A DNA stretch of 64,000 nucleotides from NCBI RefSeq assembly GCF_039523335.1, contig NZ_BAAAFC010000005.1, positions 1 to 64,000 on the forward strand. Direction: 5' to 3'. A model generated the notes under the pieces. The model was given only the letters and a program-made list of their open reading frames with translations. It was not told the DNA's origin and searched no databases. The stretch comes from Marinobacter szutsaonensis. GTDB taxonomy: Bacteria; Pseudomonadota; Gammaproteobacteria; Pseudomonadales; Oleiphilaceae. The first letter of the stretch is position 1; the number at the start of each line of letters is the position of its first letter. This document shows positions 1 through 64,000 of the stretch, in pieces. The position numbers and the translations under genes are program-made.

Positions 1-25
1 GCTTCGTGCGTACATGCTTGGAAGC

Positions 26-105
26 AGCTAACCAGGCGCGTCACTCGGATGCCTTTGTCTCCGCTTCGCTATGCCAAAGTCACCGGTGCGCTTCGGCGTT
101 AATGG
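26..105 (+). other. Integron attC-like recombination site
   Basis: An imperfect inverted repeat has the layout of an integron cassette site. The left end is AGCTAAC (26-32) and the right end is GTTAATG (99-105), close to the RYYYAAC and GTTRRRY core sites. Inside, GGCGCG-TCACTCGG pairs with CCGGTGCGC, leaving an unpaired T (44) like the extrahelical bases that direct strand choice. A central CTTTG/CAAAG stem (53-57 with 75-79) closes the loop. Neither an integrase nor a second attC lies in the window, so this would be the end of a cassette array extending leftwards. The right core is not a perfect consensus, so this is a structural call only. Confidence 0.5.
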
Positions 106-432
106 AAAAGGCTTCGGTCTTTTGGGTGGCTTTGTGACAGTAGCCTTGGTGCCGGCATTGGCAGCCAAACCCGCTTAACTTGGTGAGCACCAAAGCTGTC
201 AGAGTCTGCATCCGATTTTGTTGCTTCAATCAGCAAGGGTGTTGGTAGTACATCGGCGTTCGTCGCTAAAAATGTCGAAACATAACTATCGGTTCCAAGC
301 GACGCCCATAGAGCAGAAGGTGGGAATACCATAAGATAGGCGGGTGACTAGCTGCGAGCGTGGTGCCGTCTTAGCCGGGTGCTGTGCGCAGTTTTATTTT
401 TCCAACCCAATCATCAAGATAAGTCATTACCT
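106..432. other. Intergenic region upstream of rluF
   Basis: About 330 bases lie between the attC-like site and rluF. The only open frame (99-332, minus strand) runs into the attC-like fold, has no recognisable domain and no convincing ribosome-binding site, so it is not called. No terminator or clear promoter was recognised. It may be integron-flanking DNA plus the rluF leader. Confidence 0.5.
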
Positions 433-1425
433 ATGTTGAATGCCTCGTCGACCCGCCTCAATAAATACATCAGCAGCAGCGGTATGTGCTCGCGCCGCGA
501 AGCGGACCGTTACATTGAACAGGGCAACGTATCTCTGAATGGCCGGCGTGCTGAGGTGGGCGATCTGGTCATGCCCGGAGATACGGTAAAGGTTAACGGG
601 CAGCTGATCGAGCCGCCAGAGCCCGACGACTTCGTTTTCATTGCACTGAATAAACCCGTGGGCGTCGTCAGTACGACGGACACCAGTGAGCCTAATAACA
701 TCCAGCGCTTTGTGGGCCACGGTACCCGAATATTCCCCATTGGTCGGCTGGATAAAGACTCCCAGGGCCTGATCTTTTTAACCAGTAACGGCGATCTGGT
801 GAATAAGATTCTGCGCGCTGGCAACGAGCATGAAAAAGAATACCTGGTGGAAGTAGATAAGCCCATTACCAAGGGCTTTATTGAGGGGATGACCAAAGGG
901 GTGCCGATTCTGGGCACCGTGACCAAGAAGTGTAAGGTGCAACAGGAGTCCACCAGGGTCTTCAGGATCACCCTGGTGCAGGGCTTGAACCGCCAGATCC
1001 GCCGTATGTGCGAACACTTCGGTTACGATGTGGTCAAGCTGGAGCGTGTTCGCATCATGAATGTGAACCTCAAAGGCCTGGACGTTGGCGAATGGCGCGA
1101 CCTCACTCAGAAAGAGCTGAATGGCATTATGGACGCCATCAAAGACTCATCGTCTGAGGCGCCGGCCGGGCAGAAAACCACGCAGAAACGGTCCGGTAAA
1201 AAGCCCGGTCAGAAACGTGGTGGCCCACCCAAAGCCAAAAAAGCCGGCGCTAGCCCCAAGGGCCGGCAACAGCCGGGGAAACCATCGGGCAAACCGGCGA
1301 AACCCGGCAAGGGCGGTCATAAAAACAGGCCGGGTGGCAAGCCTGGCGGTAAACCAGTCGGTAAAAACACGGGGCCAAAGTCAAAACGGCCACGCAAGCC
1401 AAGCGTCAAGAAAGCGCGTGGCTAG
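433..1425 (+). CDS. rluF: 23S rRNA pseudouridine(2604) synthase RluF
   Basis: RluF isomerises U2604 of 23S rRNA (and, in E. coli, U35 of tRNA-Tyr) to pseudouridine. An N-terminal S4 RNA-binding domain (about residues 5-65, [20 protein letters not shown]) is followed by the RsuA/RluB-type catalytic domain with the [10 protein letters not shown] motif holding the catalytic Asp, and by [12 protein letters not shown]. The ATG at 433 is chosen because the protein then begins like E. coli RluF. An in-frame start at 379 would add 18 unmatched residues. The last ~85 residues are a Lys/Gly/Pro-rich, probably disordered tail, longer than in E. coli, plausibly for rRNA contact. It converges with rlmE 22 bp downstream. 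Confidence 0.93.
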
Positions 1426-1447
1426 CGGCCAGTTTTCCGGCCATCAA

Positions 1448-2068
1448 TCAGCCTTTGAAGCCTTTGGCCACCACGTAGACCTCGCGGGAGCGGGCGCGTG
1501 ACGCATCGGGTTTGCGAATCAGGACCTTGCTGAACGACGAACGCACGTCTTTGAGGTACTCGTCATAGCCCACCCCCTGAAACACCTTGGCGACAAAACA
1601 GCCGCCGGGCTTCAGGACCTGGCGGGCCATATCCAGGGCCAGCTCCACCAGATACATGGACGCTGCCTGGTCGGCCACATTGATACCGCTGATGTTGGGG
1701 GCCATGTCCGAGACCACCAGGTCCACCGGGGCGTTGTCCAGGGTGGCCATGATGTCGTCAAAGACCTCGTCTTCGGTAAAGTCTCCCTGGATGAAGTCCA
1801 CACCCGCTATGGCATCCATGGGCAGAATATCGGACGCGATCACGCGGCCCTTGGCGCCGACCCTGGTCGCCAATACCTGCGACCAGCCGCCCGGTGCACT
1901 GCCAAGGTCCATGGTCACCATGCCGGGGCGAACCAGCTTGTCTTTCTCAATCAGCTCGAGCAGCTTGTAGCTGGCGCGGGAGCGATAGCCATCAGCTTGC
2001 GCGCGTTTCACATACACATCATTGACGTGCTCATCAAGCCATTGCTGGCTGCTTTTGGATCTGGCCAT
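1448..2068 (-). CDS. rlmE: 23S rRNA (uridine-2'-O-)methyltransferase RlmE
   Basis: RlmE (FtsJ/RrmJ) methylates the 2'-OH of U2552 in the 23S A-loop with SAM, late in 50S assembly. The 206 residues match the family length. The SAM motif [11 protein letters not shown] and the K-D-K-E catalytic set are visible: Lys in SYKLLE, Asp in VVSDMAPN, Lys in FVAKVFQG, Glu in SREVYVV. In E. coli the gene sits directly before ftsH. Here no ftsH follows, and the FtsH gene in this window (17-19 kb) looks like a separate paralogue. The gene is monocistronic and convergent with rluF. Confidence 0.95.
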
Positions 2069-2191
2069 GTCATTGCTCTGAATAGAACCTGAAGTGTGCG
2101 CGGATTATACCTGCTCCGGCAGGGGGCTGTAACATGGGGAAATCCCGATCCATGCTAGTATTCACTGGCTTATTGGTTTGAGTAGCGCGCG

Positions 2192-2938
2192 ATGAAACTG
2201 GATGACATAAAAAAGCTGCATAAGAAGAAAGGCCGCAAAGATCTGGGCTGTTTTTTGGTGGAAGGCGAGCACCTGATCCTGGAGCTGGAAAAGGCGGCCA
2301 GAGCCATTCCTGCATTCCGGCAGGCGAAAGTTTATGTCAGTGAAAGCTACGGCGACGTGGCGACATCGCTGGAACAGGTACGTATTACTGACAAGCAAAT
2401 GCAAAAGATTGCCGATACGCAGACCCCGCAGGGCATTGTTGCGGTGGTGCCGTTTCGTACTGCTGAGCCGCTCTCTGCGCCTTCTGTTGATGCGGGTGAA
2501 ACACCCCACGAAAAAACCATTTATTTATACGAAGTTCAGGACCCGGGCAACCTGGGTACCATTTTGCGAACCTTGGCCTGGTTCGGCGGTTTTCGCTGCG
2601 TATTAAGCCCCAACAGTGTGGACCCCTATAACCCAAAAGTGGTGCGCGCGAGTATGGGGGCGATTTTCCATTTGCCCATTGAATTGGATGTGAGTATCAA
2701 CGAGCTGAAAACGCGCTATGATCACTTTGCGTGCCTGGATATTACCGGAGCACCACTCTCCAGTGAAAGCTTTACAACGCAACGGTGCTTTATATTTGGC
2801 AATGAAGCGCGCGGAGTTCCCCACGACGAACTGGCCGGGCTTGATGTGACCGCGTATTCCATTAAAGGGGCCGGCGTTCTTGAATCGCTGAATTTGGCCA
2901 CGGCCGTCAATATGTGCGCGTACGAACTGAATCGCTAG
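2192..2938 (+). CDS. TrmH/SpoU-family RNA 2'-O-methyltransferase
   Basis: A SPOUT-class RNA ribose methyltransferase of 248 residues. The N-terminal part (GRKDLGCFLVEGEHLI) resembles the RNA-binding substrate domain of TrmH/RlmB relatives. The C-terminal knot domain has all three signatures: EVQDPGNLGTILRT, FIFGNEARGVP and SLNLATAVNMCAYEL. The target nucleotide cannot be read from sequence, because paralogues modify tRNA or 23S rRNA. It starts 123 bp from the divergent rlmE, so the two share a promoter region. The family is certain, the substrate unknown. Confidence 0.88.
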   Translation: MKLDDIKKLHKKKGRKDLGCFLVEGEHLILELEKAARAIPAFRQAKVYVSESYGDVATSLEQVRITDKQMQKIADTQTPQGIVAVVPFRTAEPLSAPSVDAGETPHEKTIYLYEVQDPGNLGTILRTLAWFGGFRCVLSPNSVDPYNPKVVRASMGAIFHLPIELDVSINELKTRYDHFACLDITGAPLSSESFTTQRCFIFGNEARGVPHDELAGLDVTAYSIKGAGVLESLNLATAVNMCAYELNR

Positions 2939-3111
2939 CTTCGACACCGCTCACAGATCCGGTCATGGGGTCTCGGAATCCTGCAAGAAAAGGCCTCCGT
3001 TTGAGGTATAAAGAAAGGATTTAACAATCGGCTGCACAGCGACCGATTTTCCACCGCTTCGCTCTGCTTTTGTTTGCAGCTCATGGGCGACGTTAACGAT
3101 ATGGAGCCTGT

Positions 3112-3606
3112 GTGAAGTATTTTGCGTACGGATCCAATATGTCTCTCCCAAGACTGAAAGAGAGGGTGCCCGGTGCCGAGCGAATCACTATGTTCACGCT
3201 TGTTGAGCATTCTCTCCGGTTTCATAAGTGGAGCAGAGTAGATGGTTCGGCAAAGTGCGATGCGCTGTTTACTGGAAATCCCGATGACCACATCATTGGC
3301 GCGCTTTTCGAGATACCGGGGCACGAGAAAGGAGCGCTAGACCAGGCTGAGGGACTAGGCTTCGGCTATCAGGAGAAACGGGTTACGGTAACGGATGCTC
3401 AGGGGAATGCCCTGGAAGCGTTTACCTACTATGCAACGGATACCGATCCATCCTTGCTGCCTTACTCCTGGTATTTGCATCACGTGATCTACGGCGCGAA
3501 AGAAATCGGGGTTCCAGACGACTATCTGGAGGCCGTCTCAGCCACGAAAAGCCGGGAAGATCCTGATCGGGAAAGAGATGCCAGAGAGCGGGCGATATAC
3601 CGTTAA
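3112..3606 (+). CDS. Gamma-glutamylcyclotransferase-like protein
   Basis: A 164-residue AIG2/GGCT-fold protein. The N-terminal FAYGSNMS loop binds the gamma-glutamyl moiety and LDQAEG carries the expected catalytic Glu, so cleavage of a gamma-glutamyl amine to 5-oxoproline is plausible. The start is a GTG at 3112 preceded by TGGAG; this makes the protein begin MKYFAYGSN, typical of the family. The end overlaps the convergent hydrolase gene by 4 bp. Beside it lies a GCS2-type ligase/hydrolase pair, which hints that the three act on related gamma-glutamyl compounds (inference). Confidence 0.82.
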   Translation: MKYFAYGSNMSLPRLKERVPGAERITMFTLVEHSLRFHKWSRVDGSAKCDALFTGNPDDHIIGALFEIPGHEKGALDQAEGLGFGYQEKRVTVTDAQGNALEAFTYYATDTDPSLLPYSWYLHHVIYGAKEIGVPDDYLEAVSATKSREDPDRERDARERAIYR

Positions 3607-4658
3607 AAAATGGGTTCGCCCGTTGCCTTGACCGCATAGAACAGGCAATCACTCTTCGCAATGACCGGGTTGGTGGTAATCATAAAGGCCTTGATGGCCT
3701 GGGCGGGGTAGATCTGCCCATCCCTGACCCGAAGAACCTGTTCCATGTTCTCGATCCGGTTGTGGCTGATTGCGGTGAGGATGCCGAGGCCCTTTTTGCC
3801 AATCCATCCCAGGGGCTCATCCGGGGAAACCACCCCGAAATTGCGGTGTTCGATGTCTGGTGGAAGCGTGAGGTCGGCCTGACCGGTGGGCTCGGGGCGG
3901 TATTCGATGGTTGCTTCGGGCGCCAGTTCCACCCGAATCGGATTTCGCAGTACGGCGACGTCCCAGTCCGCTTTTTCCAGTGATAACACGTCGGGTCTCG
4001 ACGTATACCGAACGAGTCCCTCGTACGCCAGTTCATGGGCCTGATCATCTTCGGCCCCGCCGCACTCGATGGTCACTGTGGGTACCTCCTGTTCTGAGTA
4101 TTCCATCAGCGCACCCAGGCGCAGGTCCGTCATGATGAGGCGGTCGGTGAAGAGGGAGGTCAGCGCCTGGTGGGCGGCGTCATTGGTGATGGTCACCGCG
4201 AAGGCGGGGCCCGTGCCGGAGGTGTTGTGCATGTCCAGCAGGCATTCGGGGTTCGTGTCGTGAAGCTCTTCCAGTATGGCCCTGGCAATCGCCCCTTCTT
4301 GCCCTTCAAAGGGTTCTTTAAAACACCGGTTGAGGTCGCGCCCATCGGGCAGCTGGCGTAGTGACAGCGCGGGCGGGATCTTCGCGGGATAGACGCCGCC
4401 CAGGAGAAACAGCATGTTGACCTCGGGCGTGCGCTGCTCAAGCAGCCACCGGTGAAGCGCAAACAGACCCGACGGTTCATTGCCGTGGATCAGTGTTGCC
4501 ATGGCCCGGGTACGGGAGCGATCCCGACCGGCAACACGAATCACCGTGGGCTTGTGCAGTCGGTCCAGCCACTCAAGGGGGGAGCGCCCCAGCGTTTGGG
4601 GTGACGGATCATTGAGGTACTCAAGTACGTTCGAATTGCTCACGTTGACAGTGTCCAT
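3603..4658 (-). CDS. Succinylglutamate desuccinylase/aspartoacylase-family Zn hydrolase
   Basis: A zinc carboxypeptidase-fold amidohydrolase of 351 residues. Metal ligands are visible as His58 and Glu61 in LIHGNEPSG and His144 in LLDMHNTSGTG, and TIECGG carries a likely second Glu. The family removes N-acyl groups or terminal residues from small amino-acid derivatives. The sequence differs greatly from E. coli AstE, and no other ast genes are near, so arginine succinyltransferase-pathway function is not supported. It overlaps the end of the upstream GCS2-type ligase by 19 bp, so the two are co-translated and probably share a substrate. Confidence 0.82.
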   Translation of the reverse strand: MDTVNVSNSNVLEYLNDPSPQTLGRSPLEWLDRLHKPTVIRVAGRDRSRTRAMATLIHGNEPSGLFALHRWLLEQRTPEVNMLFLLGGVYPAKIPPALSLRQLPDGRDLNRCFKEPFEGQEGAIARAILEELHDTNPECLLDMHNTSGTGPAFAVTITNDAAHQALTSLFTDRLIMTDLRLGALMEYSEQEVPTVTIECGGAEDDQAHELAYEGLVRYTSRPDVLSLEKADWDVAVLRNPIRVELAPEATIEYRPEPTGQADLTLPPDIEHRNFGVVSPDEPLGWIGKKGLGILTAISHNRIENMEQVLRVRDGQIYPAQAIKAFMITTNPVIAKSDCLFYAVKATGEPIF

Positions 4659-6124
4659 TCATGGAGCGGTACGTTTTTCTTCTGGTTGGCCATGTAGAGA
4701 GACAGCATACTCCGGAACGCCTCATCGGGGCTCCGGGATCTGAGGAAAGACTCGGTGACGCGGCGCTGCCACCGGGCGCCGGACATGCCGGTTTCAATGC
4801 GGCCCTCGATGATTCCCAGCAGGCGGTGAATTTCCCTCTCGTCCACGGCGGTTTGTTGCAATGCTTCCCGGGCGCGCGGCAGCAGCTCACGGGCCACGGT
4901 TAGCAGGGGCGTATCCTGCAACTGAACCTGATCCTTGTGCGGCCAGATGATGTCTGCGCCGATGCCATCTTTGGCGGCGCGGTAGAAGTTGTGTTCGGTG
5001 TAATGGAAGGGGAGTATCGACGTCAGATGGCGGATGTCATCGAGCACGGCCAACGCAGCCCCGATCACAAACAGTCCGTTCGCACACATATCAACGGCAG
5101 TGGGACCTGCCGGCATGGAACGAATCTCGATGCGCAGATGGCCGCCGGCGGCGTCATCGTAGATGGCCCGGTTCCAGGGCCATGTGGTGCCCTGGTGCAG
5201 GCGCATCTCGGAAAGTTTCGGTACCTCTCCACGGTCAATCACGGCCATCGGGTCTTCATCCGACATCAGTGGAATGATGGGGGGATACAGTGATGCCGAA
5301 GCGGCAAATAGTTCCCAGGCGCTGCGTATCCAGCCGTTGCCGTAATAGACCCTGGGCGGGTGGCGCCAGGTTTTATGGTTGGGAGATCGGCTGTCGATGG
5401 ATTGCTTGAACAGGGCAATACGGGTTTCGTCCCAGAGGTGGTGGCCAAACAGGCTGGGTGAGTTGCTGGCCAGAGCCAGGACGATCGGCGTGACCAGCTG
5501 GACCGCATTGAAATAATCGGCAAAGCGTTCGGCAGGCACACGCCAGTGCAGCTGGAACGAGGTATTGGCCCCCTCCATATAGACGTCGTCGGCCTCCAGA
5601 TCGATGACATCGTTGCCACCAATATGGATGCTGAATGGCTCGCCCCTTTGCTTGAGCAGCGCGTTGGATAGAGCATGGTAGCGGGGTTCGTCTGTCATCA
5701 CCTGCGCGCCCATATCAGACTGGCGAAGTGTGGGCAGAATGCCGATCGGTACCAGCTCCCCATCCAGTGGTGCGGCGTGCTGGTTGATTCGTCTGATGGC
5801 CGCGAGCAGCTCCCGCTCTGTCCTGGCAAACGGATCTCCCCTGAAAGCCTGGGGGCTGAGGTTGTATTCGAGATTGAAGCGGTTGAGCTCAACGGTCAGT
5901 TGGGAGTCCTGAACGCTGGCGGCGATTTCTGTGTTGATGGGTTGAACGCGCAGCTCAGGGTTTACGATGTAGAACTCGACCTCGGCTCCAATGGAGCTCT
6001 CACCCTCACCGAAGCCGGGTCGGTCCAGAAGGCGGGTGAGTGCTGTAAGGTCCGTCCGGACCTTGGCAGCAAAACGTTCAAACTCTTCCGCCGAAAATTC
6101 CGATGTTTTGATCGACAGTCCCAC
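4640..6124 (-). CDS. GCS2-type carboxylate-amine ligase
   Basis: A 494-residue protein of the glutamate-cysteine ligase type 2 family, in the glutamine synthetase fold. Glu-rich metal-binding strands are seen in SIGAEVEFYIV, TVELNRFNLEYNLSP and HLRIEIRSMPAGPTAVDM. Such enzymes make a gamma-glutamyl or similar amide bond with ATP and Mg. Real cysteine ligation is only one possibility. The start is a GTG at 6124 with a weak ribosome-binding site. It heads a two-gene unit with the AstE/AspA-like hydrolase. Ligase plus hydrolase in one operon suggests synthesis and turnover of a small amide rather than glutathione alone (inference). Confidence 0.8.
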   Translation of the reverse strand: MGLSIKTSEFSAEEFERFAAKVRTDLTALTRLLDRPGFGEGESSIGAEVEFYIVNPELRVQPINTEIAASVQDSQLTVELNRFNLEYNLSPQAFRGDPFARTERELLAAIRRINQHAAPLDGELVPIGILPTLRQSDMGAQVMTDEPRYHALSNALLKQRGEPFSIHIGGNDVIDLEADDVYMEGANTSFQLHWRVPAERFADYFNAVQLVTPIVLALASNSPSLFGHHLWDETRIALFKQSIDSRSPNHKTWRHPPRVYYGNGWIRSAWELFAASASLYPPIIPLMSDEDPMAVIDRGEVPKLSEMRLHQGTTWPWNRAIYDDAAGGHLRIEIRSMPAGPTAVDMCANGLFVIGAALAVLDDIRHLTSILPFHYTEHNFYRAAKDGIGADIIWPHKDQVQLQDTPLLTVARELLPRAREALQQTAVDEREIHRLLGIIEGRIETGMSGARWQRRVTESFLRSRSPDEAFRSMLSLYMANQKKNVPLHEWTLST

Positions 6125-6266
6125 GGTAACGTCGTCTCTAGCGCTTACTTATCTTGATAGTAGCGGAAGATGCGCCCGGCACCAGTTCAAGACTACAAAA
6201 CCGTGGTTGTAGAAAGCCCGCCCAAATCCGGATAATGTGGCGCATTGATCCGGAACGGAGAACACC

Positions 6267-7115
6267 ATGTCTTCCCCCCTTGTGACTACCGACTGGCTGC
6301 AGGACAACCTGAATAACGAACGTTTGGTACTGATCGACGCGAGTATGGTCAATGTCGTTGGCAAGGAGCCGATCGTTTATGACCGCCCGGTGTTCATCCC
6401 GGGTAGCTATAAGATCGATCTGGAAGGAACGCTCTGCGATACCGGATCTTCCCAAATCCATGCCTTCCCGACGGAAGAGCAGTTTACAGAGGAAGTCCGC
6501 AGGCTGGGCATTACGCCCGAAAGCCTGGTGGTGCTGTACGACAACCAGGGCATTTACTCGGCACCCCGGGCCTGGTGGATTCTACGGGCTATGGGTCTCA
6601 AACAAGTGTTTGTTCTGGATGGTGGCCTGCCGCAGTGGTTGGCCGAAGGCCGGGACACCGTTTCTGCTCCGGTTGCAGAGGCGGCCACGCCTGGCAGCGT
6701 GGTGGGCAAGCTCGATCGCAGCCTGGTTCGGGATTCCGCCTACGTTTCCCAACATCTGGAGGACGAGCGCGTACTGGTCATCGATGCGCGATCAAAGGCG
6801 CGTTTTCTGGCACAAGCGCCAGAACCCCGGCCTGGTGTGCGCGGTGGCCACATCCCCAATTCCCTCAACCTGCCGTTTACCGAGGTCCTGGAGGGTTATC
6901 GATTCAAGCCTGCCAACCAACTGGCGGAAAGGTTTGCGAACCTCGGTCCCTTGCTTCAACCCGATAACGAGCACCAACTGGTGTTTTCCTGTGGTTCCGG
7001 CATCACCGCCTGCATCATTCTGTTGGCGGCTGAGCTGGCGGGGTATAACCGGCTATCCCTGTACGACGGCTCCTGGGCCGATTGGGGCGGCAATGGGTCG
7101 CTGCCGTTGGCGTAG
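6267..7115 (+). CDS. sseA: 3-mercaptopyruvate/thiosulfate sulfurtransferase
   Basis: A two-domain rhodanese of 282 residues. The N-terminal domain has SAPRAWWILRAMGL and GGLPQW; the C-terminal domain carries the active cysteine in CGSGITACI. The CGSG(V/I)T loop is typical of 3-mercaptopyruvate sulfurtransferase, which moves sulfane sulfur from mercaptopyruvate to a thiol or cyanide acceptor. A ribosome-binding site (CGGAG) precedes the ATG. It diverges from the GCS2-type ligase and stands alone. Confidence 0.9.
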   Translation: MSSPLVTTDWLQDNLNNERLVLIDASMVNVVGKEPIVYDRPVFIPGSYKIDLEGTLCDTGSSQIHAFPTEEQFTEEVRRLGITPESLVVLYDNQGIYSAPRAWWILRAMGLKQVFVLDGGLPQWLAEGRDTVSAPVAEAATPGSVVGKLDRSLVRDSAYVSQHLEDERVLVIDARSKARFLAQAPEPRPGVRGGHIPNSLNLPFTEVLEGYRFKPANQLAERFANLGPLLQPDNEHQLVFSCGSGITACIILLAAELAGYNRLSLYDGSWADWGGNGSLPLA

Positions 7116-7146
7116 CGCCCTCGGCCTCGCTGATTTCAGCCGCCGC

Positions 7147-7485
7147 CTAGCTTCTCCCCGTACTAAACTGCCAGTCAAACTTGCTCCGCTTCCACATTAG
7201 CGCTGTTAAAGCGAAGTAAAGAGACATGTATAACGCAAAGTGCCACTCGATAACGTTTTCGGCTTGATCGGCCCAGCTAACGACCGTGGCTTTGATAACA
7301 ACTTTGGCGATGCCCAGGCACCAATAGAGCACCATTAAGGCGAATTGCAGGTTCAGGTATCGCCGGATCTGTGTATCCAGTTCACCGGCTTTTTGTTGAA
7401 GGCTTCGAATACTGATCATTTGAGCCAGAACGGTGAGGGCAAAATAGAACGTCGTACCGTAGCGGCGATGACAGGTATTAAGCAA
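7147..7485 (-). CDS. Small hypothetical membrane protein, start uncertain
   Basis: Not recognised. This 112-residue frame predicts two or three hydrophobic segments (around FYFALTVLAQMI, FALMVLYWCLGIAKVVI and FALYMSLYFALTALMW), suggesting an inner-membrane protein. The frame itself offers only a TTG start with no Shine-Dalgarno. The sole well-placed AGGAG-ATG in the leader, near 7515, opens a different frame that stops after about 32 codons. Either the gene starts at TTG or a frameshift has split it. Confidence 0.45.
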   Translation of the reverse strand: MLNTCHRRYGTTFYFALTVLAQMISIRSLQQKAGELDTQIRRYLNLQFALMVLYWCLGIAKVVIKATVVSWADQAENVIEWHFALYMSLYFALTALMWKRSKFDWQFSTGRS

Positions 7486-7583
7486 ACACTCCAGGCAATG
7501 TGGCGGGGGTGCATCGGAGGCTCCTGAACCTATCCGTTTCAGTTACCCGAAATTTTATAATAAACACGGGGTGACAAGGCCAG

Positions 7584-8540
7584 TCACAGGGTTAGCGGCG
7601 TCACCCGAACCTCTCCACGCAGCCGATCGACCGTTTTCTTATCGAACAACTCCGTCCCGGGCTGCATCACCGTCGCCGCACTACAGGCAATTCCTTCACG
7701 TAACGCATCCTGGTCCGACGCGCCCTGTGCCAATACTCCTGTCATACCGGCCACCATTGAATCACCCGCTCCGACCGTGGAGATTACAGGAACCTGAGGC
7801 GCTTCGCCTTTCAGGACCTTTGACGGCGTCACCAACAACGCACCCTCCGCGCCCAGGGAGACACAGACATAGCTAACGCCCCGCGCCTGCAATTGCCGGG
7901 CTTCCCGAACAATTTCCTGCTGACTTTCCAGGGGCCGTCCGACCAGGGTTTCCAGTTCGAAGCGGTTGGGCTTGATCAGGAAAGGTTGGGCCTTGATCGC
8001 GTGTCGCAGCAGCTCGTCATGGGAATCGACGACTGCACGGCCCCCGGCCGATTGCACGCGGCGCACCGCTTCGGCGTAGAGGTCCTGGGGCAAACTCTGT
8101 TGTAGCGAGCCGGTGATGACTCCCAGCCCCTTACCGCAATGGGTCACGAACCGGTCGAGCAAATGTTGCCATTTAGTGGTCGGCACGGCGGGACCAACAC
8201 CGCTGACCTCGAACTGGGCACCGGTGACGCTTTCGAGAATGGTGCCATTGATCCGGGTTTCGCCATTCACCTCCAGATAACTGGCCTGGTCCAGCTGCGC
8301 ATCGAGCTGATGGCGCAGGAAGCGACCGATTTCGCCTGCGACAACACAGAAGGTGCAGGCTTGCACTCCAAGTCGTTTTAGGCTGCGACCGACATTGATG
8401 CCGTTACCGCCGGGATCGTATCGGGAATCCGAGGCATGGACCTTCTGGTCGGGAATCAGCTGGGGGATTTGATAGGTGATATCAACAGCCGGATTCAGGC
8501 TCAGAACGGCCACGGGGAGTTGTGTAAATGCGTCGGCCAT
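7584..8540 (-). CDS. PfkB-family sugar (phosphofructo)kinase
   Basis: A ribokinase/PfkB-family kinase of 318 residues, closest in style to 1-phosphofructokinase and PfkB 6-phosphofructokinase. The N-terminal NPAVDITY and GGNGINVGRSL substrate motifs and the C-terminal STVGAGDSMVAGM motif with the catalytic Asp are present. The ATG at 8540 is chosen over upstream starts because AGGAGT lies 5 bp before it and the protein then begins normally. There is no fru phosphotransferase gene nearby, so a glycolytic 6-phosphofructokinase role is as likely as fructose-1-phosphate use. Confidence 0.85.
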   Translation of the reverse strand: MADAFTQLPVAVLSLNPAVDITYQIPQLIPDQKVHASDSRYDPGGNGINVGRSLKRLGVQACTFCVVAGEIGRFLRHQLDAQLDQASYLEVNGETRINGTILESVTGAQFEVSGVGPAVPTTKWQHLLDRFVTHCGKGLGVITGSLQQSLPQDLYAEAVRRVQSAGGRAVVDSHDELLRHAIKAQPFLIKPNRFELETLVGRPLESQQEIVREARQLQARGVSYVCVSLGAEGALLVTPSKVLKGEAPQVPVISTVGAGDSMVAGMTGVLAQGASDQDALREGIACSAATVMQPGTELFDKKTVDRLRGEVRVTPLTL

Positions 8541-8687
8541 CAAACACTCCTGTTCAGCGATCTTTACTGGCGGGCGCAGCCCAAGCAGATCTTGATTATC
8601 ATGATGGCAGAGCAAGAGTCATAATGCTTTGACGGCCGGTTTTATCGCTAATATTAAATTGTCAGCCATCCCAATCCTGAGGTCGAT

Positions 8688-8830
8688 ATGAAAATAGCGG
8701 TTATGAGTCAGAATCGCAGAACCATTACTCAGCATGCTGGCCGATGCAGAAAGTTTTTGTGTTCACTATTGATACGAAGAGGACCCCGAGAGGGCTGTCG
8801 CTCGCTATCTGAGTGGCTTGCTTCCGAGTG
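8688..8830 (+). pseudogene. Frameshifted remnant of a nitrogenase-cofactor (NifX/NafY-like) family gene
   Basis: The start (MKIAVMSQNRRTITQHAGRC) matches the opening of small NifB/NifX/NafY-type 'dinitrogenase iron-molybdenum cofactor' domain proteins, common outside nitrogen fixation. After GRCRKF the frame is lost, but the shifted frame continues plausibly as FVFTIDTKRTPRG, as expected after a single-base indel. The reading then stops, leaving under 50 codons against about 110-150 in intact relatives. It lies in the 320-bp gap between the PfkB-type kinase gene and the homocysteine methyltransferase-like gene. Confidence 0.5.
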
Positions 8831-8861
8831 AATGACCCGATATCGCCCAGGTTAACCGAGA

Positions 8862-9773
8862 ATGAAGAAACTCCTCGAAAACAATCCGTTTATATTGATG
8901 GAAGCCGCCATCGTAGAGCAGTTGCGGCGTTCCGGAGCGGTGCGTCTCCACGAAACGCTCGTAAATGCGCCGTTGATATATGACCCCGCTGCTCGAGAAA
9001 CTATGAGTGCCATCTACCTGGAATACATGAGGCTGGCGCAGAGTGCACACTTGCCAATTCTTGTTTGCACACCTACCTGGCGAGCGAATCAGGCCAGGGT
9101 GTACGAGTCAGAGGTCAGCATTACCGTCAATCTGGACGAGGTTTCCTTCATGCGAGAACTTCGCGACTCAGAAGGCTTTAGCGACGCGCTTGTGAAGATT
9201 GGTGGAATGATCGGATGCAAGAACGATTGCTATCAGCCAGATGAAGCGCTGTCCGCCGCTGAGGCCGAGCAGTTTCACGCATGGCAAATCCAGCAACTCA
9301 CCAGCGGAGGCGTCGATTTCCTGATTGCGGAAACGCTGCCGAATGTCCAGGAGGCGCTCGGTATAGCAAGGGCCATGGAAGTGACAGGCGTTCCGTACAT
9401 TATCAGTTTCGTTATCTCCAGAGACGGCCGTGTGCTGGATGGTTCCAGTCTTGAGGCTGCCATTGATCTCATTGATTCCGGTACGAGCCGGCCACCTCTT
9501 GGCTACATGGTTAATTGTGCTCATCCATCTTTCCTGTGCCCGGGACAGCAACCCGGGGCAATTTTCAATCGATTGATCGGCTATCAGGCCAATGCTTCAT
9601 CACTCGATCACTGCGAGCTGGAAAAGGCGGAGCAATTACAGGCTGACGATGTGGTTGAGTGGGGGCAGCTGATGCTAACTCTCAACAAATCCTATGGCGT
9701 GAAGATACTTGGGGGATGTTGTGGAACCGGTGTTGAACATCTGCAATACCTGATAAAGCACATGCCAGGCTGA
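8862..9773 (+). CDS. Homocysteine S-methyltransferase-family protein
   Basis: A 303-residue TIM-barrel of the homocysteine/betaine methyltransferase family. The zinc-binding cysteines are present in MVNCAHPSF and in GGCCGTGVEH near the C-terminus, and FLIAETLPNVQEAL is the family's mid-barrel motif. It would transfer a methyl group from S-methylmethionine, betaine or another donor to homocysteine or a related thiol. The N-terminus (LLENNPFILMEAAIVEQL) departs from the usual DGG(M/L) start of the barrel, so substrate choice is unclear. It is not in an operon with other methionine genes. Confidence 0.8.
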   Translation: MKKLLENNPFILMEAAIVEQLRRSGAVRLHETLVNAPLIYDPAARETMSAIYLEYMRLAQSAHLPILVCTPTWRANQARVYESEVSITVNLDEVSFMRELRDSEGFSDALVKIGGMIGCKNDCYQPDEALSAAEAEQFHAWQIQQLTSGGVDFLIAETLPNVQEALGIARAMEVTGVPYIISFVISRDGRVLDGSSLEAAIDLIDSGTSRPPLGYMVNCAHPSFLCPGQQPGAIFNRLIGYQANASSLDHCELEKAEQLQADDVVEWGQLMLTLNKSYGVKILGGCCGTGVEHLQYLIKHMPG

Positions 9774-9876
9774 TATACCCGGCCATGCCGCCCATGAGGA
9801 TTCCAGTCCCCGGCCGGCGGCGACATGCAGATCCACTATCTATACTCAACTGGAAACAACGGTTAAAGGAGGCTGC

Positions 9877-10992
9877 ATGACGTCTGTTTTCGATCTCGCC
9901 GATGATCTTGGGCCGGCAAAAGTCATTCATGTCCATGTTCCGAAAGTGGGGCTGAAGGGCATTCTGGTTGTGGATAATGTGGCCGCCGGGCCGTCTATCG
10001 GGGGCGTGCGGATGGCACCGGATGTGTCGCTGACTGAGTGCGCGCGCCTGGCACGGGCAATGACCCTGAAGAACGCCATGGCCGGTTTGCCCCATGGGGG
10101 CGGTAAATCCGTGATTTTTGCCAATCCGAAAATGCCGGCATCCGAGAAGGAGCAGCTGATCCGGGCCTTTGCCACGGCTATAGGGTCGGAGACCCAGTAC
10201 ATTGCCGGGCCGGATATGGGCACGAACGAGCAGTGCATGGCCTGGGTCCACGATGAGATTGGTCGTTCCGTGGGATTGCCTCGGGAGCTGGGCGGGATTC
10301 CGCTGGATCAGCTGGGTGCTACCGGCTGGGGGCTGGCCCACGCCGTCAAGGCGTCCCTGCCGTTCTGTGACCTGGACCTGAAGGGTGCCCGGGTCGCCGT
10401 CCAGGGCTTTGGCTCGGTGGGGTATCACGCTGCCCGGTTCCTGGCCGCTGAGGGCGCGGTGATTGTCGCGGCATCGGATTCGCGAGGCACCATTTATCGA
10501 CCGCAAGGTCTGGATCCGGATGCGCTTTTCCGGCTGAAAGCGGAAGGTAAATCCGTGGGGGAGTGCCGCGATGGCCAAGCCAGTGGCCCGGAGGAAATCA
10601 TTGATGTCGAGTGTGATATCTGGATTCCCGCGGCGCGGCCGGATGTGGTGACTGAACAGAATGCCGACCGCTTGCAAACCCGCCTGGTCGCCGAGGGTGC
10701 GAATATCCCGCTGACCAGTGGTGCCGAGGAGCTTCTCCATCAACGTGGTGTGCTTGTGTTGCCTGATTTCGTCGCCAATGCCGGTGGCGTAATCTGTGCC
10801 GCCATGGAATACCACGGTGCCACCCAGACCGCCGCCTTCGACGCTATCGCCGAAAAGCTGACCCATAACACCACGCAGGTGTTGCAGGCAGCCACGAAAG
10901 ACCGGGTGTTGCCCCGTACCGCCGCGGTGAAAATCGCAAAAGAGCGGGTTCGCAAGGCCATGGCCACACGCCGCTGGGGTGGTATGGTCTAG
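9877..10992 (+). CDS. Glu/Leu/Phe/Val dehydrogenase
   Basis: An NAD(P)-dependent amino-acid dehydrogenase of 371 residues, most like leucine dehydrogenases. The catalytic lysines fall in TLKNAMAGLPHGGGKSVI, the catalytic Asp in GPDMGTNEQ, and the Rossmann glycines in VQGFGSVGYHAARFL. It reversibly deaminates a branched-chain or aromatic amino acid to the oxo acid and ammonia. An AAAGGAGG ribosome-binding site sits 7 bp before the ATG, predicting strong translation. It is monocistronic between the methyltransferase and yghU. The exact substrate cannot be fixed by eye. Confidence 0.85.
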   Translation: MTSVFDLADDLGPAKVIHVHVPKVGLKGILVVDNVAAGPSIGGVRMAPDVSLTECARLARAMTLKNAMAGLPHGGGKSVIFANPKMPASEKEQLIRAFATAIGSETQYIAGPDMGTNEQCMAWVHDEIGRSVGLPRELGGIPLDQLGATGWGLAHAVKASLPFCDLDLKGARVAVQGFGSVGYHAARFLAAEGAVIVAASDSRGTIYRPQGLDPDALFRLKAEGKSVGECRDGQASGPEEIIDVECDIWIPAARPDVVTEQNADRLQTRLVAEGANIPLTSGAEELLHQRGVLVLPDFVANAGGVICAAMEYHGATQTAAFDAIAEKLTHNTTQVLQAATKDRVLPRTAAVKIAKERVRKAMATRRWGGMV

Positions 10993-11083
10993 ATAGAGTT
11001 CCTGTCGTAAACCTTCACCGTCAAAGTGATTTTCCGGTAAAGTCGGGAAAATCTACTCACGCACCAAACGGAGATGTCCCCAG

Positions 11084-11959
11084 ATGAGCGATCCAACGTA
11101 CACGCCGCCCAAGGTCTGGAAATGGGATCCGGGTAACGGTGGCCGGTTTGCCAATATCAACCGCCCGATCGCTGGCCCCACCCATGACAAGGAGTTGCCG
11201 GTCGGCAAGCATCCGATCCAGCTGTATTCCCTGGCCACACCGAACGGCGTGAAACCCACGGTGATGCTCGAGGAGCTGCTGGAAAAGGGTCATAAGGGAG
11301 CCGAGTATGATGCCTGGTTGATTCAGATCACCGAAGGCGATCAGTTCGGAAGCGGATTCGTGAAGGTGAACCCCAACTCCAAGATTCCGGCCATGATGGA
11401 CCACAGTGTCGATCCGGCCATCCGGGTCTTCGAGTCCGGTTCTATCCTGTTATATCTGGCGGAGAAGTTCGGTGAATTCCTGCCGAAGGATTTCGCAAAA
11501 CGTACCGAGACCTTGAACTGGCTGTTCTGGCAGATGGGCAGCGCGCCGTTCTTGGGCGGGGGCTTTGGTCACTTCTACGCCTACGCTCCGGAGAAGTATG
11601 AATATCCGATCAACCGTTACACCATGGAAGTCAAGCGGCAGCTGGATGTGCTGGATCGCCAGCTGGCGGATAACCAGTTCATAGCCGGCGATGAATACAC
11701 CATTGCTGATATGGCCATCTGGCCGTGGTATGGCGCACTGGTGAAGAACATGGTGTACGAGGCGGCGGAGTTCCTGGAGGCCCACACCTACAAGAATGTG
11801 GTGCGCTGGACCGATGAGGTGGCACAGCGCCCGGCGGTGAAGCGTGGCCGGATGGTCAACAAGACCTGGGGGGATTTGTCATCCCAGTTGCATGAGCGCC
11901 ATGATGCCAGCGACTTTGAACTCAGGACCCAGGACAAACTGGAAGGTGAGGAAGGCTGA
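11084..11959 (+). CDS. yghU: Glutathione-dependent disulfide-bond oxidoreductase YghU
   Basis: A Nu-class glutathione S-transferase homologue of 291 residues. It shows the YghU hallmark N-terminal extension (TYTPPKVWKWDPGNGGRF) and NRPIAGPTHDKELPVGKHP, then a thioredoxin-like domain (IQLYSLATPNGVKPTVML) and a helical domain. YghU binds two glutathiones and reduces organic hydroperoxides and disulfides. The sequence is full length. A hairpin at 11993-12020 ends the transcript before the convergent DUF2202 gene. Confidence 0.92.
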   Translation: MSDPTYTPPKVWKWDPGNGGRFANINRPIAGPTHDKELPVGKHPIQLYSLATPNGVKPTVMLEELLEKGHKGAEYDAWLIQITEGDQFGSGFVKVNPNSKIPAMMDHSVDPAIRVFESGSILLYLAEKFGEFLPKDFAKRTETLNWLFWQMGSAPFLGGGFGHFYAYAPEKYEYPINRYTMEVKRQLDVLDRQLADNQFIAGDEYTIADMAIWPWYGALVKNMVYEAAEFLEAHTYKNVVRWTDEVAQRPAVKRGRMVNKTWGDLSSQLHERHDASDFELRTQDKLEGEEG

Positions 11960-11992
11960 TAGCCTCCGTTACTAAGACCAGGGCCAGAAACG

Positions 11993-12020
11993 ACAAGGGC
12001 AGCCGTTTGGCTGCCCTTGT
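11993..12020. terminator. Intergenic stem-loop between convergent genes
   Basis: A perfect 12-bp inverted repeat (ACAAGGGCAGCC / GGCTGCCCTTGT) with a GTTT loop lies between yghU and the convergent DUF2202 gene. The T-tract is weak on both strands, so termination is inferred mainly from stem strength and position. Confidence 0.6.
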
Positions 12021-12035
12021 TCGTTGCGGAGGGTT

Positions 12036-12767
12036 TTAGTCCTCGTCGTCGTGGTCGTCATCGTCATCGTCGTCGAGGGAACTCTCGTCCTCAAGGATCA
12101 ACTCCACCTCTTCAGGATCGAGAATCTGTGCCTCATAGGTCAGGCCCTGGTCTTCGATTACGCTCACGAAGGCCTGCAGATGGCTCTTGGAGCCGTCGAG
12201 CAGGTTGGAGTAGGCCAGGATGATCGGGCGTTCATCGGTCTGGTTGATGGCTGCCAGGATGTCCCGCATATCCTTTTCTTCAATCAGCGCGCCGACATAA
12301 AGGGCGTTGATAAAGGAGGTCTTTCCCTTGGCAACGAGCTCATTATAAAGCGCCTGAAGCTCTTCATTGGTGAACACGCCAATGGTGTCGTTTACCACCG
12401 GGTCTTCCACCTCAAATTTGTCCAGCAGGTAGTCGACCGTGCTGGTGTGATCTTCCTCGGACAGGGCGATCTTGGCGAAGACCTGGGTTTGCTGCCCCCA
12501 GTACTGGTCCATGGTCAGATACACGTCCCGTGCGAGTTTCTCTTCTTCACGCATGTACTTGAGATCGTCAGTTTCGATCTCGGTAAGACTGCTGTCATCC
12601 ACAACGACGGTATCGGTTGAAGATGTTGCTTCAGTTGAAGAGGTTTCTGTTGCTTCGGCCAGCATCATGCTCTGCTTGCCGTAGCCAGGCCCTCCGGCAG
12701 CCAGGGCAACACTGCTCGCAAACATGGAACCGATAAGGGCGGCGGTGATAAAGGGTTTCGTGTTCAT
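12036..12767 (-). CDS. Secreted DUF2202 (ferritin-like) protein with Asp-rich tail
   Basis: A 243-residue exported protein. A Sec signal peptide (FITAALIGSMFASSVALA, residues about 5-23) is followed by a linker rich in Thr/Ser/Glu and a DUF2202 domain (about residues 65-195; LKYMREEEKLARDVYL, HTSTVDYLLDKF, INALYVGALIEEKDM). Glu and His residues spaced over helices are consistent with a ferritin-like four-helix bundle. The C-terminus ends in an almost pure Asp stretch. Function is unknown; metal binding in the periplasm is a guess from fold and tail. Confidence 0.8.
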   Translation of the reverse strand: MNTKPFITAALIGSMFASSVALAAGGPGYGKQSMMLAEATETSSTEATSSTDTVVVDDSSLTEIETDDLKYMREEEKLARDVYLTMDQYWGQQTQVFAKIALSEEDHTSTVDYLLDKFEVEDPVVNDTIGVFTNEELQALYNELVAKGKTSFINALYVGALIEEKDMRDILAAINQTDERPIILAYSNLLDGSKSHLQAFVSVIEDQGLTYEAQILDPEEVELILEDESSLDDDDDDDHDDED

Positions 12768-13068
12768 AGGTAACCTCTCTTGAACAGGTAATAGGAAAAC
12801 CCGAATTCACTACTTAAGACGCTTGTCGATTGAAAAAGTTCGCCCAATTTCTTAAATTTATTGCAATAAAATGTAGGTAAAGGTATCTATCGCCGCCGAA
12901 AAATGCGTCAAATTGTCGCACCTTGATATTTTCAGCCTTAGTCAGTTCCTTTCCGTTTTCATTCCTATTCTGATTTCCACTCCCTGACCAACCCTTGGTC
13001 GTGGTCTATCCTTTGAGACACTCGTGATCACGAATTAATGAAGTGCGAATCGCCTGAAGGAGTAGTTG
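12768..13068. other. Divergent intergenic region
   Basis: About 300 bases between the divergent DUF2202 and Lon-like genes. It is clearly AT-richer than its surroundings at 12830-12960 and must hold both promoters. I could not identify a convincing sigma-70 or sigma-32 promoter; no gene or repeat was seen. Confidence 0.5.
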
Positions 13069-15474
13069 ATGACAGTACCCGCACCGCTGAACATTGATCA
13101 GGTTTATCACCGTTGTCCTCCGGAGAAACTGGATTTTGAGACCACGGAAACTCTCGAGGACCTCGAATTGCCTTGCGGCCAGGAGCGGGTACTGCGGGCG
13201 CTGGAGTTCGGCGCCAGCATGGAAGGCCGGGGATTCAACCTCTTCGTGCTGGGGCCCTCGGGAGCCGGAAAACAGGAGTTGGTGGAGCGTTTTCTGGGCA
13301 GGCATGCAGGCGAAAAGGAAGTTCCGCCGGACTGGTGCCATGTCTATAACTTCAAGAACGCTGACCGCCCCAAGGCGCTGCGTTTTCCGGCCGGCCAGGG
13401 CCGCGTTTTCCGTAAGGACATGAACGATTTTACCGACGAGCTGCGTACAGCCATCCCGGCGACGTTCGAGAGTGAGGAGTACCAGTCCCGGATTCAGGAG
13501 CTCCAGGAGGAGATGGCCAAGCGCCAACACCAGGGGCTGTTCGATATCCAGGAAGAGGCCAACCGCAACAACATTGCCATGATCACCACGCCGGCGGGGT
13601 TTACCTTTGCCCCCATGCGGGATGGCGAGGTGATCGATCCCGAGGAATACAAGAAATTCTCCGATGAGGAAAAGCAGCTCGTCGAATCCAAGGTGGAGGA
13701 GTTGCAGAAAAAACTCCAGCAGACCATCCAGCAGATTCCCCGGCTGCGCAAAGAAGTTCGTGAGCGGGTTCATGCCCTGAATGAGGAGATGGTTCAGATT
13801 ACCCTCGGTGGGCCCATGGGTGAGCTGCGCGAGAAGTGGTCGCACTTGCCCGAAGTGGTGGCGCATCTGGACGCCGTGAGGGAGGACGTGGTCGAGCATG
13901 CCGAAGCCTTCCAGGATGGCGAAAGCGGTCCACCGGCCGGCCTGTTGGTGCGCTACAAGGTCAATCTGCTGGTGGACAACGCCGAGACCCAGGGCGCTCC
14001 GGTGATCTATGAAGACCTGCCCAATCACCAGCACCTGACCGGCCAGATCGAGCACCGGGCGCGCCAGGGCACGCTGTATACAGATTTCACCCTGATCAAG
14101 GGCGGTGCCATGCACCGGGCCAGCGGTGGTTACCTGATTATCGACTCCCGGCGTGTGCTGACCCAGCCCATGGCCTGGGAGAGTCTCAAGCGAATCCTGT
14201 TCTCGGGCGAAATCCGCATCGAGTCTCTGGAGCGGCTTTATGGCCTGGTGAGTACCACCAGCCTTCAACCGGAACCGATTCCGGTTTCGGTGAAAGTGGT
14301 CCTTCTCGGAGACCGGATGCTGTACTACCTCCTGTCCCATTACGATCCGGACTTCCTGGACCTGTTCAAGGTGGAAGCGGATTTTGAGGATGATCTGGAT
14401 CGGGACGATGGCTGTTACGTGCTTTATGCCAGGATGATTGCCTCCATGGCCAGAGGGGTCAAAGCGCGGCCGCTGACCCGGGATGGCGTGGCCCGTCTGA
14501 TCGAGCATGCCAGCCGCCTGGCCAGTGACCAGCGCAAGCTCACCGCCCATGACCGGGTCCTGAGGGACCTGCTCAGTGAGGCCGACCATTGGGCCGGGCA
14601 GGATGGCGCAGAACTCATCACTGATGAGTACATCCAGCAGGCCATTGATGAGCGTGAATACCGGGCCAGCCGGGTGCGTGAACGCAGCATGGAGCAGATC
14701 ACCCGCGGCATTGTGAAGATCGCTACCGAAGGCCAGGAAGTGGGCCAGGTGAATGGCCTGTCCGTGCTCAGGCTGGGTGCCTCCATGTTCGGCCAGCCCA
14801 CCCGGATTACCGCCACCGCCCGCCCGGGCAAGGGCCAGGTCGTGGATATCGAGCGGGAGGCCAAACTGGGCGGCCCGATCCATAGCAAGGCGGTAATGAT
14901 CCTGTCCAGGTTCCTGGCCAGCCGCTATGCCGGAGAGGGGGAGTTGTCGCTCTCGGCCAGCCTGGCCTTTGAGCAGTCCTATGGTGGTGTGGAAGGGGAT
15001 TCGGCTTCGGTGGCTGAAACCTGTGTCCTGCTTTCTGCGATTGCCGGAGTGCCGCTTAAGCAGAGTTTTGCGGTCACCGGGTCCATGAACCAGCACGGCG
15101 AGGTCCAGGCCGTGGGCGGAGTCAACGAGAAAATCGAGGGCTTTTTCAGTGTCTGCCGGAATTCCGGCAACCTGGGTAATCAGGGCGTGTTGTTGCCGGA
15201 AAGCAATGTCGAGCACCTGATGCTCAGGAAGGATGTCCGGGACGCCATGGGTGACGGCCGTTTTACCATCTATCCGATATCGGACATCAACGAAGCGATC
15301 GAGTTGCTGACCGGTATGGAGCCGGGCGTTGCCGACGAAAACGGTGACTACCCGGAGGGCAGCTTCAATCGGAAGGTCCAGGACCGCCTCTCGGCCTTCG
15401 CTGAAGTGGGCAAGAAGCGGGACGATGACAAGGACAACGGCAATGGTAACGGAGGCAAGAGTGACGATGACTGA
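13069..15474 (+). CDS. Lon-like ATP-dependent protease (AAA_32/LonB type)
   Basis: An 801-residue Lon-related protein of the COG1067 type, not the canonical housekeeping Lon. The ATPase part has a Walker A variant, LGPSGAGKQELV, near residue 60, then a long helical insertion (about residues 130-270). The C-terminal S16 protease domain has catalytic Ser in VEGDSAS and the Lys in GVNEKIEGFFSVC, so the Ser-Lys dyad is intact. The ATG at 13069 follows AAGGAG by 6 bp. The tail is Asp/Gly/Asn-rich and low-complexity. It overlaps the Usp-like gene by 8 bp, so they are co-translated. Role inferred: degradation of damaged proteins. Confidence 0.88.
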   Translation: MTVPAPLNIDQVYHRCPPEKLDFETTETLEDLELPCGQERVLRALEFGASMEGRGFNLFVLGPSGAGKQELVERFLGRHAGEKEVPPDWCHVYNFKNADRPKALRFPAGQGRVFRKDMNDFTDELRTAIPATFESEEYQSRIQELQEEMAKRQHQGLFDIQEEANRNNIAMITTPAGFTFAPMRDGEVIDPEEYKKFSDEEKQLVESKVEELQKKLQQTIQQIPRLRKEVRERVHALNEEMVQITLGGPMGELREKWSHLPEVVAHLDAVREDVVEHAEAFQDGESGPPAGLLVRYKVNLLVDNAETQGAPVIYEDLPNHQHLTGQIEHRARQGTLYTDFTLIKGGAMHRASGGYLIIDSRRVLTQPMAWESLKRILFSGEIRIESLERLYGLVSTTSLQPEPIPVSVKVVLLGDRMLYYLLSHYDPDFLDLFKVEADFEDDLDRDDGCYVLYARMIASMARGVKARPLTRDGVARLIEHASRLASDQRKLTAHDRVLRDLLSEADHWAGQDGAELITDEYIQQAIDEREYRASRVRERSMEQITRGIVKIATEGQEVGQVNGLSVLRLGASMFGQPTRITATARPGKGQVVDIEREAKLGGPIHSKAVMILSRFLASRYAGEGELSLSASLAFEQSYGGVEGDSASVAETCVLLSAIAGVPLKQSFAVTGSMNQHGEVQAVGGVNEKIEGFFSVCRNSGNLGNQGVLLPESNVEHLMLRKDVRDAMGDGRFTIYPISDINEAIELLTGMEPGVADENGDYPEGSFNRKVQDRLSAFAEVGKKRDDDKDNGNGNGGKSDDD

Positions 15475-16330
15475 GCAGCCCGAATCCGTCACCGCCGAAC
15501 CCGGTTCAGGCCGGGTACTTGTCCTGCTGGATGGCTCCAGGCTCAGCCTGTCGGCGCTGGAGGCAGCAGCCGACATAGCGGCAATGCGGGGGCATGACAT
15601 TCTCGGGGTGTTTGTCGAGGAAGTGAACCTGCTGCGCAGTTCCGGTTTTGACTTTGCCCGGGAGATTGGCGCCAGTTCGGGCGCCACGCGCCCGTTGGAT
15701 TCCGCATTACTGGAAATGCGCATGCGCTCGCTTGCGGAACAGGCACGCCGTTCGTTGCAGCGGGCGGTGGCAAGCCGCGGTCTGCGCCAGGCACTGAAGT
15801 TGTGCCGGGGCAGTGTGATTGAGGAGGTTCTCGGTCTGGTAGGTCCGGATGATCTGGTGGTGATGGGGCGCGCCGGATGGTCGGCGGCACCCGGCTCCCG
15901 GTTGGGCTCCACTGCCCGGGGATTGATTCGCCAGGCCCCGGGGGATGTGCTGCTCTGGGCCGAGATCCAGCGCCGTCCCGGCCATGGTGTGGTTGTGCTC
16001 CTCAACGACGACCAGGGCGCCAACCATCGGGCGCTGGCCGTAGGAATCGAACAGGCACGACGCCACCACCAGCCGCTGACGGTACTGGTGCGCAGCCACG
16101 GAGAGGGTGGTCAGGAGGTGGTCAGGGCCATCGAGGAACAGTTGATTGCCCGCGGTGCAGGTGCGCGGGTCCGTCTTATTCCCCGCGCCAGCGCGGCCGA
16201 AGTGGCCCGGATACTTCGCCGGGAACGCCCTTCCGAGCTGGTGGTCAGCCGGCAGTGCAGTGTGTTCGATGAACAGGGTGCCGATCAGCTACTGGTCGAA
16301 CTGAATCTGCCGGTGACCGTAACACCCTGA
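15467..16330 (+). CDS. Universal stress protein-like tandem-domain protein
   Basis: A 288-residue protein with two Usp/HUP-like halves. The first (about 13-155) begins GRVLVLLDGSRLSLSAL and contains DDLVVMGRAGWSAA, like the nucleotide-binding loop of UspA proteins. The second (about 165-285) is more divergent (VVVLLNDDQGANHRAL). The ATG at 15467 is used; a GTG two codons upstream is better spaced from GGAGG. It overlaps the Lon-like gene and is followed after 32 bp by the ZIP-like gene. Function is inferred from fold only. Confidence 0.7.
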   Translation: MTEQPESVTAEPGSGRVLVLLDGSRLSLSALEAAADIAAMRGHDILGVFVEEVNLLRSSGFDFAREIGASSGATRPLDSALLEMRMRSLAEQARRSLQRAVASRGLRQALKLCRGSVIEEVLGLVGPDDLVVMGRAGWSAAPGSRLGSTARGLIRQAPGDVLLWAEIQRRPGHGVVVLLNDDQGANHRALAVGIEQARRHHQPLTVLVRSHGEGGQEVVRAIEEQLIARGAGARVRLIPRASAAEVARILRRERPSELVVSRQCSVFDEQGADQLLVELNLPVTVTP

Positions 16331-16362
16331 TTCAAACATTCCTTTCAGATTGTTGGAGTCGG

Positions 16363-17088
16363 ATGTTTCTGGATATTGTCTATATCATTGTCCTGACCGC
16401 GGCGGCGGGTGCGTGTATCCCCGCCGGTGGTTTGCTGGCGAGCTTTGAGCACATCAGGCCGAACTGGCTTGAGCAGGAGTTTCGCCATTTCCTGATCGCC
16501 TTTGGCGGTGGGATTCTGCTCGGGGCGGTTGCGGTGGTGCTGGTGCCAGAGGGGCGTGCCAGCATGCACGGGTCGATTTGGAGCATCCCCATCATCTTGA
16601 TGGGTGGGCTGCTGTTTTTCGGGGTTGAGCGGGTGCTGGGTCTGCGGCGCCGGGAAGCACCACAGTTGACCGGTTTGATGCTCGATTACATTCCGGAAGC
16701 AACGGCTCTTGGCGGCCTGATCGTGGTCAATCCCGGGATGGCGGCACTGCTGGCGGCATTGATTGCTCTGCAGAACCTGCCGGAGGGTTTCAATGCCTAC
16801 CGCGAGCTCTGTGATCAGCCGGACTACACCTCAAGGAAGACGCTTGGATTCATGAGTTCCCTGGTCATGACGGGGCCCATAGCCGGCCTGCTTGGTTACT
16901 TTGTGCTGTCAGACCATCAGGCCATACTGGGCGGCATCATGCTCTTTGCGTCCGGCGGAATCCTGTATCTGATCTTTCAGGACATTGCGCCCCAGGCCCG
17001 GCTGGACCGGCATTGGGGGCCGCCCCTTGGTGCCGTGCTCGGATTCTGTCTGGCCCTGTTCAGTGAGATGCTTGTGGCACACGCCTGA
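16363..17088 (+). CDS. ZIP-like integral membrane protein lacking the usual metal-site histidines
   Basis: A 241-residue inner-membrane protein with about eight hydrophobic segments. It resembles ZIP divalent-metal transporters through DYIPEATALGG and IALQNLPEGFNAYRE, which align with the paired H-x-x-PE-G metal-site helices. In both, the expected His is replaced (Tyr and Gln), so normal zinc or iron transport is doubtful. It is the third gene of the Lon-like/Usp-like unit, with a hairpin terminator overlapping its stop codon. Confidence 0.72.
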   Translation: MFLDIVYIIVLTAAAGACIPAGGLLASFEHIRPNWLEQEFRHFLIAFGGGILLGAVAVVLVPEGRASMHGSIWSIPIILMGGLLFFGVERVLGLRRREAPQLTGLMLDYIPEATALGGLIVVNPGMAALLAALIALQNLPEGFNAYRELCDQPDYTSRKTLGFMSSLVMTGPIAGLLGYFVLSDHQAILGGIMLFASGGILYLIFQDIAPQARLDRHWGPPLGAVLGFCLALFSEMLVAHA

Positions 17089-17104
17089 GGGCCAGCCTCA
17101 GGCG
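17082..17104. terminator. Shared bidirectional hairpin covering two stop codons
   Basis: A perfect 9-bp stem (CGCCTGAGG / CCTCAGGCG) with a GCCAG loop. It contains the TGA of the ZIP-like gene on the plus strand and the TGA of ftsH on the minus strand, and is followed on the plus strand by ATTTTG. It probably terminates both convergent transcripts. Confidence 0.7.
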
Positions 17105-19008
17105 ATTTTGCGAGCGTCTTCCTTGCGCAGGATTTCGTCGATTTCCTCCGCTGACAGCGTCTCTTTTTTCAGTAGTACCTTGGCCAGCGCGTCCAGGTGA
17201 TTTCGGTGTTCGTTCAGGAAGTCCACGGTGGCTTTCTCCATCTCAAGCAGTTTGGATTGGATTTCACCGTCGATCATTTCCGCCATCTTTTCACTGAATT
17301 CCCGGGGAGCGCCCATTTCGCGACCCAGGAAAACGTGTTCCTCACCTATGCTCAGCCCCATGGGACCGAGCTTCTCGCTCATGCCCCATTGACCAATCAT
17401 CTTGCGCAATAGCTTGGTGGCTTCCTTGAGGTCGTTCTGTGCGCCGGTGCTGACTTCGCTATAGACGATCTTTTCCGCCGAGCGGCCGCCGAGCATGACC
17501 TTGATGCGGTCTTTCAGGTAGCTCTCGGTGTAGGTGTACCGGTCTTCCCTGGGGGTCTGCTCGGTCACGCCCATGGCCATGCCGTGAGGGATGATAGTGA
17601 TCTTGGTAAGCGGGTCCGCCTTCGGCATGAAGTAGGCCATGATTGCGTGGCCGCTTTCGTGGTAGGCCACGGCCTGTTTTTCGTCCGGAGTTAGCCGGGC
17701 ATCCCGTTCTTCGCCCAGAATCAGGCGGTCCCGTGCCTCGTCGAAGCACTGGGCGTCCACTTTGTCCTTGTTCTCACGGACCGCGGTCAGGGCAGCCTCG
17801 TTTACCAGGTTCTTCAGGTCGGCCCCGGAGAAGCCGATGGTGCGGGCGGCAACCTCGGTAAGATTCACGTCATCTGCCAGCGGAACCTTGCGGACATGGA
17901 CGTTCAGAATGGCTTCCCGGGCATCCTTGTGAGGACGGTCCAGGGTGATGGTGCGGTCAAAGCGACCGGGGCGGAGCAGGGCGCTGTCCAGTACGTCCGG
18001 TCGGTTGGTGGCGGCCAGTACGAGAATATTCTCATGTTCCTCGAAGCCGTCCATTTCGGTCAGGATCTGGTTCAGGGTCTGTTCCCGCTCATCGTGACCG
18101 CCACCCAGGCCGGTACCCCGGGAGCGGCCGACAGCGTCCAGTTCGTCAATGAAAATCAGCGCCGGGGCTTCTTTCCGGGCGGTCTGAAACATGTCCCGGA
18201 CCCGGGCCGCGCCCACACCAACAAACATTTCGATGAACTCCGAGGCGCTGATGCTAAAGAAGGGTACGTCCGCCTCTCCGGCGATGGCCCGCGCCAGCAG
18301 GGTCTTGCCGGTGCCCGGCGGGCCGACCAGCAGCACGCCCTTGGGCATCACCGCGCCGAGCCGGCGGAATCGTTCCGGGGATTTCAGGAAGTCGATGATC
18401 TCGGTGATTTCCCGCTTGGCGGATTCAATCCCGGCAACATCGTCCAGAGTGGTGTGGGAGGTTTCCGGGCGGGCCCGGCGGGCCTTGGATTTCGCGTAGT
18501 CGAACAGGCCACCGCCCTGGGTCATCCGCCGCTGGGCGGCGCCCCAGAACCAGAACATCAGGGCCAGCAGCAGAATCCACGGCAGGAATGCCTGGATCAG
18601 CTGTTGCCACCAGGGCAGTTCGGAGCTCGTGGCCCGGATGGTGACGTCGTTCTGCTCAAGCAGGGGCAGCAGTTCCGGGTCTTCCATGGGTGGCCGTACC
18701 GTGTGGAAGCCGGTGGTCGGTTGCCGGGCCTGGCTTTCGGCGCTGAAGTCGGTCATGCCCTGATCGTTGAACATGCCGACGATCGACTCGGACTTCAGGG
18801 TGACTTCGGCAACTTGACGTTCCGCCACGGCGGTCTTGAACTCGGAATAGGCGAGTTCCTGCTGCCGTGGCTGGTCACCGTCCTGCAACCACAGCACCAT
18901 CAGGAAGATGGCGGCGCTCAACCAGAGAAAGGCAAACTGGTTGGGGATCGCGGGTTGCGGGTTGTTGTCGCCCGGTTTCTGCTGGTCAGGTCCCTGTGGT
19001 GCTGTCAT
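17098..19008 (-). CDS. ftsH: FtsH-type AAA+ zinc metalloprotease, probable second paralogue
   Basis: A membrane-anchored ATP-dependent protease of 636 residues. An N-terminal membrane segment ([17 protein letters not shown]), a periplasmic region and a second segment ([14 protein letters not shown]) precede the AAA module. Walker A is GPPGTGKT, Walker [11 protein letters not shown], and the zinc site is HESGH. The start at 19008 is supported by GGAGG 8 bp upstream and an ATGA overlap with the thiamine-binding-like gene; an upstream in-frame start at 19077 is less likely. The gene is not beside rlmE as the housekeeping ftsH usually is, so I infer an extra copy. It may be transcribed with the two genes upstream. 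Confidence 0.9.
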
Positions 19009-19253
19009 CTGGGCCTCCGATCGCCCTCCATGATTTTTGCGACGAATACCGATTTGCCGTAGGTCTCGAATGACCATTTCATGGTATCCGAGAGAACCTT
19101 CATGACTTCATCGTACTCGCCAAAGATTTCTGTACTCATACGTCCGGAATACACCTCCAGCCCGGATTGTTCAAGTCGGGCAATGAGATCCCAGATCGGC
19201 TGTTTGTAGTCATCCTTGAGCGGATAGCAGCTCAGTTGTACTGAAAGATACAT
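19005..19253 (-). CDS. Thiamine-binding-fold (YkoF/MTH1187-like) small protein
   Basis: An 82-residue protein (MYLSVQLSCYPL, TEIFGEYDEVMKVLSDTM) resembling the MTH1187/YkoF ferredoxin-like domain that binds thiamine or related ligands. The ATG at 19253 follows a consensus AAGGAGGT, much better than the longer in-frame starts. Its TGA overlaps the ATG of the FtsH gene (ATGA), so translation is coupled, and it lies 43 bp after ggt on the same strand. An adaptor or sensor role for the protease is pure inference. Confidence 0.72.
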   Translation of the reverse strand: MYLSVQLSCYPLKDDYKQPIWDLIARLEQSGLEVYSGRMSTEIFGEYDEVMKVLSDTMKWSFETYGKSVFVAKIMEGDRRPR

Positions 19254-19296
19254 GGTACCTCCTTTCGGATCAGTGACCCGGGTCAATCGGTTTCGT

Positions 19297-21000
19297 TCAA
19301 TACCCCATGGCCGATGAGGTGCTCCGACGCGGATCGGCGCCTCCATACAGCGTACCATCCGGGCCGATCAGGATGCTCTGGATGGCACCCATGGCGGATT
19401 TGGTCACCACCGTGTGGCCCTTGTCCTGAAGCCGTTGAACGGTATCCGGGCTGACGCCCTGTTCAATGCGGATTTCGTCCGGAAGCCATTGATGGTGTAT
19501 CCGGGGCACGCTCACCGCGGTCTGTATATTCATATTATGGTCAATCACGTTCATTACTACCTGCAAGGTGGTGGTAATGATCCTGGAGCCGCCCGGGCTG
19601 CCGGTGACCAGGAAGTTTTTGCCGTCCTTGCGGACAATGGTGGGCGACATGGAGCTGAGCATGCGCTTGCCGGGTTCCACCTTGTTGGCTTCGCCGCCGA
19701 TCAGGCCGTAGGCATTGGGCACGCCGGGCTTGGCGCTGAAGTCGTCCATTTCGTTGTTGAGCAGGAAACCGGCGCCGGCCACGGTGATGCCCGAGCCGTA
19801 GCTGAAGTTGATGGTGTAGGTGTTGGAAACCGCGTTGCCCCAGCGATCCACCACGGAAAAATGAGTGGTCTCGGGGCTTTCGTAGGCCGCGGGCTCGCCG
19901 GGGCCGATTTCGCTGGCGGGGCGGGCCTGGTCCGGCTGGATGGTCTCACGCAGGCCCCCGGCATAGGCTTTGCTGGTGAGGCCGGAGAGCGGGACGTCCA
20001 CATAGTCGGTATCCCCCAGGTATTGCGAGCGGTCGGCGTAGGCCAGTTTCATGGCCTCGGCCATGTGGTGGATGGTGCTGGCGGAGTTGTGTCCCCAGTC
20101 GGAAATGGGGTAGCCCTCCAGGATGTTCAGGATCTGCACGATATGGGTGCCGCCGGAGGAGGGTGGCGACATGGAATAGATGTCGTGGCCGCGATAGGTG
20201 CCGTGGACCGGCTCGCGGATGGCCGGTTCGTAGTCCCGCAGGTCCTGTTCGGTGATCAGGCCGCCATTGCGCTGCATTTCCTCGGCGATGAGGCGGGCGG
20301 TTTCGCCCTCGTAGAAGCCCTCGACGCCGTTATCGGCAATCCGCTGGAGCGTGGCGGCCAGTTCAGGTTGACGGAACCGCTCACCCGGTTGCCAGGCCGA
20401 GCCGTCTTCCTTGTAGAAGGTCTCGAGGGTCGCGGGCCAGCGCTGCAGCCGCTCCTTTGCCTGTTCCAGGCCCTCGGTGAACCGGTGTGGCACGATAAAG
20501 CCGTCCCGGGCGAGTTTGATGGCCGGTGCCAGGGCGTCCTTGAGGCTGATAGCGCCATGGCGCTCCAGGGCCAGCGCCAGACCGGCGACCGTGCCCGGTA
20601 CGCCGGCGGCCAGGTGGGTAAACCGGCTGCGGTTAGTGACCGCATTGCCATCCTCATCCTGGAACATGGTTTCACTGGCGGCCGCCGGCGCTTTCTCCCG
20701 GTAATCGATAGCTTCGGGAGCACTGCCGTCGCCAGGTGACACCAGCATGAAACCGCCTCCGCCAATATTGCCGGAGCGGGGTTGAGTGACGGCCAGGGCA
20801 AAGCCCGCCGTAACGGCGGCATCAACCGCATTTCCGCCGTCTTTGAGTACCTCCAGTGCCACCTCCGTAGCGAGGGTATGGCTGGTGGCCACCATGCCAT
20901 GTTTGCCCTGGACCGGGTGGAAACGTTCACCCTCAAGAATGGCCTGGGCCCAGACCGTGGGCAGGCAAGTCATCAGCAGTAAAAGCACGATTATCCGCAT
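19297..21000 (-). CDS. ggt: Gamma-glutamyltranspeptidase
   Basis: A periplasmic N-terminal-nucleophile enzyme of 567 residues that hydrolyses glutathione and transfers its gamma-glutamyl group. A signal peptide (MRIIVLLLLMTCLPTVWAQA) is followed by the large subunit. Self-cleavage is expected before the Thr of TTHFSVVD, giving the catalytic Thr of the small subunit. GSPGGSRIITT near the C-terminus is also characteristic. It is full length. It points the same way as, and lies 43 bp before, the thiamine-binding-like/ftsH pair. Confidence 0.93.
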   Translation of the reverse strand: MRIIVLLLLMTCLPTVWAQAILEGERFHPVQGKHGMVATSHTLATEVALEVLKDGGNAVDAAVTAGFALAVTQPRSGNIGGGGFMLVSPGDGSAPEAIDYREKAPAAASETMFQDEDGNAVTNRSRFTHLAAGVPGTVAGLALALERHGAISLKDALAPAIKLARDGFIVPHRFTEGLEQAKERLQRWPATLETFYKEDGSAWQPGERFRQPELAATLQRIADNGVEGFYEGETARLIAEEMQRNGGLITEQDLRDYEPAIREPVHGTYRGHDIYSMSPPSSGGTHIVQILNILEGYPISDWGHNSASTIHHMAEAMKLAYADRSQYLGDTDYVDVPLSGLTSKAYAGGLRETIQPDQARPASEIGPGEPAAYESPETTHFSVVDRWGNAVSNTYTINFSYGSGITVAGAGFLLNNEMDDFSAKPGVPNAYGLIGGEANKVEPGKRMLSSMSPTIVRKDGKNFLVTGSPGGSRIITTTLQVVMNVIDHNMNIQTAVSVPRIHHQWLPDEIRIEQGVSPDTVQRLQDKGHTVVTKSAMGAIQSILIGPDGTLYGGADPRRSTSSAMGY

Positions 21001-21144
21001 GCGTCCATTCCTCGTTTTAGGCGTTCAGATAGGCTATGATAGTCGGTCATTTTTGATGGTGCGTACCGATTGCCCGCCTTGTGTTTTTCCACCGGGGTCC
21101 CCGTCGCACCTGCTTTCCCGGATTCAAGTTAAGGAAAGGCTTTC

Positions 21145-21999
21145 ATGGAGCATACCTATCGTCTTGTGATTTCCTGCCCGGATCGGGTCGGAATCGTTGC
21201 CAAGGTGAGTAATTTCCTGTCCACCTACAATGGCTGGATTACCGAGGCGAGCCACCATTCGGACACCCAGACCGGCTGGTTCTTCATGCGTCACGAGATC
21301 AAGGCCGAGTCCATCCCGTTCGGGCTGGACCAGTTCCGTGCCGCGTTCGAGCCCATTGCCCGCGAGTTCAACATGAACTGGCATATTGCCGACTCCGCGC
21401 GGCCAAAGCGGGTCATCCTGATGTGCAGCAAGGAATCCCACTGTCTGGCGGATCTCCTGCACCGCTGGCACAGCAAGGAGCTGAATGCCGAGATCGTCGC
21501 GGTGATTTCCAACCATGATGATCTGCGCCGCATGGTCGAATGGCATGAAATCCCGTATCACCACGTGCCGGTGAGCAAGGAGAACAAGGCCGAGGCATTC
21601 GCCCACATCGAGGAACTGTTCGAGAAGTACGAAACCGATGTGGTGGTCCTGGCCCGCTATATGCAAATCCTCCCGGCCGAGCTGTGTGAAAAGTACGCCG
21701 GCAAGGTGATCAATATCCATCACAGCTTCCTGCCGTCCTTCGCCGGAGCGCGCCCTTACCATCAGGCTTACAGTCGCGGGGTGAAGCTGATCGGGGCCAC
21801 CTGCCATTACGTGACCCAGGATCTCGATGAAGGCCCGATCATCGAACAGGACGTCATCCGCATCAACCACAGCGATTCCATCGAAGACATGGTCCGCCTG
21901 GGCAAGGATGTGGAGAAAAACGTGCTGGCGCGCGGCCTGCGGGCCCATGTTGAGGACCGGGTGATTACCTACGAAAACAAGACCGTGGTGTTTGGTTAA
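21145..21999 (+). CDS. purU: Formyltetrahydrofolate deformylase
   Basis: PurU hydrolyses 10-formyl-THF to formate and THF, balancing one-carbon units. The 284 residues comprise an N-terminal ACT domain (about 5-85, RLVISCPDRVGIVAKV) and a C-terminal formyltransferase-type domain with VINIHHSFLPSF (catalytic His) and LDEGPIIEQDV (Asp). AAGGAAAGG precedes the ATG. It is monocistronic, upstream of gyrA. Confidence 0.94.
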   Translation: MEHTYRLVISCPDRVGIVAKVSNFLSTYNGWITEASHHSDTQTGWFFMRHEIKAESIPFGLDQFRAAFEPIAREFNMNWHIADSARPKRVILMCSKESHCLADLLHRWHSKELNAEIVAVISNHDDLRRMVEWHEIPYHHVPVSKENKAEAFAHIEELFEKYETDVVVLARYMQILPAELCEKYAGKVINIHHSFLPSFAGARPYHQAYSRGVKLIGATCHYVTQDLDEGPIIEQDVIRINHSDSIEDMVRLGKDVEKNVLARGLRAHVEDRVITYENKTVVFG

Positions 22000-22125
22000 G
22001 GCTTAGCCACAAGTGCCCCGGAATAGGGCGGACTGTGGTATGCTTGGCGGCTTGTTGAAGAATAAATACGGGGCCCGGAAACGGCTCCCGCACGACTTCC
22101 AGATAACGCAAAGGAACCTTTCTCG

Positions 22126-24693
22126 ATGGGTGAGTTAGCCAAAGAGATCCTGCCGGTAAACATTGAAGACGAGTTGAAGCAGTCCTACCTCGATTACGCC
22201 ATGAGCGTTATCGTCGGCCGGGCACTGCCGGATGTGCGCGACGGCCTCAAGCCGGTGCATCGTCGGGTGCTGTTCGCCATGTCCGAGCTGGGCAATGACT
22301 GGAACAAGGCCTATAAGAAGTCCGCCCGTGTGGTGGGTGATGTTATCGGTAAATACCACCCCCACGGTGACTCTGCGGTATACGACACCATCGTGCGTAT
22401 GGCCCAGCCGTTCTCCCTGCGCTACCCGCTGGTGGATGGCCAGGGTAACTTCGGTTCCATTGACGGCGATAACGCGGCGGCCATGCGTTACACCGAAATC
22501 CGCATGGAGAAGATTGCTCACTCCCTGCTGGCGGATCTGGACAAGGAAACCGTTGATTACGTCGACAATTACGACGGCACCGAGCGGATTCCCGATGTGC
22601 TGCCGACCCGGGTTCCGAACCTGCTGGTGAACGGCTCTTCCGGTATCGCGGTGGGTATGGCCACCAATATCCCGCCCCACAACCTGACCGAAGTGGTCAA
22701 CGGCTGTCTGGCGCTGATTGATAACGGCGACCTGACCGTGGATGAGCTCATGGAGTACATCCCCGGCCCGGATTTCCCGACCGAGGGCATCATCAACGGC
22801 CGTGCCGGTATTGTTGAGGCCTACCGCACCGGCCGTGGCCGCATCTATATCCGTGCCCGCCACGAGATCGAGCAGGACAAGAAAACCGGTCGCGAATCCA
22901 TCATCATCACCGAGCTTCCTTACCAGCTCAACAAGGCCCGTCTGATCGAGAAGATCGCCGAGCTGGTTAAAGAAAAGCGTGTTGAAGGTATTTCCGAACT
23001 GCGGGACGAATCCAACAAGGAAGGTATCCGCGTTGTGATCGAGCTGCGCCGTGGTGAGAACGCCGACGTGGTGATCAACAACCTGTTCGCCCACACCCAA
23101 CTGGAAACCGTGTTCGGTATCAACATGGTTGCCCTGATCAACGGCGAACCCAAGACCCTCAATCTGAAAGAAATGCTGGATGCGTTCCTGCGCCACCGTC
23201 GCGAGGTGGTGACCCGCCGGACCATCTACGAACTGCGCAAAGCCCGTGAGCGCGGCCATATTCTCGAAGGCTTGACCGTTGCCCTGGCCAACATCGACGA
23301 GATCATCGAGCTGATCAAGCAGTCCCCGACTGCGGCCGAGGCCAAAGAAAAGCTGATGGACAAGGGCTGGGCGCCGGGTGATGTGCTGGCCATGCTCGAG
23401 CGTGCCGGCGAAGATGCCTGCCGCCCCGATGACCTGCCGGAGATCTACGGTCTGCGCGAAGGCCTGTACCATCTGTCACCGGAACAGGCCCAGGCCATCC
23501 TGGATCTGCGTCTGCACCGCCTGACCGGTCTGGAAACCGAGAAGCTGCAGAACGAGTACAAGGAAATCCTCGAGAAGATCGCCGATCTGCTCGACATCCT
23601 GGGCGATCCGGAGCGCCTGCTGCAGGTGATCCGTGAAGAGCTGGAAGCCATTGTGAACGACTACGGCGACGACCGCCGTACTGAGATCACCAGCTCCCGC
23701 CGTGACCTGACCATCGCGGACCTGATCGACGAAGAGGACCTGGTGGTCACCATCTCCCATGGTGGTTACGCCAAGACCCAGGCGGTAGAAGATTACCAGG
23801 CCCAGCGCCGTGGTGGCCGTGGCAAGGCCGCTACCTCCATGAAGGACGAAGACTTCATCGAGAAGCTTCTGGTGGCCAATTCCCACGACACCATCCTGTG
23901 CTTCTCCAACCGTGGCAAGGTCTATTGGCTGCGGGTGTTCGAGATTCCCCGTGGCAGCCGTGGTTCCCGTGGCCGGCCGATGGTCAATATCCTGCCGCTG
24001 GACGAGGGTGAGCGTATCACCACCTTCCTGCCGGTGAAGGATTACCCGGAAGACCAGTTTGTGCTGATGGCCACCTCCAACGGTGTGGTCAAGAAGACCC
24101 CGCTGCCGAACTTCTCCCGTCCACGCAGCAATGGTCTGATCGCCCTGAACCTGGACGAGGGCGATACTCTGGTTGGCGCTGCCATCACCAAGGGTGATGC
24201 CGAGGTCATGCTGTTCTCCACCGCCGGCAAGGCCGTGCGCTTTGCCGAGGACCAGGTGCGGCCCATGAGCCGGACTGCCCGCGGCGTGCGCGGTATCCGG
24301 ATGCCGGAAGGCCAGCACGTGGTGTCCCTGATCATCCCGGAAGAGGGCGGTGTGATCCTGACCGCCAGTGAGCACGGCTACGGCAAGCGCACGGCGATCG
24401 ATGAGTTCCCCACCTACAGCCGTGGCAGCCAGGGCGTTATCGCCATGCAGTGCTCCGAGCGTAACGGTGACCTGGTCACCGCGCTCCAGCTGTTTGATGG
24501 CGATGAAATGATGCTGATTTCCGACAAGGGTACCCTGGTGCGCACCCGCACCGATGAGGTTTCCGTCCTGAGCCGGAATACTCAGGGGGTACGCCTGATT
24601 CGCCTGTCCCAGGAAGACGAGCGTCTGGTCGGCGTGGAGCGGATTGCAGAATCCGATGATGAAGAGATAGAAGGCGAGGAAAGCGAAGAATGA
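22126..24693 (+). CDS. gyrA: DNA gyrase subunit A
   Basis: GyrA breaks and rejoins DNA during negative supercoiling, with GyrB. The 855 residues include the winged-helix/tower/coiled-coil breakage domain with catalytic Tyr122 (AAMRYTEIR) and a C-terminal beta-pinwheel containing the GyrA box QRRGGRGK. The quinolone-resistance region reads GDSAVYDT with Ser83 and Asp87 in E. coli numbering, the susceptible form. The acidic tail resembles the regulatory tail of E. coli. The stop overlaps the serC start (ATGA), opening a long operon-like run. Confidence 0.98.
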
Positions 24694-25772
24694 GCAGGGC
24701 GTTCAACTTTTGCGCGGGGCCGGCTACCTTGCCGGAGCCCGTGCTGAAACAGGCCCGGGACGAAATGCTGGACTGGCGTGGTACCGGCATGTCGGTGATG
24801 GAAATGAGCCACCGCAGCGACGAGTTCGTGGCTATTGCCGAAACTGCCGAGAAAGACCTGCGTGAATTGGCCGGAATTTCAGATGATTACGCTGTACTCT
24901 TCATGCAGGGTGGAGCTTCAAGCCAGTTCTCCACTATCCCGCTTAACCTGCTCGGCGACAAAACCTCGGCGGATTACGTCAACACCGGCATCTGGTCCAA
25001 GAAGGCGATTGCCGAGGCCAAGCGCTACGGTGACGTGAACGTGGTTGCCAGTTCCGAGGACAGCGGTTTTACCACCGTGCCGGAACAGGCCACCTGGAAC
25101 ACCAATGCTGATGCCGCCTACCTGCATTACACCCCGAACGAGACCATTGGCGGCCTGGAATTCGATTTCACACCGGAAAGCGGAGATGTACCCCTGGTGG
25201 CGGACATGTCCTCCACCATGCTGTCCCGGCCGGTGGATGTGTCCCGCTACGGGCTGATCTACGCCGGCGCCCAGAAGAACATCGGCCCGTCAGGCCTGGT
25301 GGTGGTCATCATCCGCAAGGACCTGCTCGGCAAGGCCCGCAAGGAAACGCCGACGATGATGAATTACCAGGTCATCGCTGATAACGGCTCCATGTACAAC
25401 ACCCCGGCGACCTATTCCTGGTACCTGGCGGGGCTGGTGTTCAAGTGGCTGAAAGAGCAGGGCGGCGTCAAGGCCATGGGCGAGATCAACTATCGCAAGG
25501 CGAAGAAACTGTATGACTTCATCGACGCCAACGATTTTTACGCCAACCCGATTGAGCCCCGCTTCCGCTCCTGGATGAACGTACCATTCACCCTGGCCGA
25601 CGATGCCCTGAATGACGACTTCCTCAAGGGTGCGGACGCCCGGAGGCTCCTGAACCTCAAGGGCCATCGCTCCGTGGGCGGGATGCGCGCCAGCATCTAT
25701 AACGCCATGCCCGAAGCGGGTGTTGACGCACTGATCCAGTACATGACGGAATTTGCGAAGGAGCGTGGCTGA
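24690..25772 (+). CDS. serC: Phosphoserine aminotransferase
   Basis: SerC converts 3-phosphohydroxypyruvate to phosphoserine (and acts in PLP biosynthesis). It is 360 residues, full length. The PLP lysine lies in [28 protein letters not shown] at the N-terminus and [16 protein letters not shown] at the C-terminus are family signatures. It overlaps gyrA by 4 bp and lies 2 bp before pheA, so it is translationally coupled to both. Confidence 0.97.
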
Positions 25773-25774
25773 TC

Positions 25775-26872
25775 ATGACGGACGAGAAGACCCGTCTGGG
25801 CGAACTGCGTGACGAAATCGACAGTATTGACCAGCAGATCATGGACCTTATCAGTGCCCGGGCCCGCTGTGCCCAGGAAGTGGCCCATGTAAAGATGGCT
25901 GCGAATCCGGACGAGGATGTGTTCTTTTACCGTCCCGAGCGCGAGGCCCAGGTGCTGCGTCGTATCAAGGAGCACAATCCGGGGCCGCTGCCCGCCGAGG
26001 AGATGGCGCGGCTGTTCCGTGAAATCATGTCCGCCTGCCTGGCGCTGGAAAAGCCGATGCACATCGCTTTCCTGGGGCCGATCGGTACCTTTACCCAGGC
26101 GGCGGCGCTGAAGCATTTCGGTCATTCCGTGATCAGCGTACCGTTGCCGGCCATCGACGCGGTCTTCCGCGAAGTGGAGTCCGGTGCAGCCCACTATGGC
26201 GTGGTGCCGGTGGAGAACTCCACCGAAGGCATGATCAACCACACTCTGGACATGTTCATGTCATCGCCGCTGAAGATCTGCGGTGAGGTGCAGTTGCGGA
26301 TTCACCACCACCTGCTGGTGTCTCCGAAGCACAAGGACCAGGAAATCACCCGAATTTATTCCCACCAGCAGTCCTTTGCCCAGTGCCGGCAGTGGCTGGA
26401 TACTCATCGCTACGGCATCGAGCGGGTGACCGTGTCCAGTAATGCCGAGGCCGCCCGCCGCGCCGCCGAAGAGCCGGGCACAGCTGCCATTGCCGGGGAT
26501 ATGGCAGCGGAACTGTATGGTCTCGAGAAACTGGCCAACAGCATCGAGGATCGTCCGGACAACACCACCCGGTTCCTGATCATCGGTCGTGAAGAGGTTC
26601 CGGCCAGCGGTCACGACAAGTCCTCCATCCTGGTGTCCATGCGCAACAAGCCCGGCGCGCTGTATCAGCTGCTGGAGCCGTTCCACCGTCACGGCATCAG
26701 TCTGACCCGCATCGAGACCCGGCCATCGCCCAGTGGTACCTGGGCCTACGTGTTCTACATCGACTTCGAGGGACACATGGAGGACGAAACCGTCCGTAAG
26801 GTACTGGCCGAGGTGGATGAAGAGGCGGTGGAGCTCAAGCGGCTCGGTTCCTACCCAATCGGCGTTTTGTAA
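25775..26872 (+). CDS. pheA: Bifunctional chorismate mutase/prephenate dehydratase (P-protein)
   Basis: It makes phenylpyruvate from chorismate in two steps. An AroQ chorismate mutase domain (about 1-90, LRDEIDSIDQQIMDLISARA) is followed by prephenate dehydratase (about 95-275) with GPIGTFTQAA, VPVENSTEG and the NTTRF motif, then an ACT domain (about 282-360; MRNKPGALYQLLEPF and LTRIETRPS) for feedback inhibition by phenylalanine. At 365 residues it matches the Pseudomonas P-protein. It is followed after 12 bp by hisC. Confidence 0.97.
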   Translation: MTDEKTRLGELRDEIDSIDQQIMDLISARARCAQEVAHVKMAANPDEDVFFYRPEREAQVLRRIKEHNPGPLPAEEMARLFREIMSACLALEKPMHIAFLGPIGTFTQAAALKHFGHSVISVPLPAIDAVFREVESGAAHYGVVPVENSTEGMINHTLDMFMSSPLKICGEVQLRIHHHLLVSPKHKDQEITRIYSHQQSFAQCRQWLDTHRYGIERVTVSSNAEAARRAAEEPGTAAIAGDMAAELYGLEKLANSIEDRPDNTTRFLIIGREEVPASGHDKSSILVSMRNKPGALYQLLEPFHRHGISLTRIETRPSPSGTWAYVFYIDFEGHMEDETVRKVLAEVDEEAVELKRLGSYPIGVL

Positions 26873-26884
26873 AGGAGGCTTTGA

Positions 26885-28009
26885 ATGGCAGTCGATTACC
26901 AGAGTCTTGCGGTTAAAGGTGTCCAGGCTTTGTCTCCCTACCAGCCGGGCAAACCGATCGAGGAACTGGCCCGGGAGCTGGGCCTGAAGCCCGCCGAGAT
27001 CATCAAGCTGGCCAGTAACGAGAATCCTTTGGGACCCAGCGAAAAGGCACTGGCTGCCGCCCGGGAAGCACTGTCTGAAATGTGCCTGTATCCGGATGGC
27101 AACGGCTTTGATCTCAAGCAGGCGCTGTCTGAGCGCTTCGGCGTGGGCATGGATCAGATCACCCTGGGCAACGGTTCGAACGATGTCCTGGAAGTGATTG
27201 CCCGCTGCTTCGCCGATGCGGATTCCGAAGTGGTTTTCTCCCAGTATGCCTTTGCGGTTTATCCGCTGGTGACCCAGGCCATCGGCGCCAAAGGGGTCTC
27301 GGTGCCAGCGAAGGATTGGGGGCATGATCTCGATGCCATGGCAGATGCGGTGACCGACCGTACCCGCCTGGTATTCGTGGCCAACCCGAACAACCCGACC
27401 GGGACGGTGCACACCGCCGATGCGATTGAAAGCTTCCTGACGAAGATTCCGGAAGACGTACTCGTGGTGCTGGATGAAGCCTATTGCGAGTACCTGACCG
27501 GTACCGAGTACCCCGACGGTATTGAGCTCCTGGAACGTTTCCCCAACCTCATCGTCTGCCGAACCTTCTCCAAGGCGTGGGGTCTGGCCGCCTTGCGGGT
27601 GGGGTACAGCATCAGCTCTCCTGAGATTGCCGACATCCTCAACCGGGTCCGTCAGCCGTTCAACGTCGATACGGTGGCGCTTGCCGCGGCAACGGCCGTC
27701 CTGGGGGATGAGGATTATCTGAACCGTTCCCGCGAGGTGAATGCTGCCGGTCTGAAGCAATTAGCGGACGGCTTTGATCGTATGGGGCTGCCCTACATTC
27801 CTTCCGCCGGTAACTTCATCGCCGTGGAAGTGGGGGAGCAGGCCCTGGCGATTTACCATTCGTTGCTCGAGCATGGCGTCATCGTGCGGCCGATTGGCGG
27901 TTACGGAATGCCGGAACATCTACGGGTTTCTGTCGGCCTTGCCAAAGAAAACGAACGCTTCCTCGACGCCCTTGCCGAGGCCCTGAGTGCCGCCGGGGAG
28001 GGTGGCTGA
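26885..28009 (+). CDS. hisC: Histidinol-phosphate/aromatic aminotransferase
   Basis: A fold-type I PLP aminotransferase of 374 residues. ASNENPLGPS, FVANPNNPTGT and the PLP-lysine motif RTFSKAWGLAALRVGY mark the HisC family. In this operon position, between pheA and tyrA, pseudomonad homologues are HisC-like enzymes acting on histidinol phosphate and aromatic oxo acids, so phenylalanine/tyrosine transamination is likely (inference). AAAGGAGG precedes the ATG. The stop is one base before the start of the tyrA-aroA fusion. Confidence 0.93.
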   Translation: MAVDYQSLAVKGVQALSPYQPGKPIEELARELGLKPAEIIKLASNENPLGPSEKALAAAREALSEMCLYPDGNGFDLKQALSERFGVGMDQITLGNGSNDVLEVIARCFADADSEVVFSQYAFAVYPLVTQAIGAKGVSVPAKDWGHDLDAMADAVTDRTRLVFVANPNNPTGTVHTADAIESFLTKIPEDVLVVLDEAYCEYLTGTEYPDGIELLERFPNLIVCRTFSKAWGLAALRVGYSISSPEIADILNRVRQPFNVDTVALAAATAVLGDEDYLNRSREVNAAGLKQLADGFDRMGLPYIPSAGNFIAVEVGEQALAIYHSLLEHGVIVRPIGGYGMPEHLRVSVGLAKENERFLDALAEALSAAGEGG

Positions 28010-28010
28010 A

Positions 28011-30239
28011 GTGGGCGACGGCGAGCCACTTTTCAAGCGCGTTGCCATTATCGGTCTGGGACTCATCGGTGGGTCCCTGGCCAGTGCCATCAGACAGCAC
28101 CGGCTGGCCGGCCAGGTAGTCGGTTATGACCGGCGGGCCGAAGAGCTTGCCCTCGGCGAGGAGCTGGGTGTTATCGATGTTGCGGCCGAGTCACTCGAAC
28201 AGGCCGTTCGCGGCAGTGATCTGGTGGTGCTGGCGGTTCCGGTACGCGCGACCCGTGCGGTGCTTGCAGAGGTCAAGCCGTTTCTCGACAGCGACACAGT
28301 TTTGTCCGATGTCGGCAGTACCAAATCCAGTTTTGTAGCGGACGTTGAAGCCGTTTTCGGTGAGCTTTCTCCCCACGTGATTCCCGGTCACCCGATTGCC
28401 GGTTCCGAAAAAAGCGGTATTCGGGCGGCCAATCCCGAGTTGTTTGCCAATCACAAGGTCATCCTGACACCGGCGGACAACGCCCATCAGCCCGATGTCG
28501 AGCGGCTCAGGGCGCTGTGGGAGGGATGTGGTGCCACCGTGTTGACCATGTCCGTGGCGTACCATGACGAAGTACTGGCCGCGACAAGCCACCTGCCGCA
28601 TCTTATTGCCTTCTCCCTCGTGGACACCCTGGCGGGGGAAGACGAGAATATGGATATCTTCCGGTATGCCGCCGGCGGTTTCCGGGATTTTACCCGGATC
28701 GCGGCCAGCGACCCCGTGATGTGGCACGACATCTTTCTGTCGAACCGGGATGCGGTGCTCCGGGTTATCGACCACTTTACCCATGATCTGGACCAGTTGC
28801 GGTCTGCCATTGCCGCTGGCGATGGTGCAATGCTGCTCCGGGTCTTCAGTCGCGCCAAGGCGGCGCGGGAACACTTCACCAAAATGCTTTCAGGACAGGC
28901 GTACGTGACTAACAACAGCGAAAAGCAGGTAACCTTCCAGCTCCAGCCCGGTGGCTCCATCCGGGGTGATATCCGGGTTCCGGGTGACAAATCCATGTCC
29001 CACCGTTCCATCATGCTGGGTGCTCTGGCGGAGGGAATTACCGAGGTCAAAGGTTTCCTCGAAGGTGAAGACAGCCTGGCGACCCTGCAGGCGTTCCGTG
29101 ACATGGGCGTGACCATCGAAGGCCCGGAAGACGGCTTCGTTCGCATCCACGGTGTCGGCATGCACGGCCTGCAGGCACCCCGGGGCCCGCTCTACCTGGG
29201 GAATTCCGGAACCGCCATGCGCCTGTTTGCCGGTTTGCTGGCCGCCCAACCGTTCGATTCCGAGCTGACCGGTGATGCCAGTCTGTCCAAGCGTCCCATG
29301 GGACGCGTTGCCGATCCGCTCCGGGCCATGGGTGCGGTGATCGACACCGCCGAGGGTGGCCGCCCGCCGCTGAAGATTCGTGGCGGTCATAAACTGACCG
29401 GCATTCATTATGAAATGCCCGTGGCCAGTGCCCAGGTCAAATCCTGCCTGTTACTGGCGGGCCTCTATGCCGAGGGCGTTACCTCGGTGACCGAACCTGC
29501 GCCGACACGGGACCATACCGAGCGCATGCTGGAGGGCTTTGGCTATCACGTTCACCGTGACGGCGCTACCGCCAGTGTGTCCGGCGGCGGCAAGCTGACT
29601 GCCTGCGCCATTGATGTGCCCGCGGATATTTCTTCCGCCGCCTTCTTCCTGGTGGCCGGGAGCATTGCCCCTGATTCCGAACTGGTGCTGCGTCATGTCG
29701 GCATGAATCCGACCCGGGTGGGGGTTATCAATATCCTGCGCCAGATGGGCGCCGATATCGAAGTGCTCGAGGAGCGGGAGATCGGCGGTGAGCCAGTGGC
29801 TGACCTGCGTGTACGCTCTGCCGAGCTCAAGGGCATCGATATCCCGGAAGAGCAGGTGCCCCTGGCTATCGACGAATTCCCTGTACTGTTCATCGCCGCC
29901 ACCTGCGCGCAGGGCCGTACGGTGCTACGCGGTGCCGAGGAACTGCGGGTGAAAGAAAGCGACCGGATCCAGGTGATGGCGGACGGTCTGGCAGCCCTGG
30001 GCGTTGAGACGACGGTTACCCCGGATGGCATCATCATCGATGGTGGCCAGGAGATTGGCGGTGGAACGTTGAACAGCCACGGGGATCACCGCATTGCCAT
30101 GTCGTTCGCGGTGGCATCCCTGAGGGCAACCGGACCGATCGAGATCACGGACTGCGCCAACGTTGCCACCTCCTTCCCCAGCTTTGTGGAGCTCGCGCAG
30201 CAGACCGGTATCCAGATCCGTACAGAAGGTGGTGAGTGA
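28011..30239 (+). CDS. tyrA-aroA: Fused prephenate dehydrogenase / EPSP synthase
   Basis: One polypeptide carries two pathway steps. Residues about 10-290 are an NAD-dependent prephenate dehydrogenase ([28 protein letters not shown]). Residues about 305-742 are 3-phosphoshikimate 1-carboxyvinyltransferase ([26 protein letters not shown]; the Lys/Arg-rich RVKESDRI). There is no stop or restart between them. The GTG at 28011, one base after the hisC stop and 10 bp after GGAGG, is preferred; an in-frame GTG at 27987 would overlap hisC. The fusion is known in pseudomonads and relatives. The end overlaps cmk (TGATG). Confidence 0.95.
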
Positions 30240-30919
30240 TGGCAGACAGCAAGGCACCGGTTATTGCGGTGGATGGCCCCGGTGGTTCAGGAAAGGGCAC
30301 CATCACCCAGATGCTGGCGCAGAAGCTGGGCTGGCACCTGCTGGACAGTGGTGCCCTGTACCGCCTGACCGCGCTGGCGGCCATGCGTCAGGGCGTTTCC
30401 TTTGATGATGAAGAGGGACTGGTCCGGGTGGCGTCCTCGCTGGACGTGAGCTTCGAGCCGACCCCGGCCGGTCAGCCGGCGAAAGTGTTGCTGGCAGGGG
30501 AGGATGTGACCTCCGAGATTCGCACCGAGACTTGCGGTGACAACGCCTCCCGGGTGGCGGTCATGCAGCCGGTCCGGGATGCGTTGTTGCAGAGGCAGCG
30601 GGACTTTCGCCAGGTGCCCGGCCTGGTCGCCGATGGCCGCGACATGGGCACGGTGGTGTTCCCGGATGCGCCAGTGAAAATCTTCCTGACGGCCAGCGCC
30701 GAGGAACGTGCCCGGCGACGTTTTAACCAGTTGAAGGAAGCGGGTGTCGATGTTAATATTGATGCCCTTTTAGAGGAGATACGGGTTCGTGACGAACGGG
30801 ATATGAACCGTTCCGCAGCCCCTCTCAGGCCCGCAGATGATGCGCAAGTCATTGATTCTACGGGGTTGAGTATAGAAGAGGTGTTGGACAGGTGTATGGC
30901 CGCAGCAGGTCAGGCCTGA
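30239..30919 (+). CDS. cmk: Cytidylate kinase
   Basis: It phosphorylates CMP and dCMP with ATP. At 226 residues it is full length. The P-loop is [12 protein letters not shown], with the CMP-binding region at [20 protein letters not shown]. The ATG at 30239 lies within TGATG, overlapping the last base of the aroA stop; a GTG one codon upstream is possible. It ends 130 bp before rpsA, a conserved neighbour. Confidence 0.96.
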
Positions 30920-31049
30920 CTACACCTTTTTGTCGTTGAAATGCCGGAAACAGCGTTATTTGCCAGCCGCTGGCTGATTCCGGAAATCGCTAACAGACCG
31001 TGTTGCTGGCGGCACGGAGTACACTTGCGTTGATCACATAGGACACATA

Positions 31050-32741
31050 ATGAGCGAGAGCTTTGCGGATCTTTTTGAAGAAAGCCTGAAAGAAATTGAC
31101 ATGCAACCGGGTTCCATCGTCCAGGGAACCGTAGTTGACGTCGACAACGACTGGGTCACCGTTAACGCCGGACTGAAGTCCGAGGGCGTTATCCCCGCCT
31201 CCCAGTTCCTCAACGAAAAAGGCGAGTTGGAAGTAGCTGTCGGCGATGTTGTCGATGTGGCTCTCGATGCTGTTGAAGATGGCTTCGGTGAAACCCGTCT
31301 TTCCCGCGAGAAGGCCAAGCGTGCCGAAGCGTGGAAAGTACTGGAGAAGTCCTTCGAGGCCGAAGAAGTTGTTAAAGGCGTGATCAATGGCAAGGTCAAG
31401 GGCGGTTTCACCGTCGACCTGTCTGGCATTCGTGCCTTCCTGCCGGGTTCCCTGGTAGACGTTCGTCCGGTTCGCGACACTGCGCACCTGGAGAACAAAG
31501 AGCTGGAATTCAAGGTTATCAAGCTGGACCAGAAGCGTAACAACGTGGTTGTTTCCCGCCGCGCCGTTCTGGAAGCTGAAAACAGCGAGCAGCGTGAAGC
31601 TCTGCTTGAGACCCTGACCGAGGGTATGGAAATCAAGGGTATCGTCAAGAACCTGACCGACTACGGCGCGTTCGTGGATCTGGGTGGCGTTGACGGCCTG
31701 CTGCACATCACCGATATGGCCTGGAAGCGCATCAAGCATCCGAGCGAAATCGTGAACGTTGGCGATGAGATCAACGTCAAGGTTCTGAAGTTCGACCGTG
31801 AGCGCAATCGTGTTTCCCTGGGTCTGAAGCAGCTGGGCGAAGATCCCTGGGTGGATATCAAGGGCCGTTACCCGGAAGGTTCCAAGGTTACTGCACGCGT
31901 AACCAACCTGACCGACTACGGCTGCTTTGCCGAGCTGGAAGAGGGTGTTGAAGGTCTGGTACACGTGTCCGAAATGGACTGGACCAACAAGAACATTCAT
32001 CCGTCCAAGGTTGTTCAGGTCGGTGACGAAGTAGAAGTCATGATCCTGGATATCGACGAAGAACGTCGTCGTATCTCCCTGGGTATCAAGCAGTGTGTAT
32101 CCAACCCGTGGGAAGACTTCTCCAGCAAGTTCAACAAGGGCGACCGCATCTCCGGTAAGATCAAGTCCATCACTGACTTTGGTATCTTCATCGGTCTGGA
32201 AGGCGGCATCGACGGGCTGGTTCACCTGTCCGACATCAGCTGGAACGAGACTGGCGAAGAAGCCGTTCGCGAGTACAAGAAGGGCGACGAAGTCGAGACC
32301 GTTATCCTGTCTGTTGATCCCGAGCGTGAGCGTATCTCCCTGGGCATCAAGCAGCTGGAAAGCGATCCGTTCGCCGAGTTTGTTCAGCTGAACGACAAGG
32401 GCTCCATCGTCAAGGGCACTGTATCTTCTGTTGACGCCAAAGGAGCAACCGTTGCCCTGAACGACGAGGTTGAAGCGGTACTGAAGGCCTCCGAAATCAG
32501 CCGTGACCGTGTGGAAGACGCACGCAACGCGCTGAAGGAAGGCGAAGAAGTCGAAGCGAAGATCATCAGCATCGACCGCAAGAACCGCGTCATCAACCTG
32601 TCCATCAAGTCCAAGGACGTTGAAGACGACAAGCAGGCGCTGGAAAGCGTCCGCAGCAAGGCCGCTGAATCTTCTGGTGCGACCACCATCGGTGATCTCA
32701 TCAAGGAGCAGATGCAGCAGCAGAACGCCAACAAGGAATAA
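31050..32741 (+). CDS. rpsA: 30S ribosomal protein S1
   Basis: S1 binds mRNA leaders on the 30S subunit and helps start translation. The 563 residues hold six S1/OB repeats. Repeats 3-6 are the RNA-binding set (for example [21 protein letters not shown] and [22 protein letters not shown]). There is no strong Shine-Dalgarno, as is usual for this self-regulated gene, whose leader is recognised by S1 itself in E. coli. A strong terminator follows. Confidence 0.98.
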
Positions 32742-32757
32742 GTTTCCTTCTGGTGTG

Positions 32758-32789
32758 AAAAAAACGGGCTCTAAGAGCCCGTTTTTTTT
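32758..32789 (+). terminator. Rho-independent terminator of rpsA
   Basis: CGGGCTC / GAGCCCG forms a 7-bp stem with a TAA loop, preceded by seven A and followed by eight T. It lies 17 bp after the rpsA stop and separates rpsA from ihfB. Confidence 0.93.
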
Positions 32790-32871
32790 GTGTTTTTTTC
32801 TGGTTTGACTAAACTAGGACAAGAAATCACGGTAACTGACTACCGAATAATAAAGAAGAGGGAAGCGCCTC

Positions 32872-33168
32872 ATGACGAAGTCCGAACTGGTCGAACTGAT
32901 TGCTTCCAAGCAGACTCAGTTGTCTGTGAAGGATGTTGAACTTGCAGTGAAAACCATCATAGAGCACATGTCCCAGTCGCTCGCGGATGGTCAGAGAATC
33001 GAAATTCGGGGATTTGGCAGCTTTTCCCTCCATCACCGGGCGGCCCGGGTCGGGCGTAACCCCAAGACCGGTGAGGCTGTGAACTTGCCGGCAAAGTATG
33101 TGCCCCATTTCAAACCCGGGAAGGAACTCCGGGAACAGGTCAATGACAGCCTGAAAAAAGGTTTCTAG
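32872..33168 (+). CDS. ihfB: Integration host factor subunit beta
   Basis: A 98-residue DNA-bending protein that pairs with IhfA. The DNA-arm region [26 protein letters not shown] and [17 protein letters not shown] mark IHF-beta rather than HU. It follows rpsA as in E. coli. A GAGGGAAG ribosome-binding site lies upstream of the ATG. Confidence 0.96.
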
Positions 33169-33225
33169 GGTCTCGCAGAGAACATGAAGATTCGGGCCTG
33201 TTGAGCCCTACGGAGTGCTTACGCT

Positions 33226-33528
33226 ATGGCAGGATTGCAGAAAATCCTCATTATTCTGTTGGTACTGGTCCTGATTTTATTGGCACTCGTATTCTCGCTG
33301 AATAACCAGATGGCGGTCTCCCTTAATTTCCTGCTGTTCGAGACCCAACCCCACGGCGTGGCTGTCTGGATTATCATGGCGTTTGTGATTGGTGCATTAT
33401 TTGGTGTGCTGATGACCATGCTGGCGACCGTGCGGACATCGGTATCCCGGCGAACCCTCAAGAAACGACTCGATCGTGCCGAGCAGGCATTGGAGAAATC
33501 CAGGGCTGAGAACGACCGGACTCTTTAA
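33226..33528 (+). CDS. lapA: LapA-family inner-membrane protein
   Basis: A 100-residue protein with two transmembrane helices (about 5-25 ILIILLVLVLILLALVFSL and 42-65 VAVWIIMAFVIGALFGVLMT) and a C-terminal cytoplasmic coiled coil. It corresponds to E. coli LapA (YciS), partner of LapB in controlling LPS synthesis. Its stop TAA overlaps the lapB ATG by one base (TAATG), so the two are translationally coupled. Confidence 0.88.
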   Translation: MAGLQKILIILLVLVLILLALVFSLNNQMAVSLNFLLFETQPHGVAVWIIMAFVIGALFGVLMTMLATVRTSVSRRTLKKRLDRAEQALEKSRAENDRTL

Positions 33529-34697
33529 TGGATATAGTGCTTCAGTGGCTGCTGCTGACCGCGGCAGTTGCGGCCGGCTGGATGGCTGGCCGGCTTGGCA
33601 GTAACAACCGCAGTTCAAAAAGCGCCATCTCTGACGAAGACTCAGTCCGCGATCGCCTCCAGTTCCTGTTTACCAATTACTCCGACCAGGCGGTCGAAAA
33701 CTTCGTGCAGTCCCTCGCCGTCAACAAGGACACCGTCAGCCTGCACCTGTCCATCGGCAGTCACTTCCGGAACAAGGGCGAGACCGACCGCGCCATCCTC
33801 ATTCACCAGAACCTCCTTGCCCGCCCCGAGTTGCCCGGCCGTTTTTCGCCACAGGTGACGATGGAGCTTGCCCTGGACTATCTCAATGCCGGCTTGTTGG
33901 ACCGCGCCGAAGCGCTTCTGCACCAGATCATGGGTGACCGGGAATACGGCCGCGATGCCGCGCTCCAGCTGATCGAGCTGTACCAGCAGGAACGCGAGTG
34001 GGGCAAGGCCGCCGACGTGGCCCGTACCCTCGCTAAGGGCGACTCCGATGTGGTGCTGTTCAAGGCCCTGGCCTATATCACCTGTGAGCTTTCCGAGAAG
34101 GCGCTGAAACACGACGATCGATGGACAGCCCAGAAGTTGGCCAAGGAGGCCCTGGAATATGACCGCTCCTGCGTCCGCGCCACGCTGATCCTGATGAGTC
34201 TCCTGGTTCGACAAGGCAGCTTCCGGGAAGCCGGAAAGGAAAGTCTCAAGGTATTCGACCAGAACCCGGAGTTCGGGCCGGAAGCGATTGACCGCCTCAT
34301 GAAGCTTGAACGAGAGCATGGCGACGTCGGCCGCCTGGTGAAAAAGCTTCGCAAACTCTACGAGAAATATCCCAGCACGAGTTTGCTTCTGGCTCTGGTA
34401 GAATCTGTCGAACGCTCTTCCGGGCGACCTGGAGCGATTGATCTGTTGCGCCAGGAGTTGGAAATCCGTCCCTCCGTGCGGGGACTGTTGAGACTGGTTG
34501 AAATGGCCGGTTACGAAAAGGGCATGACCACGGACGAAGGTCGCCTGGTCAGCCGGATCGGCCATCTGCTCCTGTCTAACCGCCCGGTTTATCGCTGCGT
34601 AAACTGCGGCTTCTCCGGCCAGCAGTTACACTGGCTCTGCCCGAGCTGCAAACAGTGGGAAACCATCCGCCCGATCCAGGGCGTGGAAGCTGAATAA
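33528..34697 (+). CDS. lapB: Lipopolysaccharide assembly protein LapB
   Basis: LapB (YciM) is an essential-type inner-membrane scaffold that directs FtsH to degrade LpxC and so balances LPS and phospholipid synthesis. The 389 residues include an N-terminal anchor ([17 protein letters not shown]), about nine TPR repeats in the cytoplasm, and a C-terminal rubredoxin-like metal knob with two CxxC pairs (CVNCG and CPSCK). All four cysteines are intact. It is coupled to lapA and lies 31 bp before pyrF. Confidence 0.94.
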
Positions 34698-34728
34698 ACC
34701 CGTTACGATTTACCCCAGGAACCGAACC

Positions 34729-35439
34729 GTGCAAAACCCCTCTGACCCCAAGATCATCGTCGCCCTCGACTTCCCCTCCCAGAACCCGGCGCTGGCCCTG
34801 GTCGACCAGCTGGACCCGGCCAAATGCCGCCTGAAAGTCGGCAAGGAGCTGTTCACCCGCTCTGGTCCGCAACTGGTACAGGCGTTGCAGGGCAGGGGCT
34901 TCGATGTGTTCCTGGACCTGAAATTCCACGACATCCCGAACACCACCTCCGCCGCCGTTGCCGCTGCCGCCGATCTCGGCGTCTGGATGGTGAACGTCCA
35001 CGCCTTCGGCGGTGAAAAGATGATGGTCGCCTGCCGCGAACGCCTGGAATCCTTCGGCGCAGACAAGCCCCTGCTGATCGCCGTAACTGTCCTGACCAGC
35101 ATGGGAGCCGACGATCTCGCCGGCATCGGCATCACCGACTCCCCGGAAGCCCAGGTCTCACGCCTGGCAACCCTGACCCGCAACTGCGGCCTTGACGGCG
35201 TCGTCTGCTCCGCGCAGGAAGCTCCAAAGCTCAAAGCCGAGCATGGCGCCGACTTTAAACTGATCACCCCGGGTATCCGGCCGCTGGCCGCCGACAAAGG
35301 CGACCAACAACGCATCATGACTCCCACGGATGCCCTCAAAGCCGGTTCCGACTACCTCGTGATTGGCCGTCCGATTACCCAGGCGCCTGATCCATTGGCT
35401 GCTCTGGAAGCTATCCATTCTGAGGTGGTTGGCCTCTAA
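34729..35439 (+). CDS. pyrF: Orotidine 5'-phosphate decarboxylase
   Basis: It makes UMP from OMP in pyrimidine synthesis. The 236-residue TIM barrel has the catalytic Lys-Asp array in [19 protein letters not shown] near the N-terminus, and VIGRPIT for phosphate binding. The start is a GTG at 34729, with CAGGAA upstream. It is last in the lapA-lapB-pyrF unit. A repeat-rich intergenic region follows. Confidence 0.95.
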
Positions 35440-35488
35440 CTTGTTTTCTGTCCCTTAATCCTGACCCAGCCTGCTGTCTTGGCGGGCT

Positions 35489-35596
35489 GGTGGTGTGGGG
35501 CCGCCCTCCCAAAAACCGCTACGAGCACGTCCATGTGCGCTTGTTTCAGGCCATCCTTGGCCTTCAACATTTTTGGGAGGGCGGCCCCACACCACC
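35489..35596 (-). repeat. Variable-arm hairpin element, copy A
   Basis: Perfect 27-bp inverted arms (35489-35515 and 35570-35596; outer part GGTGGTGTGGGGCCG, inner part CTCCCAAAAA) enclose a 54-nt core (35516-35569). Read on the minus strand, the last 27 core bases are identical to those of copy B (AAGCGCACATGGACG and onward). The core holds GGCCAAGGATGGCC, a small hairpin with AGGA in the loop. It lies 50 bp after the pyrF stop. No coding potential is credited. Confidence 0.9.
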
Positions 35597-35705
35597 GGTC
35601 TAGGCATCCGGGGGTATCGCAACTGATCTGAAAGAGAATTTTGGGGAGGGTTGATGGGAGATTCTCTCCGCGCTCTAGTGAAGGCGGATATCTCCTGAAT
35701 TCAGA

Positions 35706-35812
35706 GGGGCGGTGGGTACCTGCTCCCAAAAATGTGCGGAGCCATGGATGGCGGAGCCAAGCGCACATGGACGTGCTCGTAGCGGTTTTTGGGAGCAGGT
35801 ACCCATCGCACC
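35706..35812 (+). repeat. Variable-arm hairpin element, copy B
   Basis: 27-bp inverted arms with two mismatches (35706-35732 and 35786-35812) enclose a 53-nt core (35733-35785). The outer arm sequence (GGTGGGTACCTG) is unrelated to copy A, but the innermost CTCCCAAAAA is shared. The core contains GCCATGGATGGC and GCACATGGACGTGC, two short hairpins with GGA in the loop. It is inverted relative to copy A, 110 bp away. The 110 bp between them hold no recognisable gene. Confidence 0.9.
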
Positions 35813-35899
35813 TTGCACCAGAACTGGAAAGCTAGGGCAGGACTAAAGCCCAAAACCCAAAACTTAATCAGAGCTTCTAGAGAAAAAACGAACAAACAC

Positions 35900-35937
35900 A
35901 AAAAAGCCCGCTAACTCAGAGAATTAGCGGGCTTTCG
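35900..35937 (-). terminator. Terminator of the first tRNA-Asn gene
   Basis: On the minus strand an AAAGCCCGCTAA / TTAGCGGGCTTT stem is followed by a T-run, starting 7 bp beyond the tRNA 3' end. It is a classical Rho-independent terminator. Confidence 0.9.
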
Positions 35938-35943
35938 AAATAT

Positions 35944-36019
35944 TGGCTCCCCGAGCTGGGCTCGAACCAGCGACAAACGGATTAACAGTCCGTTGCTCTA
36001 CCAACTGAGCTATCGGGGA
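35944..36019 (-). tRNA. tRNA-Asn(GTT), copy 1
   Basis: A 76-nt cloverleaf including an encoded CCA. The acceptor stem TCCCCGA pairs with TCGGGGA. The anticodon loop reads CTGTTAA (anticodon GTT, asparagine), and the T loop has GGTTCGAGCCC. The sequence is identical to the copy at 50614-50689. Confidence 0.97.
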
Positions 36020-36043
36020 ACGTCGTCATGTGACGAGGCGCGT

Positions 36044-36072
36044 ATATTAAGGTGGCTATACCGCCTCGTCAA
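36044..36072 (-). promoter_or_regulatory. Sigma-70 promoter of tRNA-Asn copy 1
   Basis: On the minus strand TTGACG (36072-36067) and TAATAT (36049-36044) are separated by exactly 17 bp. A GC-rich discriminator (ACGCGCC) follows, typical of stringently controlled stable-RNA promoters. Confidence 0.85.
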
Positions 36073-36089
36073 CCCCTGACAAAAACTTT

Positions 36090-37274
36090 TTAGCCAAGCG
36101 CCTTCTGCAAACGCTCAACCGCCTTCTGCAGGTTCTCCATGCTCGTCGCGAAGCTCAGGCGCATGTGGCCCGGAGCGCCGAAGGCGGAGCCCGGAACGAT
36201 GGCCACGCCGGCGTCGGTCAGCAGCTTCTCGGCGAACTCCACGTCTGTGCTGACGCTGTCATCGGCATCGATGGCGCCCTGGAAGCTCGGGAACACGTAG
36301 AAGGTGCCGTCGCCGTTCAGACACTCAACGCCCGGCAGCTTGTTCAGGGCATCTACCAGCCAGTCGTGACGTTCCTTGAACGCCTTGACCATCTCGCCCA
36401 CGCACGCCTGATCACCGTCCAGGGCGGCGGTGGCGGCGGCCTGGGAGATGGAGCAGGGGTTGGAGGTGCTCTGGGACTGGATCTTCTTCATGGCGCCGAT
36501 GATCTTGGCCGGGCCTGCGGCATAGCCGATACGCCAGCCGGTCATGGAGTAGGCCTTGGACACACCGTTCAGTACGAAGGTGCGCTCGTAAAGCTCCGGA
36601 CAGGCGTTCACGATGTTGCAGAACGGCTTGCCGGTCCACAGGATCGGCTCGTACATGTCGTCCGTGGCGATCATGATATTCGGATGCTTCTTCAGCACCT
36701 CACCGATCGCCTTCAGCTCTTCCATGGAGTAGGCCATGCCACTCGGGTTGGACGGGCTGTTGATCACGAACAGGCGGGTACGCTCGGTGATGGCGTTTTC
36801 CAGCTGCTCAGGGGTGATCTTGAAGCGGGTGTCGGCGCTGGTCTCGATGATGACCGGCTTGCCTTCGGCGACCAGTACCATGTCCGGGTAGGAAACCCAG
36901 TAAGGTGCCGGGATGATGGCTTCATCACCTTCATTTAGTGTGGCAAGTGCCAGGTTGAAAAAGCTCTGTTTGCCACCACTGCTAACCAATATCTGGTTGG
37001 CTTCGTATTCCAGGCCGTTGTCCCGTTTGAACTTCGCAATAATCGCTTTCTTCAGGGCCGGCGTACCATCCACGGCAGTGTATTTGGTCTGGCCGTTGTT
37101 GATGGCTTCAATGGCTGCCTGTTTGATGTGCTCGGGGGTGTCGAAGTCCGGCTCGCCTGCACCCAGGCCGATGATGTCCTGGCCCGCTGCGCGGAGTTCG
37201 GCGGCCTTGTTGGTGACTGCGAGGGTGGGAGAGGGCTTGATAGCCTGTACTCGGCTGGAAAGTTGAAGGTCCAA
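36090..37274 (-). CDS. Aspartate/aromatic-type class I aminotransferase
   Basis: A PLP aminotransferase of 394 residues, of the 1-gamma aspartate/prephenate aminotransferase type. GLGAGEPDFDTPEHI, INSPSNPSGMAYS and the PLP lysine in GVSKAYSMTGWRIGY are present, and RLSFAT near the C-terminus holds the substrate carboxylate Arg. It most likely makes aspartate from oxaloacetate and glutamate; some relatives accept prephenate. It diverges from uvrB with 185 bp between them. Full length. Confidence 0.9.
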   Translation of the reverse strand: MDLQLSSRVQAIKPSPTLAVTNKAAELRAAGQDIIGLGAGEPDFDTPEHIKQAAIEAINNGQTKYTAVDGTPALKKAIIAKFKRDNGLEYEANQILVSSGGKQSFFNLALATLNEGDEAIIPAPYWVSYPDMVLVAEGKPVIIETSADTRFKITPEQLENAITERTRLFVINSPSNPSGMAYSMEELKAIGEVLKKHPNIMIATDDMYEPILWTGKPFCNIVNACPELYERTFVLNGVSKAYSMTGWRIGYAAGPAKIIGAMKKIQSQSTSNPCSISQAAATAALDGDQACVGEMVKAFKERHDWLVDALNKLPGVECLNGDGTFYVFPSFQGAIDADDSVSTDVEFAEKLLTDAGVAIVPGSAFGAPGHMRLSFATSMENLQKAVERLQKALG

Positions 37275-37459
37275 ACTTGAGCTCCTTAAAGCTGCGTCCT
37301 ATTGGGCTGCGATCGGCCGGGGGGGCCATTGCTGGCTGATTTTCGCCCAGCCGTCGATCGCACTGATGGTATCATGAAGCCAGCGTAACGCTAAATTTCT
37401 CGATGGTATAAGTCCGCCCGGGGCGGGCACCGCGCAAATCCGGAGGTTATCCGCCAGTT

Positions 37460-39520
37460 ATGGCAACACAAGAAACCAGTACCGCCCAGAACTCAGCGTT
37501 TCGAGTCGACTCTCCCTACCAGCCGGCCGGTGACCAGCCCAAGGCAATCGAGGGACTGGTGGATGGTATCCAGTCCGGCCTGGCGCACCAGACGCTGCTC
37601 GGGGTGACCGGTTCGGGGAAAACCTTCACCGTCGCCAATGTGATCGAGCAGGTGCAGCGGCCCACCATCATCATGGCCCACAACAAGACCCTGGCGGCCC
37701 AGCTGTATGGCGAGTTCCGTGAGTTTTTCCCGGACAACGCGGTGGAGTACTTCGTCTCCTACTACGACTACTACCAGCCGGAAGCTTACGTGCCGTCCTC
37801 GGATACGTTTATCGAGAAAGACGCCTCCATCAACGAGCACATCGAGCAGATGCGGCTGTCCGCCACCAAGGCGTTGCTGGAACGGCCGGATGCCATCATC
37901 GTGGCCACCGTGTCGTCCATCTACGGTCTGGGTGACCCCCAGTCCTACCTGAAGATGATGCTGCACCTGGACCGGGGCGATCAGATTGACCAGCGCTTCA
38001 TCCTGCGTCGGCTGGCCGAGCTGCAGTACACCCGCAATGACGTGGAATTCCACCGGGCCAATTACCGGGTCCGGGGCGATGTCATCGATGTGTTCCCGGC
38101 GGAATCGGAGAAGGAGGCCATCCGGATCGAGCTGTTCGATGATGAGGTGGAGAATCTCAGCTATTTCGATCCGCTCACCGGCGAGGTCTTGCGTCGGGTG
38201 CCCCGGGTGACCATCTACCCGAAATCCCACTACGTCACTCCGCGCCAGACGGTGCTGGATGCGGTAGAGCACATCAAGGTGGAGCTGGATGAACGCCTGC
38301 AGCAGCTGCGGGACAACAACCGGCTGGTGGAAGCCCAGCGCCTGGAAGAGCGCACCCGGTATGACATTGAGATGATGCTGGAGCTCGGTTATTGCAACGG
38401 CATCGAGAACTACTCCCGGTACCTGTCCGGGCGCCGGCCGGGGGAGGCGCCGCCAACCCTGTTCGATTACCTGCCGCCCAACGCCTTGCTGGTGGTGGAC
38501 GAATCCCACGTGACCATTCCCCAGATCGGTGCCATGTACAAGGGTGACCGGTCACGTAAGGAAACCCTGGTGGAGTATGGGTTCCGGCTGCCCTCGGCGC
38601 TGGATAACCGCCCGATGCGGTTCGAGGAATGGGAGCGTATTGCACCCCAGATGATTTTTGTCTCGGCGACGCCGGGTAACTATGAGGCCGAACACGCCGG
38701 CCAAGTGGTGGAGCAGGTGGTCCGTCCCACCGGCCTGCTGGATCCGGAAATCGAGGTTCGGCGGGCCTCCACCCAGGTGGATGACCTGCTGTCAGAAATC
38801 CACGCCCGGGTGAAGGTACAGGAGCGGGTTCTGGTGACCACGCTGACCAAGCGCATGGCAGAGGATCTGACTGACTTCCTGATGGAACACGACATCAAGG
38901 TCCGATACCTGCACTCGGATATCGACACCGTGGAGCGGGTTGAGATCATCCGGGACCTGCGCCGGGGCGAGTTTGATGTGCTGGTGGGGATCAACCTGCT
39001 GCGGGAAGGTCTGGATATGCCGGAAGTCTCCCTGGTGGCGATTCTGGATGCCGACAAGGAAGGCTTTCTGCGCAGTGAACGGTCCCTGATCCAGACCATC
39101 GGCCGGGCTGCCCGTAACGTGCACGGCAAGGCGATTCTCTACGGTGACAAGATCACCGGCTCCATGCAGCGGGCCATCGATGAGACCCAGCGGCGCAGGG
39201 AGAAACAGACCGCTTTCAACGAAGAGCATGGCATCACGCCGACCGGTCTGAACAAGAAGATCGCCGACATCATGGAGGGTGCGGCCGGTGGCGGCGGCCG
39301 TGGCCGTCGTAAGGCTGAGCGTCCGGGTCAGAAGGCGGCCGAGGAAGCCGAGCAGTATCGGGCGAAGGCCGGCAACCGGTCACCGGAGGAAGTGCTCAAG
39401 GAGGTGGCGCGTCTCGAGGACGAAATGTACAAGGCAGCCTCGGACCTGGATTTCGAGACCGCCGCGCGCCTGCGGGACGAGATTTCCGAACTCAAGGAGG
39501 CGGCCCTGCGGACCGGCTGA
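37460..39520 (+). CDS. uvrB: Excinuclease ABC subunit B
   Basis: UvrB verifies DNA damage and hands it to UvrC in nucleotide excision repair. The 686 residues show Walker A in [13 protein letters not shown], the damage-probing beta-hairpin region [15 protein letters not shown], helicase motif DESHVTIPQ, motif [12 protein letters not shown], and a C-terminal UVR domain ([21 protein letters not shown]). I looked for a LexA box in the leader and found none. It abuts the convergent GNAT/C39 gene with no spacer. Confidence 0.98.
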
Positions 39521-40639
39521 TTAGCCGGTTCGTTTCGGCCCGACAATGACTGCGGCCTGCAGCGGCTGGTTGCGGCCGTAGCTGGACATTCGGGTGAAGA
39601 CCCGTTTGTCCACCGGCAGGTACTGTTTGTCGGCAACGGTTTCGCCCGCCTGCACATCGATTTCCGGATCGTGCAGGTAAACGAACTCCTCGTCGATGGC
39701 ACAAACCGTGACCCAGTGTGGCACCCGGCTGCGGTTCAGTTGCCAGGTGCTGATCAGGATGACCGGAATGCGTCCCTCGTGAAGGGCGCTCTCCATGCCC
39801 TCGAGGGTCAGCGGGTCATGGTGAAGCTGTATGCCGGTGGCGCCGATATCGTGCAAGAAACCCTCGTGTACCAGCTCCAGCACCCGTTTCTTGTCTTCAT
39901 TGCGCACGGTGTCCTTGAACAGGGCGCCTTCCTGGCTGATCCAGGCGCTGGCTTCAAAGCCCCGGTTCCAGCTGGCGAGGGCCAGGCCGTGGGGGCCACA
40001 GCCGCCGTGGCCGGCGAGCATGAAAATGGTGGTGGCCTCGCGCCAGATTTTCAGCTCTTCGAGGGTGGTGAGCGGCTGCTGCTCATCCAGCGCGGCCATG
40101 GCCATGATCAGCGCGGCTGGCCCGCAGGTAAATTCCGTCGTCTGTGGGTAATAGGGGACCGGTGGAAATTCCCGGGTGGGCTCGTAATAGAGAATCCGCC
40201 GCTCGAACCGCAGGGCATCACCGTGATCTTCGTAATAATCGCGGTAGGTGCCGAACTGTCGGTAGCCCAGGCGTTTGTATAGATTGATGGCGCCAGGATT
40301 ATCCTCGCGCACTTCCAGTCGCATGATGATGCGGTCGGCCTCCGCTGCTTCCTTTTCGGCCTCCCGGATCAGCATTTCACCAACACCCCGGCCCCGGGTC
40401 TCGGGAGCGACCGCAATGGAGTAAATCCGCGCCAGGCGGGTGGCGGCATTCATCAGCACCAGGCAATAGCCGATCAGCTCGCCGTCTTGCTCGGCCACAA
40501 TCAGACGGTCCCGGGGCATCTCCAGGAAGCGACGGAAACTCCGCCGGGAAAGCCGGTCGTCACTGAAACAGCGATGCTCCAGCTGTACCAGGTTGTCCAG
40601 GTCGGTACTGACGGCTTGGCGAAGTGTTACATCAGGCAT
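39521..40639 (-). CDS. GNAT acetyltransferase fused to a C39-like cysteine peptidase domain
   Basis: A 372-residue fusion. Residues about 1-155 are a GNAT domain (the acetyl-CoA loop is VAPETRGRGVGEML; NLYKRLGYRQ). Residues about 160-372 are a papain-like C39 domain with Cys172 in TEFTCGPAALIMAM, His in PHWVTVCAIDE and Asp in YLHDPEID, so the triad looks intact. The ATG at 40639 gives a normal GNAT start. Together with the divergent ATP-grasp gene next door it resembles published amidoligase neighbourhoods. The substrate is unknown. Confidence 0.85.
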   Translation of the reverse strand: MPDVTLRQAVSTDLDNLVQLEHRCFSDDRLSRRSFRRFLEMPRDRLIVAEQDGELIGYCLVLMNAATRLARIYSIAVAPETRGRGVGEMLIREAEKEAAEADRIIMRLEVREDNPGAINLYKRLGYRQFGTYRDYYEDHGDALRFERRILYYEPTREFPPVPYYPQTTEFTCGPAALIMAMAALDEQQPLTTLEELKIWREATTIFMLAGHGGCGPHGLALASWNRGFEASAWISQEGALFKDTVRNEDKKRVLELVHEGFLHDIGATGIQLHHDPLTLEGMESALHEGRIPVILISTWQLNRSRVPHWVTVCAIDEEFVYLHDPEIDVQAGETVADKQYLPVDKRVFTRMSSYGRNQPLQAAVIVGPKRTG

Positions 40640-40837
40640 GGTTTTGCTGGCCCTGGTCGGTGGGAAGGGCAGGCTCGCGGGCTTCCCTCTCGCGGCTATT
40701 ATGGTAGAGAGTGGCTGGTACGCAAGCCCCGTCGACATGCGTAAAAGCACGCACGCCAAGGTGATTGTGCAACGTCGGGGCCGGGCGTATTGTTGCGCAA
40801 ATCCAGGCGGCTGAACCTTCAGGGAGGAATGCCACAG

Positions 40838-42337
40838 ATGTCCCGTTTGCTCATTGTTGTTGATCGCGCCAAAGACTGGGCACCGTATTACCCCAGCGAA
40901 GATGTGCTGACCTTCGACCAGTATCTGCAGTACTCCTCGTCATCCACCGGACGGGTGCGGGTCATCAACCTGTGCCAGAGCGCAAAATACCTGAGCAAGG
41001 GCTATTACTGTTCACTCCTGGCCGAGGCCCGCGGCCACCACGTCGTGCCTTCGGTGATGACGCTCAACGATCTCAGCCGCAAGGGCCTGTTCTCGCTGGA
41101 GTTGGAAGAACTCGACCCCAGCGTACTCAACTGGCTGGATGCCGCCGGTTCCGAAATTGAATCTGCGAGCCAGGAAAAGGACGCAACCCCTGAGGTGCGG
41201 ATCCGCACCTACTTTGGCCAGGCCGAGCACCCGGATCTGAAGCCGGTTGCCCGGGCCCTGTTCGAGAGCTTTCCGTGTCCCATCCTGGAAGTCGTCTTCA
41301 AACGCCGCAAGAAATGGCAGATTGCCTCCATGCGGCCTGCGGCGCCGGCCGATTTGTCCGAACAGGAACAGGATCTTTTTGCGGCCGCGCTGGACCGTTT
41401 CAGTACCATGGTCTGGCGAAAGCCACGGACCCGCCGGCGCTATCGCTTCGATCTGGCGATGCTGGTGAATCCGGAGGAGGAGATGCCGCCGAGCGATGAG
41501 GCAGCCCTCAAGCGTTTCGAGAAAGCGGGCCGGAAACTCGGTATCAGTGTGGAACGGATCACCCGGCGGGACTACATGCGGTTGCCGGAATACGATGGCC
41601 TGTTCATCCGCGAGACCACGGCCATTGACCACCACACCTACCGTTTTGCCCGCAAGGCCGAAGCCGAGGGCATGGTGGTGATTGATGACCCGGTCTCCAT
41701 CCTGCGCTGCACCAACAAGGTATTCCTGGCGGACTTGCTGCGAAACAACAAGGTGCCGACACCGAAAACCCTGATCCTGTCCCGGGACCAGAAAGATGCG
41801 GTGGAGCATGTGGTCAGTACGCTCGGTTTTCCGGTGGTTATCAAGATCCCGGACGGGGCATTCTCCCGTGGGGTGACCAAGGCGCGGGATGAGAAGGAAT
41901 TGCGGGCAGGGCTCCGGGAACTGTTCCGGCAGTCAGCCCTGGTGCTGGCCCAGGAATACCTGTATACGGACTACGACTGGCGGATAGGCGTGCTGGGTGG
42001 GCGTGCGATCTATGCCTGCAAATACATGATGGTCAAGGGTCACTGGCAGATCTACCAGCATGGAGAGTCCAAGGTGGAGAGCGGTGATTTCGAGACGCTG
42101 CCCACCTATGAGGTGCCCAGGGCCGTGATCCAGGCCGCCTTGAACGCTACGCGGTTGATTGGTGATGGTCTGTACGGGGTCGACATCAAACAGTCTGGCA
42201 ACCGGGTGGCCATCATCGAGGTGAATGACAACCCCAGTGTCGATTCCGGCGTCGAGGACAAGTTCCTCGGTGGTGAGCTCTATACCCTGATCATGCAGGA
42301 ATTCCTGTCCCGCATGGAGGCCAAGAGGCGGGGCTGA
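40838..42337 (+). CDS. RimK-family ATP-grasp ligase with N-terminal RLAN-type domain
   Basis: A 499-residue ATP-dependent carboxylate-amine ligase. Residues about 1-150 resemble the RimK-like ATP-grasp N-terminal domain (LLIVVDRAKDW; CQSAKYLSKGYYCSLLAEARG). Residues about 210-499 are the ATP-grasp with FPVVIKIPDGAFSRGV (ATP lysine), AQEYLYTDYDWRIGVLGG and the metal ligands IIEVNDNPSVDSG. The ATG at 40838 is preceded by GGAGG. Divergent from the GNAT/C39 fusion. It may add amino acids to a peptide or protein C-terminus, as RimK does, but the target is unknown. Confidence 0.87.
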   Translation: MSRLLIVVDRAKDWAPYYPSEDVLTFDQYLQYSSSSTGRVRVINLCQSAKYLSKGYYCSLLAEARGHHVVPSVMTLNDLSRKGLFSLELEELDPSVLNWLDAAGSEIESASQEKDATPEVRIRTYFGQAEHPDLKPVARALFESFPCPILEVVFKRRKKWQIASMRPAAPADLSEQEQDLFAAALDRFSTMVWRKPRTRRRYRFDLAMLVNPEEEMPPSDEAALKRFEKAGRKLGISVERITRRDYMRLPEYDGLFIRETTAIDHHTYRFARKAEAEGMVVIDDPVSILRCTNKVFLADLLRNNKVPTPKTLILSRDQKDAVEHVVSTLGFPVVIKIPDGAFSRGVTKARDEKELRAGLRELFRQSALVLAQEYLYTDYDWRIGVLGGRAIYACKYMMVKGHWQIYQHGESKVESGDFETLPTYEVPRAVIQAALNATRLIGDGLYGVDIKQSGNRVAIIEVNDNPSVDSGVEDKFLGGELYTLIMQEFLSRMEAKRRG

Positions 42338-42353
42338 GCGGGCAGGGCGGCTG

Positions 42354-43514
42354 TTACGGCTCGCCCAGCCAGATCCTCACGCTGCCGAACCATGGGTAGT
42401 GCTCAAGGGCCTGGCGGACCAGCTCGCTGGTGATGTCGCCGGACTTGTCCGGAGCATCGAAGAAAAGTTCCAGGTGTACCTTGTTTTTAAGGTAGTGGAG
42501 TCGGAGCCTGCTGTGGGTCGGGAGTTCCCCAATGGTTTCATATAGCACCTGGCGAATTTCCTTCCTGGAAGGCAGGCGCTCTGAGGTCGGCGCTTGCTCC
42601 TCGTCGTTCTCTGCGTCGATATGGAAATTGATATCGCGGATGTTGTCGAGTTCCTGTCGCATGCCCGACACCACCTGCATGCCGATCTGGTGGCCCTCTG
42701 AGACGCTGATATCCGGCCGCACTACCAGGTGAACATCCAGCAGGATGTCGTGCCCCATGCGGCGGCTGCGCAGTTCATGGACATTGCGCACGCCGTCGGT
42801 TTCGCGGGCGATGGCCTTCAGCTTTTGCGTATCCTCCTGGGAAAGCCCGGTGTCCACCAGTTCCTTGACGCTATCCCAGGTGAATTTCCAGCCGATGTGG
42901 ATGATGATCAGCGCGATGACCACCGCAGCCAGCACATCCAGCCACTCCCAGCCCATCATGGCACCCACGGTGGAGAGAAGTACCACAACCGACGAGAAGG
43001 CATCGGTGCGACTGTGCCAGGCGTTGGCAATGATCAGGTCCGACCGAATCGCCAGGCCTACGCGGCGGGTATAGTGATAAATCCACTCCTTGCCAGCAAC
43101 GGACAGTCCGGCTGCCACCAGGACCGGCCAGCCCGGCACGTCGCTGATTCCACCGGCAAAGAGCCGCAACAGGTTTTCCCACGCCAGGGCCGCGCCCACG
43201 GCTATGAGAATACTGCCCAGCAGCAAAGTGCCAAAGGTTTCGATGCGCTGGTGGCCGTAGGGGTGATTCTCATCCGGTTCCTGCCGGGATACGCGCATAA
43301 CCGCCAGTACAACGAAGTCAGAAGCAACATCGGTAAAGGAGTGGATGCCGTCAACAAACAGGGCCTGGGAGTTGAAAAGTGTACCACCGATGACTTTTAT
43401 GACACCGAGGACGGCATCAAGAATCATTCCGATTATGGTGACCCTCGAGGCCGCCTTCATTTCCTTGTTCAGGGCATCCTGGGTACTGGACGTTGTGGAA
43501 ACGGGGTCTTGCAT
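42354..43514 (-). CDS. Cation diffusion facilitator transporter
   Basis: A proton-coupled heavy-metal efflux protein of 386 residues. Six transmembrane helices are followed by a cytoplasmic domain (about 215-300). The metal-site motifs are FVDGIHSFTDVASDF in helix 2 and NAWHSRTDAFSS in helix 5 (HxxxD), so it probably exports Zn, Fe or Mn. A further ~80 C-terminal residues extend beyond the usual CDF end. Convergent with the ATP-grasp gene. Confidence 0.9.
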   Translation of the reverse strand: MQDPVSTTSSTQDALNKEMKAASRVTIIGMILDAVLGVIKVIGGTLFNSQALFVDGIHSFTDVASDFVVLAVMRVSRQEPDENHPYGHQRIETFGTLLLGSILIAVGAALAWENLLRLFAGGISDVPGWPVLVAAGLSVAGKEWIYHYTRRVGLAIRSDLIIANAWHSRTDAFSSVVVLLSTVGAMMGWEWLDVLAAVVIALIIIHIGWKFTWDSVKELVDTGLSQEDTQKLKAIARETDGVRNVHELRSRRMGHDILLDVHLVVRPDISVSEGHQIGMQVVSGMRQELDNIRDINFHIDAENDEEQAPTSERLPSRKEIRQVLYETIGELPTHSRLRLHYLKNKVHLELFFDAPDKSGDITSELVRQALEHYPWFGSVRIWLGEP

Positions 43515-43922
43515 TCGGAATGGCTCCGGCGGTTGAGTGTCCCGGAAAGTATAACGTTAAACCCCGTTCCTGTGGGGACGGGCGTTACACGCCTGATCGA
43601 GCGATTTATGCACATGGTTGCAATTCGGTGACGATGTAAAGAACCTTGACTATGTGTAGCCATGGGAGCTTATAGAATTATAAGTTATTGAAAAACATAA
43701 TAAAATAAACTGGTTAAAAAATGATCAATTTGTAGGCTGGCGCAGTTATCAAGGGGTCTGAAAGTTTGCCCCGTGATTTTCAACAGGGTTATCCACAGAT
43801 TCCGTGGAAAAGCTCACGAGATGTTAATGAGACAAGCAGTTACGAGCGATTGCTCAGGCAGACGGGATGCTGTGGAAAACTTCCGGTATACTCCCGCCCA
43901 ATGACATTCAGGGAGTTATCTG
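43515..43922. other. Intergenic region upstream of pyrD
   Basis: 408 bases between the divergent CDF and pyrD genes. A markedly AT-rich stretch (43660-43735) is followed by one perfect DnaA-box sequence, TTATCCACA (43789-43797), and TGTGGAAAA near 43870. No gene is supported. A single DnaA box is common by chance, so no origin is claimed. GGGAG at 43912 is the pyrD ribosome-binding site. Confidence 0.5.
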
Positions 43923-44951
43923 ATGTACGGCGTTATCCGCAACCTGTTATTCCGCTTTCCACCCGAGCAGGCCCACAATTTGGCGCTGGGCAGCCTTGAT
44001 GTTGCCCAAAAACTGGGCTTGTTGAGCGCTTTTTCGCCAAAAATAGATGCATTGCCGGTCAATGTTATGGGGCTGGATTTCCCCAATCCCGTGGGACTGG
44101 CGGCGGGCCTGGACAAGAATGCCGATCATCTGGACGCCCTCGGCGCCCTGGGTTTTGGATTCATCGAGGTGGGCACGGTCACACCGCGGGCGCAACCGGG
44201 TAACCCCAAGCCCCGTATGTTTCGCCTCCCCGAGCACCAGGCGATCATCAACCGCATGGGTTTCAACAATGAGGGTCTGGAACACCTGCTCGACCGGGTG
44301 GATCACAGGCATTACCGGGGCATTCTCGGGATCAATGTCGGCAAGAACAAAGACACTCCGAACGAGGAGTCGGAGTCAGACTACCGCAAGGGCATCGCGG
44401 CAGTTTACTCCCGGGCTGACTACATCACGGTGAATGTGTCTTCTCCGAACACTCCGGGGCTGCGCGACCTGCAGTTCGGTGACTCCCTGAAAGGTCTGCT
44501 GGAGGCGATCAAGGACGAGCAGCGCCGGTGTGAGCAAGAAACCGGAAAGTACGTTCCCATTGCGGTAAAGATTGCGCCGGACATGGACGACACCGGCATC
44601 CGGTTTGTGGCCAATGCGCTGCTGGACACTGGCCTTGACGGCGTTATCGCCACCAACACCACCATCAGCCGTGATGCCGTGGCCGGCCACCGCCACGCAG
44701 ATGAGGCGGGCGGCCTCAGTGGTGACCCGGTCCGTGAGGCCTCCCTGAGAGTTATTAAGGGGCTGTATGCAGAACTCGGGGAACGTTTGCCCATTATCGG
44801 CGTGGGTGGCATTACCGACGGCGAGAGTGCCGCAGAGAAGGTGAGGGCGGGTGCAAAACTGGTGCAGATCTACACGGGCTTCATCTATAAGGGGCCGGCG
44901 TTGATCAAAGAGGCGGTGGACGCCATTCGGCAGGAAACATCGGGAAGCTGA
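43923..44951 (+). CDS. pyrD: Dihydroorotate dehydrogenase (quinone), class 2
   Basis: It oxidises dihydroorotate to orotate at the inner membrane, passing electrons to quinone. The 342 residues include the class-2 N-terminal membrane-association helices (LLFRFPPEQAHNLALG), GLAAGLDKNADHLD, and the catalytic Ser in NVSSPNTPGLRDLQ. FMN-phosphate motifs are GVGGITDGESA and YTGFIYKGP. Followed by rmf and rlmKL, a synteny shared with E. coli. Confidence 0.97.
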   Translation: MYGVIRNLLFRFPPEQAHNLALGSLDVAQKLGLLSAFSPKIDALPVNVMGLDFPNPVGLAAGLDKNADHLDALGALGFGFIEVGTVTPRAQPGNPKPRMFRLPEHQAIINRMGFNNEGLEHLLDRVDHRHYRGILGINVGKNKDTPNEESESDYRKGIAAVYSRADYITVNVSSPNTPGLRDLQFGDSLKGLLEAIKDEQRRCEQETGKYVPIAVKIAPDMDDTGIRFVANALLDTGLDGVIATNTTISRDAVAGHRHADEAGGLSGDPVREASLRVIKGLYAELGERLPIIGVGGITDGESAAEKVRAGAKLVQIYTGFIYKGPALIKEAVDAIRQETSGS

Positions 44952-44978
44952 AAAAAGATGGGCCCGCTTAGCGGGCCC
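44951..44978 (-). terminator. Hairpin terminator between pyrD and rmf
   Basis: GGGCCCGC / GCGGGCCC with a TTA loop. On the minus strand it is followed by CATCTTTTTT, so it best fits termination of the rmf transcript. On the plus strand it lies 9 bp after the pyrD stop and may block pyrD read-through as well. Confidence 0.75.
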
Positions 44979-45112
44979 GTGCGGGGAATAAACCCCGTTG
45001 CGCTTCTTCGCATGGTACGGGGCGGGAGGCCCCGTTTGGGTTGCTCTTGGTACTGCGTCAAGTTGTGTAGAAAAAGATCAGATCAAGATTCGGGGTTGCT
45101 GGTGAATGTCCG

Positions 45113-45325
45113 TCACGCTGATGTGACATTGGCAAGTTTGTGAATACCGGAGACGCCGGTCATGCCCTCCCAGTTATCTGTGCGACCTTCGCGCCACCCG
45201 TTCAGCCATTCCTGTCGCACTTCCGGTTGTTCGATCGGGCAGCTGTCTTTCGGCTTTCCGGACACTCCGGCGAGATAACCCCTTTTATATGCACGGGCGT
45301 ACATGTCTCTTTTCTGTCTTTTCAT
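45113..45325 (-). CDS. rmf: Ribosome modulation factor
   Basis: RMF dimerises 70S ribosomes into inactive 100S particles in stationary phase. The sequence begins MKRQKRDMYARAYKRGYLAG and includes CPIEQPEVRQEWLNGWREG, closely matching E. coli RMF. It is 70 residues against 55 in E. coli; the extra 15 form an unmatched C-terminal tail (TGVSGIHKLANVTSA). The ATG at 45325 has GAGGAA 5 bp upstream. It shares a 320-bp divergent promoter region with rlmKL. Confidence 0.93.
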   Translation of the reverse strand: MKRQKRDMYARAYKRGYLAGVSGKPKDSCPIEQPEVRQEWLNGWREGRTDNWEGMTGVSGIHKLANVTSA

Positions 45326-45645
45326 GCCGTTCCTCACTAATGGATTAACAGAACAAGCGTGTACACATCTGCAGTGGTCGTGGCGATCCGGGTTTCCCTC
45401 CGGGACAACCCCCTATTGCCAGCTTTGACCAGAGCAGTCAGGATCCTGTTAACGGAGGCTTTTCAGACCTCCGGAACGACGCGTCAAGTACAAGGTAGAA
45501 CGAACCTTGAGCGCGTGTACACTAATTATTTCATCTATGTGACCGTTTTCTTATAGTTTTATGAACTAAAAATGACGCAGCAAAATTGGAATTACTGCGA
45601 AAAACGGAAACTTACCCGGATTGTTATTTTGCCCAGGAGCTCGCT
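45326..45645. other. Divergent rmf / rlmKL promoter region
   Basis: 320 bases with no gene. It holds a small hairpin CGGAGG / CCTCCG (45453-45458 with 45468-45473), on the rmf side. TATAGT near 45555 may be a -10 for rlmKL. On the minus strand a TTGACG is present without a clear partner. No operator was recognised. Confidence 0.45.
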
Positions 45646-47820
45646 TTGTCTAAATGTGTCTTTTTCGTAACCTGCCCGAAAGGTGTTGAGTACCTGCTGG
45701 GGGATGAGCTTCGGACCTTCGGCCTGGAGACGGTCCGTAACGCGCCGGCCGGGGTGTGGGTTGAAGGCGAGCTGCAGGCGGGATACCGGGCCTGCCTGTG
45801 GTCGCGCCTGGCCAACCGTGTGATCCTCAACATCGCCGAGGTGGATGCGGGTAACGGGGACGCCATGTACGAAGGCGTGCTCGGTGTGGACTGGACACAG
45901 CACATTCCTGAGAAGGGCAGCTTCCGGGTAACTTTTCTCGGCCAGAACCAGGCGATCCGCAACACCCAGTTCGGCGCCCAGCGGGTGAAGGACGGCATTG
46001 TCGATGGTTTCCGCGCCAAGGGCGCGGCCCGGCCGGCGGTGGATGCCAAGAATCCCGACGTTACGATTTCTGCCCGCCTCAATCGCAACCGGCTTTCCAT
46101 TGGCGTGGATCTCAGCGGTCACAGCCTGCACATGCGCGGCTACCGTACCGACAAGGGCATAGCTCCGCTGAAGGAGAACCTGGCAGCAGCGCTGCTGATG
46201 CGGTCCGGCTGGCCGGAGATTGCCGGGCAGGGCGGTGATTTTGTGGACCCCATGTGCGGCTCCGGGACGCTGCTGATTGAAGCTGCGATGATGGCCCTGG
46301 ATATCGCTCCCGGGCGCCGGCAGGAGCGATTCGGTTTCGAGAAGTGGCCGGGTCATCAGCCTGAGGTCTGGCTTGCGCTCCGGCAGGAAGCGGAACGCCG
46401 GGCCCATGAGGGCAAGCAGGGCAGGCTCCCCAGATTTTCCGGATTTGACCAGGATTCCCGGGTCATCGCCACAGCCTGGAAGAACATCGAGCGCGCGGGC
46501 CTTGACGGTGTGGTGCATGTGGAAGCCCGGCCGGTGCAGGAATTCAGTCTGGAAGGGCAGTGGTCGGAGCGTGGCCTGGTGCTGACCAACCCTCCGTACG
46601 GCGAGCGCCTGAGCGAACGCAAGGAACTGGCTGGATTGTATCAGGCTCTCGGTGATGCCATGAAACAGGCTGTCCCTGGTTGGCGTCTTGGCGTTTTTAC
46701 CGGTGCGCCGGAGTTCGGCAAGTCCGTAGGACTGCGCAGCTTCAAGCAGTACAAACTGTTCAATGGCAAGCTCCCGGCCCAGCTGCTGCTGTTTGAGGTG
46801 GCCGAGGAGAACACCATGACCCCCAGGGAGCCGGACGTTCCCGGGGAGATCCGTCCGCGCATCGCCAACGAAGAGCGCGCGGCAATGCTGCGCAATCGCC
46901 TGAAAAAGAACATGAAAACCATCGGCCAGTGGGCCCGGAAACAGGGTATCGGTTGCTACCGGCTGTACGATGCCGATATGCCGGAATATGCCCTGGCGAT
47001 CGATGTCTATGAGGGGCGGGTGCATGTCCAGGAGTATGCTGCACCCAAGTCTGTGGACGAGCGGGCCGCCCAGGAGAGGCTGGCCGAAGCCCTGGCAGTG
47101 ATTCCGGACGTGCTCGGGATCGAGCGCTCGGACCTCGTGTGCAAACAGCGACAGCGTCAGGCCGGTACCCAGCAATACGAGAAGCAGGCGGCCAGCGGCG
47201 AGTTCTTCACCGTGCATGAACATGGTTGTCTGTTGCGGGTGAACCTCAAGGACTACCTGGACACCGGCCTGTTCCTCGATCATCGCCCGGTGCGGCACTG
47301 GATCCAGCAGAATGCCCGGGGCAAGCGCTTCCTCAACCTGTTCTGTTACACCGGTGCAGCCTCGGTTCATGCGGTAGTGGGTGGCGCCAGCCGTTCCCTG
47401 AGCCTGGATATGTCGAAGACCTACGTGAACTGGGCCCGGGAAAACCTGGCGCTTAACGATGCCGATCCGAAAAAACATATGGTGGAACAGGCAGACTGCC
47501 TGGCCTGGCTGGCGGAGAAGCCGGCGGCGGACCAGCGTTTTGACCTGATCTTCATGGACCCGCCGACGTTCTCCAATTCCGCCCGTATGGCCGGAGTGCT
47601 GGATGTCCAGCGGGATCACGCCACACTGGTCCGCCAGGCGATGGCACGGCTGACCTCGGACGGCTTGCTGATCTTTTCTAACAACTTCCGCCGGTTCCGG
47701 CTTGATGAGGCGCTGGAGGAGGAGTTTGCGGTGGAGGAAGTCTCACGCAGCACCCTGGACAAGGATTTCCAGCGCAACCCGAGGATTCACCGCTGCTGGC
47801 ACATCCGGCACAAAATCTGA
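45646..47820 (+). CDS. rlmKL: Bifunctional 23S rRNA m2G2445 / m7G2069 methyltransferase RlmKL
   Basis: One protein carries two SAM methyltransferases for the 23S peptidyl-transferase region. The N-terminal part has a THUMP domain (about 45-155), then RlmL with DPMCGSGTLLIEAAMMA and LTNPPYGERL. The C-terminal part, RlmK, has FLNLFCYTGAASVHAVVGGA and FMDPPTFSNSARM. The TTG at 45646, with AGGAG 6 bp upstream, gives 724 residues and an E. coli-like N-terminus; an in-frame TTG at 45586 would add 20 unmatched residues. Confidence 0.94.
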   Translation: MSKCVFFVTCPKGVEYLLGDELRTFGLETVRNAPAGVWVEGELQAGYRACLWSRLANRVILNIAEVDAGNGDAMYEGVLGVDWTQHIPEKGSFRVTFLGQNQAIRNTQFGAQRVKDGIVDGFRAKGAARPAVDAKNPDVTISARLNRNRLSIGVDLSGHSLHMRGYRTDKGIAPLKENLAAALLMRSGWPEIAGQGGDFVDPMCGSGTLLIEAAMMALDIAPGRRQERFGFEKWPGHQPEVWLALRQEAERRAHEGKQGRLPRFSGFDQDSRVIATAWKNIERAGLDGVVHVEARPVQEFSLEGQWSERGLVLTNPPYGERLSERKELAGLYQALGDAMKQAVPGWRLGVFTGAPEFGKSVGLRSFKQYKLFNGKLPAQLLLFEVAEENTMTPREPDVPGEIRPRIANEERAAMLRNRLKKNMKTIGQWARKQGIGCYRLYDADMPEYALAIDVYEGRVHVQEYAAPKSVDERAAQERLAEALAVIPDVLGIERSDLVCKQRQRQAGTQQYEKQAASGEFFTVHEHGCLLRVNLKDYLDTGLFLDHRPVRHWIQQNARGKRFLNLFCYTGAASVHAVVGGASRSLSLDMSKTYVNWARENLALNDADPKKHMVEQADCLAWLAEKPAADQRFDLIFMDPPTFSNSARMAGVLDVQRDHATLVRQAMARLTSDGLLIFSNNFRRFRLDEALEEEFAVEEVSRSTLDKDFQRNPRIHRCWHIRHKI

Positions 47821-47835
47821 AAAACGACCCCGATA

Positions 47836-48453
47836 CTAGAATTCGTATCTCAGGCCGCCCGAGAACTGGAAGCTGTTCACTTCACTGCCGGTGTCTTCGA
47901 ACAGCTTTCCACCCTCGAACACCAGGAAGGTGTCGTCCATCACCTCGATATCGAAGCCGGCCAGCCAGCTGGTGCTGAAGCCGCTGTCCGGGAACTCCTC
48001 GCCAAAGCTGCGATAGAAAACGTTGCGGTCGGCATCCGGGTTCTCGAGAGTGGCCTCGCCGTGAATGTAGGAAAACCCGAACTGGCCATAGATATTGGCG
48101 TACTCGCCGAGGGGGTAGTGCATCCCGATGTACCAGCTGGCGAAATAATCCACTGCCAGGGTGAAGTCGCTGTCCGGGACTTCGGCATCCTTGTAGCCGC
48201 CCCCGGCGCGTAACTCCGCGTGGAACAGGTCGGTGATGTGCCCGCCCACCACCAGGGTAGCGGCGCTGCCCCAGGCACGCTCAGCGGCGGGTCCGATGGT
48301 GCGGTGGTTGATGGCGGTAGCCAGCAGGCCAATGTAGTGCTTGTCTGCCCTCGGGGTGGTTTCCTGGGCGAGCGCCTGTTGCGGGGCCAGAAGGGCGCAG
48401 AGGAAAAACGGTGCCAGGGCGGATCTAAGGGTGGTGGGTACAACCTTTGTCAT
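47836..48453 (-). CDS. Outer-membrane beta-barrel protein
   Basis: A 205-residue exported protein. A signal peptide (SALAPFFLCALLAPQQALA, cleavage near 29) is followed by alternating hydrophobic strands and a C-terminal Phe (GGLRYEF), the usual BAM recognition end. It resembles small OmpA/OmpW-like or OprF-fold porins, but I cannot assign a named family. It is convergent with rlmKL, with a 15-bp gap. A pair of palindromic repeats lies 118 bp before its start. Confidence 0.72.
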   Translation of the reverse strand: MTKVVPTTLRSALAPFFLCALLAPQQALAQETTPRADKHYIGLLATAINHRTIGPAAERAWGSAATLVVGGHITDLFHAELRAGGGYKDAEVPDSDFTLAVDYFASWYIGMHYPLGEYANIYGQFGFSYIHGEATLENPDADRNVFYRSFGEEFPDSGFSTSWLAGFDIEVMDDTFLVFEGGKLFEDTGSEVNSFQFSGGLRYEF

Positions 48454-48571
48454 TGTTATCGGGCTTCCTGACGGGTGAGCGGTTGGCCCGATTCTGCCTT
48501 GTGTAACGGTTTGTTACGTCGACTCGTGTCACAGTTCCCTGTGCCCAGTGTGGAGAGGGGAGGTCTAAAAA

Positions 48572-48643
48572 GGGGTCAGAAGAAGGCTTTCTTCAGACCC
48601 CGGCCTCAACTCCGGGGTCGGATGAACACTTTCATCTGACCCC
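48572..48643. repeat. Two 30-bp GGGGTC palindromes (dispersed family)
   Basis: Two imperfect palindromes, 48572-48601 and 48614-48643, are separated by 12 bp. The first is type 2 (GGGGTCAGAAGAAGG paired with CTTTCTTCAGACCCC). The second is type 1 (GGGGTCGGATGAACA with CTTTCATCTGACCCC). Both match the better-preserved units after htpG at 63721-63954. They lie between the outer-membrane gene and its upstream same-strand neighbour, so they could act as a terminator or processing site. Confidence 0.88.
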
Positions 48644-48669
48644 ATCTTCATGACGATATCTCCCGGGCC

Positions 48670-49155
48670 TCAGTCTTCGTCCAGGTAGCCCTCTTCCCGC
48701 GCCAGCAGCAGCAACGCATACACCCCATTCTCCGGCAACTGCGGCTCCAGCCCCTCCTCGATCATCAGCTGATGGCGACGATCCTCCAGGCTTTCAATAT
48801 CCAGGCCGGTGATCAGATCGCTGATCGGCGCAATCTCGAAAGGCGCCTCGTGGCCGACGGCACTGAAGATCAGGTCCACCAGGATCTCGTCCGGATCCAG
48901 GCCGTCGACGTATACGGTCTGGTCGGGAAGGTCTTCGTGCAGCTCCCGGACCAGCTCGATGAGCGGAACTCCCTGTTCCATGAGGTAGCGGATATCAGTG
49001 TCTCCAGGGTCGCCATCGTCAGGTAGCCAGCTCTCATCCGGGGCGATGACCACGGCTTTCATCTGCCCGTCACCGAGGGACCAGGCGATCGCCGTCGGGA
49101 ACAGGACATCGTCGGTCTGGCAGTATTCGATATCGAGAAATCTGGGTAGGGACAA
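48670..49155 (-). CDS. Unrecognised acidic protein with a DnaQ-like DxE start motif
   Basis: Not firmly recognised. With a TTG start at 49155 (GGAGA 6 bp upstream) the protein has 161 residues and begins MSLPRFLDIEYC. The FLDIE motif followed by WSLGDGQMKAVVIAP resembles the first strands of DEDD-type 3'-5' exonucleases. The later Asp residues (YVDGLDPDEILVDL) are weaker matches. A longer TTG start at 49260 would leave only 11 bp to the divergent apeB, so it is disfavoured. Strongly acidic overall. Confidence 0.5.
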   Translation of the reverse strand: MSLPRFLDIEYCQTDDVLFPTAIAWSLGDGQMKAVVIAPDESWLPDDGDPGDTDIRYLMEQGVPLIELVRELHEDLPDQTVYVDGLDPDEILVDLIFSAVGHEAPFEIAPISDLITGLDIESLEDRRHQLMIEEGLEPQLPENGVYALLLLAREEGYLDED

Positions 49156-49271
49156 GGTCGTCTCCGCTCCGCCGCATGGGTGGATATAAGGAATGTCACT
49201 ATGGCCTGTAGGAGCTGTTATCGCTTCATGCCATACTGTTACAACGCAATTATCAATCAATCAGGGACATC

Positions 49272-50561
49272 ATGGAACACGTTGAATTTAACAAAGATTT
49301 GATTGAATTTTTGAACCGCTCACCGACTCCGTGGCATGCGGTGTCGACCATGAAAAGCCGGCTGGATGCGGCCGGATTCGAGCAGCTGGACGAGCGCGAT
49401 GACTGGTCACTGGATCGTAACCGGGGATATTACGTCATTCGCAATGGGTCCTCCATTGTGGCCTTCCGAACCGGCAAGAAAGATGTCTCCAGTAGCGGTA
49501 TCCGCATGGTGGGTGCCCACACGGACAGCCCCTGCCTGAAGGTCAAACCCAACCCGGAGCTGCGCCGCAAGGGCTACTTCCAGCTTGGTGTCGAGGTTTA
49601 CGGGGGCGTGTTGCTGAACCCGTGGTTTGACCGGGACCTGTCCCTGGCCGGTCGCGTCACCCTGCTGGACGAAGCGGGCGAGGTGCAGGATGTCCTGGTG
49701 GATTTCCGCAAGCCGGTCGCGTTCATCCCGAGCCTGGCGATCCACCTCGACCGGGAAGCCAACAGCAACCGGTCGATCAACGCTCAGACCGATCTACCGC
49801 CGGTGCTCATGCAGGTGCCGGAGGACGACACCACCAGTTTCGCGGATTTGCTGAGCCAGCAGGTGGGTGCGGAAAGTGGTATCAAGGCCCGCAAGATCCT
49901 GGGTTACGAGCTGAGCTTTTACGATGCCCAGCAGGCGGAATTCGTCGGGCTGCGCAATGAGTTTGTCGCTTCCGCCCGGATGGACAATCTGCTGAGCTGC
50001 TACATCGGCCTGCAGTCCCTGATCCACACCTCCGGTGACGAGGCTGCGCTGCTGGTCTGCAACGATCACGAGGAAGTGGGCAGCATGTCCGCCGAGGGCG
50101 CGCAGGGGCCATTCCTGACCGCGGTCCTGGATCGCTGGTGCGGCGCCGGCAAGGCCCGGGCCATTGCTCATTCCATGATGATCTCCGCGGACAACGCCCA
50201 CGGGGTGCATCCGAACTACCTGGACAAACACGACGAGAATCACGGCCCGATCCTGAACCAGGGTCCGGTAATCAAGGTCAACCACAATCAGCGCTATGCG
50301 ACCAATAGCCGGTCTGCTGCGCTGTATCGGCACATCAGCGATGAACTGGGCCTGCCACACCAGACCTTCGTTGTTCGCAGCGATATGGGCTGTGGCAGCA
50401 CGATCGGCCCGCTGACTGCCGGAAACCTGGGTGTGACGACGCTGGATATCGGAGTGCCCCAGTTCGGTATGCATTCGATCCGTGAGCTGATCGGGGCGGA
50501 GGATGGCTTTACTCTGTTCCGCGTGCTGGCGGAGTTCATGCAGCGGGAAAAAGTGTTCTAG
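49272..50561 (+). CDS. apeB: M18-family aminopeptidase
   Basis: A cytosolic dinuclear-zinc aminopeptidase of 429 residues, homologous to yeast aminopeptidase I and aspartyl aminopeptidase. Metal and catalytic motifs are MVGAHTDSPCLKVKP, CNDHEEVGSMSAEGAQ and ADNAHGVHPNY, with a C-terminal His in QFGMHSIREL. It probably trims N-terminal residues from peptides. CAGGGA lies upstream of the ATG. A hairpin and a tRNA-Asn gene on the opposite strand follow. Confidence 0.93.
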   Translation: MEHVEFNKDLIEFLNRSPTPWHAVSTMKSRLDAAGFEQLDERDDWSLDRNRGYYVIRNGSSIVAFRTGKKDVSSSGIRMVGAHTDSPCLKVKPNPELRRKGYFQLGVEVYGGVLLNPWFDRDLSLAGRVTLLDEAGEVQDVLVDFRKPVAFIPSLAIHLDREANSNRSINAQTDLPPVLMQVPEDDTTSFADLLSQQVGAESGIKARKILGYELSFYDAQQAEFVGLRNEFVASARMDNLLSCYIGLQSLIHTSGDEAALLVCNDHEEVGSMSAEGAQGPFLTAVLDRWCGAGKARAIAHSMMISADNAHGVHPNYLDKHDENHGPILNQGPVIKVNHNQRYATNSRSAALYRHISDELGLPHQTFVVRSDMGCGSTIGPLTAGNLGVTTLDIGVPQFGMHSIRELIGAEDGFTLFRVLAEFMQREKVF

Positions 50562-50571
50562 GATAGAAATG

Positions 50572-50604
50572 AAAAAGGCCGCTGATCGGAAATCAGCGGC
50601 CTTT
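50572..50604 (-). terminator. Terminator of the second tRNA-Asn gene
   Basis: A 13-bp stem (AAAGGCCGCTGAT / ATCAGCGGCCTTT) with a five-base loop; on the minus strand it is followed by five T. It ends the tRNA transcript and may also act for apeB. Confidence 0.88.
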
Positions 50605-50613
50605 CGGAATAAG

Positions 50614-50689
50614 TGGCTCCCCGAGCTGGGCTCGAACCAGCGACAAACGGATTAACAGTCCGTTGCTCTACCAACTGAGCTATCGGGGA
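50614..50689 (-). tRNA. tRNA-Asn(GTT), copy 2
   Basis: Identical over all 76 nt, including the encoded CCA, to copy 1 at 35944-36019. Anticodon GTT. Flanking DNA differs apart from the promoter elements. Confidence 0.97.
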
Positions 50690-50709
50690 ACAATGTCGAA
50701 GTGGCGCGC

Positions 50710-50738
50710 ATATTAAGCGCTTTGATTTAAGTCGTCAA
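50710..50738 (-). promoter_or_regulatory. Sigma-70 promoter of tRNA-Asn copy 2
   Basis: On the minus strand TTGACG (50738-50733) and TAATAT (50715-50710) are 17 bp apart and are followed by a GCGCGCC discriminator. The elements match copy 1 exactly while the spacer differs. Confidence 0.85.
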
Positions 50739-50762
50739 CCCCCTGAATTGAAAGGTTAAAAA

Positions 50763-51728
50763 TTGTACGGAAGCAAGACCTTACGGTACCGCCCGCCGGT
50801 TTGGCTGAGGAATGGCCACGTGCAATCGGTGTGGCCAACCCTGTTCCGGTCCGTGCCGATGCAGGAGCCGACCCGGGAAGTATTGCCCACGCTGGATGAA
50901 GACGAGTTGCAGCTGGACTGGTATCGCCAGGGCAGCGATCGCCTGGCCGTGATCTCCCATGGCCTCGAAGGCCACAGTCGAAGGCCCTATGTGCTTGGTC
51001 TCGCCCGGGCTCTGCTGGCCGAGGGTTGGGATGTGTTGGCCTGGAACTACCGTTCCTGTGGCGGCGTGATGAACCTCCAGCCCCGGTTTTATCATAGCGG
51101 CGCCACCGAGGACCTGACCCACGTGGTCAATCACGCCCTCGCCGGCGAGTACAAATCCCTGTTCCTGTCCGGCTTCAGCATGGGAGGCAACCTGACACTG
51201 CTATACCTCGGGCAGCAGGGTGAGATGGTGGACAGCCGCATCTGTGGCGCAGTGACCTATTCTGTACCCTGCGACCTGGCCGGCAGCGCGGAGGTGCTCG
51301 CACTTCCCAGTCGCCGGATCTACATGCAGAGGTTTTTGAAGGATCTGCACGTTAAAATGCAGGAAAAATCGAGAAGATTCCCGGATCTAATTGATATAAA
51401 TGGATTTGAGTCGATCCGGACGTTCAGGGAATTCGATGACCGCTATACCGCGCCCCTGCACGGGTTCCGGAATGCCGAGGATTACTGGGCCCAGTGTTCG
51501 GCCCTGCCGCGTCTTCGGAATATCCGGGTACCCGCGTTGATGATCAATGCCACGGATGACCCGTTCCTGTCCGCAAACTGCTTTCCGGAGACGCGAAAGC
51601 TGTTGGGAGACCATGTGCGTCTTGAAGCACCTCGGTGGGGCGGGCATGTCGGCTTTGTCGAGCACGCCCGGGACGGATTCTACTGGTCGGAACGCCGTGC
51701 CCTGGGTTTCCTCAGCCACCTGTCATGA
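50763..51728 (+). CDS. YheT-type alpha/beta hydrolase
   Basis: A 321-residue alpha/beta hydrolase of the YheT/EMB8 family. The nucleophile elbow is SGFSMGGNL; FYHSGATEDL and the catalytic-His region RWGGHVGFVEH fit the family, and INATDDPFL carries the acid. The start is a TTG at 50763, with a weak AGG upstream. A carboxylesterase or lipase-like role is inferred; the substrate is unknown. Its end overlaps the convergent tesA gene by 6 bp. Confidence 0.87.
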   Translation: MYGSKTLRYRPPVWLRNGHVQSVWPTLFRSVPMQEPTREVLPTLDEDELQLDWYRQGSDRLAVISHGLEGHSRRPYVLGLARALLAEGWDVLAWNYRSCGGVMNLQPRFYHSGATEDLTHVVNHALAGEYKSLFLSGFSMGGNLTLLYLGQQGEMVDSRICGAVTYSVPCDLAGSAEVLALPSRRIYMQRFLKDLHVKMQEKSRRFPDLIDINGFESIRTFREFDDRYTAPLHGFRNAEDYWAQCSALPRLRNIRVPALMINATDDPFLSANCFPETRKLLGDHVRLEAPRWGGHVGFVEHARDGFYWSERRALGFLSHLS

Positions 51729-52379
51729 GCCGGTAGCTGCCGTACGCGCCTCTTCCAGCATGGGTTCGAGTACCGGCCAGACCTTGTCCAGGAGTTTCGG
51801 TTGGGCCTGTTCGGTCGGGTGAATGCCGTCCTCCTGCATCATGTTCTCATGGTTGTATATGCCATCCAGGAAGAAGGGAACCAGTTCGGTGTTGTAGCGG
51901 TCCGAGAGAGTCGGATACAGCCCCGCAAACATCTGTGTGTAACGGGGCCCGTAGTTGGGTGGCATCTGCATACCCACCAGCAGTGCCTTCGCGCCAGACT
52001 GCTGGGTATCCTCGATCATGGACGCCAGGTTGGACTCGATCACGTTGGGGGGGAAACCCCGTAGCCCGTCATTGCCACCCAGTTCGATGACCACAACTTC
52101 GGGGTCGTGTTTCTCGATCAGCTCGGGCAGTCGTCGAGCGCCGCCATCGGTGGTCTCGCCACTGATACTGGCGTTGACCACCTGCCAGTGGCTCAGGCCA
52201 TTCTGCTTCAGGCGCTGGCGCAGCAGCTGGACCCAGGCGGTTTCAGAGGGCACGCCATAGGCCGCACTCAGGCTGTCACCCATGATCAGGATGGTGTTCT
52301 GACTGGCCAGTGCCGGAGCGGCCAGGGTAGTGACCAGCACAAGAAGGATTGATCTGGCGTGCATCAATAGCGTATCCAT
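51723..52379 (-). CDS. tesA: SGNH acyl-CoA thioesterase I / arylesterase, TesA-like
   Basis: A periplasmic SGNH hydrolase of 218 residues. A signal peptide (RSILLVLVTTLAAPALA, cleavage near residue 24) precedes block I GDSLSAAYG with catalytic Ser, block III GGNDGLRG and block V DGIHPT with Asp and His. TesA hydrolyses acyl-CoA thioesters and aryl esters and can act as a protease I-like lysophospholipase. The ATG at 52379 is chosen because the longer frame adds 41 non-signal residues. Divergent from the ybbA-like gene, an arrangement conserved in E. coli. Confidence 0.9.
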   Translation of the reverse strand: MDTLLMHARSILLVLVTTLAAPALASQNTILIMGDSLSAAYGVPSETAWVQLLRQRLKQNGLSHWQVVNASISGETTDGGARRLPELIEKHDPEVVVIELGGNDGLRGFPPNVIESNLASMIEDTQQSGAKALLVGMQMPPNYGPRYTQMFAGLYPTLSDRYNTELVPFFLDGIYNHENMMQEDGIHPTEQAQPKLLDKVWPVLEPMLEEARTAATGS

Positions 52380-52433
52380 AGACAATTCGTTTACCTTGAT
52401 AAAACGTTTTAAACCATTGAGCCGGGAGTGCCC

Positions 52434-53162
52434 GTGAATCAGATGACCAAACCGACACCTGAAAGCCAGCCGCCGATGTTGCGAGCGAAAGACCTGACTC
52501 ATCGCGTGCGCCTGGAAAACGATACGTTGACGATCTTGCAGGGGGTCAACCTGGAAATCAATCGTGGAGAATCAGTAGCCATCGTCGGCCGGTCCGGCTC
52601 CGGAAAAACCACCCTGCTGGGCCTGCTCGCGGGGCTGGACACGCCAACCGAGGGTTCGGTGGAACTCGACGGCGCTACCATCAGCCAGTTGAGCGAAGAT
52701 GAACGGGCGCAGCTTCGGGCCAGCCGGGTCGGCTTCGTGTTCCAGTCTTTCCAGCTCCTGCCGGCGCTGACCGCCCTGGAAAACGTCATGCTGCCGCTTG
52801 AGCTGGCGGGGATCGAGGATCCCGAGAAACGAGCCCGGGAGCTGCTCGAGCGGGTCGGCCTTGGTGAGCGCCTGACCCACACGCCGCGGCAGTTGTCGGG
52901 CGGTGAGCAGCAGCGGGTGGCAATCGCCCGGGCGTTTGCCTCCGAGCCGGTGGTGCTGTTTGCGGACGAACCGACCGGCAACCTGGATAACCGCACCGGT
53001 CAGGCGGTCTCGGACCTGCTGATGGCACTCAACCGGGAGCAGGGCACAACCCTGGTGATGGTCACTCACGATGAGCACCTGGCCGCCAGGTGCGTGCGCC
53101 AGTTCCATATTGAAGCAGGACAACTGACCGAGCCCAACGAGCTCGGGGAGCCGGTATCCTGA
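52434..53162 (+). CDS. ybbA: ABC transporter ATPase, YbbA-like
   Basis: A LolD/MacB-type ABC ATPase of 242 residues. Walker A is [12 protein letters not shown], the Q-loop VFQSFQLLP, the signature [14 protein letters not shown] and Walker [11 protein letters not shown]. The GTG at 52434 follows GGGAG by 5 bp. Its stop overlaps the permease start (TGATG), forming a two-gene transporter unit. In E. coli the YbbA-YbbP pair is linked to tesA, suggesting lipid- or ester-related export, not proven. Confidence 0.92.
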
Positions 53163-55648
53163 TGGCTGCTGAACAGAAACTCATGTCCGTGCGCCGCGAC
53201 TGGCGCGAACGGGATGTGCGGGTGGTGCTGGCGGCTCTGGTCATTGCCGTTGCCACGGTGGCAACCATTGCGCTGTTCGCAAGCCAGCTCCAGCGCACGC
53301 TGGTCACTTCCGCCAGTTCCTTCCTTGCCGCCGACCGTCAGCTGGAAGCCGAGAACGGCCGGCCGGTCCCGGATTCCTGGTTGCAGGAGGCCGATGCCCG
53401 GGGTCTTGAAACCGGTCAGATGGTGGAGTTCTCCACCATGGTGTTCGGTGGTGAGGGATTCCAGCTGGTGTCCGTCAAAGCCGTGAGCAATGAATACCCG
53501 CTCCGGGGTGAAATAGAAGTCCAGGAGGGACCGGACAGTCCCCGCCAACTCGTGTCATCCGGTCCCGGGCCGGGGGAAGTCTGGATCAACCCGCGCTTGC
53601 TGAGGCTCCTGGAACTGCAGATTGGTGATTCGCTGGAAGTGGGAAACCGCCAACTGACGGTTTCCGGCCTGCTGATCCGGGAGCCGGACGGTGGTTTCCG
53701 CCTGTCCGCCCTGGCCCCGCGGGTGATGATGCACAAGGACGACGTGCCATCCACGGGTGTGGTGCAGGAAGGCAGCCGGGTGGAATACGTTTATCTGTTT
53801 GCCGGTGAGGAAGCCGCCCTGGAAGGCTACTACGAGTGGCTGCAGCCGCAACTGGAGCCCAGTCATGAATGGGAAGGTGTGCGGGATGGAGAGACCTTCT
53901 CACGGTCACTCCAGCGAGCCGAACGCTTCCTGCTGCTCGGTGGCAGTCTGGCGGTATTGCTGGCCGCCGTTGCAGTGGCCGTGGCCAGCCGGCAATATGC
54001 GTTGTCCCAGCGGGACACGGTGGCACTGCTGAAAACCCTGGGATTGAACGGTTCCGGCATTGGTCGACTGTACCTGAGACGGCTGCTGCTGTGGGGGGTG
54101 ACCGGGATCGTCGGCGGCCTGCTGGTGGCCCTGCCGTTATTCTGGCTGCTGGCGTCCATGCTCAGTGATGTACTGGAGCGCCCGGTGGATATCTCCCTGG
54201 ATCCAGCCGCACTGGCCCCCGCGCTGCTGACCGCGCTGGTATCCCTGTTTGCGTTTGCCTATCCGCCCATTCGCCGGCTTCGGAACGTGCCGGCCATGCG
54301 GGTACTGCGCAGTCAGCCCGGGGAGAGCGGCCGCGAGGCCTGGCCGGATATGCTGGTGGCCATTGTCGCCGTCTTCGGCCTGGTCTGGCTCTATGCCGGT
54401 GAACTGGCGCTGGTGGTGTCACTGCTCGGTGGACTGGTGTTGTTGCTGGCAGCCCTTGGACTGCTCGGATGGGGGATGGTGACCGTATTGCGCCGCGTCC
54501 GTGGTGGCGGCAATGCCTGGCGCCTGGCACTGGTGGGTCTGTACCGGCACCGCAATGCCAGTCTTTCCCAGATTGCTGTCTTCGCCATGACCCTCATGCT
54601 GGCGGCGACCCTGGTGTTGGTCCGCACCTCGCTGCTGGACGACTGGCAGGCACAGCTGCCGGACGACGCGCCCAATCATTTCCTGATCAACATTGCACCG
54701 GACACCGTCGATGAGGTGGCTGGATACTGGGACGAGCAGGGTCAGCCGCTGGAAGACCTCTATCCCATGGTCCGGGGCCGACTCACCGAGCTGAATGGTC
54801 AACCGGTGAAGGAAGCGGTCAGCAAGGATGAGCGTATTGGCGCCCTGAACCGGGAGCTGAACCTGACCTGGATGGATTCGTTGCCGGAAGACAACGAGAT
54901 CGTCGAAGGGCAGTGGTTTGCCGATGGCGACCGGGACGGCGTTTCGGTGGAAGCAGAACTGGCCGGAAGGCTGGGCCTGCAACTGGGCGACGAGCTGACC
55001 TTTACCATCGGGTCGGAGAAGGTGACCGAAACGGTAACCAGTATCCGTACCGTCCAGTGGGACAGCATGAAACCGAACTTTTACATGGCCTTCCCGCCGG
55101 GCGGAGGCCTGGAAGGGTTGCCTGCCACCTGGATTACCAGTTTCTATCTCCCGCCGGAGAAGAAGACGGCGCTTAACGACTTTTCGCGCCAGTTCCCGAC
55201 CGTATCGGTGCTGGAGATCGATCACATCATCAGCCGGATACAGGAAATCGTGCAGCAGGTGACCCGGGCCATCGAGGCGATTCTGGCCCTGATCCTGGCC
55301 GCTGCACTGGTGGTGATGGCCGCCGTGGTCAGTGCCACGCTCCGGGACCGTCAGCGGGAAGGGGCGTTGCTCCGGACGCTGGGTGGGCGCCAGTCGCTGC
55401 TGGTGCGCAGTACCATGCTGGAGTTTGCGGTGCTGGGTGGTTTTGCTGGTCTGCTGGGTGTGGTTGCTGCGGAAGCCGCGGTTTACGCTCTGCAGTTCCG
55501 TATGTTCGAGGGCGGCTTCAGCTGGCACTGGCAGGTCATCATTCCGATCCCGGTAATCAGTGCCATCGTGCTGTCTCTGTTCGGGCGCTGGCAGTTGCGA
55601 CCAGTGCTGAGCGTCTCGCCCATGCTGCTGTTGCGCCGGCTTGAGTGA
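53162..55648 (+). CDS. ybbP: FtsX-like ABC permease, YbbP-like
   Basis: An 828-residue inner-membrane permease with about ten transmembrane helices. An N-terminal helix (VVLAALVIAVATVATIAL) and a periplasmic region precede the first FtsX domain (about 255-360). A second hydrophobic set lies at about 395-440 and a second FtsX domain at about 700-825. The size and the two FtsX units match E. coli YbbP. It is coupled to the YbbA ATPase and probably acts by mechanotransmission rather than classical transport (inference from relatives). Confidence 0.9.
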   Translation: MAAEQKLMSVRRDWRERDVRVVLAALVIAVATVATIALFASQLQRTLVTSASSFLAADRQLEAENGRPVPDSWLQEADARGLETGQMVEFSTMVFGGEGFQLVSVKAVSNEYPLRGEIEVQEGPDSPRQLVSSGPGPGEVWINPRLLRLLELQIGDSLEVGNRQLTVSGLLIREPDGGFRLSALAPRVMMHKDDVPSTGVVQEGSRVEYVYLFAGEEAALEGYYEWLQPQLEPSHEWEGVRDGETFSRSLQRAERFLLLGGSLAVLLAAVAVAVASRQYALSQRDTVALLKTLGLNGSGIGRLYLRRLLLWGVTGIVGGLLVALPLFWLLASMLSDVLERPVDISLDPAALAPALLTALVSLFAFAYPPIRRLRNVPAMRVLRSQPGESGREAWPDMLVAIVAVFGLVWLYAGELALVVSLLGGLVLLLAALGLLGWGMVTVLRRVRGGGNAWRLALVGLYRHRNASLSQIAVFAMTLMLAATLVLVRTSLLDDWQAQLPDDAPNHFLINIAPDTVDEVAGYWDEQGQPLEDLYPMVRGRLTELNGQPVKEAVSKDERIGALNRELNLTWMDSLPEDNEIVEGQWFADGDRDGVSVEAELAGRLGLQLGDELTFTIGSEKVTETVTSIRTVQWDSMKPNFYMAFPPGGGLEGLPATWITSFYLPPEKKTALNDFSRQFPTVSVLEIDHIISRIQEIVQQVTRAIEAILALILAAALVVMAAVVSATLRDRQREGALLRTLGGRQSLLVRSTMLEFAVLGGFAGLLGVVAAEAAVYALQFRMFEGGFSWHWQVIIPIPVISAIVLSLFGRWQLRPVLSVSPMLLLRRLE

Positions 55649-55654
55649 GCCGGG

Positions 55655-56425
55655 TCAGCGGTAATTCGCGAGGATGGCGTCCAGTTCGCCGTTCTCGCGA
55701 ATCCTGGCCAGTTCTCGATTGAATTCGTTGGCGAAATCCTGCCAGTCCTTGCGCAGCATGATTCGGAACCCGAAGGTGCTGATGCTTTCCGCGGATATGC
55801 GGAAATTCTCCCGCAAGCCTTCGTTTCGCAGGAACCACTTGCCTACCAGCCGGTCGGCGACGGCGGCGTCGAAGCGGTTTCCATGCAGCACGTAAAAGAA
55901 CATGTCCCGATCCCGGGCCACGTCAAAGCGGCGAATCCTGCCGGATTCGAAATGCGGTTCCAGGGTTGGATAGATGTAGCCCAGGTGGGTCACGATCGTC
56001 CGGGAGAAGAGGTCCTCCGGAGTCCGGTAAGCCAGCTCGGAATCCTTCGGGATGAAGAAAACTTCCTCGATGGCCACCACTGGATCGGTAAACAGGAACT
56101 TGTCCGGCTCATCGGTCCATTCCCGGGCCCGGGGCGTGGCATCGATGTAACCTTCAAGCAGCATCTGGTCGACCCGTTTACGGGGTATTTTCTCCGCGAT
56201 CAGTTCATAGCCGAGCCGGTCCGCAATCAGGGACATGACATCCCACATGATGCCCGAGGGTGCACGGTTCTCAACGATGAGGTAGGGCGGGTAACCGTTC
56301 GGGGAAACATTGAAACGCAATGTCTGTTTTTCTGAGGTTGCGCTGGCGGTCGCCGGGAACAGGATGGCCGTGGACAAAAGGAACAGGGAGGCCAGGGCCA
56401 GAGAGGAGGTCTTGCGGTCTGTCAT
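55655..56425 (-). CDS. Periplasmic solute-binding protein (SBP family 3)
   Basis: A 256-residue exported protein: signal peptide (ALASLFLLSTAILFPATASA), then an amino-acid-type bilobed binding domain (LRFNVSPNGYPPYLIV; SGIMWDVMSLIADRLGYEL). No ABC permease or ATPase is adjacent and no diguanylate cyclase domain is attached, so it may be an orphan receptor or enzyme-like SBP. It is convergent with ybbP, with a 6-bp gap. Confidence 0.82.
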   Translation of the reverse strand: MTDRKTSSLALASLFLLSTAILFPATASATSEKQTLRFNVSPNGYPPYLIVENRAPSGIMWDVMSLIADRLGYELIAEKIPRKRVDQMLLEGYIDATPRAREWTDEPDKFLFTDPVVAIEEVFFIPKDSELAYRTPEDLFSRTIVTHLGYIYPTLEPHFESGRIRRFDVARDRDMFFYVLHGNRFDAAVADRLVGKWFLRNEGLRENFRISAESISTFGFRIMLRKDWQDFANEFNRELARIRENGELDAILANYR

Positions 56426-56562
56426 GTTGGGACTCTGATGGCGTCGTGAACGTTACTCAGGGTAATCCGGCTACCTCCCTGCCAGCTTACAGTCCGATTG
56501 TTACCATATTTCCGGCTAATTTCAATTATTTCGGGTCTTTCTTTAGGTAAGTGGAGCTGGGG

Positions 56563-56582
56563 AACGGGCCCGAAGGCCCGTT
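56563..56582 (-). terminator. Hairpin after the alcohol dehydrogenase gene
   Basis: AACGGGCC / GGCCCGTT, an 8-bp stem with a TTCG tetraloop on the minus strand, begins 3 bp beyond the gene's stop. No T-run follows, so it may be a stabilising 3' end rather than a full terminator. Confidence 0.6.
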
Positions 56583-56584
56583 GC

Positions 56585-57772
56585 TCAAGCCCAGGCACGG
56601 CGCAATACTGCCCGCGCATCCTCCAGACTGACTTCCTTCGGGTTGAACATGATCGAACCATCATCGAGGGCCATCTCGGCAATGTGGTCCAGCTGGCTCT
56701 CCTGCACCTTGCCGGTTTCCTTCAGGGTCCGGGGCAGCTGACAGCGCTTGTAGAGCTGGTCCCGCAGCTTGCGGAGGGCGGAGATGGTGGCTTCGGCACG
56801 GCGGGCTGCGGGCGTGGCCGAGTAGACTTCGGGGCCCTCGAGATACAGCAGCAGCTCACCCAGAGGCTCCCGGATCGACTCCAGGTTGTACTCCAGCACG
56901 TAGGGCAGGTACAGGCTCATGCACAGGCCATGGGGCAGGTGGCAGATCGCCCCGGTGGCGTGGCCCAGAGAATGCACCAGACCAACCATGGAGTTGGAGA
57001 AGGCGATACCGGCCATGGTCGAGGCCTGCGCCAGCTCAAGCCTTCCTTCGGCATCCTTGGGATTGTCCATGACGCTCAGCAGCGACTGGCTGATCTTTTT
57101 GATGGCGGCCGTGGCATAGGCATCGCTCAACGGATTCTTCGCCATGCAGGTGAACGCCTCGGTGGCGTGGGTCATCGCATCCATGGCGGTTGCCGCCGTG
57201 ATATGAGGCGGCAGCGTCAGGGTCATCCGCGGGTCGATGATGGCGGCGTTGGGCAGCAGGAAAGACGAGGTGAACGGCAGCTTCACGCCCTTTTTCTCGT
57301 CGGTAATCACCGCCACGGCCGTGACCTCCGAGCCGGTGCCGGCCGTGGTCGGAACCACGAAGAACGGCTTCAGGGGATGCTTGAGGATGCCCGCGCCGCT
57401 GTATTTGGCAATGTCGTCACCGCCCTCTGACACCAGGATGTTCACGGCCTTGCCGGTATCGATAGCCGACCCGCCGCCCACGGCGATGATGGCATCGCAC
57501 TTTTCCTGCCGGTAAATACCGGCGATATCACGGACGACGGAAGTCGAGGAATCCGGCGGCACGTCGTCATAGATGCTGACGATTTCCAGTCCGCTTTCCT
57601 CGCAGGCAGCAATCACCGGGTCCAGCAGGCCTGCAGCGCGAACACCCTTGTCGGTCACAATCATCGGCCGCTTGGCCGCCAGGCCAGTCAGTTCATAAGG
57701 AATATGCTCAAGGGCAGCCTTGCCGGCAATGACTTTGACCGGGCAGAAGAACTCGTAATATTTTTGGCTCAT
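56585..57772 (-). CDS. Iron-containing alcohol dehydrogenase
   Basis: A group III Fe-dependent alcohol dehydrogenase of 395 residues. The NAD-binding GGGSAIDTGKAV, VPTTAGTGSEVT and the metal-ligand region HATEAF plus HSLGHATGAICHLPHG are all present. It would interconvert an alcohol and aldehyde. Marinobacter is an alkane degrader, so a medium- or long-chain alcohol is possible, but the sequence does not fix chain length. It follows directly (0 bp) the SCP2-like gene, in the same operon. Confidence 0.9.
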   Translation of the reverse strand: MSQKYYEFFCPVKVIAGKAALEHIPYELTGLAAKRPMIVTDKGVRAAGLLDPVIAACEESGLEIVSIYDDVPPDSSTSVVRDIAGIYRQEKCDAIIAVGGGSAIDTGKAVNILVSEGGDDIAKYSGAGILKHPLKPFFVVPTTAGTGSEVTAVAVITDEKKGVKLPFTSSFLLPNAAIIDPRMTLTLPPHITAATAMDAMTHATEAFTCMAKNPLSDAYATAAIKKISQSLLSVMDNPKDAEGRLELAQASTMAGIAFSNSMVGLVHSLGHATGAICHLPHGLCMSLYLPYVLEYNLESIREPLGELLLYLEGPEVYSATPAARRAEATISALRKLRDQLYKRCQLPRTLKETGKVQESQLDHIAEMALDDGSIMFNPKEVSLEDARAVLRRAWA

Positions 57773-58318
57773 TTAGGGTCTCACTGTCTCGACAAAATTG
57801 GTGGCAACCTTCAGGTAGATCCGGGCGGCACTGATCAGCTTTTCCGGCAGATGCAGGTTGGCGGGGTACTCTTTCACCGCCCGCTCGGCAATCAGCTTGG
57901 GCAGGATGAAGGTCTCCAGCCTGTTCAGCACACGGGTCATACGCACCGCATAGCTGACGTCACCGTCCACCAGCATCCGGTCGTTGGCAAATGCCTCCGA
58001 GGTTTTTTCCTGGAAGGACAGCACCAGGAAGGCATGGGCGATGTGCTTGAACTGGATGGACAGGTCCACCGGTCGCGGCGCGGACTGGCCGTGGTAGTGA
58101 AAATGGCCGTCCCCGGTGTGCTCCACGATCAGGCGAGGTCCCTCGGGCATGACCATCATCTCGAACAGCAGGCCTTTCGGAAGCGCCCGGGCCTCATTCT
58201 GCACGGTCTCGTCCACTTCACTGACTGCCTGCAAGGCCCGACCCATTACCTGGAACATTATGTCCACATAGAGTCGGCGCGCCTGGAACACCATCGGCTG
58301 GATACGTTTGAGCAACAT
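57773..58318 (-). CDS. Putative SCP2-fold lipid-binding protein
   Basis: A 181-residue protein, not firmly recognised. The middle (LLFEMMVMPEGPRLIVEHTGDG; VDLSIQFKHIAHAFLVLSFQEK; LVDGDVSYAVRMTRVLNRLE) follows the strand pattern of SCP2-like sterol/lipid-carrier proteins such as UbiJ/UbiT. No membrane segment or signal peptide. It lies immediately before the Fe-alcohol dehydrogenase gene, so it may present a hydrophobic alcohol or aldehyde to that enzyme (inference). Confidence 0.6.
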   Translation of the reverse strand: MLLKRIQPMVFQARRLYVDIMFQVMGRALQAVSEVDETVQNEARALPKGLLFEMMVMPEGPRLIVEHTGDGHFHYHGQSAPRPVDLSIQFKHIAHAFLVLSFQEKTSEAFANDRMLVDGDVSYAVRMTRVLNRLETFILPKLIAERAVKEYPANLHLPEKLISAARIYLKVATNFVETVRP

Positions 58319-58433
58319 GGCCGTCGTCCATTGTCTGTTGTTGATACCCTGATTTTTAGAGTTAATGCTCTAAAAGTCAATGCAGGCAGTGACGAAGATT
58401 TGCCGTCGCTGGGGCAACAGGTGATTGGATAAT

Positions 58434-58467
58434 AAAAAAGCCGGGTCGCTGTCGCGGTTCCCGGCTT
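58434..58467 (-). terminator. Terminator of the M48 peptidase gene
   Basis: On the minus strand AAGCCGGG pairs with CCCGGCTT, followed by a run of T, 23 bp past the stop of the M48 gene. Confidence 0.85.
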
Positions 58468-58489
58468 CGATTGAGACGAGGAGAGGGCG

Positions 58490-59764
58490 CTACTGGGTGA
58501 TCGCGGCCAACTTGCGCTTGGCTTCCTCGCCCACGTCGCCGCCGGCCTTGGCGGCCTGACTGTAGTAAGCCACGGCCTCGTCACGGCGGTTCTGCTTGAC
58601 GGCGACATCGCCCATACGCAGGTAACCGATGGAAGTGGGCACCACCTCATTGGCTTTGGTCAGGTGGTTCCTTGCCTTGTCGACCTTGTTCAGGGCCAGG
58701 GCATTCAGGCCGGTTCGAAGCTGGTACTCGAACATTTCCGGGTACAGGGAAACCGCCTTATCGAAATCCGCCTCGGCCTTCTCCATTTCCTTCTGCTGCT
58801 GGTAAATGCGCCCTCTCAGGGAATAAAACATGGCTTCCCGGGGCAGGATACGGATGGCCTCGTTGATCTTGCCCAGGGCGGCGTCGTAGTCCTTGTTCGA
58901 GGCCAGTTTCAGGGCCTCGTCGTGGGCATCATACGCTGGCTGCAGTTCTTTCAGCTTGGCCAGCTTGCGCTGGTAGACATCGGCGCCCCGATAACCGCCG
59001 GCGCCGATCTTGCTGACCAGTTCCCGGTTCTCCGCCACACGTTTGGCCGAAGGCGGGTGAGTTGCGAACAGGCCCTGGATAAAGCCCTGGTCACGGCCCT
59101 CACTCAGCTCCAGGAACAGCTGCTGCAGTTCCACGGCCGCCTGGGGATCGTAGCCGGCCTCCTTCATGTAATTGATGCCGTAGTGGTCCGACTCCAGCTC
59201 GTCCCCCTGGCTGTACTGAGCCAGGGCCATCTGTGCGCCGAGCGCTGCACCACCCATGATCAGGCCGGCCCACTCGTTATCGGACACGGCAAACCCGAGG
59301 CCTGCCACACCCAGGCTGATCAGCTGAGCCTGCTGCATGCGCTGGACGCTGTGGCGGGCGGCGGCGTGAACAATCTCGTGCCCCAGTACCGAGGCCAGCT
59401 GGGCTTCATCGTCCAGTTTGGTGAGCAGCCCCCGATTGATGGCAATCTTGCCGCCGGGCAGGGCCCAGGCATTCGGTACGCTGTTGTTCAGAACCACGAA
59501 CTCATAGGGCAGGTCGGGGCGGTCACTGACCTGTGCCATCTTCTTGCCCACCTCACTGACATAGAGGTTCAGTTCCGGGTCGATGTAGAACCGGCCACCC
59601 TGGGTCTGCTGGGTGGGCACATACTGTTCGGCACCGATGGCCAGTTCCTGGCTTTCGGGGATCAGTGAAAGCTGTTTCTCGCCGGTGACCGGGTTAACGG
59701 AGCAACCCGCAATGAATGCAAGGGCCAGAAACACCAGCCCGAATCGGAATTTGGAAAGAAGCAC
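58490..59764 (-). CDS. M48 metallopeptidase lipoprotein with TPR repeats (BepA/YfgC-like)
   Basis: A 424-residue lipoprotein. The lipobox AFIAGC places Cys21 as the acylated residue. The zinc site is GHEIVHAAARH, with the third ligand Glu in DELESDHYG. TPR-like repeats fill about residues 270-420 (YDAHDEALKLASNKDYDAAL; KARNHLTKANEV). Similar proteins (BepA, LoiP) control outer-membrane protein assembly in the periplasm. It lies across a 162-bp gap from the divergent DUF599 gene. Confidence 0.9.
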   Translation of the reverse strand: MLLSKFRFGLVFLALAFIAGCSVNPVTGEKQLSLIPESQELAIGAEQYVPTQQTQGGRFYIDPELNLYVSEVGKKMAQVSDRPDLPYEFVVLNNSVPNAWALPGGKIAINRGLLTKLDDEAQLASVLGHEIVHAAARHSVQRMQQAQLISLGVAGLGFAVSDNEWAGLIMGGAALGAQMALAQYSQGDELESDHYGINYMKEAGYDPQAAVELQQLFLELSEGRDQGFIQGLFATHPPSAKRVAENRELVSKIGAGGYRGADVYQRKLAKLKELQPAYDAHDEALKLASNKDYDAALGKINEAIRILPREAMFYSLRGRIYQQQKEMEKAEADFDKAVSLYPEMFEYQLRTGLNALALNKVDKARNHLTKANEVVPTSIGYLRMGDVAVKQNRRDEAVAYYSQAAKAGGDVGEEAKRKLAAITQ

Positions 59765-59926
59765 GGTTACCTCCTGTACCTGGGTGCCTGGCGGATGTCA
59801 GTTTTCTACATGATTGCACGGTTAGATGAGCCTGAAAACGCCCGTTTTCTGGAGAGGCGCCCGGTCTTGGCGTATTATAGGTAACTGATTCTCATCCCTG
59901 TTGTTGATTCCCGACTAAGGCTTTTC

Positions 59927-60664
59927 ATGGGTAACCTGCTCGAGCTTCTCTCCCTGCTCTGGTTTTTCATCTGCTGGATTGGTTATACCCAGTACTCGAA
60001 GCGCAGAGCGTCGGACCGAGCCTGCCTGTCGAACACTTTGGACCTCTACCGGGAAGACTGGATGAGGGTGATGCTCCGGCGCGACAACCGAATGTCGGAC
60101 ACCTCGGTGGTGGGTAACCTGGAACGCAACGGTGCCTTCTTCGCCTCCAGCTGTCTGCTGATCCTGGCCGGTATCATCACCGCTCTTGGCTACACCAGTG
60201 AGGCCATGGAAGTGTTCGCTGCCATGCCCTTCAGCGCGATGCCGACCCGGGAGATCTGGGAATTGCGGCTGGTCGTGCTGCTGGTGGTGTTTGTCTATGC
60301 CTTTTTCAAATTCACCTGGTCCATGCGAATGTATAACTTCGTCGCGGTGATGGTGGGCAGTGCACCCCTGGCCGAGGACACCAAGACCAGCCCGGCAGCC
60401 CGGGAGGCCTTTGCCCGCAGTGCCGGTAATATCTGTAACATGGCCGGGGATGCCTTCAACCTGGGGCTGAGGTCTTTCTACTACGCGATGGCGGTCGTTG
60501 CCTGGTTCTTCCACCCCATCGCATTCATCGCGGCCTCTACCGTTGTGGTAATTGTTCTCTACCGCCGGGAATTCTGCTCCGATGCCCTGGAGGCGCTGCG
60601 CTCGGGCAAAGTGTTTGAGGAACCGGCAGCGGCGAAAGCCGAGCAAAAGACCAAATCCAACTGA
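59927..60664 (+). CDS. DUF599 membrane protein
   Basis: A 245-residue integral membrane protein of the DUF599 family: GYTQYSKRRASDRACLSNTL near the N-terminus and WFFHPIAFIAASTVVVIVLY near the C-terminus. Four or five transmembrane helices are predicted. Function unknown. It starts 18 bp before the tandem thioesterases and may share their transcript, which would suggest a lipid-related role (inference). Confidence 0.85.
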   Translation: MGNLLELLSLLWFFICWIGYTQYSKRRASDRACLSNTLDLYREDWMRVMLRRDNRMSDTSVVGNLERNGAFFASSCLLILAGIITALGYTSEAMEVFAAMPFSAMPTREIWELRLVVLLVVFVYAFFKFTWSMRMYNFVAVMVGSAPLAEDTKTSPAAREAFARSAGNICNMAGDAFNLGLRSFYYAMAVVAWFFHPIAFIAASTVVVIVLYRREFCSDALEALRSGKVFEEPAAAKAEQKTKSN

Positions 60665-60682
60665 TCAACAGGATTTTCCTGA

Positions 60683-61153
60683 ATGGATAATCAAACCCGA
60701 ATAGACCGGGTTACCCGGTTTATCGAAACCCTGAACCAGGCCCGAGAGCTGGGTCTGTCCGTCACCGACGCCGGTGACGGTACGCTGACCCTGTGCCTGC
60801 CCTACAGCGACCAGATCATTGGTAACCCGGATACCGGTGTCATCCATGGCGGTGCGATCACTACCCTGATGGACACCACCTCCGGCTGCGTCATCCTCTG
60901 CGCCCTGGAGGATTTCGAACTGTGCCCGACCCTCGACCTGCGGGTGGACTACATGCGCCCGGCACATCCTCACAAACCGGTCTACGCCCGTGCGGAAACC
61001 TACCGGATTACCCGCAACATCATCTTTACCCGGTGCGAGGCGTACCAGGACGGCGGGGAAACCATTGCCAATTGCGTGGCCACCTTCATGCGCATCGGCA
61101 AAGAGGCCAGTCCCAAACACTACCGTGACCTGATCGCCGGAGGTGCCAAATGA
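60683..61153 (+). CDS. PaaI-family hotdog thioesterase 1
   Basis: A 156-residue single-hotdog acyl-CoA thioesterase. TGVIHGGAITTLMDTTSG is the HGG active-site motif; LDLRVDYMRPAHP follows. Substrates are probably medium or aromatic acyl-CoAs. AGGATTTTCCTG lies before the ATG. Its stop overlaps the next gene's ATG (ATGA), so the two are translated together. Confidence 0.88.
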   Translation: MDNQTRIDRVTRFIETLNQARELGLSVTDAGDGTLTLCLPYSDQIIGNPDTGVIHGGAITTLMDTTSGCVILCALEDFELCPTLDLRVDYMRPAHPHKPVYARAETYRITRNIIFTRCEAYQDGGETIANCVATFMRIGKEASPKHYRDLIAGGAK

Positions 61154-61584
61154 CCGATCCGGAAATCCTCCGTTACACCCAGGAAACCGGGGACTTCTCC
61201 CGTATGCTCGACAGCATCCCCTACGCCACCTGGATTGGCCTGCAGTGCGAGCGCTTCGGGGATGATCTGATCTTTCGCCTGCCGAAAAAGGAATCCAACC
61301 TGGGCAACCCGATCCTGCCGGCCATCCACGGCGGGGTGATCGGCGGCTTCATGGAGATGTCCGCGAACATCTACCTGATCATGTCCCGGGAATCCCTGCG
61401 TATGCCCCGCATCGTCGACTTTTCCCTGGACTACCTGCGCGCCGGCCTGAACCGCGAAACCTTCGCCGAGTGCCGGCTGACCCGGCAGGGCAACCGCGTG
61501 GCCAATGTGATGGTCACCGCCTGGCAGAAATCCCGCTCCCAGCCCATTGCCACCGCCCGGGCGCATTTCCTTCTCGAAGACTGA
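61150..61584 (+). CDS. PaaI-family hotdog thioesterase 2
   Basis: A 144-residue hotdog protein coupled to the preceding thioesterase. The motif PAIHGGVIGGFMEMSANI keeps HGG but has Met-Glu-Met where copy 1 has Met-Asp-Thr. The two are only moderately alike, so they are probably an old duplication that can form a heteromer (inference). Confidence 0.87.
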   Translation: MTDPEILRYTQETGDFSRMLDSIPYATWIGLQCERFGDDLIFRLPKKESNLGNPILPAIHGGVIGGFMEMSANIYLIMSRESLRMPRIVDFSLDYLRAGLNRETFAECRLTRQGNRVANVMVTAWQKSRSQPIATARAHFLLED

Positions 61585-61599
61585 GTTCACCTGACCGAT

Positions 61600-61620
61600 C
61601 CGGGGCTTGAAATGCCCCGG
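61600..61620. repeat. Inverted repeat overlapping the htpG -35 box
   Basis: CCGGGGC / GCCCCGG, a perfect 7-bp stem with a seven-base loop, 16 bp after the thioesterase-2 stop. It overlaps the sigma-32 -35 element, so it could terminate the upstream transcript, serve as an operator, or both. Confidence 0.6.
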
Positions 61621-61633
61621 TATGGCCCCATTT
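61606..61633 (+). promoter_or_regulatory. htpG: Sigma-32 heat-shock promoter of htpG
   Basis: CTTGAAA (61606-61612), a 13-bp spacer and CCCCATTT (61626-61633) match the RpoH consensus CTTGAAA-N11-15-CCCCATNT exactly. Transcription should begin near 61640, leaving about 170 nt before the htpG ATG. Confidence 0.9.
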
Positions 61634-61659
61634 TTCCCTCACAGATTAATTCCGTGCAT

Positions 61660-61768
61660 GAAGCAAGTGCGGATGCGTTGCCGAAACACGCTGTGAATAC
61701 GTCCCTGTACGCTCGGCTCCGCCATCCATGGCTCCGCACGGTTTCGGCAACGCATCCGCACTTGCTTC
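61660..61768 (-). repeat. Variable-arm hairpin element, copy C, in the htpG leader
   Basis: Perfect 28-bp inverted arms (61660-61687 and 61741-61768; outer part GAAGCAAGTGCGGATGC) enclose a 53-nt core (61688-61740). Read on the minus strand the core starts CGTGCGGAGCCATGGATGGC like copy B and holds GTACAGGGACGTAT in place of B's GCACATGGACGTGC. The arms share nothing beyond a few inner bases with copies A and B. The element lies between the sigma-32 start site and the htpG ribosome-binding site. Confidence 0.9.
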
Positions 61769-61808
61769 CCAGAACTGTGAGTTACCTTAGGCAGGAGATA
61801 GATACACC

Positions 61809-63701
61809 ATGACGGTTGAGACGCAAAAAGAAACTCTGGGTTTTCAAACGGAAGTTAAGCAGCTGCTTAACCTGATGATCCATTCCCTGTATTCGAACAA
61901 AGAGATTTTCCTTCGTGAGCTGATTTCCAACGCTTCGGATGCCGAGGACAAACTGCGCTTTGCCGCCCTGAAGGACGACAAACTGTACGAGGGCGATTCC
62001 GAGCTGAAAATCCGCCTGGATTACGACAAGGACGCCGGCACCGTGACCCTCACCGATAACGGTATCGGCATGAGCCGGGATGATGTCATCTCCAACCTGG
62101 GCACAATCGCCAGGTCCGGTACTGCCGAGTTCCTGAAGCAGTTGTCCGGTGATGAGAAGAAGGACAGCAAGCTGATCGGTCAGTTTGGTGTCGGTTTCTA
62201 CTCCGCGTTCATCGTGGCGGACAAGGTCGATGTGTTTACCCGCCGTGCCGGTGCGTCCGCCGAAGAAGGCGTGCATTGGGAATCGAAGGGCGACGGCGAG
62301 TTCACCATCGAGCAGGTAAACCGCGAGCAGCGTGGTACCCAGATCGTCCTGCACCTGAAGTCCGACGCCAAGGAGTTTGCCGACGGCTGGAAACTGCGCA
62401 GCCTGGTGAAGAAGTACTCCGACCACATTTCCTTCCCGGTGGTGATGAAGTCTGAATCCGAGGAAGAGGAAAAGAAGGGCGAGGACGAAACCGTCAACGA
62501 CGCTACCGCCCTGTGGACTCTGCCGCGTACCGAGATCAAGGACGAGGAATACAAGGAGTTCTACAAGCACATCGCCCACGACTTCGAGGATCCGCTGACC
62601 TGGTCCCACAATAAGGTCGAGGGCAAACTGGATTACACCAGCCTGCTGTATATCCCCAAGCGTGCTCCGTTTGACCTGTACAACCGGGAAGCGCCCCGCG
62701 GCCTGAAACTGTATGTCCAGCGCGTGTTCATCATGGACGACGCCGAGCAGTTCCTGCCCCTGTATCTGCGCTTCACCAAGGGTGTGATCGATTCCAACGA
62801 TCTGTCCCTGAACGTCTCCCGGGAGATCCTCCAGAACGACAGCACCGTGGACAGCATCCGCACCGCCATGACCAAGCGGGTACTCGATATGCTCTCCAAG
62901 CTGGCCAAGAAGCAGCCGGAGGACTACCAGGCGTTCTGGAACGAGTTCGGTACCGTTCTGAAAGAAGGCCCGGCCGAGGACTTCAGCAACCGCGAGAAGG
63001 TCGCCGGTCTGTTGCGTTTTGCCACCACCCATACCGGTGAAGCTGCCCAGAACGTTTCCCTCGATGAGTACATCGAGCGGATGAAGGACGGCCAGAAGAA
63101 GATCTTCTACATTACCGGTGACAACTTCGCCGCCGCCAAGAGCAGTCCGCACCTGGAAGTATTCCGGAAGAAGGGCATCGAGGTGCTGATCCTGTCTGAC
63201 CGCATCGACGAGTGGATGATGGGTTACCTCAGCGAGTACGACGGCAAGCAGTTCCAGGACGTCGCCCGTGGTGACCTGGACCTGGGTGAAGTCGAGACCG
63301 AAGAGGACAAGAAGCACAAGGAAGAGGCCGCCGAGGAGCACAAGGACCTGGTCGAGCGCATCAAGAAGGCCCTGGACGACCGGGTTCAGGAAGTGCGGGT
63401 GACCAACCGTCTGACCGATTCCCCGGCGTGCCTGGTGGTTGGTGAGTTCGACATGGGCGCCCAGATGAAGAAGATCATGGAAGCCGCCGGCCAGAAAGTG
63501 CCGGAGAGCAAACCGATCTTCGAAATCAACGTTGACCACCCGCTCGTTCAGCGCCTGGAGACCGAGAAGGGCGAAGAGCGCTTCAAGGAACTCTCCGCCG
63601 TCCTGTTTGACCAGGCCACCCTGGCCAGCGGCGAGCAGCTCAAGGATCCCGGCGCGTATGTGAGCCGGTTGAACCGGCTGTTGCTGGAGCTGGCTAACTG
63701 A
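61809..63701 (+). CDS. htpG: Molecular chaperone HtpG (bacterial Hsp90)
   Basis: An ATP-dependent homodimeric chaperone of 630 residues that remodels client proteins with DnaK. The N-terminal GHKL ATPase domain has [30 protein letters not shown] and [17 protein letters not shown]. Middle and dimerisation domains follow, full length. CAGGAG lies 12 bp before the ATG. Regulation is by the sigma-32 promoter at 61606-61633 and possibly by the 109-nt hairpin in the leader. Confidence 0.98.
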
Positions 63702-63720
63702 GGGGTAAGGCCGTGAACAT

Positions 63721-63954
63721 GGGGTCAGATGAAAGCTTTCATCTGACCCCTTTTTCATTCCACCCCGGCTCGATCTGAAACCCGGGGTCAGAAGAAAGCT
63801 TTCTTCAGACCCCGACCTAACCTCAGACCCCGGCCATCGCCAGGCGCCAGCCGCCAACTCCGGGGTCAGATGAAAGCCTTCATCTGACCCCTTTTTCATT
63901 GCACCCAAGCTCAGTCTGAAACCCGGGGTCAGAAGAAAGCTTTCTTCAGACCCC
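63721..63954. repeat. Tandem pair of 93-bp units built from 30-bp palindromes
   Basis: Four palindromes lie at 63721-63750, 63784-63813, 63862-63891 and 63925-63954. Type 1 (first and third) is a 15+15 palindrome, GGGGTCAGATGAAAG with CTTTCATCTGACCCC, perfect in the first. Type 2 (second and fourth) is GGGGTCAGAAGAAAG with CTTTCTTCAGACCCC and one A-A mismatch. The two 93-bp units (63721-63813; 63862-63954) differ at about seven positions. They begin 20 bp after the htpG stop. Beyond them only a small AAAAACT/AGTTTTT hairpin (63973-63992) is seen to the window end. Confidence 0.92.
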
Positions 63955-64000
63955 AGCTCACCACTCATAGACAAAAACTCTCAAAAGTTTTTCGTTTATT

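Follow-up and report, generated by a model that had tools for sequence, protein, structure and literature searches.

A dispersed family of TwoAYGGAY-like hairpin elements with copy-specific stems and candidate CsrA-type loop pairs in Marinobacter

The Marinobacter genome analyzed here (G000) carries a dispersed family of hairpin elements, each built as a stem of about 28 bp around a core of 53 to 58 nt, and at orthologous sites the two arms of the stem change in a coupled manner. On one strand, which we call the GGA strand, two small hairpins form in the core, each with an ANGGAY hexaloop. We consider it rather probable that the element is a structured RNA that presents a pair of CsrA-type sites and whose arms are kept by selection together with template switching.

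Three copies, A, B, and C, lie in the window, i.e., the whole 64,000-nt stretch of DNA that was analyzed. An earlier note on this DNA had claimed three copies with one shared architecture, and the inverted arms that it described were recovered as follows.

35489..35596, - strand (GGA strand): copy A, whole hairpin element (inverted-repeat search and double-loop pattern)
35489..35515: copy A, 3′ arm of the GGA strand (27/27 complementary)
35570..35596: copy A, 5′ arm of the GGA strand (inverted-repeat search)
35553..35558, - strand: copy A, first hexaloop AAGGAT (double-loop pattern match at 35528-35561)
35529..35534, - strand: copy A, second hexaloop ATGGAC (double-loop pattern)
35705..35813, + strand: copy B, whole hairpin element (inverted repeat; 109.2 bits with our own covariance model, B itself being among the 46 sequences used to build it; a weak 24.6 bits with the TwoAYGGAY model)
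35705..35732: copy B, 5′ arm (inverted-repeat search)
35786..35813: copy B, 3′ arm (28 nt, 93% complementary)
35744..35749, + strand: copy B, first hexaloop ATGGAT (double-loop pattern match at 35741-35773)
35767..35772, + strand: copy B, second hexaloop ATGGAC (double-loop pattern)
61660..61768, - strand (GGA strand): copy C, whole hairpin element, upstream of an HSP90-family gene (inverted repeat and double-loop pattern)
61660..61687: copy C, 3′ arm of the GGA strand (28/28 complementary)
61741..61768: copy C, 5′ arm of the GGA strand (inverted-repeat search)
61724..61729, - strand: copy C, first hexaloop ATGGAT (double-loop pattern match at 61700-61732)
61701..61706, - strand: copy C, second hexaloop AGGGAC (double-loop pattern)

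The core is conserved, as had been claimed, when all copies are read on the GGA-loop strand; the orientation had to be corrected, with B on the + strand and A and C on the - strand. Copies A and B have an OMP decarboxylase gene on one side and a tRNA-Asn gene on the other, and copy C is flanked by a thioesterase-like gene and the HSP90 gene, which is found at 61809 (PF00183). The double-loop pattern, which was derived from these same copies, matched three times in the 64-kb window and not once in 100 shuffles. Folded as a single RNA sequence, copy B gave z = -8.2 on the + strand and -7.6 on the - strand, as expected of any long inverted repeat. Elsewhere in the window, positions 63714-63954 hold two 93-nt units, 94% identical, each with two palindromes of the form GGGGTCAGA(T/A)GAAAGC...GACCCC. 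Palindromes resembling these adjoin the loci L003, L004, and L014, pointing to another dispersed palindrome family.

At least 51 armed copies, A, B, and C among them, are present in G000. The core word CATCCATGGCTCCGC was found in 34 exact places and in 12 more with one mismatch; with up to two mismatches it was found in 71 places, compared with 13 for the same word read backwards. Extraction from the G000 loci gave 53 rows and four low-scoring lines, and dropping one chance match (score 8) and three repeat rows left 49 distinct armed elements, including L024, whose arms measure just 12 bp. Among the 12 places with one mismatch, L135 and L137, both armed, were missed by the extraction pattern, and four further, low-scoring cores (L006, L018, L020, and L021) are broken by an insert. 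The earlier note had named two observations that would speak against its description: cores lacking inverted arms, and arms drawn from a few ordinary repeat families. Neither was borne out. A double-loop search blind to the arms returned only armed places among the G000 loci (49/49) and nearly so in 1.2 Mb of the sister genome G118 (32/33), the four insert-interrupted G000 copies standing apart; the reversed G118 sequence gave no match to the double-loop pattern. The identity of the outer arms between copies lies at the background level.

Of the 49 copies, 15 have no mismatch in the innermost 28 pairs, 21 have one, 12 have two, and one has four. The mean pairwise identity among the copies falls from 0.80 in the core to 0.685 in the inner arm (11 nt), which reads approximately CTTTCC[A/G]AAAC, and to 0.405 in the outer 17 nt, compared with 0.371 for shuffled sequences. 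The claim that the arms are unrelated between copies therefore holds for the outer 17 nt but not for the inner 11 nt, which are shared. Copy-specific outer arms with a common inner arm and core are general across the family.

The structure was assessed with 46 copies picked for diversity, in which RNAalifold predicted a stem of 28 bp and two stems of 3 bp, each of the latter capped by a 6-nt loop. Of the cells in the long stem, 98.3% are paired, a value due in part to the copies having been chosen for pairing arms. All but one of the 28 pairs of this stem (27/28) are altered on both sides somewhere in the set, and the covariation score was 0.80, against 0.20 after shuffling and 0.09 to 0.17 under sliding. 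A hand-drawn five-pair stem around the first hairpin is 77% paired and covaries, with one pair failing in 32/46 copies.

Loop composition was examined in 195 nonredundant copies, defined by distinct left arms among the loci collected by then. Apart from its N and Y, the first loop, CCANGGAYGG, was set by the search pattern, and its constancy is no evidence; its second hexaloop base is T in 150 copies, G in 28, A in 16, and C in 1. The second A.GGA loop is present in 194/195 copies and reads, with its neighbors, ACANGGANGU, where the C is found in 193/194 and the G in 190/194, and where N can be any of the four bases (T 99, G 74, C 14, and A 7; n = 194). The tight CsrA/RsmE motif is described as an ANGGAX hexaloop closed directly by a stem, in which N is needed but free (PMC4005645, in part), and this hexaloop-on-stem arrangement is present twice per element. 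One csrA gene is present in G000. We infer that the elements may be bound by CsrA, a specific and testable prediction.

If the hairpin of one strand is what matters, G·U mismatches should be tolerated on that strand and A·C mismatches should not. Read on the GGA strand, where the loops are ANGGAY with a free second base, the arm mismatches comprised 35 G·U against 7 A·C and 19 others in G000; 148 against 24, with 64 others, in the 195-element set; and 23 against 3, with 28 others, in 29 non-Marinobacter elements from 45 loci, the P values for this contrast being overstated since copies share descent and the non-Marinobacter set being a separate sample. This excess of G·U over A·C argues that the hairpin of one strand is under selection. 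Such selection would act most simply on RNA, which fits the bias best, and single-stranded DNA of the GGA polarity is also possible; RNA-level selection on the hairpin is well supported by these patterns.

The gene context was tabulated for 188 elements, a mostly Marinobacter set in which orthologues are counted and a simple ORF rule defined the genes: convergent genes flank 79 of them, codirectional genes 49 and 43 (in either sense), and divergent genes 17, so that the flanks comprise 250 gene 3′ ends and 126 gene 5′ ends. The orientation of the elements to neighboring genes is even (194 sense and 182 antisense flanks; P = 0.57), and G·U exceeds A·C in every context (sense-sense, 22:5; convergent, 70:3; antisense-antisense, 30:3; divergent, 9:1). 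The even orientation and the presence of the bias in every context argue against a plain 3′-untranslated region (3′-UTR) element, and together they would call for transcription, whether antisense or by read-through, or else for a mobile single-stranded phase. No promoter belonging to the elements was evident from the best sigma-70-like score in the 195 copies, which was 8.10 upstream on the GGA strand and 8.08 on the other side (P = 0.82; 8.35 and 8.28 when shuffled). TATAAT-like hexamers with at most one mismatch in the last 45 nt or so were found in 27 copies on the GGA-strand side and 9 on the other; they were rejected because the excess persisted in shuffled sequences (35 and 21), indicating that the difference is due to base composition. 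Inspection by eye showed a weak motif, ACTCA, about 10 to 30 nt upstream of the stem, and CNCCNAAG downstream, the enrichment of such words taking in orthologues of two sites.

The earlier note had proposed comparing orthologous sites for arm turnover, and in such comparisons the arms do change, mostly on both sides. At site C, where 64/70 loci had both anchors and 11 genomes were in the set twice, the arms differ among species and complementarity is kept; certain genomes have two oppositely oriented elements and others have none. At site A/B, exactly one element is present in each place in 23/28 loci, indicating that the A-B pair is probably old. At this latter site, the A arms of L159 match by eye the B arms of another species (L160) and vice versa, which looks like an inversion of the intervening segment with break points outside the stems.

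Stem changes were counted among four close genomes in all six pairings (75 comparisons that share genomes and are thus not independent), kept only where the flanks align up to near the element. Among 2,068 orthologous stem pairs, 83 had changed on one side (41 of them still paired), whereas 182 had changed on both sides and still paired, half by transitions (91) and half needing a transversion (91); 13 had changed on both sides and were unpaired. A strict subset of 1,358 pairs from 48 comparisons, with ungapped arms and at least 75% unchanged pairs, had 35 one-sided changes, 55 two-sided changes with pairing kept (21 of the transversion type), and 3 with pairing broken, and the two-sided changes were clustered, being confined to 17/48 comparisons. 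The tightest filter, requiring at least 85% of pairs to be unchanged, reverses the ratio (27 one-sided and 19 two-sided), and it is a filter that takes out the changed stems.

Flank divergence among the compared genomes is 8 to 10%. For G000 and G002, where arms changing independently at that rate would yield 85 single and 3.9 double changes, the observed counts were 19 and 63. Even in the least favorable of the six pairings, G000 and G118, there were 12 single and 10 double changes (2 broken; 11 pairs of elements) against predictions of 51 and 2.5, and another pairing rule (13 pairs) gave 23 kept doubles and 2 broken against 10 singles. Doubles are far above the independent-change prediction in all six pairings. 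Contiguous patches altered jointly on both arms were found in L253 versus L279 and in L142 versus L284. The excess of doubles over singles, half of them needing transversions, suggests template switching together with selection for pairing.

Selection alone could also keep the arms complementary, through independent compensatory mutations that pass via G·U or rare mismatched intermediates. G·U intermediates are tolerated on one strand, and the transition-type kept doubles (91/182, or 34/55 in the strict subset) could have passed through them. We nevertheless find this explanation doubtful: two-sided changes outnumber one-sided ones, the other half of the doubles (21/55 in the strict subset) would require a mismatched intermediate, and the contiguous patches changed on both arms together. 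A further caution applies to template switching itself, as the clustered doubles may partly reflect arm exchange. The earlier note had posed selection for a long stem and copying of one arm from the other as alternatives, and we find support for both, the former in the 27/28 covarying pairs and the G·U bias and the latter in the surplus of two-sided over one-sided changes. Selection for pairing combined with template switching would produce copy-specific arms.

Transposition systems such as REP/RAYT and IS200/IS605, and attC sites, use single-stranded DNA of one polarity as the substrate. The elements might likewise be nonautonomous mobile elements that move as single-stranded DNA of one polarity, with an enzyme recognizing the two hairpins and the arms derived from the target site, either by the core entering the loop of a palindrome or by an insertion that copies its flank in inverse. 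This reading agrees with the orientation of the elements being independent of genes, with a strand bias in every gene context, and with the 79/188 copies between convergent genes. It also agrees with copies coming and going. Orthologous flanks in 1.2 Mb of G118 were located for 21/49 G000 sites, of which 13 have an element, one has an interrupted element, one has an element in the opposite orientation, and six have none; by eye, two of the six empty sites (L009- and L011+) retain a short outer-arm hairpin, and site C in G064, G060, G037, and G057 has short outer hairpins without a core. Deletions would explain the empty sites equally well, and L011+ in G118 fits, by eye, a deletion between 6-bp direct repeats. 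In a comparison of G013 with the empty site C of G060, also by eye, about nine paired arm positions that lie outside the shared inner arm are missing from the empty hairpin. Moreover, CsrA requires loops of just this ANGGAY form, whose second base may vary (PMC4005645, in part). We therefore regard mobility of this kind as unlikely. That the long stems are bidirectional 3′-end structures (terminators or RNase barriers) with the loops as incidental passengers is very improbable. Gene 3′ ends do predominate in the flanks (250 versus 126, with 79/188 copies between convergent genes), but a run of four T's within 12 nt past the stem is found in 0/49 G000 copies on the GGA strand and 2/49 on the other strand, and a symmetric barrier needs neither strand polarity nor invariant GGA loops.

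Inserts were observed inside the small hairpins. In L006, L018, L020, L021, and L171, an insert of about 100 nt with small hairpins of its own sits inside the second small hairpin. Another insert is found inside the first small hairpin of the site C orthologues L100, L105, L106, L107, and L109, with hairpins such as GTGAAGAGC...GCTCTTCAC and GGGCTGGCC...GGCCAGCCC, indicating that the loops themselves are insertion targets.

Recombination between copies may keep the cores alike, as is suggested, with modest strength, by two observations. A switch of core type with homologous arms was flagged in 7/61 comparisons, one of which (L011-) is trivial and six of which are real and fall on three sites (L005, L015, and L022). 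The core identity between A and B within a genome was 0.868, compared with 0.830 by permutation (P = 0.0014; 23 one-each genomes; uncorrected for phylogeny), a small difference that amounts to a hint.

The earlier note had suggested searching the genome and other Marinobacter genomes with a covariance model. A 22-base pattern with two mismatches allowed found copies in 19/29 genomes, namely, the 19 that belong to the genus, with no copy in the 10 others. Our own covariance model, built from the 46 copies, reached much further and matched 154/390 genomes and 70/142 genera of the order at an E value of 1e-4 (16 of the 154 genomes being of this genus) and 46/274 genomes and 41/222 genera of the class at 1e-6 (own genome counted). 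The best-scoring loci from genomes outside the genus, taken as the best match per genome, show both loops at the same places in 19/19 cases. Among the matches listed, the named non-Marinobacter carriers of the double loop with arms include Haliea alexandrii and Parahaliea aestuarii, and records from Rhodospirillales, Chloroflexi, Fretibacterium, and Sumerlaeota have the double-loop pattern without arms. Copy B had no match in plasmid and phage collections at 1e-5 (blastn, distant mode), and the double-loop pattern was found in one stretch of viral contigs. Two other kinds of double-ANGGA repeat were observed. L337, L359, L399, and L403, from Granulosicoccaceae metagenome-assembled genomes (MAGs), represent another double-ANGGA hairpin family whose arms end in T/A runs, with two places each in L337 and L403. 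The other, a short double-ANGGA repeat (GGCCANGGAYGGCCTTATG...GCACANGGATGYGC) that lacks long arms, is present in L345, L347, L349, L355, L375, L396, and L411, and in L345, L349, L375, and L396 it closely follows a run of T.

A structured RNA with paired CsrA-type sites would work as follows. The long stem would present the two ANGGAY hairpins as a CsrA/RsmA-type site pair about 24 nt apart, and one CsrA dimer could bridge both loops of one element. We infer that the GGA strand would be transcribed by read-through or antisense transcription, given that the search for a promoter belonging to it was negative, and that the element RNA would bind CsrA. The tens of dispersed copies could then form a distributed sponge, or each could respond to CsrA locally. 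The arms would be free in sequence since pairing alone would count; template switching at replication would copy one arm onto the other, and selection would add to the pairing. The weakest step is that the cores would probably be kept alike by recombination between copies.

If the GGA strand is transcribed and bound by CsrA, there would be tens of unrecognized intergenic CsrA sites in many Gammaproteobacteria, and titration models would change. A bolder possibility, which we raise tentatively, is a genome-wide, self-renewing CsrA sponge made of dispersed two-site hairpins that are spread and homogenized like repeats across Gammaproteobacteria while their stems are rewritten by template switching. 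In that case, CsrA titration would hinge on the transcription of dozens of unrelated loci, and each copy would be a natural record of template-switch mutation. The copies also offer a test bed for the upkeep of long RNA stems, with dozens of loci per genome, similar cores, and free stems, and sister genomes let one-sided and two-sided stem changes be counted.

The earlier note had recognized no described family and had missed that the core is two ANGGA-type hairpins; TwoAYGGAY (RF01731 in Rfam) in fact lies close. Besides copy B, six other copies score 31.7 to 38.2 bits with its model (nine loci given). A, B, and C are below the gathering cutoff of 43 bits, as is the best of the 43 G000 matches (42.0 bits), and matches above it were obtained in G005 (two), G002 (one), and G021 (one), at up to 49.8 bits. 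In a search of 12 genomes at an E value of ≤10, each of nine genomes of the genus had 4 to 47 matches (43 in G000), and of the genomes from other families G019 had five, G021 had one, and G020 had none; among control genomes, 1/14 matched, below the cutoff. All matches listed align to the whole model length (1-168). Matches to eukaryotic microRNA families in Rfam were rejected as generic long-stem matches below their cutoffs.

Of the TwoAYGGAY hallmark, two adjacent hairpins with AYGGAY loops in an external stem, the elements have the two hairpins and the stem, and their loops are ANGGAY. TwoAYGGAY is described as two AYGGAY-like hairpins on a poorly conserved external stem, with CsrA as a proposed partner and with tandem G·A mismatches in one reported stem (PMC4333381, in part), and A-type cores have, by eye, GA opposite GA. 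Unlike in TwoAYGGAY, the second loop base of the elements is often G or A instead of Y, and high copy number, dispersal, and arm turnover are absent from the parts of its descriptions that we compared (PMC2864571, PMC4333381, and PMC11701678). On this comparison, made by model scores and part of the published text, the elements are best called TwoAYGGAY-like, TwoAYGGAY being a candidate CsrA-binding RNA.

CsrB and RsmZ (RF00018 and RF00166) sequester CsrA/RsmA through repeated GGA hairpin loops. They are single loci with many loops, whereas the present family spreads its loops over many loci, two at each. The CsrB model had no match in G000 at an E value of ≤1. The RsmZ model matched three G000 places, all below its cutoff and none in the window or among the listed element loci, and it also matches below the cutoff in 8/14 control genomes. 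One of the three, L458 (G000:C1:1908357-1908485), is RsmZ-like at 32.2 bits against a cutoff of 44 bits and is a candidate canonical CsrA sponge RNA. REP, BIME, and MITE sequences are dispersed, intergenic, and palindromic, often at gene ends and sometimes in inverted pairs. They keep their arms or ends between copies, whereas the elements keep the core and inner arm but not the outer arm, whose identity (0.405) is close to that of shuffled sequences (0.371) in the 49 copies. RsmZ is named alongside the CsrA/RsmE motif in the part of PMC4005645 that we consulted.

The family is real, wide, and largely unrecognized; among the open-licence papers listed on CsrA, TwoAYGGAY, and Marinobacter repeats, no title or abstract opening mentions a dispersed family of this kind. 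Template switching has been put forward as the explanation of multibase compensatory changes in RNA stems (Monttinen and Loytynoja 2022, PMC8794818, in part). That work, in the part consulted, covers rRNA and other RNA genes, whereas here tens of paralogous loci per genome display paired stem change side by side.
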